38,826 nucleotides of DNA, from positions 1-38,826 of the forward strand of contig JAUYTX010000073.1 of the NCBI GenBank assembly GCA_030695025.1, in the 5' to 3' direction. Shown here piece by piece: positions 1 to 38,826 of this stretch. The stretch is from Bacteroidales bacterium (lineage in GTDB: Bacteria; Bacteroidota; Bacteroidia; Bacteroidales; UBA932). Both the position numbers and the translations under genes were made by a program. Position 1 is the first letter of the stretch. Each line of letters begins with the position of its first letter. The notes below the pieces were generated by a model. The model was not told where the DNA came from. It did no database searches and worked only from the letters and a program-made list of their open reading frames with translations.

Positions 1-1
1 A

Positions 2-127
2 TACACATTTACTCAAACTTTAGGTCTGACCTTGTTTGAAAAAACCGATATCAAAGAACTATTTAGTGGCAATATTAACTTAACAAACCTGTCCGATTAC
101 CCAATCCTGCCACTATGGGAAAATTAA
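2..127 (+). mobile_element. IS4-family-like transposase, C-terminal end (partial)
   Basis: This is an open frame entering from the left edge, with 41 codons before a TAA stop. It encodes the last residues of a protein whose start is outside the window. The segment YTFTQTLGLTLFEKTDIKEL resembles the C-terminal end I remember for IS4-family transposases of Bacteroidota, which read roughly YTxLQxLSVTLFEK followed by a short hydrophilic tail. The catalytic DDE residues would lie upstream and cannot be checked. A sequence that could be the right terminal inverted repeat follows directly after the stop, which supports the reading. It could instead be the tail of an unrelated host gene, since only 41 residues are visible. 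Confidence 0.6.
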
Positions 128-145
128 ACCGGACAGTAGTGTAAT
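128..145 (+). repeat. Candidate right terminal inverted repeat of the IS
   Basis: The sequence CCGGACAGTAGTG begins within two bases of the transposase stop codon. That is where the right end of an IS4-type element is expected. The left end and target duplication lie outside the window, so the repeat cannot be paired and its exact limit is a guess. Confidence 0.35.
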
Positions 146-159
146 TGAATAATAATTTA

Positions 160-167
160 TACCTTTG
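160..167 (+). promoter_or_regulatory. -7 promoter element (TACCTTTG) for the mannosyltransferase operon
   Basis: TACCTTTG matches the Bacteroidota -7 consensus TAnnTTTG exactly. A transcript starting about 7 bases downstream would have a leader of roughly 18 bases before the ATG at 192. No TTTG -33 element is visible at the usual 17-20 base spacing; that position falls at the end of the putative IS. Confidence 0.5.
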
Positions 168-191
168 GCGTCAAATTTAGAACAGCTTCAG

Positions 192-917
192 ATGAACTCC
201 GACAAACTCGTCATTATTCCCACGTACAACGAAAAAGAGAATATCGAGAAGATTATTAAAGCAATTTTTTCTCTTGAAGAGACTTTCAATATACTAATAA
301 TTGATGATGGCTCACCTGATGGAACTGCTGCAATCGTTAAGAAGCTACAGACTCAATTTCCTGACTCTCTGTTTTTAATTGAGAGAGCGGGAAAACAAGG
401 CTTGGGTTCAGCTTATATTGCAGGTTTTAAGTATTCAATAGAGAAGGGTTACAGTTATACTTTTGAGATGGATGCTGATTTTTCTCACAACCCAACCGAT
501 CTGATAAAGCTGTACAATGCGTGTAAAAAGGATGCCGATCTGGCAATCGGTTCAAGATATTGCAATGGTGTAAGTGTAATCAACTGGCCAATAGGCAGAG
601 TTGTAATGTCTTATTTTGCATCAAGTTATGTAAGAGCTGTTCTTGGAATGAAAATCTATGACACAACAGCCGGGTTCAAATGTTACAGAAGAAGTTTGCT
701 GGAAGCTATCGATCTTGAAAAAGTTAAGATGCGTGGTTATGGCTTTCAAATAGAGATGAAATACACTTCCCATATACTTGGTTACAAAATTAAAGAGGTT
801 CCAATTATTTTCGTTGACAGAACCGAAGGAACATCAAAAATGAGCAGCGGAATTTTCGGAGAGGCTTTTTGGGGAGTAATAAAGATGAAGTTCAGGCGTA
901 TTAAACCAAAAAAATAG
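192..917 (+). CDS. Polyprenol monophosphomannose synthase (GT2 glycosyltransferase)
   Basis: This is a 241-residue GT-A fold glycosyltransferase of family GT2, of the dolichol/polyprenol-phosphate mannose synthase type. It would transfer a hexose, probably mannose from GDP-mannose, to a polyprenyl phosphate at the inner membrane face. The N-terminal LVIIPTYNEKENI, the IDDGSPDGT nucleotide-binding segment (about residues 37-45) and the metal-binding D-A-D (94-96) are all visible. The later GFKCYRR and GYGFQIE segments are also typical. There is no C-terminal GtrA-like membrane domain, so it is the soluble single-domain type. I chose the ATG at 192 over the upstream TTG at 165, because that TTG lies inside a perfect -7 element and family members normally begin just before this LVIIPTYNE segment. 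pyrC follows after 5 bases, suggesting one transcript. The true sugar and acceptor cannot be read from sequence. Confidence 0.88.
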   Translation: MNSDKLVIIPTYNEKENIEKIIKAIFSLEETFNILIIDDGSPDGTAAIVKKLQTQFPDSLFLIERAGKQGLGSAYIAGFKYSIEKGYSYTFEMDADFSHNPTDLIKLYNACKKDADLAIGSRYCNGVSVINWPIGRVVMSYFASSYVRAVLGMKIYDTTAGFKCYRRSLLEAIDLEKVKMRGYGFQIEMKYTSHILGYKIKEVPIIFVDRTEGTSKMSSGIFGEAFWGVIKMKFRRIKPKK

Positions 918-922
918 GGAGT

Positions 923-2266
923 ATGAGTCTGCTTATCAAAAATGGTACATTAATAAATGAAGGAATCTCATTTATAGGTAGTATATTTATTGAAAATGAA
1001 TTAATTACCGATATTTATAGCGAGTCTGATAAACTACCATCCGCAGATGTTGTTATTGAAGCAAAGGGAATGATTGTAATTCCCGGAGTAATTGACGATC
1101 AGGTCCATTTTCGTGAACCCGGTAATACACACAAGGCGGATATCTCAAGTGAAAGTGCTGCAGCAGTTTTGGGAGGGGTAACATCATATATGGATATGCC
1201 TAACAACAACCCGCCTGCAACCACCCTTGCCTCAATTGAAGCTAAAAACTGTATTGCAGAGAAAAACTCCTTTGCCAATTACTCGTTTTATCTTGGTGCA
1301 ACAAATAACAACATTGACGAAATATTGAAAGCCGATCCGGGTGAAACTTGTGGATTAAAGGTTTTTATGGGTTCATCAACCGGGAATATGCTTGTAGACG
1401 ACTCACAATCATTAAAAGATATTTTTGCCAAAACCAAACTATTGATTGCAACTCATTGTGAATACGAACCAATTATAAAGGCCAATCTGGCTGAAGCAAT
1501 CTTAAAATACGGAGAGGATAATATTCCATTCAGTGCACATCCAGTAATCAGATCAAGAGAGGCTTGTATCGAATCTACAAAAAGGGCAATAGAGCTTGCA
1601 ATAAAGTACAATACGAGGCTCCATGTTTTACATATCAGTACAGCTGAAGAGATTGAACTTATTAAAGAGGCAAAAAAGCATAATCCCGGTATAACCGGTG
1701 AAGTTTGTGTGCATTACATGCTCTTTGATAGTCGTGATTATGAAAAATATGGCAGCAAAATAAAATGCAATCCATCTATAAAGGAGGCTGCAGATAGAGA
1801 AGCAATAATAAAAGCTGTTAAAGAGGGGGTAATTAAGGTTGTAGCTACAGATCATGCACCTCACACTATTGAGGAGAAGATTGGAAACTATATGAAGACT
1901 CCTTCAGGACTACCTTTGGTACAGCATAGTCTTCAGATTATGTGGAATTTACATACAGAAGGAGTATTTACTGCCGAAGAGGTTGTTGACAGAATGTGTC
2001 ACTCACCGGCTTTGAATTTTAAAATATCAAAGAGGGGATTTCTAAGAGAGGGGTTTTATGCTGATATTGTTGTTTTAAATCCTAATAAAAAAGACTCTTA
2101 CAGCGTTGACAATCCGGCTTATAAGTGTGGATGGTCTCCATTAACAGACATCAATTTAAATTCTACAATCGTACACACATTTGTAAATGGAGAGCATGTT
2201 GTAGATAGTGGTAAATTAACAGGAATAAAAGCGGGGAAAAAATTAAAGTTTGAATATGGCAAATAA
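923..2266 (+). CDS. pyrC: Dihydroorotase
   Basis: This 447-residue amidohydrolase catalyses reversible cyclisation of N-carbamoyl-aspartate to dihydroorotate in pyrimidine synthesis. Visible active-site elements are VHFREPG (His62, Arg64), GLKVFMGSSTG with Lys146, THCE (His178), LHVLHIST (His234 and His237) and TDHAPHT with the catalytic Asp310. The first His of the usual HxH metal motif is Gln60 here (D-D-Q-V-H). I recall this as common in Bacteroidota homologues, so it need not mean loss of function. The length is normal for the family. It lies 5 bases after the mannosyltransferase gene and overlaps the start of the downstream transporter gene by 11 bases, so the three are probably co-transcribed. 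Confidence 0.93.
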   Translation: MSLLIKNGTLINEGISFIGSIFIENELITDIYSESDKLPSADVVIEAKGMIVIPGVIDDQVHFREPGNTHKADISSESAAAVLGGVTSYMDMPNNNPPATTLASIEAKNCIAEKNSFANYSFYLGATNNNIDEILKADPGETCGLKVFMGSSTGNMLVDDSQSLKDIFAKTKLLIATHCEYEPIIKANLAEAILKYGEDNIPFSAHPVIRSREACIESTKRAIELAIKYNTRLHVLHISTAEEIELIKEAKKHNPGITGEVCVHYMLFDSRDYEKYGSKIKCNPSIKEAADREAIIKAVKEGVIKVVATDHAPHTIEEKIGNYMKTPSGLPLVQHSLQIMWNLHTEGVFTAEEVVDRMCHSPALNFKISKRGFLREGFYADIVVLNPNKKDSYSVDNPAYKCGWSPLTDINLNSTIVHTFVNGEHVVDSGKLTGIKAGKKLKFEYGK

Positions 2267-3158
2267 TAAGGCGGTTGTTTACATCTCGGTAATAACCGCG
2301 GTTGTTTTTTGGGGATTCTCGTTTATCTGGACAAACTCACTACTATTACAAAATTTTCCTGTTTACTCACTGGTCTTTTTCAGGATGACCTTTGCCGCAA
2401 TAATAATTACGGCAATTTCCTATTTTGCAGGTAAAATTGAAAAGGTCGCAAAGAGAGACCGAAAGTGGTTTCTATTGCTTGTTTTGCTTGAACCATTCAT
2501 CTATTTTATTGGAGAGACATTCGGACTGAAGATTGTTAACTCCCCTACTCTTGGTTCAATAATAATATCTACAATACCAATTTTTGCTCTCATTGCTGGT
2601 ATGTCATTTCTAAAAGAGAGAATCACCCCAATTAATGTGTTTGGGATATTAATTACATTGCCAGGGATACTTCTCGTAGTGTTTGAAAAGGGGAATATTG
2701 ACGTCTCTCACTATTCCGGAATCATTCTTCTTTTTATTGCTGTTTTTGCAGCCGTTGGTTACTCAATGGTAGTCAAAAAACTTGCAGGAAGCTATAACAG
2801 CTATACCATTGTTACCTATCAACATCTCTTAGGCGCACTCTATTTTTTGCCAATGTTTCTAATTTACGACTATAAGGAATTTAGTTTCAGCTCATTGACT
2901 ATTGATGTAATTAAGCCATTACTATACCTTGCGGTTTTGTGTTCGTCACTGGCTTTCATATTATTCATCAATTCTATCAAGGCATTGGGGATCGCAAGAG
3001 CCAATACATTCACTACGCTTGTACCGGTGGTTTCAGCGTTTGGAGCATATGCAATGGGTCATGAGATGATGAGCTTAAGAAAGATCATAGGTATAGTTAT
3101 TGTCGTAGCAGGAGTAATTATTGCCCAGAGACAGAAGAGGTCACTCCCCGTAAAGTAA
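2256..3158 (+). CDS. EamA-family (drug/metabolite transporter superfamily) permease
   Basis: This is a 300-residue integral membrane protein with about ten hydrophobic helices and two EamA repeats, the family layout for small-metabolite exporters and importers. The first repeat opens with TAVVFWGFSFIWT, and the second contains AYAMGHEMMSLRKIIG near the C terminus. The substrate cannot be predicted. The ATG at 2256 is preferred over the TTG at 2250; it gives an 11-base overlap with pyrC and suggests translational coupling. Its last 41 bases overlap the 3' end of the convergent tex gene, so there is no room for a conventional terminator between them. Confidence 0.82.
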   Translation: MANNKAVVYISVITAVVFWGFSFIWTNSLLLQNFPVYSLVFFRMTFAAIIITAISYFAGKIEKVAKRDRKWFLLLVLLEPFIYFIGETFGLKIVNSPTLGSIIISTIPIFALIAGMSFLKERITPINVFGILITLPGILLVVFEKGNIDVSHYSGIILLFIAVFAAVGYSMVVKKLAGSYNSYTIVTYQHLLGALYFLPMFLIYDYKEFSFSSLTIDVIKPLLYLAVLCSSLAFILFINSIKALGIARANTFTTLVPVVSAFGAYAMGHEMMSLRKIIGIVIVVAGVIIAQRQKRSLPVK

Positions 3159-5286
3159 GCTGAATTCTTCCTCGTTTAAAATCAACATCCAGCACCTTAA
3201 CAGTTAAATACTGTTGCAATTTCACTACATCTGAGGGATTTGACACAAATTTATCAGCCAGCTGAGATATGTGTATCAGACCATCCTGCTTAATCCCGAT
3301 ATCGACAAATACTCCAAAATTTGTTATGTTAGTAACAATCCCAGGAAGAACCATTCCAATTTTAAGGTCGTCAATAGAGTGAACATCAGAAGAGAACTCC
3401 ATCACTTTTGCAACCCTTCTCGGATCTCTGCCCGGCTTTTTCAACTCCTCCATAATATCGGTAAGGGTAGGTATCCCTGCATCATCTGAAACATATCTTT
3501 TAATATCTATCAGTGACCGGCATTTTTCATCCTTTATTAAATCATCAACACTTTTGCTGATATCTTTTGCCATTCTTGTAACCAAGCCATATCGCTCCGG
3601 GTGAACTGCGGTATTGTCCAAAGGATTATCAGAATCGGGAATTCTAAGAAAGCCGGCACTCTGTTCAAAAGCTTTGCTCCCCAACCTTTTTACCTTGGTA
3701 AGTTCTGTTCTCGTTTTAAATGGGCCGTTGACAGTGCGGTGCTCTACAATATTCTGCGCTATTGCCGGTCCGATTCCTGACACATAGCTTAAAAGGTGTT
3801 TGCTGGCGGTATTTAGGTTAACTCCCACTTTATTAACACAGCTAACCACAGTGTTATCAAGCATCTCCTTTAGCAGCCCCTGGTCAATGTCGTGCTGATA
3901 TTGACCGACTCCCAAAGATTTAGGGTCAATTTTAACAAGTTCTGCAAGCGGGTCCATAACCCTTCTTCCAATTGAGACTGCTCCTCTTACGGTTACATCA
4001 TAGTTTGGAAACTCCTCACGAGCGACAGGAGATGCTGAATAGATTGACGCACCGTCTTCGCTTACTGAAAAGATCTGTAACCCTGCAGGCATGGGTATCT
4101 TTTTGATAAATGCCTCTGTCTCTCTGCTTGCTGTTCCATCACCAATGGCAATTATCTCAATTTTATATGACTCAACAAGATTCGATATTTTTTTAATAGC
4201 CTGAATCTTTTCATTTACTGGTGGGTGAGGATAAATAGTATCATTGTGCAACAACTCTCCCTGTGAGTCAAGACAAACAACCTTACAACCGGTTCTGAAT
4301 CCGGGGTCTATTGCAAGTACTCTTTTTTGCCCAACAGGTGCAGCCAAAAGCAGTGCAGTGAGATTTTCTCCGAAAACCTTGACAGCTTCTAAATCTGCTC
4401 TCTCCTTAGCTATTCTTAATACCTCGTTTTCGATAGATGGATGAAGAAGCCTTTTGTAGGAATCTTCCAATGCAATGTCTATTTGCTCCCTGCAACTTTT
4501 TGAAAAAAGATCCTTTTTTACGAAAACCACTCTTTTTAGTTCATTCAAAGAGTATTCGCTCTCGACATCAAGTTTTACACTTAAGTGACCCTCCTTTTCT
4601 CCGCGAAGTAACGCAAGAACTCTGTGTGATGGCATATTAGCTATTGATCCGCTAAAGTCAAAGTAATTTCTGAATTTGCTGGATTCCTCAGTTTCTGCCT
4701 CCAATCCTCTTTGCTGCTTGGATACAACTTTAGCATGTCTTAAGTATTGTCTTCTTAATGATTCCCTTACCGCAGGTATTTCACTAATATTCTCGGCAAT
4801 AATATCCCTAGCTCCCTGTAACGCCTCTTCAATATCAGAAACCTCCTGCCCAACATACTCTTGTGCTGCTCTGCTGCAATCCTGAACTGACATCTCTGTG
4901 ATTGCTATAGCTAAAGGTTCAAGTCCTTTCGCTCTTGCAATACTTGCCTTCGTGCGCCTCTTTGGTTTAAAAGGAAGATAAATATCTTCCAGCTTATTAG
5001 TGTCGATGCAACTCTCAATCTCTTGTTTAAGAGAATCAGTTAGTTTTTCCTGCTCTGCTATGCTTTTAAGAATTGCTGCTTTTCTCTTGTCAAGTTCCTC
5101 AAACCTTGTGTGTAAGTGTTTAATTTCAGTGATTTGCACCTCATCCAGACCACCTGTTCTCTCTTTACGATATCTTGAAACAAAAGGTATGGTTGCACCC
5201 TCTTCAAAAAGGGCAATACAATGTTCAACCTGCCATTCGGCAACAGATAGCTGCCTGCTAATAAATTCAATATAATTTCTAGTCAT
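3118..5286 (-). CDS. tex: Tex-family S1 RNA-binding transcription accessory protein
   Basis: This 722-residue protein has the Tex layout: an N-terminal helical/HTH region (with GATIPFVSRYRKE), a YqgF-like RNase H fold (VLAIDPGFRTGCKV, roughly residue 325 on), helix-hairpin-helix repeats (VGVNLNTASKHLLSYVSGIG) and a C-terminal S1 domain (GIVTNITNFGVFVDIGIKQD, roughly residues 635-710). Tex binds nucleic acid and is linked to transcription fidelity and stress tolerance in other bacteria. The start at 5286 gives the usual Tex N terminus; an upstream in-frame ATG at 5343 would add 19 residues lying inside clc. With this start, ATG and the clc stop overlap in ATGACTAG, indicating translational coupling. 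The 3' end overlaps the convergent transporter gene. Confidence 0.93.
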   Translation of the reverse strand: MTRNYIEFISRQLSVAEWQVEHCIALFEEGATIPFVSRYRKERTGGLDEVQITEIKHLHTRFEELDKRKAAILKSIAEQEKLTDSLKQEIESCIDTNKLEDIYLPFKPKRRTKASIARAKGLEPLAIAITEMSVQDCSRAAQEYVGQEVSDIEEALQGARDIIAENISEIPAVRESLRRQYLRHAKVVSKQQRGLEAETEESSKFRNYFDFSGSIANMPSHRVLALLRGEKEGHLSVKLDVESEYSLNELKRVVFVKKDLFSKSCREQIDIALEDSYKRLLHPSIENEVLRIAKERADLEAVKVFGENLTALLLAAPVGQKRVLAIDPGFRTGCKVVCLDSQGELLHNDTIYPHPPVNEKIQAIKKISNLVESYKIEIIAIGDGTASRETEAFIKKIPMPAGLQIFSVSEDGASIYSASPVAREEFPNYDVTVRGAVSIGRRVMDPLAELVKIDPKSLGVGQYQHDIDQGLLKEMLDNTVVSCVNKVGVNLNTASKHLLSYVSGIGPAIAQNIVEHRTVNGPFKTRTELTKVKRLGSKAFEQSAGFLRIPDSDNPLDNTAVHPERYGLVTRMAKDISKSVDDLIKDEKCRSLIDIKRYVSDDAGIPTLTDIMEELKKPGRDPRRVAKVMEFSSDVHSIDDLKIGMVLPGIVTNITNFGVFVDIGIKQDGLIHISQLADKFVSNPSDVVKLQQYLTVKVLDVDFKRGRIQLTLRGVTSSVSGQ

Positions 5287-7054
5287 GGGATACTTGTTGT
5301 AATTGATCTCTGTATGCAGAGAATATTTTTGATTTTGAGACAAATCCTATATACTTCCCTTGTTTGTCAGTTACCGGCAAATTCCAGGCAGATGTTATTT
5401 CAAACTTCTTCATAACATTCTCCATTTTATCGTCATTAAAAACAACGCCGGGGGGCTCTTTCATTAGTTTCTCAACGTAGGTATTTTCGTAAATGTCCTT
5501 GTTAAACATTATCTCGCGGATATCATCCAGAAGAATAATTCCTTTTAATTTCCCGGAATCATCTATCACAGGAAAAATATTTCTTTTGGAGTGTGCAATA
5601 ATTTTAATCAGATCCGACAATTTGTCCTCAGGTTTAACTCCACTAAAATCACTCTCTACAAGTTCAGATGTTTTTAAAAGAGTTAAAACAGCTTTATCAC
5701 TGTCATGTGTGAGAAGGTCGCCCTCTTTGGCAATCCTTTTAGTATAAATTGAATAGGGCTCAAAAGCTCTGATGGTTGCGTATGAGACAACGGAGGTAAT
5801 AATCAGTGGCATAAGAAGAACATAACCGCCTGTAATCTCTGCAATAAGAAAAATTGCTGTTAAAGGTGCCTGCATAACACCAGCCATAAGGCCTGCCATC
5901 CCTACAAGGGCAAAGTTAGATTCGGGGATTACAAACAACCCGCTTAGATTTATTACCCTGCTTACAACAAACCCTGTTACTCCTCCGATAAAAAGTGTAG
6001 GTCCAAAGGTCCCTCCTACACCTCCTCCGGCATTTGTAAATGACATAGCAAAAACCTTAAAAAAAATTATCGCCCCAAAGAAAGCAGGTACAAACCACTT
6101 ATTTGAAAAGAGATCCCCAAATATATTAGGACCCACGGCACTTAGGGCATCTTTGTTTAAAAGAGCAGTAATTGATGAATAACCTTCACCAAATAACGGG
6201 GGGAAAATAAATATTAGTAAACCTAGCATAAAGGCAGAAATCGCCCACCGCTTGTATGAATTTGATATTCTTTTTATTTGGTCTTCTACCCGAAGAGTTG
6301 TTCTGGTGAAGTAAAGAGATATAAAGCCGCATACAATTCCCAAAACGATATAGAACGGAATATTCCTCATTGCAAACGCCTCAATAGTGTTACTGAAAAC
6401 GACTGCATCTCCCATAAAAAAATATGAAACCGTGGCTGCTGTAACTGGTGACACCAAAAGGGGAATAATTGATGTCATTGAAAGGTTGAAGAGCAGTATT
6501 TCCAGAGTAAACAGAATTCCTGCAAGCGGAGCTTTGAAAATACCCGCCACTGCACCTGCAGCACCACAACCCAGCAATATTGTCATGTTTTTATAGGAGA
6601 GTCCCATCAATCTTGCAATGTTGGAACCAATTGCTGCACCTGTATAAACAATAGGTGCCTCTGCTCCTACAGAACCTCCAAATCCTATTGTGACAGAGCT
6701 TGCAGCCACAGATGACCAGGTATTGTGAGGCTTAATTTTTGACTCATTCCTTGAGATAGAGAGAAGCACCTTTGTTACGCCATGGCCAATGTTGTCTTTA
6801 ATTACGAATTTTACGAAAATCAAGGCAATCAGCATTCCGATACCCGGATAGACTAAATACAAGAGACTCTCTGCCGGTGTATTGAACCATCCTTTAAGTA
6901 ACCATCCGAAGAAATAGATGAGTTTTTTTAACGTAACTGCTGCAACCCCGCTAAGAAGGCCGGTAATAAATGCCAGAACAAGAATAACTCTACTTTCTGT
7001 CATTCCCGAAAGCTTTCCGACAAAGTATCTTAATAGTCTTTGAAAAGAATTCAT
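5279..7054 (-). CDS. ClC-family chloride channel or Cl-/H+ antiporter with C-terminal CBS pair
   Basis: This 591-residue membrane protein belongs to the voltage-gated ClC family. The membrane domain covers about residues 20-435. It contains GGSVGAEAP with the gating glutamate Glu132, and APLAGILFTLE in the helix that carries the second glutamate in antiporters. Two CBS domains follow (about 450-510 and 520-585), which in this family bind nucleotides and regulate transport. The internal proton glutamate position (E203 of the E. coli protein) aligns with Ile186, and the central serine (S107) aligns with His91 (G-H-G-V-T). Channel or antiporter mode is therefore open. It is followed by an 8-base overlap with tex. 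A terminator hairpin for the upstream gene ends only 15 bases before this ATG, so its promoter must be very close, or it depends on read-through. Confidence 0.9.
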   Translation of the reverse strand: MNSFQRLLRYFVGKLSGMTESRVILVLAFITGLLSGVAAVTLKKLIYFFGWLLKGWFNTPAESLLYLVYPGIGMLIALIFVKFVIKDNIGHGVTKVLLSISRNESKIKPHNTWSSVAASSVTIGFGGSVGAEAPIVYTGAAIGSNIARLMGLSYKNMTILLGCGAAGAVAGIFKAPLAGILFTLEILLFNLSMTSIIPLLVSPVTAATVSYFFMGDAVVFSNTIEAFAMRNIPFYIVLGIVCGFISLYFTRTTLRVEDQIKRISNSYKRWAISAFMLGLLIFIFPPLFGEGYSSITALLNKDALSAVGPNIFGDLFSNKWFVPAFFGAIIFFKVFAMSFTNAGGGVGGTFGPTLFIGGVTGFVVSRVINLSGLFVIPESNFALVGMAGLMAGVMQAPLTAIFLIAEITGGYVLLMPLIITSVVSYATIRAFEPYSIYTKRIAKEGDLLTHDSDKAVLTLLKTSELVESDFSGVKPEDKLSDLIKIIAHSKRNIFPVIDDSGKLKGIILLDDIREIMFNKDIYENTYVEKLMKEPPGVVFNDDKMENVMKKFEITSAWNLPVTDKQGKYIGFVSKSKIFSAYRDQLQQVSHD

Positions 7055-7068
7055 TGGTGCGAAAATAC

Positions 7069-7097
7069 AAAAAAAAGCTGAACGAAAGTTCAGCTTT
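7069..7097 (-). terminator. Rho-independent terminator after the acidic small protein gene
   Basis: A perfect 10-base-pair stem, AAAGCTGAAC/GTTCAGCTTT (7074-7083 with 7088-7097), has a GAAA-type tetraloop. On the minus strand it runs into eight T. It lies just past the stop of the gene ending at 7122. Confidence 0.85.
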
Positions 7098-7121
7098 ATA
7101 CTATTGTTTTATATTGAGATG

Positions 7122-7505
7122 CTAGTCATCTGATTCCTCTTCTTCTGAGAATGCGCTTGATGAATCATCTTCCGGAAATTCATCCGGATCACTACCTTCA
7201 TCCTCATTATTGCTTCCGAAAAGACCTCTTTCCAGATCCTCATAATCATCAATTTTCACATCAACTTTAACCAAATAAATTGCATCTGTGACCTCAAGCG
7301 AGATGGCGTAAAAAAAAGACCCATCAGGTTTATCAACCTTAAATACCTCTCCCATGTAGTCGGCATATCCTCTTGGATACTTGTCCTTAAAGGCGGCTAA
7401 AAGCTCGGGGCTCAGATTTGCATAGCTGACAACGGCTCTTCTTTTAGATGAACGGGTCGGTGATGTGGTCTCTTTACCTTTTGTCGTATTACTCTTCTGC
7501 TCCAT
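7122..7505 (-). CDS. Uncharacterised small protein with basic N-terminal and acidic C-terminal tails
   Basis: The predicted protein has 127 residues and I cannot assign a function. Residues 1-24 are rich in Ser/Thr and basic (seven Lys/Arg) and look disordered. A compact core follows (about 25-95), with LSPELLAAFKDKYPRGYADY and then strand-like segments around VDKPDGSFFYAISLEV and AIYLVKVDVKIDDYED. The last 30 residues contain 15 Asp/Glu plus Ser. The core reads like a real folded domain, and I believe similar proteins occur in other Bacteroidota. No signal peptide or membrane segment is visible, so it is probably cytoplasmic. It sits 77 bases after ygiQ and ends at a strong terminator. It may have its own promoter (near-match TATACTTG at 7544-7551, minus strand) or be the last gene of the argS operon. 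Confidence 0.75.
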   Translation of the reverse strand: MEQKSNTTKGKETTSPTRSSKRRAVVSYANLSPELLAAFKDKYPRGYADYMGEVFKVDKPDGSFFYAISLEVTDAIYLVKVDVKIDDYEDLERGLFGSNNEDEGSDPDEFPEDDSSSAFSEEEESDD

Positions 7506-7582
7506 AAATATATTTAGTACATTTCAGTTTTCAAATCGGGCTGCAAGTATAATGCATTTTTTTTAAAATTATCACTCTTTTT

Positions 7583-9313
7583 TTACAATTTATTGAAAAA
7601 AAATGATTTTTGCTTTTTCTTCATTAATTCATCCCTCTCTACAAATATTTTTTTCATAGTTTTTGGATCAATCCCAGTATAAAAAGAAATTGCAGATCTT
7701 GTCATTGGCGTTGGCGTAAAATCCTGAACCTGTTCTAGTTCAATCTCTGACAAATAAGGATTTGAAGCAAGTTTTTTCATATCATTGATTGTACATCCCG
7801 GATGTGAAGATATAAAATATGGGATTAACTGATACTTCAAATCATAATTTTTATTTATCCTTTTAAATTCTTCGCTCAAAAATTTAAATCCCTCAAAGGA
7901 TGGTTTACCCATCGACTTTAAAACATGTTCTTCTGTGTGTTCGGGTGCAACTTTTAGACGACCTGATGTATGACTGACAATCAGCTCTTTAAAATACTCC
8001 TCCCCATCTTTGCTTAAGTAACCATAACCGTCAAGAAACAAATCATATCTGATGCCACTTGATATAAAAAATCTTTTAATGCCTTTAATTTTCTGAGCTT
8101 TTGAATAGAGGTCAAGCAAAGGTTTATGCGATATATTAAGATTAGTACATATGCTTGGATAAATGCAGCTGTCTCTTTTACACTTTTCGCAAAGAGAAAT
8201 GACCTTACCTTTCATCATGTACATGTTGGCTGTAGGCCCTCCCAAATCGGAAATATTTCCTTTAAAACTCTCCTTTGCAACTAAAAGCCTGAGTTCACCT
8301 AATATGGATTCTTCTGATCTTGATACAACAAATTTCCCCTGATGGGCAGAAATTGTACAAAAACTGCATGATCCAAAGCAACCCCTGTGTGTATTTACAG
8401 AAAATTTAATCATCTCAAAGGCGGGAATGTGCTTTCCATTGTAACGGAAATGAGGTTCCCTTGTAAAGGGAAGGTCATAAAATTCATCGATATCTCCATC
8501 GTTTTGAACGGGATATGGAGGATTTATATGTACAAAGATATTGTCGTATTGCTCAACTAAATGGGATGGTTCGAAACTGTTTGACTCTTTTTCTATAATA
8601 TTGAAATTCTGCACAAATAGTAACTTATCATTTAGAACCGCCTCAAATGAGTATAATTTTTTAATATTTGTGTTCTTCGTATTAATTGTATCAGAAACAT
8701 AGCCAACCTGAGGAATGTTTCTAAGTTCATACTCAGAACCTCCCCTCTCGATGGCAGCGGCAATGTCTCTGATAGCCTGTTCTCCCATACCATAGACAAG
8801 TAGATCGGCACCTGATTCAATCAGAACAGATGGTTTTATTTTATCTTGCCAGTAATCGTAATGCGCAAATCTTCTAAGAGATGCTTCAACTCCGCCAATA
8901 ACTACAGGAACGTCGGGGAAAAGTTGTTTAAGTATTTTAGAATATACTGTAACTGCGTAATCAGGCCTTTGACCGGATTTCCCCTCCGGAGTATATGCAT
9001 CGTTACTGCGAATTCTTCTTGCTGCAGTGTAATGATTTACCATTGAATCCATTACACCGGCATTGACTCCAAAAAAAAGTCTGGGTCTTCCAAGTTTTTT
9101 AAAGTCTCTTAAATCATCTCTCCAGTTGGGTTGTGGAACTATTGCAACCCTATAACCACAACTTTCAAGATATCTGCCAATTACTGCAGTTCCAAAGGAT
9201 GGATGGTCAACATAAGCGTCTCCTGTAAACAGTATGATGTCTACATAGTCCCAACCTAAAGATTCTATCTCTTTTTTTGAGGTTGGCAAAAACCCTCTGT
9301 TTTCCGGAGCCAT
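7583..9313 (-). CDS. YgiQ-family radical SAM protein
   Basis: This 576-residue protein of the YgiQ/UPF0313 family has an N-terminal extension (about residues 1-290, with YAVTVYSKILKQLFPDVPVV and GGVEASLRRFAHYDYW). The radical SAM core follows, with the iron-sulphur motif C312-x3-C316-x2-C319 (GCFGSCSFC). A second group of cysteines, C-x2-C-x4-C in LCEKCKRDSCIYPSIC, could bind another cluster or metal. The reaction catalysed by YgiQ proteins is not established to my knowledge. The start is 2 bases after the argS stop, so the two genes are almost certainly co-transcribed. Confidence 0.9.
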   Translation of the reverse strand: MAPENRGFLPTSKKEIESLGWDYVDIILFTGDAYVDHPSFGTAVIGRYLESCGYRVAIVPQPNWRDDLRDFKKLGRPRLFFGVNAGVMDSMVNHYTAARRIRSNDAYTPEGKSGQRPDYAVTVYSKILKQLFPDVPVVIGGVEASLRRFAHYDYWQDKIKPSVLIESGADLLVYGMGEQAIRDIAAAIERGGSEYELRNIPQVGYVSDTINTKNTNIKKLYSFEAVLNDKLLFVQNFNIIEKESNSFEPSHLVEQYDNIFVHINPPYPVQNDGDIDEFYDLPFTREPHFRYNGKHIPAFEMIKFSVNTHRGCFGSCSFCTISAHQGKFVVSRSEESILGELRLLVAKESFKGNISDLGGPTANMYMMKGKVISLCEKCKRDSCIYPSICTNLNISHKPLLDLYSKAQKIKGIKRFFISSGIRYDLFLDGYGYLSKDGEEYFKELIVSHTSGRLKVAPEHTEEHVLKSMGKPSFEGFKFLSEEFKRINKNYDLKYQLIPYFISSHPGCTINDMKKLASNPYLSEIELEQVQDFTPTPMTRSAISFYTGIDPKTMKKIFVERDELMKKKQKSFFFNKL

Positions 9314-9315
9314 TT

Positions 9316-11094
9316 TTACATTCTGTCAGGTAACGTGATTCCAAGTATTCCCATTGCTTTTCTTAAAACCCGGGCAATGGAGTTTATTAACACAAGTCTC
9401 TGTGACCTCGCTTTAACACTCTCCTCCTTAAGAATTGATACTTCATGGTAAAACTGATTGAACTCTTTAGCAAGATCGTATGCATAATTTGCAATAATTG
9501 CAGGTGAGTGTTCTTTACCTGCCTCTCTTATTTTATCAGGGAAGAGATTTAGAATTTTTATTATTTCAATCTCTTTCGGACTCAGTTCATGCTCAGACAT
9601 TTCTGATGCAATATTCATCTCACCCGCTTTTCTTAAAATTGACATAATCCTGGCATGAGTATATTGGATGAAAGGCCCTGTGTTTCCATTAAAGTCTATA
9701 GACTCTTTTGGATCAAACAACATAGTTTTTTTAGGGTCGACTTTAATTATAAAGTACTTAAGAGCTCCGAGTCCCAAAATTTCAAATAAATAATTTTGAT
9801 CAACCGGACTCATATTTTCAAGTTTACCCAGCTCAAGTGAGGTATCTCTTGCTGTGCTTACCATGTTTTCAATCAGGTCATCGGCATCTACAACTGTCCC
9901 CTCTCTAGATTTCATTTTTCCCTCCGGAAGCTCTACCATGCCATATGAGAGGTGATATATGTTTTCGGCCCATTCAAAACCTAGCTTTTTAAGAAGAAGC
10001 TTCAGAACCTGAAAATGGTAATTTTGCTCATTACCAACAACATAAATATGTTCATTAAGGTTATATTCCGAAAATCTTTGATGTGCAGTTCCCAGGTCCT
10101 GAGTCATATAAACTGATGTGCCATCGGCTCTTAACAACAACTTTTCATCCAGCCCATCAGGAGTAAGATCACACCATACAGAACCATCCTCTTTCTGATA
10201 AAAAACTCCTTTTTTAAGTCCCTCTCCAACAAGCGCTTTTCCAAGCAGGTAAGTTTCAGACTCATAATAGGTTTTTTCAAACGACACTCCCAATCTGCTG
10301 TACGTTTTATCAAATCCAGCATAAACCCATGAGTTCATCATTTTCCAAAGACCCACTACGTCATTATCTCCATTTTCCCATTTGACAAGCATCTCCTGTG
10401 CCTCTTTAAGTATGGGAGCACTTTTCTCGGCCTCATCTTCGCTAACCCCTTTTGCTTTAATCTCTTCTATCTGTTTTTTGAGAATATTATTAAAGGCTAC
10501 ATAGTATTTTCCAACAAGATGGTCTCCTTTAATCGCTGAGCTGTCTGGTGACTCCCCGTTTGCTAGTTTTTGCCAGGCAATCATGGACTTACAAATATGA
10601 ATGCCTCTGTCGTTTACCAAGTTCACTTTTAAAACATTGTGACCGTTTGCTTCAAGAACTTTTGCAACAGACCAACCTAAAAGATTGTTTCTTATGTGGC
10701 CAAGGTGTAATGGTTTATTTGTGTTAGGGGAAGAAAATTCAACCATAACTGTTTTACCCGATTCAGGCTGTTGTCCAAAATCTTCAGTAGATGCAATAAG
10801 CGAGAATACAGAAAACCAGTATTTCCAGGATAGTTTTATATTAAGAAAACCTTTGACAACATTATAATTTTCTACATCAGGACAGTTTGTCCTTATAAAA
10901 TTACCAATATCCTCGCCGGTTTGTTCCGGTGATTTTTTGGAAATTTTAAGTAAGGGGAACATCACAGCCGTAATGTCACCTTCGAATTCTTTTCTGGTGG
11001 CCTGTGTCTGAATTAAACTCAATTCAGGATCAACTCCGTAGAGTGACACTATGGCCTCTTTAACTTTTTGGGATATCAACTGTTCAGGATTCAT
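9316..11094 (-). CDS. argS: Arginyl-tRNA synthetase
   Basis: This 592-residue class I aminoacyl-tRNA synthetase charges tRNA-Arg with arginine. An N-terminal Add-1-type domain is followed by the catalytic Rossmann fold with the HIGH signature as H130-L-G-H133 in SSPNTNKPLHLGHIRNN. The KMSKS equivalent is GKMKSREG, starting near Lys393. The C-terminal helical DALR anticodon-binding domain includes GPFIQYTHARI. Length and motifs are normal for a functional enzyme. It lies 7 bases after the AGCS symporter gene and 2 bases before ygiQ, forming a three-gene operon. Confidence 0.97.
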   Translation of the reverse strand: MNPEQLISQKVKEAIVSLYGVDPELSLIQTQATRKEFEGDITAVMFPLLKISKKSPEQTGEDIGNFIRTNCPDVENYNVVKGFLNIKLSWKYWFSVFSLIASTEDFGQQPESGKTVMVEFSSPNTNKPLHLGHIRNNLLGWSVAKVLEANGHNVLKVNLVNDRGIHICKSMIAWQKLANGESPDSSAIKGDHLVGKYYVAFNNILKKQIEEIKAKGVSEDEAEKSAPILKEAQEMLVKWENGDNDVVGLWKMMNSWVYAGFDKTYSRLGVSFEKTYYESETYLLGKALVGEGLKKGVFYQKEDGSVWCDLTPDGLDEKLLLRADGTSVYMTQDLGTAHQRFSEYNLNEHIYVVGNEQNYHFQVLKLLLKKLGFEWAENIYHLSYGMVELPEGKMKSREGTVVDADDLIENMVSTARDTSLELGKLENMSPVDQNYLFEILGLGALKYFIIKVDPKKTMLFDPKESIDFNGNTGPFIQYTHARIMSILRKAGEMNIASEMSEHELSPKEIEIIKILNLFPDKIREAGKEHSPAIIANYAYDLAKEFNQFYHEVSILKEESVKARSQRLVLINSIARVLRKAMGILGITLPDRM

Positions 11095-11101
11095 TTTTAT
11101 T

Positions 11102-12457
11102 CTATTTTGAAAAATATCTCTTCATCTCCTTTTTAACCTTGGGAGATAAAATAAGCAAAGTAAACATAGTTGGAATAGCCATGAGTGCATAAGCACTGTC
11201 GATAACTCCAACAACAACATCAAGTGAAATCACAGCTCCTACTACAAGCATTATCAAGAAAAAGTAATTATAATAATTGGCGTATTTTGCTCCGATTAGA
11301 AAGTTTGTACATTTTACACCGTAGTATGAATATGAAAACATAGTAGAGAATGCAAAAATCACAACCATAATCATAAGCAAATAGTGACCCAGTCCCGGAA
11401 TTGAGGCCTCAAATGAGCCCAGTGCTACCTCTATGCCTCTTATCTGCTCAGTATCATATGTGCCGTTTATTAAAATTGCAAGAGCAGTTAATGTGCAAAC
11501 TAAACCGGAGTCAATTGAAGGCCCTATCATAGCAACAAGTCCCTCTTTTACAGGTTCGCTATTTTTTGATGCTCCATGCATCATTGAGGCTGTACCTACA
11601 CCGGCTTCATTCACAAAGGCAGCTCTTCTTGCTCCAATTACAATTGCTGTACCGGCAAGCCCTCCTGCTCCGGCCTGCAGATCAAAAGCTCCCCCAAAAA
11701 TTGAGGCAAAAACCTCAGGAACAACAGGAAGATTTGTAAGAACAATATATGCAACAAGAACAAAGTACATACCTACCATTACAGGTACAACTCTTGCTGA
11801 TACTTTGGATATTCTTTTAATCCCTCCCAGAACCACAATTGAAACTAGCAAACATATTATAATTCCGATTATTAACCTTAATAACAGGGTGTTTTCTATT
11901 CCTGCTGGTGTTGTTACTACAGTTGTAATTGCTTCTGTAAGCTGATTAGCCTGCATTAGACACAGGGTACCTATCAGACCGAAAATTGAGAAGAAAACGG
12001 CCATAGGTCTCCACTTTTCTCCCAGCCCCTTGGTAATCATATACATGGGACCTCCCTGATACTCTCCTGCGGAGTCTTTACCCTTAAACATAATAGTCAG
12101 AGTTCCTTCAAAGAACTTGGTAGCCATGCCAACTATGGCACTAACCCACATCCAGAATATTGCACCGGGACCACCCATTGTCAAAGCAACCGCCACTCCG
12201 GAGATATTTCCCATTCCAACAGTTGCTGCTATTGCGCTTGTCAGTGCCTCAAATGAACTAATCTGACCAGGAGCATCCTTGTCTTTGCCCCCTTTAAGTG
12301 ATTTCAATGCTTTTACATAATACCTGAATGGTACAAATCCGGAATAAATCAGGAAGTAGAGACCACCTCCTATTAACAGTAAGAAAAGGGGCATGCCCCA
12401 AATCCAGTTGCTGAACGAAACAATTCCGCTACCAATTGCATTCCAGAAATTTGTCAT
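11102..12457 (-). CDS. Sodium:alanine (AGCS family) symporter
   Basis: This 451-residue membrane protein of the alanine/glycine:cation symporter family takes up small neutral amino acids with Na+. Family features seen are ATVGMGNISGVAVALTMGGPGAIFWMW (about residues 75-103), the KDSAGEYQGGPMYMI loop and RRAAFVNEAGVGTASMMHGAS. About ten or eleven hydrophobic helices are present. It is the first gene of the AGCS-argS-ygiQ transcript, with a perfect -7 element upstream. An amino-acid importer fits the peptide-using enzymes elsewhere in the window. The exact substrate is not determined. Confidence 0.92.
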   Translation of the reverse strand: MTNFWNAIGSGIVSFSNWIWGMPLFLLLIGGGLYFLIYSGFVPFRYYVKALKSLKGGKDKDAPGQISSFEALTSAIAATVGMGNISGVAVALTMGGPGAIFWMWVSAIVGMATKFFEGTLTIMFKGKDSAGEYQGGPMYMITKGLGEKWRPMAVFFSIFGLIGTLCLMQANQLTEAITTVVTTPAGIENTLLLRLIIGIIICLLVSIVVLGGIKRISKVSARVVPVMVGMYFVLVAYIVLTNLPVVPEVFASIFGGAFDLQAGAGGLAGTAIVIGARRAAFVNEAGVGTASMMHGASKNSEPVKEGLVAMIGPSIDSGLVCTLTALAILINGTYDTEQIRGIEVALGSFEASIPGLGHYLLMIMVVIFAFSTMFSYSYYGVKCTNFLIGAKYANYYNYFFLIMLVVGAVISLDVVVGVIDSAYALMAIPTMFTLLILSPKVKKEMKRYFSK

Positions 12458-12482
12458 AAAGTATCAGGTATTATTAATTAGG

Positions 12483-12490
12483 CAAAGATA
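12483..12490 (-). promoter_or_regulatory. -7 element (TATCTTTG) for AGCS-argS-ygiQ
   Basis: The minus strand reads TATCTTTG, a perfect TAnnTTTG match, 25 bases before the symporter ATG and just beyond the stop of the antiporter gene. No clear -33 TTTG was seen. Confidence 0.5.
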
Positions 12491-12501
12491 ATATTTCATT
12501 C

Positions 12502-13728
12502 TTATGAAGCTTCATCATCCTTTGTTAATCCCATTTTCCGCGCTACATAATTTACAGTTGTTCCCTGAATAAGTAATGAAACAATTGTTACAAAAAAGAC
12601 TATGTTAAAGATTAGCCCGGATTTGTCAATCCCCGCAAGCAACGGGTATGTTGCAAAAACTATTGGAACAGCCCCTTTGAGACCGACCCAGGAGACAAAG
12701 TGTTTGGTTCTGTTTGAAATACTTTTAAAAGGAATCAGCGAGAGGAAAACAGCAAAAGGCCGTGATATAATAATAAGCGAAAAGGCAACGAATAACCCAA
12801 TTGCTGCAACTTCATAAGAGATTAGGTCAGATGGATTTACGAGTAATCCAAGAGTTAAAAACAGTATGAGTTGACTAAGCCAGGCAATGCTGTCAAAAAA
12901 GTTGTAAGCGGTCTCATCACACTGTACTTTACTGTTTCCAATTGTAAGCCCTGCCACATAAACAGCAAGGAATCCGTTTCCATATATAAGATCGGTGAAT
13001 GAAAATGTAAAGAACATTGAGGCTAGCAGTAATACGTGGTATAGTGACTTACTTTCAAAATTAACCTTTCTAACAATAAAAAGGGTAAGCTTAGCGATAA
13101 GGTAACCGCATAATGCCCCTATTCCGAATTGCATTATAAGGCTGAATATAAAAGAGAAAGTCCCGGTATCACCTGATTGGACCATTTTTAGGAAAAGAAT
13201 CGTTAGCATAAATGCCATCGGGTCATTACTACCACTTTCCAATTCTAGAAGTGGTTTAATGTTTCCTTTAAGTCTTACCCCCTTTGACCTGAGGATTGAA
13301 AAAACAGAGGCCGAATCAGTAGAAGACATGATTGCGGCCAGCAGCATTGATTCAGGTAGAGTAAATGTAACAATTCTTGTAAAAAAATTAGAGAGCATGA
13401 AAATTATACCTCCGGTAAACAGAGTTGTTAACATTACTCCCACAGAAGAGAGCACAATTCCGGATCTTAAAACGGGTTTAATATCTGAGATTTTGGTGTC
13501 CATTCCACCGGAGAAGAGAATTATGCTTAAAGCGACCAGACCTACGAACTGAGTTACATACGGGCTGTTAAATTCAATACCAAGTCCATCACTTCCAAAT
13601 ATCATCCCTACGCTCAGAAAGAGCAACAGGACAGGCACTCCAAAACGATTGCCTGCTTTACCGGCAATAATACTGACAAACAACAAAACTGAACCAATCA
13701 GCAGAATATTCTCGGTTGTAAGATTCAT
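12502..13728 (-). CDS. NhaP-type (CPA1) cation/proton antiporter, short form
   Basis: This 408-residue antiporter of the Na+/H+ exchanger superfamily is closest in appearance to NhaP2/CvrA K+/H+ antiporters. Diagnostic segments are the SSTDSASVFSIL helix and LESGSNDPMAF with the Asn-Asp ion-binding pair. Later GNGFLAVYVAGLTIGN and SWVGLKGAVPIVFATYP are also typical. About twelve membrane helices are expected. It stops after the membrane domain (MGLTKDDEAS), whereas NhaP2-type proteins usually continue with a TrkA-C/RCK nucleotide-sensing domain. The longer frame up to 13875 was rejected because its extra 49 residues have no family character and cross the terminator and the -7 element. Confidence 0.88.
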   Translation of the reverse strand: MNLTTENILLIGSVLLFVSIIAGKAGNRFGVPVLLLFLSVGMIFGSDGLGIEFNSPYVTQFVGLVALSIILFSGGMDTKISDIKPVLRSGIVLSSVGVMLTTLFTGGIIFMLSNFFTRIVTFTLPESMLLAAIMSSTDSASVFSILRSKGVRLKGNIKPLLELESGSNDPMAFMLTILFLKMVQSGDTGTFSFIFSLIMQFGIGALCGYLIAKLTLFIVRKVNFESKSLYHVLLLASMFFTFSFTDLIYGNGFLAVYVAGLTIGNSKVQCDETAYNFFDSIAWLSQLILFLTLGLLVNPSDLISYEVAAIGLFVAFSLIIISRPFAVFLSLIPFKSISNRTKHFVSWVGLKGAVPIVFATYPLLAGIDKSGLIFNIVFFVTIVSLLIQGTTVNYVARKMGLTKDDEAS

Positions 13729-13747
13729 TTTATTAGATTCTTCCCGG

Positions 13748-13755
13748 CAAAGATA
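13748..13755 (-). promoter_or_regulatory. -7 element (TATCTTTG) for the NhaP-type antiporter
   Basis: A perfect TAnnTTTG match on the minus strand, 19 bases before the antiporter ATG. It begins only two bases beyond the preceding terminator, so any -33 contact would fall inside the hairpin DNA. It supports the start at 13728. Confidence 0.55.
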
Positions 13756-13757
13756 AT

Positions 13758-13783
13758 AAAAAAGGGCACCTTTTTGGGTGCCC
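13758..13783 (-). terminator. Rho-independent terminator after the M3 peptidase gene
   Basis: The stem GGGCACC/GGTGCCC (13764-13770 with 13777-13783) has a short loop and is followed on the minus strand by six T. It lies 27 bases past the peptidase stop. Confidence 0.85.
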
Positions 13784-13810
13784 TCTGTATGTAAAAGTAT
13801 AAAACAGTCT

Positions 13811-15922
13811 CTATTTAAGACCTCTGTTTTTAAGAAGAGCGCCAATTCCGGGTTCTGAACCGCGGAAGTTAACATAGAGTTTCATAGCCTCATCCTGACC
13901 GGCTCTTGCAAGAACCTCCTTACGGAATTTAGCTGCAACCTCTTTGTTAAATATATCGCCTGTCTCAACAAATGCCTGGTATGCATCGCTATCAAGAACC
14001 TCAGCCCAAATATACGAATAGTAACCGGCAGTATAACCACCACCAAATGTATGGCTGAAATATGTACTTCTGTATCTTGGAGGAATTTGAGAAATCAGAC
14101 CAAGTTTATTCATTGAGTTCTCTTCAAATTTTAGAACATCAAGATTTTCAGGAATAGTCTTAAGAATGTGGAAATCCATATCAAGGAATGAAGCGGCAAG
14201 ATACTCGGTAGTAGCAAAGCCCTGACCATATTTACCCGCTTTTTCCATTTTGTCTATCAACTCCTGCGGAATAACTTCACCGGTCTCAAAGTGTTTTGCA
14301 TATACTTTAAGCACTTGTGGCTCGAATGCCCAATGTTCCATAATTTGTGAAGGAAGTTCAACAAAATCTCTTGTCATACCACCCACTCCATAATAGCGAA
14401 CATCTTTCAGCAGGCTTGCAAGAGCATGACCAAATTCGTGGAAGAATGTTTCAACCTCATCTGTACTTAAAAGGGCCGGTTTGTCTCCCGAAGGTCTTGT
14501 AAAATTACCTACAATGGTTACAAGTGGCGCTACTCTTTCACCATCTTTGTAGACCTGAGAGCGGAAACCACTACACCATGCACCACCTCTTTTTGCGCCC
14601 GGACGGGCAAACATATCCATAAACAGAATTCCGAGATGTGTACCGTCAGCATCTTTACATTCAAATGCTGTTGCCTCAGAATGAGGAAGCGGAACATTCT
14701 CTATTTGTGTAAAGGTTATACCATAAAGGCTGTTTGCTACATAAAAAATACCATCTCTTACATTATCAATCATAAAGTAAGGGCGCAACTGATCGTCGCT
14801 TAGGTTAAATTTACTTGCCATTGCCTTTTCGAAGTAGAATCTCCAGTCAGATGCTTCAAGCTTGTCAATTTTATCACCATTGGCTTTTACAACCTGATTC
14901 ATGTCGGCAAGCTCTCTCTTTGCAGAAGCAAGAGCAGGTTTCCAAAGCTGGTTAAGCAAATTGTAAACAGCTGCAGGCGTTTTTGCCATTCTGCTTTCAA
15001 GTTGATAGTCAGCAAAAGATTCAAATCCAAGTATTTTTGCTCTCTGAAGTCTTAGATCAACAAGTTTTGCTATAACCTCTTTGTTATCGTACTCATTATT
15101 ATTGTTGCACCTGTTGAGGTATGCGTTTAGTATCTCTTTTCTTAGCTCTCTCTTTTCAGATTGCTGAAGAAATGGAATTATACTTGGGTTATCAAGTCCA
15201 AAAACCCATTTTCCGTTATATATTGAATCTTTTTCGCCTCTTTTTGCAGCAGCGGTTTTTAATGCTTCTGACAAACCTGCAAGATCTGCTTCGTTATCAA
15301 TCACAAGTTTAAAACCATCTGTCTCAGCTAGTAAGTTTTGTCCAAATGCAAGTTGGAGAGCAGAAATTTCTGCATTAATTTTTTTAAGTTCCTCTTTTTT
15401 ATCTTCAGCAAGTTCTGCACCACTTCTGACAAAACCTTTGTACATCTCTGTCAGAAGCCTCATTTGTTCTTCGTCAAGATTCAGAGAATCTTTCATATCA
15501 TGAACAGCTTTAACTCTAAGAAAAAGGCCTCCGTTGAGGCTGATCTCGTTATAGTGTTTGCTTGTCAATGGAGAAAGTTCTTTGGCTAAAGCCAATACTT
15601 CAGGGCTGGCATTTACCGAATTGAGACTTGAAAATACAGGCGAAATCTTATTTAAAAGAGCTCCTGCGTTGTCATAGGCAACAATTGTATTGTCAAAAGA
15701 GGGAGCATCTAAATTGCTCACAATTGCGTCAATTTCAGCTCTGTGCACCTCCATAGCATGGAGATATGCCGGCATATAGTGTTCGAGCTTTATCTCTTCA
15801 AAAGGAGGTATTCCGAAAGGTGTATTCCATTCGGCCAAAAGTGGATTAACATCCGCCTTCTTTCCCGTGCAAGAGGTAAAAAGTACCCCGGCAGCAAGTG
15901 CCATATAAAAGAATTTTTTCAT
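13811..15922 (-). CDS. M3 family metallopeptidase, predicted lipoprotein (oligopeptidase/Dcp type)
   Basis: This 703-residue zinc peptidase is of the thimet oligopeptidase/peptidyl-dipeptidase Dcp family. The zinc site is HEFGH at about residues 495-499, with the third ligand Glu in DFVELPSQ about 25 residues on. The C-terminal FGGGYTAGYYSYIWAE substrate segment is also present. The N terminus MKKFFYMALAAGVLFTSC is a lipoprotein signal with lipidated Cys18, so the enzyme should sit on the periplasmic side or in the outer membrane and trim short peptides. The start at 15922 is chosen because it opens this signal; the longer frame to 16057 runs into rpoD. It starts 22 bases after the rpoD stop, so it is probably co-transcribed with rpoD, and it ends at a strong terminator. 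Confidence 0.92.
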   Translation of the reverse strand: MKKFFYMALAAGVLFTSCTGKKADVNPLLAEWNTPFGIPPFEEIKLEHYMPAYLHAMEVHRAEIDAIVSNLDAPSFDNTIVAYDNAGALLNKISPVFSSLNSVNASPEVLALAKELSPLTSKHYNEISLNGGLFLRVKAVHDMKDSLNLDEEQMRLLTEMYKGFVRSGAELAEDKKEELKKINAEISALQLAFGQNLLAETDGFKLVIDNEADLAGLSEALKTAAAKRGEKDSIYNGKWVFGLDNPSIIPFLQQSEKRELRKEILNAYLNRCNNNNEYDNKEVIAKLVDLRLQRAKILGFESFADYQLESRMAKTPAAVYNLLNQLWKPALASAKRELADMNQVVKANGDKIDKLEASDWRFYFEKAMASKFNLSDDQLRPYFMIDNVRDGIFYVANSLYGITFTQIENVPLPHSEATAFECKDADGTHLGILFMDMFARPGAKRGGAWCSGFRSQVYKDGERVAPLVTIVGNFTRPSGDKPALLSTDEVETFFHEFGHALASLLKDVRYYGVGGMTRDFVELPSQIMEHWAFEPQVLKVYAKHFETGEVIPQELIDKMEKAGKYGQGFATTEYLAASFLDMDFHILKTIPENLDVLKFEENSMNKLGLISQIPPRYRSTYFSHTFGGGYTAGYYSYIWAEVLDSDAYQAFVETGDIFNKEVAAKFRKEVLARAGQDEAMKLYVNFRGSEPGIGALLKNRGLK

Positions 15923-15944
15923 GTGTATTGAGTGTTTGTTTTGG

Positions 15945-16805
15945 TTATCCGAGGTAAGATTTAAGAAGTTTACTTCTTGCACTGTGCCTGAGTCTTCGTA
16001 TAGCCTTCTCTTTGATTTGACGTACCCTCTCACGGGTAAGTCCGAAGTACTCCCCAATCTCTTCCAGTGTCATTTCACTGGTGCCGATACCGAAGAAATA
16101 TTTTACAATATCTCTCTCCCGTTCGGTTAAGGTTGACAGTGCTCTTTCAATTTCTTTGTTAAGTGACTCATTAACAAGGCCTCTGTCTGCATTTGGAGAG
16201 TCACTGTTTACGAGTACATCAAGAAGGTTATTATCTTCTCCGTCAACAAACGGAGCATCAACTGAGACATGTCTGCCGGAAACCCTGAGAGTATCAGCAA
16301 TCTTCTCTTTTGGAATATCAAGAATCTCTGCCAGCTCCTCTGATGATGGCATTCTTTCGTTCTCCTGTTCGAACTTTGAAAGTGCTTTGTTGATTTTGTT
16401 GAGGGACCCAACCTGATTAAGTGGTAATCTGACAATTCTTGATTGTTCGGCAAGAGCCTGTAATATTGATTGTCTTATCCACCAAACAGCATAAGAGATA
16501 AACTTGAATCCTCTGGTCTCGTCAAACTTCTCTGCTGCTTTGATCAGACCGAGGTTACCTTCGTTTATTAAGTCAGGCAGACTTAACCCCTGATTTTGAT
16601 ATTGTTTAGCTACAGATACAACGAAACGAAGGTTGGCCCTTGTTAGTTTTTCAAGGGCCTCCTGATCTCCTTTTCGTATTCTCTGAGCTAATTCAACTTC
16701 GTCTTCTACTGTTATAAGTTCCTCCCTACCAATCTCTTGAAGATATTTATCAAGAGATGCGCTCTCTCTGTTTGTAATAGATTTGGTAATCTTTAGTTGT
16801 CTCAT
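15945..16805 (-). CDS. rpoD: Primary RNA polymerase sigma factor (RpoD/SigA)
   Basis: This 286-residue sigma-70 factor directs RNA polymerase to housekeeping promoters. Region 1.2 ([16 protein letters not shown]), region 2 ([36 protein letters not shown]), region 3 (about residues 130-205) and region 4 with the HTH ([20 protein letters not shown]) are all present. The acidic region 1.1 of proteobacterial RpoD is absent, as is usual for the short primary sigma factors of Bacteroidota, which read the unusual -33/-7 promoters found throughout this window. It lies 60 bases downstream of htrA, with its own perfect -7 element, and 22 bases upstream of the M3 peptidase gene. Confidence 0.96.
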
Positions 16806-16829
16806 TTATACATTATAGGTAATATCCGG

Positions 16830-16837
16830 CAAAATTA
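16830..16837 (-). promoter_or_regulatory. -7 element (TAATTTTG) for rpoD
   Basis: The minus strand reads TAATTTTG, matching TAnnTTTG. It lies 24 bases before the rpoD ATG in the htrA-rpoD gap, so rpoD need not rely on the htrA transcript. Confidence 0.5.
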
Positions 16838-16865
16838 ATAAAAAAATGGCACATGCTGAAAAAAA

Positions 16866-18293
16866 TCAGATGCCCATACCATAATATACCACTTTGCCGT
16901 CAGGGTAGACTCCTTCTATGAGCAACGATCTTCTACTTCTCTGAATTACAGACTGCAGTTCCTGTATGTTTCGAACAGGCATTTGATTAACGTGAGTAAT
17001 AACAAAATTCTCCCGAACACCGGCTTCGTACAACTTACCTGCAGAAACCGAAAGAACCTCAATACCTGATTTCAACCTAAGTTTTTCAAGAGTCTCATTA
17101 GAAGCATTTTTGAGTTCAGCGCCAAACAATTTTAGCACGCCTGCTCTTGACTCCTCCAGCTTTGCAATCTGTGCATCTCTGCCCTCTAATACAACTGAAA
17201 ACTCCTTTTGTTTACCATCTCTGATAATATCTACAGATATTTTATCTTTGGGTCTGTATTTTGAAACCTGCTCCTGAACGGCAGGTGCAGAATTTACCTG
17301 TACACCGTTTACTGAGACAAGTACATCATTCTCCCTAATGCCGGATTTGTCTGCCGGACTACCTTTAACAACCTCTGCAATATAAACACCATTTGTTGTT
17401 TTCAGACCCTTCTCTTTCTGGAGGTTACCATCAATCTCCTGCATAGAAATTCCAAGCATTGCCCTTTGCACGACTCCATGTTGCATGATATCTTCTACCA
17501 CTTTTTTAACAATAGTAGTAGGCACTGCGAAAGAGTACCCTGTAAAGGCGCCTGTTCTTGATGCTATTGCAGTATTGATCCCGACAAGTTCTCCCCTTGT
17601 ATTTATGAGGGCTCCCCCACTGTTGCCTTGGTTTACTGCAGCATCGGTTTGGATAAATGCCTCTATTTTGAAATCTCCCTCAAAAGATGGCATGCTCCTA
17701 GCCTTTGCACTAACAATTCCTGCTGTAATAGTTGATCTTAGATTATAGGGGTTACCAATTGCAAGAACCCACTCACCAAGTCTTAAAGCATCTGAATCAC
17801 CGTACAATAAAATTGGCAGATTCTGAGCATCAATCTTTAAAAGTGCAATGTCTGTTACGGGATCTGCTCCAATAAGCTTTGCAGAAAATGACTGGTTATT
17901 TTCCAGAGTTACCTGAATTTCGTCAGCTCCGTCAATAACGTGGTTGTTTGTAACAACGTATCCATCTTTGGAAATTATGACTCCCGAACCTGCTCCCTCT
18001 TGCAATCTTGGTGTCTGAGGCTGACCATACCCAAAGAAGTCGAACAGTGAATATGGCTGAGGTGCTGATTTTTTAACAACCTTAACATGCACTACTGCTT
18101 TTACTGCATTTTCGGCAGCAAAGGTAAAATCAGGGAAATTTTGGGGAGAGTAAGATGCCCTGATAACAGGTGTGTCACTCTCCGGATAATAATAAACTGA
18201 TGATTTTATAGAACTGTAGCTGATAACGGCCAATGAAGTAATACCGCTGATCAAAACTGTCAAAAATAGATAGAGAAATAAATTTCTTTTCAT
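16866..18293 (-). CDS. htrA: Do/DegP-type periplasmic serine protease with two PDZ domains
   Basis: This 475-residue HtrA/DegP protease-chaperone degrades or refolds damaged envelope proteins. An N-terminal hydrophobic stretch (residues 5-26) serves as signal or anchor. The trypsin-like domain carries the triad His118 (TNNHVIDG), Asp148 (TDIALLKID) and Ser225 (QGNSGGALIN). Two PDZ domains follow at roughly 285-370 and 385-470; the second is divergent. The sensor segment after Ser225 looks intact. It is transcribed ahead of rpoD and the peptidase gene, possibly with partial read-through. Confidence 0.95.
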   Translation of the reverse strand: MKRNLFLYLFLTVLISGITSLAVISYSSIKSSVYYYPESDTPVIRASYSPQNFPDFTFAAENAVKAVVHVKVVKKSAPQPYSLFDFFGYGQPQTPRLQEGAGSGVIISKDGYVVTNNHVIDGADEIQVTLENNQSFSAKLIGADPVTDIALLKIDAQNLPILLYGDSDALRLGEWVLAIGNPYNLRSTITAGIVSAKARSMPSFEGDFKIEAFIQTDAAVNQGNSGGALINTRGELVGINTAIASRTGAFTGYSFAVPTTIVKKVVEDIMQHGVVQRAMLGISMQEIDGNLQKEKGLKTTNGVYIAEVVKGSPADKSGIRENDVLVSVNGVQVNSAPAVQEQVSKYRPKDKISVDIIRDGKQKEFSVVLEGRDAQIAKLEESRAGVLKLFGAELKNASNETLEKLRLKSGIEVLSVSAGKLYEAGVRENFVITHVNQMPVRNIQELQSVIQRSRRSLLIEGVYPDGKVVYYGMGI

Positions 18294-18353
18294 GTCTTTA
18301 AAAGTTTTTTATGAAGTAACCAAATCAAAATATATGCCATAACTTATTTTTTT

Positions 18354-18361
18354 TATCTTTG
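18354..18361 (+). promoter_or_regulatory. -7 element (TATCTTTG) for dnaN
   Basis: A perfect TAnnTTTG match 16 bases before the dnaN ATG, giving a leader of only about ten bases. An AAGGA tract just ahead of the ATG may act as a ribosome-binding site. No -33 TTTG is evident. Confidence 0.5.
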
Positions 18362-18377
18362 TAAAAAATATAAGGAC

Positions 18378-19505
18378 ATGAAGTTTGTAGTTTCCAGCAC
18401 AGAGCTTTTAGCTCGTCTCTTGTCTGTTTCAAGAGTAATATCATCAAAGAATACAATCCCTGTTTTGGACAATTTTCTCTTTGTTTTAAGGGATGGAAAG
18501 CTAAACATTACTGCCTCCGATCTGGAGACAAGCCTCAAAGCCTCTTTACCTATTGAAAACATAGAAGAGGAGGGTGAAATTACTATTCCTGCAAGGCTTC
18601 TTGTAGACTCACTTAAAGAGTTTGCAGACATTCCGCTGGAGTTTAGTTCCAATGAAAACCAGACTTCAATTGAGATTACCTGGGCAAACGGAAACTCTAC
18701 CCTACCCTGCACAGGTGCAGACGACTATCCAAGTATTGCAACAATTTCAAGCGACAGGACTTCTATAACCGTTAATTCACAAATACTGCTTGAGGGAGTA
18801 AACAGAACACTCTACGCTACTGCCGAGGAGGAGCTCAGGCCTGTAATGAACGGCATTTACTTTGACATAGATATTGAGTCTGCAACTATGGTTGCGTCTG
18901 ATGCACACAAACTGGTCTGCTTTACAAGACATGACATAAAGTCAGAGCAGAAATCTTCGTTCATTCTTCCGAAAAAACCATCATCTATTCTTAAGAACCT
19001 TCTTTCCAAGGTTGAAGAGGATGTTAAAATCCTCTTTGATCAGAAGAACGCATATTTTGAATTTGAATCATTTATACTTGTTTGTCGCCTTGTAGAGGGC
19101 AACTACCCTGCCTACAAATCTGTTATTCCAAAGAATAATACTAACAGACTGATAATTAACCGTCAGGATTTTCTTAACAGTACACGAAGAGTATCTGTTT
19201 GTTCAAATCAGGCCAGCAGTCTTGTCAAACTTAAGTTGTCATTCAATCAGCTTGTAATATCAGCTCAGGATCTTGATTTTTCAATTTCCGCACATGAGAG
19301 ACTTACCTGCCAGTATGATGGCGATCCCATGGAGATTGGCTTTAAATCTACATTTTTAATAGAGATCCTTTCTAACCTTTCATATAACGATATTTCTCTT
19401 GAACTATCAGACCCTTCAAGAGCTGCACTTATACTCCCTTCCGGCAGTAATGACCCTGCCGAAGAGATTTTGGCACTTATAATGCCAATGATGGTAAGCG
19501 CATAG
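18378..19505 (+). CDS. dnaN: DNA polymerase III beta subunit (sliding clamp)
   Basis: The 375-residue beta clamp forms a ring dimer around DNA and tethers the replicative polymerase. Family features are MKFVVSSTELLARLLSVSRV at the N terminus, PVLDNFLF, the LVEGNYPAYKSVIP segment and a C-terminal end with LILPSGSNDPAEEILALIMPM. Three similar clamp domains fit the length. The start follows a -7 element and an AAGGA tract. It is followed 12 bases later by a DnaQ-like exonuclease gene, a sensible replication pairing. It is divergent from htrA. Confidence 0.96.
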   Translation: MKFVVSSTELLARLLSVSRVISSKNTIPVLDNFLFVLRDGKLNITASDLETSLKASLPIENIEEEGEITIPARLLVDSLKEFADIPLEFSSNENQTSIEITWANGNSTLPCTGADDYPSIATISSDRTSITVNSQILLEGVNRTLYATAEEELRPVMNGIYFDIDIESATMVASDAHKLVCFTRHDIKSEQKSSFILPKKPSSILKNLLSKVEEDVKILFDQKNAYFEFESFILVCRLVEGNYPAYKSVIPKNNTNRLIINRQDFLNSTRRVSVCSNQASSLVKLKLSFNQLVISAQDLDFSISAHERLTCQYDGDPMEIGFKSTFLIEILSNLSYNDISLELSDPSRAALILPSGSNDPAEEILALIMPMMVSA

Positions 19506-19517
19506 GAGAAACCAAAA

Positions 19518-20306
19518 ATGAAATTAAATCTTAAAAATCCGCTGCTCTTTTTTGATATTGAAAGCACCGGACTAAATGTTGCTACTGATAGAATTGTAGA
19601 GATCAGTGCACTAAAAGTTATGCCTAATGGGGATCAGGAGATAAAAACCCGAAGGCTTAATCCTACAATACCTATATCTCCCGAAGCTCAAAATATTCAC
19701 GGGATCTCAAATGAGGATGTTGCCGGCTGTCCCACCTTTAAAGAGGTTGCTAAAAGTCTGGCGCAGTGGATGTCGGGATGTGATTTTGCAGGATACAATG
19801 CTATCAGATTTGATGTTCCTATGCTTGCAGAAGAGTTTCTCAGGGCCGGTGTAAATTTTGATTTCAGAAAGAGAAAACTGGTTGATATTCAGAACATCTT
19901 TCACAAAATGGAGCAAAGAACATTAAGTGCAGCTTTGAAATTTTACTGCAACAAAGAGCTTGAAAATGCACACTCTGCAGAGGCAGACACTATTGCAACA
20001 TTTGAGATCCTTGAAGCCCAGCTTGATAAATACAATGACGTACTCGAAAATGATGTAAAATTTCTATCGGAATTTTCAACCAAGAGTAAATTTGTAGATT
20101 ATGCCGGAAGAATAGTGCTGGATGAAAAAGATGTTCCAACCATTAACTTCGGCAAGCACAAGGGAAAAGCTGTTGAGAACGTCTTTAAATCAGATCCCAG
20201 TTACTATTCATGGATGATGAATGGAGAGTTTACTCTGGATACAAAGCAGGTAATAACTGAACTTAAGATTAAATTTGAGACCCCTTCACAAAAGCCTTTA
20301 ATTTAA
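19518..20306 (+). CDS. DnaQ-like 3'-5' exonuclease with C-terminal DUF3820-like domain
   Basis: This 262-residue protein has an RNase T/DEDD exonuclease domain: motif I FFDIESTGL (D-x-E), motif II GYNAIRFDVPML and motif III HSAEADT (DEDDh type). It may be the proofreading epsilon subunit or a related repair exonuclease. After about residue 195 comes a small extra domain containing INFGKHKGKAVENVFKSDPSYYSWMM, typical of the DUF3820-type domain found appended to exonucleases. Its place directly after dnaN argues for a polymerase-linked role. It ends 2 bases from the convergent flavoprotein gene. Confidence 0.88.
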   Translation: MKLNLKNPLLFFDIESTGLNVATDRIVEISALKVMPNGDQEIKTRRLNPTIPISPEAQNIHGISNEDVAGCPTFKEVAKSLAQWMSGCDFAGYNAIRFDVPMLAEEFLRAGVNFDFRKRKLVDIQNIFHKMEQRTLSAALKFYCNKELENAHSAEADTIATFEILEAQLDKYNDVLENDVKFLSEFSTKSKFVDYAGRIVLDEKDVPTINFGKHKGKAVENVFKSDPSYYSWMMNGEFTLDTKQVITELKIKFETPSQKPLI

Positions 20307-20308
20307 TT

Positions 20309-21559
20309 TTACTTCCCTGCAGTTGCTGATTTTCCCGCCAGAAATCCGGTCGAAAAAGCAATCTGAAGGTTATATCCACCGGTATCGCCATCTAAATCAA
20401 TTATCTCTCCTGCAAACCATAGGTTTTGTACAAGCCTTGATTTCATGTTTTTTGAGATAATCTCATCTAGCGAAACGCCTCCTGCAGTGATGACAGCTCG
20501 CTCGTATGATGTGAAAGAGTCGATGTCCATTTGCCAGTTTTTGAGTATTTCGGCCAGTCCCGAGATATCCAGACTCCTCAATAATTTGTTGATATCACTG
20601 CTTAAATTGTTCATCTCCATAAAGGGTCTGATAGCTTGTGATGGAAGTAGCTTTTGAAGTAAAAGCGATGTAAATGGCCCCCTAAGTTCTGTAATCTCCT
20701 TTTCAATTCTCTTTGTTAGAGTTTCAATATCAATTGCAGGTTTCAAATCAATCGAAACACTGCACTTACCCCCGGATATTAACGTTTTTACAGCCTTTCT
20801 GCTTATTTTATAACCTATTGACCCCTCAATGCCGTTATTGGTAAAATCCAGATCACCCATCTCTTTTTGCACAATATCTTTTCCGGCAATAAGTGTTATT
20901 TCACAATTTTTCAACTGTAACCCAATTAGTTCACTGCTATATCCAACAGGCATAAGAGCTGTCAGAGAAGGGAAGCATTCGGTTATTTTGTGGCCACATT
21001 TTTCAGCAAATTTATATCCATCACCTGTTGAGCCGGTTAAAGGATATGAGAGCCCCCCAGATGCAATTATGAATGCATCAGCCATTAAACTGATCCTTTT
21101 GCCATTGCTTACAGCAGTTATTGATCTTATATTGCCCTCGGTCAGATCTATATCTTTAACGTTGGTATTGTAAAGAACCTTAATATTAAGTTTATTTATC
21201 TCATTTACAAGAGAGTCTACAACATCAGAGGCAATTCCTGAAAGTGGAAATACTCTGTCACCCCTCTCAATAACTGTTTTAAGTCCTATCTCTTCAAAAA
21301 ATTTGACCGTCTCTGTATTGTCGAAGCTGTAAAAAGCATGCTTTAAAAATCTGCTGTTTGGGTGCAGGTGAGTTGAAAACTCCTGCCAGGATTTTGTGTT
21401 TGTTATATTGCACCTTCCCTTTCCGGTAATCCTTATTTTTCGTCCGGCCTTCTCCATCTTTTCAATGAGTGTTACCTTCGCTCCTCCACGTGCAGCTGTA
21501 ATGGCTGCCATCATTCCCGCAGCACCCGCCCCAATAACTATAACCTCTCTATGTTCCAT
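20309..21559 (-). CDS. HI0933/BaiN-like NAD(P)/FAD-dependent oxidoreductase
   Basis: This 416-residue flavoprotein of the HI0933 family has the N-terminal dinucleotide-binding motif VIVIGAGAAGMMAAI. The family signature KAGRKIRITGKGRCNITNT follows (about residues 41-60). The C-terminal FAD-binding end GEIIDLDGDTGGYNLQIAFS is also present. Members are annotated variously as aminoacetone oxidase or bile-acid reductase homologues; the natural substrate here is unknown. A perfect -7 element lies just upstream and overlaps the divergent promoter of the binding-protein gene. Confidence 0.88.
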   Translation of the reverse strand: MEHREVIVIGAGAAGMMAAITAARGGAKVTLIEKMEKAGRKIRITGKGRCNITNTKSWQEFSTHLHPNSRFLKHAFYSFDNTETVKFFEEIGLKTVIERGDRVFPLSGIASDVVDSLVNEINKLNIKVLYNTNVKDIDLTEGNIRSITAVSNGKRISLMADAFIIASGGLSYPLTGSTGDGYKFAEKCGHKITECFPSLTALMPVGYSSELIGLQLKNCEITLIAGKDIVQKEMGDLDFTNNGIEGSIGYKISRKAVKTLISGGKCSVSIDLKPAIDIETLTKRIEKEITELRGPFTSLLLQKLLPSQAIRPFMEMNNLSSDINKLLRSLDISGLAEILKNWQMDIDSFTSYERAVITAGGVSLDEIISKNMKSRLVQNLWFAGEIIDLDGDTGGYNLQIAFSTGFLAGKSATAGK

Positions 21560-21582
21560 CCCTATGTTTTAAAGTAAAGTGT

Positions 21583-21590
21583 TAAATTTG
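21583..21590 (+). promoter_or_regulatory. -7 element (TAAATTTG) for the binding lipoprotein gene
   Basis: A perfect TAnnTTTG match 17 bases before the ATG at 21607. It is three bases from an oppositely oriented -7 element serving the flavoprotein gene. Confidence 0.5.
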
Positions 21591-21593
21591 CAG

Positions 21594-21601
21594 CAAATAT
21601 A
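21594..21601 (-). promoter_or_regulatory. -7 element (TATATTTG) for the HI0933-like gene
   Basis: The minus strand reads TATATTTG, a perfect TAnnTTTG match, about 35 bases before the flavoprotein ATG. It faces the plus-strand element at 21583-21590. Confidence 0.5.
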
Positions 21602-21606
21602 CTCAT

Positions 21607-22740
21607 ATGCGTTCAGTAAACATTATTATCTTTTTAACTCTCATATATTCTGCATCTTGCGATTCACATGGAGATAAGTATCCTGTTGACAAAAGTATTT
21701 CTGTAAATGAGTATGCAACAAATTTTAATGTTATTGAAGAGGCCGAAGGGTACAAAGTCCTCCGGGTTGTCGAAAACTGGAGCGGTAAAGAGACCATTCA
21801 TGACTATAAACTGATTCCCACAGACGAATTTAAGGGAAGAGATGTCAATGAAAACGAAATTTCTGTACCTCCTGCAAGAGTTGTGTGTATGTCAACCAGT
21901 CACATTGCCTACATAAGCGCGCTTGGCAAGGCTGAATCCATTAAAGCAGTTTCAGGCGCAAAATATATCAGCGATAGCACTGTAATTCAATTATTTAAAG
22001 ACGGAAAAATTTCAGATGTAGGTTTTGAGTCCTCACTGAACTACGAAGCTCTTATTGCACTTTCTCCCGACATAGTGTTTACTTATGGCATAAGTGGAGA
22101 AAATAATATCTATATAGAAAAGATTAAAGCACTTGGTATTAAGGTAATTGCTGTTGGTGATTATATGGAAAATCATCCATTGGGAAAAGCAGAGTATCTG
22201 AAATTTTTCGGAGCATTATATAACTGTAGTGAAAAGGCTGACTCCCTCTACACATATATCAAGGAAGAGTATTTGCAAACAAAAGCCAGGGCAGAACAAT
22301 TCGGGAAAAAGAGAAAGGTACTTTTAAATGCTCCGTGGAAAGATGTCTGGTACATTCCCGGAGAGGATAGCTATATGAGTCGCCTTATTAAGGATGCCGG
22401 CGGGGAGGTACTTGGTGGTAAAAAGGGAGAGTTTCATTCATACCCAAATAGCATAGAAGAGGTTTTCAAGCTTTCATACAATGCTGATCTATGGCTTAAT
22501 CCCAATAATTTTCAAAGCATATCAGAACTCAGGGCAAGCAATCCTCTTTTTGGGAAAATTGAAATTCTATCAAAGGGAAAGGTCTTTAATAATACTAAGA
22601 GAAACACAGAGACAGGCGGAAGTGACTTCTGGGAAAGAGGAGTTGTTGAACCTCATCTAATTTTAAAGGATCTGATAAATATTCTTCATACGAATGATAC
22701 TTTATCTGTCAATTTGAAATATTACAAAATGCTTAATTAA
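21607..22740 (+). CDS. ABC-type metal/siderophore/cobalamin substrate-binding lipoprotein
   Basis: This 377-residue periplasmic binding protein belongs to the helical-backbone metal receptor class (FepB/BtuF type). The lipoprotein signal is MRSVNIIIFLTLIYSASC with Cys18. The first lobe contains VPPARVVCMSTSHIAYISAL, NYEALIALSPDIVF and GIKVIAVGDY. The long spanning helix (KAEYLKFFGALYNCSEKADS) and second lobe (NAPWKDVWYIPGEDSYMSRL) follow. It would deliver a ligand to a FecCD/BtuCD permease, but no permease or ATPase gene is next to it, so it acts with a system encoded elsewhere or has another role. The ligand cannot be told. Its stop codon overlaps the terminator of the convergent buk operon. 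Confidence 0.85.
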   Translation: MRSVNIIIFLTLIYSASCDSHGDKYPVDKSISVNEYATNFNVIEEAEGYKVLRVVENWSGKETIHDYKLIPTDEFKGRDVNENEISVPPARVVCMSTSHIAYISALGKAESIKAVSGAKYISDSTVIQLFKDGKISDVGFESSLNYEALIALSPDIVFTYGISGENNIYIEKIKALGIKVIAVGDYMENHPLGKAEYLKFFGALYNCSEKADSLYTYIKEEYLQTKARAEQFGKKRKVLLNAPWKDVWYIPGEDSYMSRLIKDAGGEVLGGKKGEFHSYPNSIEEVFKLSYNADLWLNPNNFQSISELRASNPLFGKIEILSKGKVFNNTKRNTETGGSDFWERGVVEPHLILKDLINILHTNDTLSVNLKYYKMLN

Positions 22741-22788
22741 AAAACCCTTCATCTAAACTTCAGTTGTTACTGAAAAAGATGAAGGGTT
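22739..22788 (-). terminator. Rho-independent terminator of the ackA-ptb-buk operon (nested hairpin)
   Basis: The long stem AACCCTTCATC/GATGAAGGGTT (22743-22753 with 22778-22788) encloses an inner hairpin TTCAGT/ACTGAA (22759-22764 with 22769-22774). On the minus strand the outer stem runs into six T. The T-run overlaps the stop codon of the plus-strand lipoprotein gene; in the plus direction there is no U-tract, though the hairpin may still act there. Confidence 0.8.
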
Positions 22789-22807
22789 AATATTAATAGA
22801 AGCTGAT

Positions 22808-23881
22808 CTATTCGTAAATCAGAGGGATCTCTTTACCGCTTAGAACTGCCAAGCCGTTCATAGCAAGAGCAGTCATCTCATCTTCACCGGGGAAAATCTT
22901 AACAGGAGCAATAAAACTAACCTGGTGAACAAGTTTATCCATCAGTTTTGTGTTGTAGGCAATTCCTCCTGTAATAAGTATAGCATCAATTTCTCCGGAT
23001 AAAGCAGCTGCCATTGCTCCAATCTCCTTGGCAACATTGTATGCAAATGCATCAGAAATCAACTTAAACTTCTCATCACCCTCAGAGACCTTCTGCTCTA
23101 CTACTGCAAATGAGTTTGTGCCCAGATGAGCTACCAATCCGCCTTCGCCTGTAATCATTTTCTTTACTTGATCAAGAGTGTATTTCCCTGAAAAACAAAG
23201 CTTGGCAAAATCATACGCCGGCAGTGTTCCTGAACGTTCAGGAGAAAAAGGTCCTTCGCCATTCAAAGCGTTGTTTACATCCACTACCCTACCCTTATAA
23301 TGAGCTCCAACCGAAACTCCTCCTCCCAGGTGAGCAATAATCAGGTTAAGGGATTCATATGTTGAATTTACCGATGCTGCGTAACTTTTAGCGATAGCCT
23401 TTTGGTTAAGGGCATGAAAAATAGATCTCCTTTCCAACAAGGGGAGACCTGTAATTCTTGCTATTGGTTCCAGCTCATCTACTACAACAGGGTCAGCAAT
23501 AAATGCTTTGCAGCCTTTTATGGTCATAGCAATATTATGTGCTATAAGCCCTCCAAGATTACTCGCATGTTCTCCACCTACACCCTCTTCAAGATCTCGT
23601 AGCATTGCCTCATTCACCTCATATACCCCGGATTTAATTGGCTTTACAAGACCGCCTCTTCCTACAATTGCCTCAATCAGATCCATCTCTATTTTATTCT
23701 CTGATAGAGCATTAAGAATTGTTTGCTTTCTGAATTCAAACTGATCTGAAACTTTTTCATATTGAGAAAGTTCCTCTATAGAGTGACGCAGAGTTGTAAC
23801 AAATACCTGTTTGTGCCCTTCAAAAAGTGCAACTTTAGTTGAGGTAGAACCCGGATTGATTGCTAAGATCTGATTTCCCAT
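22808..23881 (-). CDS. buk: Butyrate kinase (butyrate/branched-chain acid kinase)
   Basis: This 357-residue kinase of the acetokinase (ASKHA) superfamily converts butyryl-phosphate and ADP to butyrate and ATP, the final energy step of butyrate fermentation. The N-terminal phosphate loop is AINPGSTSTKVALF. Other features are GRGGLVKPIKSGVY, NLIIAHLGGGVSVGAHYKGRVVD with the catalytic region, and the C-terminal ILITGGIAYN. Length is normal. It is 3 bases downstream of ptb, its expected partner. Homologues also act on isobutyrate, isovalerate and similar acids, so the true substrate may be branched. Confidence 0.95.
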   Translation of the reverse strand: MGNQILAINPGSTSTKVALFEGHKQVFVTTLRHSIEELSQYEKVSDQFEFRKQTILNALSENKIEMDLIEAIVGRGGLVKPIKSGVYEVNEAMLRDLEEGVGGEHASNLGGLIAHNIAMTIKGCKAFIADPVVVDELEPIARITGLPLLERRSIFHALNQKAIAKSYAASVNSTYESLNLIIAHLGGGVSVGAHYKGRVVDVNNALNGEGPFSPERSGTLPAYDFAKLCFSGKYTLDQVKKMITGEGGLVAHLGTNSFAVVEQKVSEGDEKFKLISDAFAYNVAKEIGAMAAALSGEIDAILITGGIAYNTKLMDKLVHQVSFIAPVKIFPGEDEMTALAMNGLAVLSGKEIPLIYE

Positions 23882-23884
23882 AAA

Positions 23885-24790
23885 TTATTTTGCTGTAAGT
23901 GCAGCAAGTGCTATTGAATTTAACTTTGTATCAATGCTGTCAGCTCTGCTGGATAAAACACATGGTGCTTTGGCTCCTGCAACTATTGCAGCCTGCCTGG
24001 CACCTACACAAAGCTGTGTATTAACCTTGTAAAAGACATTTGCAGATTCGATATTTGGGAATACAAGGCAATCTGCATCACCTGCCACAGTACTCACAAG
24101 TTTTTTAACAGCAACTGCCTCAGCAGATAGCGCAACGTCCAGTGCCAGAGGGCCATCTACAAGACAACCGGGTATCTGACCTCTTTCAGCCATCTTAGAA
24201 ATAATTGCAGCATCTACGCATGCAGGCATACCCGGAAGCATCTGCTCAGTAGCTGTGATAATGGCAACTTTTGGTTTGCTGTTACCCAATGCGTGAGCTG
24301 TCTTTACTACATAATTTGTGATGGCAATTTTTTGACTGAGATCGGGAGCCGGTATAACAGCTATATCTCCAAATACCAATAATTTGTGATACTGAGGATT
24401 AGACATTACTGAAACGTGACTAAGAACAGCCTTAGCAGGTAACAGACCTCTCTCTTTGTTAAGAATTGCTCTCATGTATTTGTCAGTGCTGCACATGCCC
24501 TTCATCAGGATATCTCCCTGACCTTCGTTAATAAGATCAACAGCTGTTGAAACTGCCTTCATTTCATCATCTACTGGTACAATTCTGAAAATTGAAGGAT
24601 TGATATTCTCATGGGCACAAACCTCGAGTATCATCTTCTCATTACCAACAAGAGTGGCTTCAACAATACCGGCTTCAACGGCAAGCTTAGCTGCATTAAT
24701 TGTGTGATCATCTACCGCCCATGCAGCAACCAGTCTCTTTTTTGGCTTTGACCTTAAGCTTTCAAAAATTTGTTCAAATGTTGTAATCAT
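23885..24790 (-). CDS. ptb: Phosphate butyryltransferase (phosphate acyltransferase)
   Basis: This 301-residue enzyme of the phosphotransacetylase/phosphotransbutyrylase family moves an acyl group from CoA to phosphate. Family features are VAWAVDDHTINAAKLAVEAG near the N terminus and LMKGMCSTDKYMRAILNKE, which I associate with Ptb rather than Pta. VDGPLALDVALS and CLVFPNIESANVFYK follow. It lies between ackA and buk in one operon, which pairs it with two possible acyl kinases. The chain length used cannot be read from sequence. Confidence 0.93.
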   Translation of the reverse strand: MITTFEQIFESLRSKPKKRLVAAWAVDDHTINAAKLAVEAGIVEATLVGNEKMILEVCAHENINPSIFRIVPVDDEMKAVSTAVDLINEGQGDILMKGMCSTDKYMRAILNKERGLLPAKAVLSHVSVMSNPQYHKLLVFGDIAVIPAPDLSQKIAITNYVVKTAHALGNSKPKVAIITATEQMLPGMPACVDAAIISKMAERGQIPGCLVDGPLALDVALSAEAVAVKKLVSTVAGDADCLVFPNIESANVFYKVNTQLCVGARQAAIVAGAKAPCVLSSRADSIDTKLNSIALAALTAK

Positions 24791-24805
24791 CTGTATTTAT
24801 TAATA

Positions 24806-26026
24806 TTAGTTACTATTTTTGTTAACGAGAATATCCATTGTATCCTGGGCTATAACAAGCTCTTCATTTGTGGTGACTGTTGCCATAAATACCTTAGATC
24901 CCGGTTTTGATAAAATAACATCCTTACCTCTTACACCTTTATTTGCCGCAGGGTCGAAGTTCAGACCAAGGTACTCCAGGTGAGATCCAACCATCTCACG
25001 TATGTGAGGATCATTCTCTCCAATTCCTCCTGTAAATACAATCATATCAACACCGCCCATTGCCGCTGTGTATGCTCCTATGTATTTAAGCACTCTGTAA
25101 TAGAGCATATCAAGCACTAATTGAGCCCTTTCGTCATTTTTCGACGCGGCCATTTCAATATCCCTTGCATCAGAAGATTGTCCGAAAATACCGATAAAAC
25201 CGCTCTTTTTGTTAAGAACAGAATTAATGCCGGCAGCATCAAGACCCTCTTTTTCCTGAATAAAGGTTACGATTCCTGCATCAATATCACCACTGCGCGT
25301 ACCCATAATCAATCCCTCAAGTGGTGTGAATCCCATTGATGTATCTATTGATTGACCGTTTTTAATTGCAGTAATTGAACTTCCGTTGCCCAGGTGACAA
25401 GTTATAACCTTAGAATTCATAAAATCAAGACCGGCCAGATCGCAGGCCTTTTTACCTACAAACTTATGGCTTGTCCCGTGAAAACCGTAACGGCGAATTT
25501 TATGCTTTGTATAGTACTCGTAAGGGAGCGCATACATGTAAGCATATTTAGGCATTGTTTGGTGGAATGATGTGTCAAATACAGCTACCTGAGGTGTTTG
25601 TGGCATTAGTGTTTGTATCGCAAAAATTCCAAGAAGGTTTGCAGGGTTATGAAGAGGAGCCAGTTCACATAACTTCTCAATTCCTTCTATTACCGACTCA
25701 TTAACGAGGCGGCTACTGTTAAAATATTCCCCACCATGAGCTACCCGGTGACCTACGGCATCGATGTCAGAAAGAGATTTAAGAACACCCAGCTCTGAAT
25801 CAATCAGAATATCAAGTACCTTCTTAATTCCTTCAGTGTGATTTGCAATGTGACCTTCTGTCTCATATTTCTCTTTGCCTTCAACTCTGTGAGACAAAAC
25901 TCCTGTTTCAAGGCCAATTCTCTCAACAAGACCTTTTGCAAGAAGTGAGTAATCAGTAGAGCTCTTCATATCAAGCATCTGATACTTTATCGAAGAACTA
26001 CCGCAGTTCAAAACTAAAATAACCAT
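24806..26026 (-). CDS. ackA: Acetate kinase
   Basis: This 406-residue acetokinase interconverts acetyl-phosphate and ADP with acetate and ATP. Seen are the N-terminal LVLNCGSSSIKYQML, GHRVAHGGEYF with the substrate-site Arg, RRYGFHGTSHKFV, TCHLGNGSSITAI and the C-terminal FTGGIGEND. These are classical AckA features at the classical length. It is the first gene of ackA-ptb-buk (gaps of 15 and 3 bases). No pta gene is nearby; the usual ackA partner is replaced by ptb. A perfect -7 element lies about 60 bases upstream. Confidence 0.96.
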   Translation of the reverse strand: MVILVLNCGSSSIKYQMLDMKSSTDYSLLAKGLVERIGLETGVLSHRVEGKEKYETEGHIANHTEGIKKVLDILIDSELGVLKSLSDIDAVGHRVAHGGEYFNSSRLVNESVIEGIEKLCELAPLHNPANLLGIFAIQTLMPQTPQVAVFDTSFHQTMPKYAYMYALPYEYYTKHKIRRYGFHGTSHKFVGKKACDLAGLDFMNSKVITCHLGNGSSITAIKNGQSIDTSMGFTPLEGLIMGTRSGDIDAGIVTFIQEKEGLDAAGINSVLNKKSGFIGIFGQSSDARDIEMAASKNDERAQLVLDMLYYRVLKYIGAYTAAMGGVDMIVFTGGIGENDPHIREMVGSHLEYLGLNFDPAANKGVRGKDVILSKPGSKVFMATVTTNEELVIAQDTMDILVNKNSN

Positions 26027-26086
26027 AATAAATAATAAATATTAATTTTTAATTTAAATTTTCATTGTTGAGACAAAAAAATCGCA

Positions 26087-26094
26087 CAAATGTA
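26087..26094 (-). promoter_or_regulatory. -7 element (TACATTTG) for ackA-ptb-buk
   Basis: The minus strand reads TACATTTG, a perfect TAnnTTTG match, giving a leader of about 54 bases before the ackA ATG. The 136-base ackA/comEC gap is otherwise AT-rich. A near match (TATATTTA, 26137-26144, plus strand) could serve comEC. Confidence 0.5.
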
Positions 26095-26162
26095 ACAAAT
26101 AAACGCCGTTTAGCTAATAATATCGAATAATAATGATATATTTACTAATAAATTGAGAGGCG

Positions 26163-27758
26163 ATGGATTTAGTGAAGGGGGGAGATATTGACAATACAAG
26201 ACAGGCAGGAAATTCTCCTTTACTGCTTTATACTGTTTCATATATCACCGGAATACTAATCTCACCTCATCTTAACATCCCACCTACATATTCTGCAATC
26301 ATTGCATATTCGGCAACATTAGCCACATTTCTGATTTCACTGGCAAGCATCAAATTAAAAGATTTTAGGTATAGCAAAATAATCAAATTATTGCTTTTGC
26401 TTTCAATGTGTCTTGCCGGTAATTTTAATAATTCAATAAGGCTCAGCTCCACAAAAAACAAACAAATCTCCCTTTTGGTAAAGGAGAAAAAAACGCCTTT
26501 AAAACTGATCGTTAAAAACAGTGTAAAGATAAATAGAAATTCTTCATCGACATTCTGTTTTTCTAAAGAATATAATGAAAAAATTTTGTTATATATAGAC
26601 AAGAAATATCCGGCTGCTGATATTCACATCGGAGATACAATAATTCTTAATTATTCCGGCTCTTCTGTCGAACGGTTGGCAATAAATGGTAATAACGGTT
26701 GGGTGGACTATCTGAAAAGTAAAGGAGTTCTAAGTTTTGGATATGTGAAATCGGGTGAATTCAGAGTAATAAAACCCAGGCAAAAAAGAATACCCGATTA
26801 TCTATTGAATAAAAAATCATCATTAATTCAAAAACTCAACAGAATTTATCCTGACAAAAACTGGGTGGCACTTACTGCAGCTTTAGCAACAGGAGATAAA
26901 ACTAATCTAAAAAAAGAGATCAGAAGCGCTTTTTCTGCATCAGGAAGCATGCATTTAATGGCTGTTTCTGGTTTTCATGCAACTCTTCTCTATATTTTTC
27001 TAAGTTCTCTTTTGTCCTTTATGGGGAATTACAGAGCGATGAAAATCTTTAGAGGAGTTTTGATAATTGCATCTCTCTGGATGCTTGCAATAGTTGCGGA
27101 ATTTACACCTTCGGCCACTCGCTCTGTAATTATGCTCTCTTTTTATATTATTTCAAATTCATTCAGCAAAAGAGGTGTCTCTATTAATACACTGTTTGCA
27201 TCTGCGCTGATTATTACCATAGTAAACCCACAGGCTGTTTACGATGCCGGCTTTCTCCTTTCCTATACAGCATTTGCTTCAATAATATTTATTAATCCCA
27301 TCTTTAGAGACTTGATTAAAACTGAGAACAAAATTGTCAGGTGGCTATGGGGGATTGTTACTGTTTCAATAGCTTGTCAAATAGGAACATCATTAATTTC
27401 AATAAATCTTTTCGGCTATTTCCCCCCCTACTTTCTTCTCTCAAACATCCTGCTTGTTCCGATAATTACATTGATTTTATACGCCGGTTTAGTGGCCGGG
27501 ATTTTTGCCGTAATTGGTATCGGATATGATTTTTTGATAGGAATCTTAAATTATTTATCTGAAACTGCAATATTGATAGTAACAAGAATAGAATCACTCC
27601 CACATTCAGTCATCAAATTAGATCCCGGCCCCGGAGTAGAGATATCAATAGCAGTAATAATTATTGTATTTTTTATAGAATACGGGATAAGTAAGAGAGT
27701 TAAAAAATATATTATTGTTGCCTCTATTATTAATATTGCATTGTGTTTGCTATTATAA
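26163..27758 (+). CDS. comEC: ComEC/Rec2-family competence membrane protein without the metallo-beta-lactamase domain
   Basis: This 531-residue protein begins with hydrophobic helices. A soluble OB-like DUF4131 region follows (about residues 90-205, ending near GNNGWVDYLKSKGVLSFGYV). The Competence domain (about 230-500) carries LTAALATGDKTNL and the signature SASGSMHLMAVSGFHATLLY. In transformable bacteria ComEC forms the channel for single-stranded DNA uptake across the inner membrane. The C-terminal metallo-beta-lactamase-like domain found in many homologues is absent; the protein ends after a membrane helix. The ATG at 26163 has an AGAGG tract just upstream. Its last 29 bases overlap the convergent EamA gene. 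No other competence gene is present here. Confidence 0.87.
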   Translation: MDLVKGGDIDNTRQAGNSPLLLYTVSYITGILISPHLNIPPTYSAIIAYSATLATFLISLASIKLKDFRYSKIIKLLLLLSMCLAGNFNNSIRLSSTKNKQISLLVKEKKTPLKLIVKNSVKINRNSSSTFCFSKEYNEKILLYIDKKYPAADIHIGDTIILNYSGSSVERLAINGNNGWVDYLKSKGVLSFGYVKSGEFRVIKPRQKRIPDYLLNKKSSLIQKLNRIYPDKNWVALTAALATGDKTNLKKEIRSAFSASGSMHLMAVSGFHATLLYIFLSSLLSFMGNYRAMKIFRGVLIIASLWMLAIVAEFTPSATRSVIMLSFYIISNSFSKRGVSINTLFASALIITIVNPQAVYDAGFLLSYTAFASIIFINPIFRDLIKTENKIVRWLWGIVTVSIACQIGTSLISINLFGYFPPYFLLSNILLVPIITLILYAGLVAGIFAVIGIGYDFLIGILNYLSETAILIVTRIESLPHSVIKLDPGPGVEISIAVIIIVFFIEYGISKRVKKYIIVASIINIALCLLL

Positions 27759-28611
27759 ACACTGCAACAATTGCAAGTAATACCCCTATCCACTGTTTGC
27801 GGGTAAAGAACTCTTTAAAAAACAGAACTCCTATAAGAGCGGTCAACATAACAACAGATGCGTTGTGTATAGGAAAAACCACAGAGCCTCCCATTCTGGC
27901 TACATTTACCAAAATCATCTTTGAAGTAAGGAAATTAAATAGCCCCAATATTGATCCAAATGCAATTGTTTTAAGACCAAAACCTATCTCCTGACTCTTG
28001 CTCTTACCTGTTACAAGAGCAGAGAAAGCACTCAATACAAATGCCGTTATAAAAATACCCAATAGAAAGAGTTCTCTCTCACCATCTTTTGAAAGTGCAA
28101 GATTATTTGTCAACTCCATTGAAGTATCAATCATACCGGAGAGGACAAAAACCATTAATGGTAAAATGAATGCCCCTTTTACCCTTTTATCTGATCTCTT
28201 ATAAAGAATAAGAACAAAAGATGCCAATGCCAGTATAATTCCGGCAACTTTAAGATAGAGTCCTGAGCTTTGACCTAGATAAAGTATTCCTACAGTAACG
28301 GGTATAACTACAGACATTTTATTTAATGCTGTTGTAAGCCCGATTCCCACCTTTTGAGTTGAATAGGTCATAACAATAAAACTAGTTACGAAAAGAGTTC
28401 CTACAATTAATGAAGGTACTATCAACTTAGCAGGGAAAAGAATTTCAGTGCCTCCGAAAATAAGGTCTCCAAGAGTGAAAACCATTGCCACAAAGTAGTT
28501 CACGGCAATTGCCTGGTATTTATTAACCTTTTTTACGTTTACTACCTTAAGAGATATGAACATCCCTATGGCAAATAATATGTGGATTATCAGATAAATA
28601 ATGTTCTGCAT
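27730..28611 (-). CDS. EamA/DMT-family transporter
   Basis: The predicted protein has 293 residues and about ten hydrophobic helices in two five-helix halves, as in EamA-type permeases. It ends with VLFFKEFFTRKQWIGVLLAIVAVFIIANT, a typical second-repeat ending. It has low similarity to the transporter at 2256-3158 by eye. The substrate is unknown. A near-match -7 element (TAACTTTA, 28636-28643, minus strand) lies upstream. The 3' end overlaps the convergent comEC tail by 29 bases, and no terminator hairpin was seen between them. Confidence 0.8.
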   Translation of the reverse strand: MQNIIYLIIHILFAIGMFISLKVVNVKKVNKYQAIAVNYFVAMVFTLGDLIFGGTEILFPAKLIVPSLIVGTLFVTSFIVMTYSTQKVGIGLTTALNKMSVVIPVTVGILYLGQSSGLYLKVAGIILALASFVLILYKRSDKRVKGAFILPLMVFVLSGMIDTSMELTNNLALSKDGERELFLLGIFITAFVLSAFSALVTGKSKSQEIGFGLKTIAFGSILGLFNFLTSKMILVNVARMGGSVVFPIHNASVVMLTALIGVLFFKEFFTRKQWIGVLLAIVAVFIIANTMQY

Positions 28612-28657
28612 GCTTCAATTGTTAAAATCATTCTGTAAAGTTAAGTGGAAATTGTCT

Positions 28658-28665
28658 TACATTTG
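28658..28665 (+). promoter_or_regulatory. -7 element (TACATTTG) for the PurF paralogue
   Basis: A perfect TAnnTTTG match 24 bases before the ATG at 28690. It supports the start codon used and an independent transcript. Confidence 0.5.
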
Positions 28666-28689
28666 TGCCCGTCATAAAAAATTTATAGC

Positions 28690-30099
28690 ATGGGCGGTCT
28701 ATTCGGAGTTATTTCAAAGCAAAAGTGTATTACTGATCTATTTTACGGAACCGATTATCATTCTCATTTGGGAACACGCAGAGGTGGTTTGGCGACATTT
28801 AATGTAAGCGGAAGCTTTGCAAGATCAATCCACAATCTTGAAAATTCACAATTCAGAACCAAATTTGAGGATGATCTTAAAAAGTTTGATGGTAATTCAG
28901 GAATAGGTGTGATTAGTGATTCTGATCCTCAACCGATAATTCTGAATTCTCACCTTGGAAAATTTGCGATTGTAACAGTTGGGAAAATCAATAATGTTGC
29001 TGAACTTGAAAGAGACCTCATTTCAGCAGGAAGGAGTTTCACAGAACTAAGTTCAGGTCAAACTAATCCAACTGAACTTACTGCTCTTTTAATAACCGCA
29101 GGAAAAAGCTTTGAAGATGGAATTAAGATAGCTCAGGATAAAATTCAAGGATCATGTTCGTTTTTAATTCTTACAGAGAAATCAATAATAGCATCCCGTG
29201 ACAAATTTGGAAGGACACCTCTTATCATAGGCAAAAAAGAGGGCTGTTTTGCAGTTGCCTCAGAGACTTGTGCGTTTGCCAACTTAGGTTACGAAGAGGA
29301 GTATTATATTGGTCCCGGAGAGGTAGTCGAATTGAATTCAGAGGGGTTCAAAACTGTTATTAAGGCAAAGGAAAAACTTCAGATATGCTCTTTTCTCTGG
29401 ATTTATTATGGCTATCCTACAAGCACATATGAAAAGATCAATGTTGATGATGTAAGGTTTTCACTGGGATATTCATTGGGAAGCAAAGACAAAACAGACC
29501 TTGATGTTTCATCTGCTATTCCTGACTCAGGAACATGTATGGCCATTGGTTTTGCCGCCGGCAAGAAGATCCCTTACAGATGTGCTGTGGTTAAATACAC
29601 CCCTACCTGGCCAAGAAGCTTTATGCCGTCAGACCAGTCAATAAGAGATTTGGTTGCCAAAATGAAGCTTATCCCTAACAAAAGTCTTTTAAGGGAGAAA
29701 CGAATTGCCTTTTGCGACGATTCAATTGTTCGAGGAACACAACTACGTGATAATGCTCAAATTTTGCTTGGTTATGGCGCAAAAGAGATTCATATCAGAA
29801 TCAGCTGCCCCCCTTTGGTGTACCCATGTGAGTTTTTGAACTTTTCTGCATCACGTTCGCCTTTGGAATTAATAACCCGCAGATACATTCTGCAAAAAGA
29901 GGGAGAACACAATAAGAACCTTGATAAATACTCAGACTCCTCATCAAATGAATACAAAGAGATGGTTGAGTTCATCAAAAATGAATTGAATCTATCAAGT
30001 CTTGAATACAACTCGATTGAAACACTAATAAAGTCTATAGGATTACCTAAAGAAAGAATTTGTACTCACTGTTTTGATGGCTCAAGCTACGGAGGATAA
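28690..30099 (+). CDS. Amidophosphoribosyltransferase (PurF) paralogue with inactive glutaminase site
   Basis: This 469-residue protein has the PurF layout: an N-terminal class II glutaminase-like domain (about 1-235) and a C-terminal phosphoribosyltransferase domain. The PRPP loop IAFCDDSIVRGTQ and the preceding flexible loop RSFMPSDQ are kept, so the PRPP site looks competent. The glutaminase residues of true PurF are lost. The N-terminal nucleophile Cys is Gly (M-G-G-L-F-G). The RYPT Arg segment reads SDPQPI, the NGN oxyanion Asn is Val (TVGKINN), and the TSDSE Asp is Pro (TNPTE). It should not hydrolyse glutamine; it might use free ammonia, or act as a regulator or with another PRPP acceptor. 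I believe such a paralogue recurs in Bacteroidales. No other purine gene is adjacent. Confidence 0.85.
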   Translation: MGGLFGVISKQKCITDLFYGTDYHSHLGTRRGGLATFNVSGSFARSIHNLENSQFRTKFEDDLKKFDGNSGIGVISDSDPQPIILNSHLGKFAIVTVGKINNVAELERDLISAGRSFTELSSGQTNPTELTALLITAGKSFEDGIKIAQDKIQGSCSFLILTEKSIIASRDKFGRTPLIIGKKEGCFAVASETCAFANLGYEEEYYIGPGEVVELNSEGFKTVIKAKEKLQICSFLWIYYGYPTSTYEKINVDDVRFSLGYSLGSKDKTDLDVSSAIPDSGTCMAIGFAAGKKIPYRCAVVKYTPTWPRSFMPSDQSIRDLVAKMKLIPNKSLLREKRIAFCDDSIVRGTQLRDNAQILLGYGAKEIHIRISCPPLVYPCEFLNFSASRSPLELITRRYILQKEGEHNKNLDKYSDSSSNEYKEMVEFIKNELNLSSLEYNSIETLIKSIGLPKERICTHCFDGSSYGG

Positions 30100-30124
30100 T
30101 TTTTTCATTTTCAATCTGTAAAAT

Positions 30125-30154
30125 TTTGGTATGTGATATTATTGTATATCTTTG
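30125..30154 (+). promoter_or_regulatory. Complete Bacteroidota promoter (-33 TTTG, -7 TATCTTTG) for the RRM gene
   Basis: TTTG at 30125-30128 is followed after 18 bases by TATCTTTG at 30147-30154. This is the clearest two-part Bacteroidota promoter in the window. It implies a leader of about 35 bases rich in T and A. Confidence 0.7.
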
Positions 30155-30197
30155 TATATACAATTAACCTTTTTTTAAACTATTTATTTCTGTTCAT

Positions 30198-30458
30198 ATG
30201 AACATCTTTGTTTCAAGTTTAAGTTTCCGTGCTAAGAAGGAAGATCTGGCCGAACTATTCGCACCTTATGGAGAAGTTACTTCTGCAAGAATTATTATCA
30301 ATCGCGACACCCGTCGCTCAAAGGGTTATGGCTTCGTAGAGATGCCTAATGAATCTGAAGGAAATGCTGCAATTTCAGCTCTGAACGGTTCTGAGCACAT
30401 GGGTCGTACTATCAGTGTAGCTCAGGCTAACGATCGCCCTGCAAGGGAGGAGTACTAG
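30198..30458 (+). CDS. RRM-type RNA-binding protein
   Basis: This 86-residue protein consists of a single RNA recognition motif. RNP2 is NIFVSSLSF at residues 2-10, and RNP1 is SKGYGFVEM near residue 47 with the aromatic Tyr/Phe pair kept. The helix AAISALNGSEHMGRTISV follows. The tail is short (PAREEY) and lacks the Gly/Arg-rich extension of some homologues. Small RRM proteins are numerous in Bacteroidota, and some have been linked to global post-transcriptional control of surface polysaccharide and carbohydrate-use genes. It has its own strong promoter and terminator, so it is a single-gene unit. Confidence 0.93.
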   Translation: MNIFVSSLSFRAKKEDLAELFAPYGEVTSARIIINRDTRRSKGYGFVEMPNESEGNAAISALNGSEHMGRTISVAQANDRPAREEY

Positions 30459-30492
30459 CAGATTTGAAATTATTCTGATATTGAAGAAAAAC

Positions 30493-30527
30493 AAGAGGAT
30501 GACTTAATGGTCATCCTCTTTTATTTA
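30493..30527. terminator. Bidirectional terminator between the RRM gene and the S46 peptidase gene
   Basis: The stem AAGAGGATGAC/GTCATCCTCTT (30493-30503 with 30510-30520) is perfect, with a six-base loop. It runs into a T-rich tract on the plus strand and into TTGTTTTT on the minus strand, so it can serve both convergent genes. Confidence 0.85.
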
Positions 30528-30565
30528 TACCCTTCTTCTGTGATATTGCAGATTTTCACTAACTG

Positions 30566-32686
30566 TTAGTAGTTGATTTTCATCTCTTCAATTAAATGAT
30601 TATCGCCTGCAAGTTTATCAATTACAAACAGAACAAACCTTATATCTAAAGAGATATTCCTGCAAACCTCCGGGTCATATGCTATATCACTCATAGTTCC
30701 CTCCCATACACGATCAAAATTAATTCCGATAAGCTCTCCCTGTGCATTGATAACAGGGCTTCCTGAGTTACCTCCTGATGTATGGTTGGTAGCAATAAAA
30801 CAGACAGGCACTGTTCCGTTTACTTCCCATCTGCCATAATCCTTTGCTGCGTATATATCTCTGAGTTTTTGAGGTATATTGTAATCATAAATCTCAGGAT
30901 TGTCCTTTTCCATAATACCCTCAAGTGTTGAAGATGGAAAATAATAAACTCCATCGACAGGTTTATAACCTTTAACTTTACCATATGTAATCCGGAGTGT
31001 TGAGTTGGCATCAGGATAGAACTCCATCTCTTTATCAAACTCCATCTGACCTCTCATATAGGTTCTGTACAGAATTGTGAGCTTTCTGTTAATTTCATCA
31101 AATTGAGGCTTTATCTCCTTCGTGTATTTATCGTTGAATGCATTATAAAGTAACACAGCCGGGTCTTTTGCAAACGTTGATTCTGTTACACCATCTTTAA
31201 TAGCATCAAAAGCTTTCTCTCTTGATGCAAACAAGGATGCCTCAAAGAAACAGTCGGCCACAGCCTCAACACTTCCCTTTTTAGTAACAATGTCCTTGAA
31301 AAAATCAGGTTGCATCTCCAGCGGGATATTCTTCTTATACTCATTGACTATGGCAATAAATGATCTTTTGTCAACAGGCAGGTGGTAGTCTTTGTAAAAA
31401 CTCTCCAGTAATTGCCTGATATTATTAGCACTAACCTCCGGTGTCATTTTTGAGTTTCTTGCAATTGCCGAAGTTATGTTACCGGCTAACCTTAGGATTT
31501 CATTTGCATTAATAGCTTCATTATGGTAATCCGTTGCAAATGCATAGGGTTCCAACTCTTCATATAGTTTAGTAAATTGCGAGATAAGTCCTTTGTATTC
31601 TGGCTTATCGTGCGCCCACTTCTCGAATCTGTTCTCAAAATCCTCCTTTACAGAAACTGTTCTAAGTTTTTCAATCCCTCTTGATTCTCCCTGCCATTTT
31701 TTCCATGCGTTAGATACTGAGGCATTCTTTGATGCGTATTTTATGCGAACCTCTTGACTTTTACTCATTTCGTCACGCTGAACATCCAGACGCATGGTTC
31801 TGAGCTTAATTTTGTGAGGGTTAGATAAATCTGTAATGTATCTTACAGCTGAAGAGTGAAGATACTTTTGTGTTCTGCCGGGATATCCGTAAACAAGTGT
31901 AAAATCACCTTCATTAACACCTTTGGCAGAGATTGTAAAAAACCTTTTGGGTTTATATGGCACATTATCTTTTGAATAATCTGCAGGTTTGTTATCCTTG
32001 TCTGCATAAATTCTGAAAAGGGCAAAATCTCCTGTATGTCTTGGCCACATCCAATTATCTGTGTCACCTCCAAATTTACCGATTGACGATGGTGGCGCTC
32101 CAACCAGCCTTACATCGGAATAGGTTTCATAAACAAACAGAAAGTATTGATTGCCATAATATAACGGTTCAACTCGGGCTTGATAATGTGTGTTTTCAGT
32201 GGCTTTTCTGGTAATTTCCTGAGACTTTGCCGAAACAATCTTTGCTCTCTCATCTTCAGACAAATCAGAAGATAAAGAATTAATTATCTGATTTGTAACA
32301 TCTTCCATCTTGACAAGAAAACGTACAGTAAGGCCTCTGTTGGGTAACTCATCCTTTTTGGACATCGCCCAGAATCCATCTCTTAGATAGTCGTTTTCGA
32401 CAGAGCTATGAGATTGAATTTGTCCGAACCCGCAGTGGTGGTTGGTTATTATCAAACCCTCGGCAGATATAAGTTCACCGGTGCAACCTCCACCGAAATG
32501 TACTATTGCGTCTTTAAGTGATGCCTGATTGATACTGTAAAGGTCTTCTGCGGTCAGTTTGAATCCATTTTTCTGAAGGTCTGCCATTCTGTCTTTGATA
32601 AGCAGTGGTAGCCACATTCCTTCATCGGCTAATAAGTTACCGAAGGATATCAGAATGACAGCTAAAGAGATTATAAATCTTTTCAT
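30566..32686 (-). CDS. S46 family dipeptidyl-peptidase, DPP11-like (Asp/Glu specific)
   Basis: This 706-residue secreted serine peptidase of family S46 removes dipeptides from oligopeptide N termini in the periplasm. A signal peptide (residues 1-20, cut near LLA/DEG) precedes the mature start. The likely triad is His84 (TNHHCGFGQIQ), Asp220 (RHTGDF) and Ser641 (GGNSGSPV). Arg659 in NFDRVWEG sits 18 residues after the Ser. This is the same spacing as Ser655 and Arg673 in Porphyromonas gingivalis DPP11, where Arg selects acidic P1 residues (DPP7 has Gly). The length is normal for the family. It is a single gene with its own -7 element and shares a bidirectional terminator with the RRM gene. Confidence 0.92.
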   Translation of the reverse strand: MKRFIISLAVILISFGNLLADEGMWLPLLIKDRMADLQKNGFKLTAEDLYSINQASLKDAIVHFGGGCTGELISAEGLIITNHHCGFGQIQSHSSVENDYLRDGFWAMSKKDELPNRGLTVRFLVKMEDVTNQIINSLSSDLSEDERAKIVSAKSQEITRKATENTHYQARVEPLYYGNQYFLFVYETYSDVRLVGAPPSSIGKFGGDTDNWMWPRHTGDFALFRIYADKDNKPADYSKDNVPYKPKRFFTISAKGVNEGDFTLVYGYPGRTQKYLHSSAVRYITDLSNPHKIKLRTMRLDVQRDEMSKSQEVRIKYASKNASVSNAWKKWQGESRGIEKLRTVSVKEDFENRFEKWAHDKPEYKGLISQFTKLYEELEPYAFATDYHNEAINANEILRLAGNITSAIARNSKMTPEVSANNIRQLLESFYKDYHLPVDKRSFIAIVNEYKKNIPLEMQPDFFKDIVTKKGSVEAVADCFFEASLFASREKAFDAIKDGVTESTFAKDPAVLLYNAFNDKYTKEIKPQFDEINRKLTILYRTYMRGQMEFDKEMEFYPDANSTLRITYGKVKGYKPVDGVYYFPSSTLEGIMEKDNPEIYDYNIPQKLRDIYAAKDYGRWEVNGTVPVCFIATNHTSGGNSGSPVINAQGELIGINFDRVWEGTMSDIAYDPEVCRNISLDIRFVLFVIDKLAGDNHLIEEMKINY

Positions 32687-32713
32687 GTTGTTATAATATG
32701 GTTAATTAGATTA

Positions 32714-32721
32714 CAAACTTA
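32714..32721 (-). promoter_or_regulatory. -7 element (TAAGTTTG) for the S46 peptidase gene
   Basis: The minus strand reads TAAGTTTG, matching TAnnTTTG, 27 bases before the peptidase ATG. It is 11 bases from the oppositely directed -7 element of the AI-2E transporter gene. Confidence 0.5.
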
Positions 32722-32732
32722 CAAAATTTTCT

Positions 32733-32740
32733 TACTTTTG
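32733..32740 (+). promoter_or_regulatory. -7 element (TACTTTTG) for the AI-2E family transporter gene
   Basis: A perfect TAnnTTTG match 17 bases before the ATG at 32758, implying a leader of about ten bases. Confidence 0.5.
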
Positions 32741-32757
32741 ATGAAACTCTAACTACT

Positions 32758-33858
32758 ATGAATCAGCTTGCAAAATACATAATCGGAATTGCAGTCTTTC
32801 TGATAATCGGTTTCATTGCATGGTATTTCAGCGATATAGTGATATACATTATAATTTCTGCGGTACTTTCACTTATGGGCAAGCCATTGATGGACAGACT
32901 TACAGCTATAAGCATTAAAAAATTTTCAATACCAAAAAGTGTTGCTGCAGCGATCACACTTGGAGTTATGTTTACCATCATAATCTCCATTTTTCTTTTT
33001 ATTGCCCCTCTTGCCGGCAAACTCTTTACCAGTATCAGCACAATAAAAATTGAGTCATTGGGTATAATGATTGCAGGACCATTGAAGGACCTCAATAATT
33101 TTATTATTGGAACCTTTCCGACGCTGGGATTAGACTTCCGAATTGAAAACATTGTTATTGATGAGTTTCAGAAGATTTTCACTACTTCTTCTGTTGCCTC
33201 GTTTTTTGCATCTGTAACCTCCCTTCTATTTAATACTGTTATTGCTGTACTTGTTATATCCTTTATAACATTCTTCTTTCTTAAAGAGCAGAATATGTTT
33301 GACAACATGGTTATTGCCTTGTTTCCCGATAAATATGAAGAGAATGTCAAAAGAGCATTGGCATCTGTAAACAGACTATTGGTAAGATATTTTATTGGCA
33401 TTAGCCTCCAGACTGTGTGTATTGTCGTACTTAATACAACTGGCCTCTATTTAATTGCCGGGCTTGATTTTTCGCTGGCAATTGTATTGGCCTCATTAGC
33501 CGGTATCCTGAATATTATTCCGTACGTTGGCCCCTGGATTGGAGCGTTTTTTGGTGTCTTGTTTACACTGACTATTCAGACTCCGGAGGGTGTTGAAATT
33601 GGGAACCTGATTATTAAACTTGTTGCGGTGTTTTTATCAACTCAACTTATCGACAACTTTGTTCTTCAACCTTTAATATTTTCAAACAGCGTAAAGGCTC
33701 ATCCATTAGAGATTTTTATAGTTCTTCTTATTGCTGCCAGTGTTGCAGGGGTTATAGGGATGTTGGTGGCAATTCCCTCTTATACTGTTATACGAGTGTT
33801 CGCCCGGGAGTTTTTTTCACACTTTAAACTTGTTCAAAAACTCACAGATAAGATCTAA
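32758..33858 (+). CDS. AI-2E family transporter (PerM/YdiK-like membrane protein)
   Basis: This 366-residue membrane protein of the AI-2E transporter family has two N-terminal helices, a central more polar region (about residues 90-145) and a C-terminal helix bundle. Family segments seen are ITFFFLKEQNMFDNMVIALF, ASLAGILNIIPYVGPWIGAFFGVL and SNSVKAHPLEIFIVLLIAASVAGVIGMLVAIP. Family members are proposed to export small molecules or exchange ions; the AI-2 link comes from one E. coli member and should not be assumed here. It is a single-gene unit ending at a bidirectional terminator. Confidence 0.88.
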   Translation: MNQLAKYIIGIAVFLIIGFIAWYFSDIVIYIIISAVLSLMGKPLMDRLTAISIKKFSIPKSVAAAITLGVMFTIIISIFLFIAPLAGKLFTSISTIKIESLGIMIAGPLKDLNNFIIGTFPTLGLDFRIENIVIDEFQKIFTTSSVASFFASVTSLLFNTVIAVLVISFITFFFLKEQNMFDNMVIALFPDKYEENVKRALASVNRLLVRYFIGISLQTVCIVVLNTTGLYLIAGLDFSLAIVLASLAGILNIIPYVGPWIGAFFGVLFTLTIQTPEGVEIGNLIIKLVAVFLSTQLIDNFVLQPLIFSNSVKAHPLEIFIVLLIAASVAGVIGMLVAIPSYTVIRVFAREFFSHFKLVQKLTDKI

Positions 33859-33893
33859 ATATTGAAAAGTATATATTGATTCGATTACATACG

Positions 33894-33926
33894 AAAAGAG
33901 GAGGCAATAATTTGCCCCCTCTTTTT
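33894..33926. terminator. Bidirectional terminator between the AI-2E transporter and TPR genes
   Basis: The stem AAGAGGAGGCAA/TTGCCCCCTCTT (33896-33907 with 33912-33923) has one A-C mismatch. It is followed by five T on the plus strand and four T on the minus strand. Both flanking genes point into it. Confidence 0.8.
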
Positions 33927-33949
33927 AATATGTCAAATTATCAGAATAA

Positions 33950-35260
33950 TTATTCCTTGCGTGACAAAGCGTTGAATTTTTCAAATTTTGCCATGTACTC
34001 AGGGCTTTTCTCTCTGAATCTGAAATAGATATTTTTAAGATACTCGGCTACAACTGCTTTAATCTCTTCGTCAGTTGACGCTTCATAGCATTTCTCAAAA
34101 GGATCTAATGCAGCTTCCAGATTTTTCTCAAGATCTTTAACCAAAGCTTCGTATTTTGCATCATCCAGCTCCTCAGAAGCTTTTACCTGAATATCAACAG
34201 CCTTATCGTAATATGCAGCACCAATTGCAAAATAACCGAAATAGTAGTTTGGATCGATCTCTACAGATTTTTTGTAGGACTCTACTGCTTTCTCTATGTT
34301 ATTCATGTTTTTCCACACATTACCTTCGGCATAATAGAGAGTTGCATTGTTTGGTTCATTCGCCTGAGCAGCACTAATTAGCTCAAGGATTTTTGCAGGG
34401 TCGTCGTTTGATTCGATGTAGGTGTTTATAAGAGATACTAGAATACTTTGAGTTCCGGGGTATTTCCTGAAACCTGTGTTCAAAATCTCTTTAGTCATCT
34501 CAATATCTGATTTTACCTTGTAAGCCTCAGCCAGATATGAGTATGCATCACCTTTTGCATCATAACCATTATCAATCGCTTTTGTAAAGAATTTAATCGC
34601 TCTGTCATGATCTTGTCCAAGAAATGCAGTCAATCCGGCATAATACATAAATACAGTATCAACCTGATTAACCATTTTGTGCATTCCAAGATTTACAGCG
34701 CTTTCAAAGTTGTTTGAAGACTCCTTGAAGTTGCCAAGAGCATAAGCACACAAAGCTTCGTTGAAATACCTGCTTTTCAGCGCGATAAGCTGATCTGTAA
34801 TCTCTTTTGTTCTGGTGTTTTTTGTATCAAGCTCAGCAGCTATGTCAAGCGATTTTACAGCCTCTCCCAAAAGATCTTCATTTATATACTTATTAGTTAT
34901 AACCCATGCAGCCAGATCTCCGTTTTCTGCATAGTAGAGCTTTTTGTCAGTATATTCATCAATTACATATTGGGTGCCGTTAAGAGATTCTTCAGTTGTG
35001 TTTACTATTCGCTGGTCTTTAAGCAGAACTTTAACTTCAACTCTTGAAGCTCCTATCCAAATTGTTTTTATCGGGGCGTCATATACTGCAGCATAAGCAG
35101 AGGCCAGTTTAGTCCAAGTCTGAGGGTTTTCTGCCTTTTTAACATTGGCTGCTTCTTGCTTTGCTTTTTCAAATGCCTTAACGGCATCGGCAACATCTTT
35201 TGTTTGTGCTCCCAACTGTACTGCTAACAGCAGGGAAAGTGCGATTAATAATTTTTTCAT
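33950..35260 (-). CDS. Secreted tetratricopeptide-repeat (TPR) protein
   Basis: This 436-residue protein starts with a signal peptide, MKKLLIALSLLLAVQLGAQ, with a probable cut after GAQ. No lipobox Cys is present, so it is likely periplasmic. After a region with WTKLASAYAAVYDA, several TPR units follow. Clear ones are near AAQANEPNNATLYYAEGNVW and MNNIEKAVESYKKSVEIDPN, with earlier copies around FLGQDHDRAIKFFTKAIDNG. TPR proteins serve as protein-binding scaffolds; the partner is unknown. The start at 35260 is preferred over 35290 because it opens the signal peptide. It lies 38 bases after the gyrA stop and is probably co-transcribed, though no functional link to gyrase is evident. Confidence 0.87.
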   Translation of the reverse strand: MKKLLIALSLLLAVQLGAQTKDVADAVKAFEKAKQEAANVKKAENPQTWTKLASAYAAVYDAPIKTIWIGASRVEVKVLLKDQRIVNTTEESLNGTQYVIDEYTDKKLYYAENGDLAAWVITNKYINEDLLGEAVKSLDIAAELDTKNTRTKEITDQLIALKSRYFNEALCAYALGNFKESSNNFESAVNLGMHKMVNQVDTVFMYYAGLTAFLGQDHDRAIKFFTKAIDNGYDAKGDAYSYLAEAYKVKSDIEMTKEILNTGFRKYPGTQSILVSLINTYIESNDDPAKILELISAAQANEPNNATLYYAEGNVWKNMNNIEKAVESYKKSVEIDPNYYFGYFAIGAAYYDKAVDIQVKASEELDDAKYEALVKDLEKNLEAALDPFEKCYEASTDEEIKAVVAEYLKNIYFRFREKSPEYMAKFEKFNALSRKE

Positions 35261-35298
35261 TTTGAATATTCGGATTTTAAAGATTAACATATAATTTA

Positions 35299-37800
35299 TT
35301 AAATTTCAGAATCAATGTCTTCAGCGGGTTTATCTTCACTCTTATTAACACTGCAAACTGCTGCGATACTGTCCCCCTCTTTAATATTAATAAGTTTTAC
35401 GCCTTGTGTTGCCCTTCCGGCCAGTCTAATGTTAGATACACCAACCCTTATTGTAATGCCTGATTTGTTAATGATCATCAGGTCATTTTCATCGGTTACA
35501 TCTTTAATAGCAATAAGTGAGCCAGTTTTTTCGGTGATGTTAATTGTTTTAACCCCTTTTGCACCTCTGCTGGTTATTCTGTAGTCGTCAAGATGCGATC
35601 TTTTACCAAAGCCTTTTTCACTTACTACAAGAATATGGCGCTCTTCATTTTGTTGATGTTCAGGATTAATACATATCATTCCAATTACCTCATCACTTTC
35701 AGAAATGTTAATTCCCCTGACTCCTGCACCCGTTCTTCCGATGGCTCTTGCATCTTTTTCATTGAATCTTACACATTTCCCATTTCTGGCAGCCAATAAT
35801 ATTTCACTGTTACCATTTGTTAGAACTGCTTCGAGCAACTCATCATTTTCCCTGATTGTGATAGCATTAACTCCATTAACCCTTGGCCTTGAATACGCTT
35901 CAAGTGAGGTCTTTTTAACAGTCCCTCTTTTTGTTGCAAGAACAATAAAGTTATTATTAATATACTCTTTATCAGTTAGTTTTGGCACATTGATATATGC
36001 ACATACTTTATCGTCCTGCGAAATATTTAATACATTTTGAATTGCTCTTCCTTTGGATGCTTTTGAGCCTTCGGGTACTTCATATACCTTAAGCCAGAAA
36101 CATTTTCCATTTTTTGTAAAGAACAGCATCGTACTATGCATATTGGCAACATAAATGTGTTCGATGAAGTCTGTATCGCGGGTTGTACTTCCCTTAACTC
36201 CCACTCCTCCTCTGTGTTGAATTCTATATTCGTTCAATGGAGTTCTCTTAATATATCCAAGATGTGAAATTGTTATTACAACATCTTCGTCCGGATAAAA
36301 GTCTTCGGGGTTAAAATCTTCTGCAGAAGGCTCTATTACCGTTCTTCTTGCATCACCATAGCTCGCTTTAAGTTGAACCAGCTCATCTTTAATAATTGAC
36401 ATCTGAAGCGTCAAGTCGCTCAAAATATCATTTAGATACGCTATCAGTTTCATGAGTTCATCGTACTCTCCCTGCAGCTTTTCTCTTTCAAGACCGGTGA
36501 GTTGCCTTAGTCGCATTTCAACAATTGCCGAAGCTTGAGCTTCTGAGAAAGTGAAACGCTCCATTAATCTTGTTCTTGCCTCGTCAACGGTTTTTGACGA
36601 CCTGATTATTGCAATAACTTCATCTATAAAATCAAGTGCTATTAGCAAAGCTTCAAGAATGTGAGCCCTTTTCTGAGCTTGTTCCAACTCAAATTTTGCA
36701 CGCCTTATTATAACATCATGCCTATGGCGAACAAAATATTTGATCATCTGCTTAAGATTCAGCAACCTAGGCCTTCCGTCAACTAGTGCGATATTGTTTA
36801 CGGAAAAACTTGATTGAAGTAATGTCATTTTGAAAAGCGTGTTCAGAACCACATTCGCCACAGCACCGATCTTAAGTCGGATAACCATTCTCATACCGTT
36901 CCTGTCACTCTCGTCATTTACATATGCTATACCATCTACTTTTTTATCCTCAACAAGCTCAGCTATTTTTTCTATAAGCTCCCTTTTGTTTACCATGTAA
37001 GGAATCTCAGTTACAACAATGGTTTCACGACCACTGTCACTCACTTCGATATCAGTTTTTGATCTTACTACGATTCTACCCTTTCCGGTTTCAAAGGCAT
37101 CTTTGATTCCCTGATAACCGAGGATAATACCTCCGGTAGGAAAGTCAGGACCTTTAATATATTGAATAAGCTCATCGGTTGTAATTTCATTGTTGTCTAT
37201 GTATGCACATATAGCGTCAACAGTTTCCGATAGGTTATGAGGAGGCATATTGGTAGCCATACCAACAGCAATTCCTGATGCTCCGTTTAATAGAAGAAGC
37301 GGCGCTTTGGCAGGAAGGACTACCGGTTCCTGAAGCGAATCATCAAAATTCGGTTTAAAATCGACTGTATTTTTATCAAGGTCGGTTAAAACCTCTTCAG
37401 CAATTTTTCTAAAGCGTGCCTCAGTATAACGCATCGCAGCAGCTGAGTCTCCGTCTATTGAACCATAGTTACCCTGCCCATCTACCAACATGTACCTCAG
37501 ACTCCATTCCTGAGCCATTCTTACCATTGCTTCGTATACACTTGAATCACCATGCGGGTGATATTTACCTAAAACTTCCCCGACAATACGGGCAGATTTT
37601 TTGTAACTTGCGCCCGAGGTCAGACCAAGGTCATACATTCCGTAAAGAACCCTTCTGTGAACGGGCTTTAACCCATCTCTCACATCAGGAAGAGCACGCG
37701 AAACGATTACCGACATCGAATAATCGATGTAAGCACTTTTCATCTCGTCCTCTATGTTGATTTTAATAATTCTTGAGTTGTTATCAGAATCCTGAATCAT
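35299..37800 (-). CDS. gyrA: DNA gyrase subunit A
   Basis: This 833-residue subunit of the type II topoisomerase cuts and rejoins DNA to introduce negative supercoils. The catalytic tyrosine is Tyr125 in [11 protein letters not shown]. The quinolone region reads [10 protein letters not shown]; Ser86 matches the sensitive E. coli Ser83, and Glu90 replaces Asp87. The C-terminal beta-pinwheel starts near residue 505, and its GyrA box reads QHRGGVG (528-534), a relaxed form of QRRGGKG. The tail is acidic. GyrB is not in the window. It is divergent from clpC across 121 bases and is followed by the TPR gene. A near-match -7 (TACTTTAG, 37836-37843, minus strand) may drive it. Confidence 0.96.
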
Positions 37801-37802
37801 CG

Positions 37803-37810
37803 TATATTTG
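37803..37810 (+). promoter_or_regulatory. Possible -7 element (TATATTTG) for clpC
   Basis: A TAnnTTTG match directed toward clpC, with a TTG 22 bases upstream. It lies right next to the gyrA start codon and would leave a leader of about 105 bases. Another, weaker candidate (TAAATTTA, 37896-37903) sits nearer the clpC ATG. Confidence 0.3.
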
Positions 37811-37921
37811 TAATTTCATTTTTAAAAAAGAGGTGCTAAAGTACGAAGAAAAAATCTCTTGAACAAATTGTAAACATAATTGTCTTAATTGTATATAAAT
37901 TTAACTATTTCCACATAAGAA

Positions 37922-38826
37922 ATGAACCTTCAATTGTCAGATGAACTAAGCGAAATTATCTCTTACAGCAGAGAGGAGGCAATGAGACTCGGAAGCTACA
38001 CAATCAGCTCCGACCATCTCGTACTGGGTATAATACGTCACCAGGATAACTCTGCCTTTGAGATACTTATGAAATTCGGAGTGGATCACAAGATCCTAAA
38101 GGGACGAATTGATGAAAAGATTAAAACCGGAGAGATGGTCCCATTTGAGCAGGCAGATAAACTCAATCTGACAAAAGGGGCTGAAAACTCATTAAAAGTA
38201 ATGTATCTTGAGGCCAGATCTCTCGAAGAGAGTAAGCCCGGTCCATTACATCTTTTACTGGCAATTATGAGAGTAGAAGAGTGTATTTCTGTTGAAATTC
38301 TAAGGGAGTTTCAGATTACCTATGACAGCTTAAGAGCAACTCTGAAAGGGAAACAAATTCCAAAACCCAATTCAGTATCTGCATTCGAAGATGACACTGA
38401 AGGAAGGCCAAAAAGTCCGGGACCTGATCCACTACAAAAAAGTGCAAAAACATCTAAACCAACTTCTGATACACCTGTGATCGACAGTTTTGGATTTGAC
38501 CTGACAAAGGCAGCTCAGGAGGGTAAACTTGACCCTGTAGTTGGCAGGGACAGAGAGATTGAAAGACTTGCTCAGATTCTGGGCAGACGCAAAAAAAATA
38601 ATCCTGTTATAATAGGTGAACCTGGTGTTGGAAAATCTGCAATTGCAGAGGGTCTTGCCCTAAGGATTGCATCTAAAAGAGTTTCACAAGCTCTGCTCAA
38701 CAAAAGAATTGTAACACTTGATATAGGCTCCATAGTAGCCGGAACAAAATACAGGGGGCAATTTGAAGAGAGAATGAAGGCTATTTTAAATGAAATAAGC
38801 AAAAATCCAAATATCATACTCTTTAT
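37922..38826 (+). CDS. clpC: ClpC-type AAA+ unfoldase, N-terminal part (runs off the window)
   Basis: This open frame has 301 codons and no stop before the right edge. It encodes the N-terminal third of a Clp ATPase that unfolds proteins for the ClpP protease. Two Clp-N repeats cover about residues 5-140 (ISSDHLVLGIIRHQDN and PGPLHLLLAIMRVEE). A low-complexity linker rich in Lys, Pro and Ser follows (about 145-190). The first AAA+ module then begins with DPVVGRDREIERLAQIL, Walker A GEPGVGKSA and VAGTKYRGQFEERM. The Walker B motif is just being entered at the edge. ClpC rather than ClpA or ClpB is inferred from the N domain and phylum. The start at 37922 gives the usual N terminus. Confidence 0.92.
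   Translation, partial: MNLQLSDELSEIISYSREEAMRLGSYTISSDHLVLGIIRHQDNSAFEILMKFGVDHKILKGRIDEKIKTGEMVPFEQADKLNLTKGAENSLKVMYLEARSLEESKPGPLHLLLAIMRVEECISVEILREFQITYDSLRATLKGKQIPKPNSVSAFEDDTEGRPKSPGPDPLQKSAKTSKPTSDTPVIDSFGFDLTKAAQEGKLDPVVGRDREIERLAQILGRRKKNNPVIIGEPGVGKSAIAEGLALRIASKRVSQALLNKRIVTLDIGSIVAGTKYRGQFEERMKAILNEISKNPNIILF

Follow-up and report, generated by a model that had tools for sequence, protein, structure and literature searches.

The Bacteroidales bacterium of GenBank assembly GCA_030695025.1 encodes, on contig JAUYTX010000073.1, a homolog of PurF in which the glutaminase site is gone and the PRPP site is kept. In textbooks PurF catalyses the committed step of purine synthesis, which depends on glutamine. 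Because a member of the same family is the only PurF found in several related lineages, the PurF-like enzyme probably starts purine synthesis from free ammonia; we consider it likely to be an ammonia-dependent PRPP amidotransferase which makes 5-phosphoribosylamine for PurD. All coordinates refer to the window, the whole stretch of 38,826 nucleotides that was analysed.

The PurF-like gene and its substrate sites

The residue comparisons are drawn from an alignment of 154 sequences (137 PurF-like, 15 canonical PurF and two long PurF) with E. coli PurF (NC_000913.3) as the reference, the functions of whose residues are those we take them to have. Locus L039 was left out, L102 was entered as its protein P0004, and L037 and L086 lie outside the gene cluster; only two of 11 candidate long-PurF loci passed the motif filter. 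The PurF-like ORFs were trimmed to an M[SGA]G start, so the residue tally at position 1 is conditional on that trimming. The frame is full length, as a preliminary description had stated, and its features are as follows (counts are for 137 relatives).

28658..28665, + strand: candidate Bacteroidales -7 element TACATTTG, no better than chance density in the window
28690..30099, + strand: PurF-like coding sequence, 469 aa (P0001), complete ORF with an ATG start
28690..29364, + strand: former glutaminase domain (Ntn, GATase class II), about residues 1-225, boundary approximate, from PF13537, AlphaFold2 and the structural match
28693..28695, + strand: codon 2, Gly2 replacing catalytic Cys1 in the alignment to E. 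coli PurF; G in 109 relatives, S in 27, A in 1
28726-28728, + strand: codon of Cys13
28914..28915, + strand: junction of the missing RYxT (Arg73) glutamine-binding loop, between residues 75 and 76; a gap in 137/137
28978..28980, + strand: codon 97, Val97 replacing oxyanion-hole Asn101; V in 137/137
29068..29070, + strand: codon 127, Pro127 replacing glutamine-binding Asp127; Q 70, P 59, A 5, S 1, H 1, gap 1
29386..29388, + strand: Cys233, equivalent of B. subtilis Cys236 by alignment to 1ao0; Cys in 137/137
29593..29628, + strand: flexible-loop region KYTPTWPRSFMP, residues 302-313, with the family-specific YTPTW; K302, T306, W307 and R309 in 137/137
29716..29742, + strand: PRPP loop DDSIVRGTQ, residues 343-351; D-D-S-I-V-R-G-T in 137/137, bar one E at the first D
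29827..29829, + strand: Cys380, equivalent of B. subtilis Cys382 by alignment to 1ao0; Cys in 137/137
30061..30072, + strand: CxxC, Cys458 and Cys461, taken as equivalents of Cys437/440; both Cys in 137/137

The preliminary description, from an alignment by eye, had Cys changed to Gly, the Arg of RYPT lost, Asn changed to Val and Asp to Pro. The larger alignment bears out all four, the Arg having gone with the whole loop: residues Arg73-Tyr74-Pro75-Thr76 of E. coli PurF fall inside a deletion in the window protein. The RYxT loop is present in 15/15 canonical and 2/2 long PurF sequences, and all four glutaminase residues are kept in each of the 15 canonical proteins. By comparison, neither the window protein nor any of the 137 relatives has the N-terminal Cys with the glutamine-binding Arg/Asn/Asp set, and the Asp127 position holds Asp in none of them; this pattern is beyond chance, since it is the same in 137 of 137. 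An intact Cys/Arg/Asn/Asp set elsewhere in the domain, the possibility raised against this reading at the outset, does not occur in the alignment. A mis-called start hiding an upstream Cys in the window was ruled out, because the stop-bounded frame has just four residues (KIYS) 5' of the Met. The protein thus has the Ntn-type domain of the class II glutamine amidotransferases (PF13537 GATase_7, 50.6 bits against a cut-off of 25) but not their N-terminal Cys nucleophile (Gly2, no upstream in-frame Cys).

It is scarcely credible that glutamine is still used through another nucleophile, be it an N-terminal Ser or the near-invariant Cys13. Ser stands at position 2 in 27/137 proteins, including 7/12 from genomes in which the PurF-like gene is the sole detected PurF, and likewise in the proteins of family f143 (below); Cys13 is kept in 136/137 against 0/15 canonical PurFs. 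However, Gly occupies position 2 in the other five of these 12 sole-copy proteins, and all four glutaminase residues, the Arg73 loop, Asn101 and Asp127 among them, are absent from the 23/23 PurF-like proteins examined from sole-copy genomes.

The other half of the enzyme is retained, as the preliminary description had it for DDSIVRGTQ and RSFMP (residues 309-313). Positions 366-373 of the PRPP loop (E. coli numbering) are kept in 137/137 save for a single D366E in one sequence, and Lys326 and Arg332 in 137/137. Nearby, Tyr329 has become Thr in 137/137 and Ile335 T, M or L; residues 306-310 of the window protein have an AlphaFold2 pLDDT of <50. Cys236, Cys382 and Cys437/440 of B. subtilis PurF are, we assume, Fe-S ligands. 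The equivalence of the CxxC was set by the following F.G motif, a weak second phmmer stretch placing these Cys three residues off.

The clean promoter that the preliminary description ascribed to the gene was not established: the window contains 50 copies of TANNTTTG, where chance alone would give 46, and TACATTTG was read against what we take to be the Bacteroidales -7 consensus. A scan of 27500-31000 with Rfam gave zero matches at the gathering score. The left neighbor is a divergent EamA-type transporter and the right a small RRM protein. The gene of the latter, an RNA-binding protein (30198-30458, +, 3' of the PurF-like gene), has a same-cluster counterpart in 19/82 sources, mostly near relatives of the window.

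Fold, selection and distribution of the family

Residues 3-382 of the window protein match PurF (B. subtilis 1ao0, E 2e-49); the closest solved relatives by sequence are B. subtilis PurF (1ao0/1gph) and that of Arabidopsis (6lbp), and E. coli 1ecb matched too. Against the NCBIfam purF model TIGR01134 the protein scores 191 bits, under the curated PurF equivalog cut-off of 350. Its AlphaFold2 model (mean pLDDT 86.2, pTM 0.87) has the two-domain PurF fold, aligning over about 430 residues with solved PurF at Z 36-40 (6lbp Z 39.8, 1ao0 Z 39.3) and matching GlmS glutaminase domains at Z about 25.

Mean column conservation is 0.76, 0.73 and 0.73 in three stretches of the former glutaminase domain versus 0.72 and 0.79 in the PRT domain. 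For close pairs dN/dS is 0.015-0.11 in the Ntn part and 0.008-0.13 in the PRT part, ratios having been obtained for 6/8 close pairs per domain; at larger distances almost every comparison had saturated dS. Purifying selection therefore acts on the former glutaminase domain, and gene decay is ruled out by the close-pair dN/dS and the domain conservation. Given the conserved columns, the low dN/dS and the PurF-fold model, the group is a stable, selected family rather than a decaying gene. The proposal that one half-reaction had been lost in a directed manner and not through decay is thereby supported, the pattern being fixed in 137/137 with dN/dS of about 0.01-0.13 in both domains of a predicted PurF fold. 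The gene tree unites the PurF-like proteins in a single clade (SH-aLRT 100, stem 3.42).

Relatives are encoded in at least 562 stretches of GTDB species contigs, and the best 80 of these are all titled as Bacteroidales or Bacteroidetes taxa. Matches of about 60% identity in a class sample of 149 genomes were confined to the order of the window, namely the window and three other genomes; an order sample of 198 Bacteroidales genomes yielded 57 carriers, with one match each. Outside the Bacteroidota a relative occurs in Peptoclostridium acidaminophilum (52% identity) and another on the faecal contig MT836108, host unstated and record labelled phage (45% identity). PurF-like sequences are presumably widespread in Clostridia.

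Several records are of separate interest. MT836108.1 (L105) is titled 'Bacteriophage sp.', yet its purine gene row looks bacterial. The 83 kb viral contig IMGVR_UViG_3300005613_000033 (L102) carries the PurF-like P0004 at 5001-6377, 52% identical to the window protein, with an RNA ligase of a phage family nearby (phrog_24030, 425 bits), and may hold a phage-borne PurF-like copy; P0004 itself matches phrog_26846, annotated 'unknown function'. A second scan of viral contigs found a PurF-like match on this contig only. NZ_OY725932.1 (L104, 45 kb), filed as a Bacteroides finegoldii plasmid, bears eno, pth and L25 genes and resembles a chromosomal fragment.

Genomes with and without a Cys-type PurF

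The second, Cys-containing purF for which a search had been proposed is present in the window's own genome (91% complete); it is the long Bacteroidota form and lies on contig C29. This long form (about 630 aa) shares the PRPP loop with the PurF-like family and holds the same place in other genomes, but it is longer, keeps Cys1, the RYxT loop and Asn101 (two sequences aligned) and sits on a far branch of the tree; its Asp127 column is Ser in both aligned sequences, possibly through misalignment.

In the order sample the long PurF was found in 168/198 genomes (E<=1e-75) and purD in 190/198 (E<=1e-60). Among the 30 genomes without the long form, nine have a canonical Cys-PurF, three of these carrying the PurF-like gene as well, and 12 have the PurF-like gene with no detected Cys-PurF (G149, G151, G228, G248, G254, G258, G266, G270, G272, G288, G330 and G332). 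Seven others, all <90% complete (G208, G231, G303, G310, G325, G326 and G339), have no long, canonical or PurF-like PurF and are uninformative.

The 12 sole-copy genomes keep later purine genes. All have purD (E<=1e-60), purH (E<=1e-40) and a PurL-type gene, the last below the curated cut-offs in several: nine were identified by TIGR01735 (G266 at only 160 bits), and G149, G228 and G330 by TIGR01736, where G149 (256 bits) and G266 (262 bits) score under the 526-bit cut-off. The large-PurL model TIGR01735 missed G149, G228, G330, G181 and G192; TIGR01736 matched four of these, not G192. The purM model TIGR00878 was left out of the evidence, having recovered 18/31 genomes, many far below cut-off, and missed the window's own genome; PurM is presumably divergent here. 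Across the Bacteroidales three PurF types and at least two classes of PurL occur, and scores against the PurM model are strong in some genomes and weak in others; contig C12 of G156 has the canonical purF, purM, purH and purD in one row.

Other matches in the sole-copy genomes were considered as PurF and rejected. Three of four loci fetched (G228, G330 and G258) are asparagine-synthase-like frames with MCGIAGIYS or MCGIIGVFD starts, and a 662-aa match in G270 (L157) was taken as GlmS from its profile range of 1-223 alone. The other matches of about 620 aa over profile positions 1-230 were read as GlmS by profile range, not case by case.

Near-exclusivity of the PurF-like gene and Cys-PurF in genomes which keep purine genes is seen in the near-complete Bacteroidales (>=90% complete, <=5% contaminated), where the PurF-like gene occurs in 11/13 genomes without a detected Cys-PurF versus 38/154 with one (Fisher p 2.7e-5, kinship not corrected). 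The two of the 13 with neither PurF are G192, which has no purD, purH or PurL either, and G181. In the latter, at 95% completeness, purD, purH and a small-type PurL are present and every kind of PurF is missing, through an assembly gap or another source of phosphoribosylamine; absence calls can therefore be wrong, or another such source can exist. On the gene tree the sole state requires seven changes, at least six of them forced by starred branches, or five if G270 and G332 are set aside. G332, only 81% complete and closely related to the long-PurF genome G230, may reflect an assembly gap; the status of G270 (93% complete), which sits beside the long-PurF genome G153, is also less sure.

The relatives of G228 (family f143) are the clearest case. 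Of 31 genomes searched (E<=1e-10), the PurF-like gene alone occurs in 13 and the long Cys-type alone in 16; no genome has both, and two have neither (G402, with 8% contamination, and G407, 89% complete). This mutual exclusion has p 5e-7, kinship not corrected. All 29 genes were fetched (16 long, 11 new PurF-like and the PurF-like genes of G228 and G330). The long proteins, of which one is truncated, share 55-61% identity with the long PurF of the window's genome, and the Cys is seen in 15/16 frames, L219 being cut by the contig end; the 11 new PurF-like proteins begin with MSGLFG and share 57% identity with the window protein. Since all 13 PurF-like and 11 of the 16 long-form genomes belong to one genus, the PurF swap in this family happened between close relatives; it may have been a single event.

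Most carriers have both enzymes. A Cys-PurF accompanies the PurF-like gene in 45/57 carriers of the order sample (42 long, three canonical). For the named records the comparison covered 48 of 49 loci chosen from 80. Among these 48 genomes 41 have a Cys-PurF-type match (34 long and seven canonical, classed by score, profile range and frame length); all ten of the named-species genomes examined are among the 41. The seven without (G350, G351, G352, G353, G364, G368 and G375) comprise six titled MAG and one Parabacteroides sp., with completeness not given.

Such co-occurrence, and the direct adjacency of the PurF-like gene to purF on MT836108, would fit a pseudoenzyme regulating or scaffolding the true PurF, a function that the preliminary description had also put forward. 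We regard this as improbable, and the PRPP loop is retained. As a general account it fails: the PurF-like gene occurs, with no Cys-PurF detected, in near-complete genomes that have purD, purH and a PurL-type gene. The ammonia-dependent amidotransferase, first among the functions then suggested, is favored.

Gene neighbors, the proposed reaction and its relatives

Gene neighbors were compared in 56 contexts, that is, 57 regions (56 order-sample carriers and G139, the window left out) minus L183 (G260), which has no usable ORF. The PurF-like gene adjoins purL in 11/56, in ten of which purL is directly upstream on the same strand (gaps of 13-109 bases) and in one convergent; carB is directly upstream in 1/56 (18 bases) and pepT directly downstream in 5/56. 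The purL and carB identities were confirmed for one case each. A 1226-aa neighbor in G221, PurL-like by length and without a PurL match, was left out of the count. In the first set of 80 sources (window, named loci and viral contig), pepT is the immediate same-strand downstream neighbor in 38, with gcvT next in 32, the names being taken from the annotated B. finegoldii row. The MT836108 row reads purE, purC, PurF-like, canonical purF, purM, purN. In the remaining lineages the neighbors have no evident link, and no purine genes adjoin the PurF-like gene in the window; clustering with purine genes is absent in most contexts.

These rows bear on two further alternatives. The PurF-like protein could be the synthase half of a two-part enzyme, in which ammonia comes from a separate glutaminase (e.g. 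the PurL glutaminase domain or an unlinked amidotransferase) docked on the dead Ntn domain. In conservation the dead domain is close to the PRT domain, and purL, with its own glutaminase domain, is the neighbor in 11/56 contexts; nevertheless there is no constant glutaminase neighbor, the contexts varying by lineage (purL, pepT-gcvT, carB, RRM and others), and we think this arrangement unlikely. Marginally less probable than the regulator is the third of the earlier suggestions, a PRPP enzyme that uses another acceptor and acts outside purine synthesis. It would accord with YTPTW by the PRPP site and the changes at Tyr329 and Ile335, with the pepT (and gcvT) neighbors in many Bacteroides, Parabacteroides and Phocaeicola loci, and with the pepT which follows the PurF-like gene in P. 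acidaminophilum. Against it stand the purine gene neighbors, and it leaves the exclusivity with Cys-PurF in purD-positive genomes unexplained.

In the ammonia-dependent reading that we prefer, the retained PRT domain would convert PRPP and NH3 to phosphoribosylamine and PPi. The Ntn domain, kept folded and under selection, would no longer bind or split glutamine; it may serve in folding, assembly and gating, and ammonia may enter through the emptied glutamine site, opened by deletion of the glutamine loop. In the genome of the window the enzyme would operate alongside the long, glutamine-dependent PurF, perhaps as the option for high ammonia, and wherever both enzymes occur they may divide the work by ammonia supply. 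In several other Bacteroidales lineages the PurF-like gene appears to have replaced PurF. A bolder picture has such lineages swapping PurF for a natural NH3-only PRPP amidotransferase and, at the same time, the PurF-like-pepT-gcvT row of Bacteroidaceae and Tannerellaceae coupling it to peptide-derived glycine, GcvT cleavage releasing NH3 and the purine one-carbon unit; both parts together we hold to be doubtful.

There is precedent for the chemistry. E. coli PurF with its Cys replaced still uses ammonia, according to PMC3261824, and for the yeast PRPP amidotransferase PMC12017579 describes NH3-dependent synthesis of phosphoribosylamine and the proposal that the glutamine site is where external NH3 enters. 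Compared with the bacterial and plant PurF (EC 2.4.2.14, B. subtilis type), the family shares the two-domain fold, the PRPP loop, the flexible-loop Arg and four Cys at the Fe-S ligand positions, but is without the glutaminase residues, scores 191 rather than 350 bits and forms a separate clade. AsnA and AsnB are an ammonia/glutamine enzyme pair of unrelated folds. The idea of an NH3-only counterpart is common to both cases; here, however, the ammonia form would derive from the glutamine form by the loss of one site.

The nearest parallel by description is the crenarchaeal PurF', a PurF homolog without the N-terminal Cys encoded near purine genes, for which an ammonia-dependent enzyme is, in PMC3261824, one possibility that its authors say needs testing. 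The Bacteroidales family repeats this theme in a different lineage and adds that such a protein can be the only PurF found; in contrast, every crenarchaeon studied there has PurF' beside PurF. In the open-licence PMC literature we found no description of the Bacteroidales family, though one may exist elsewhere, and no Cys-less PurF homolog able to replace PurF.

If true, a widespread Bacteroidales family that can serve as a glutamine-free sole PurF would change the genome-based prediction of purine auxotrophy and nitrogen use, where PurF-based rules would miss this family or credit it with the wrong substrate. The ammonia hypothesis for the crenarchaeal PurF' would also become directly testable in tractable bacteria.
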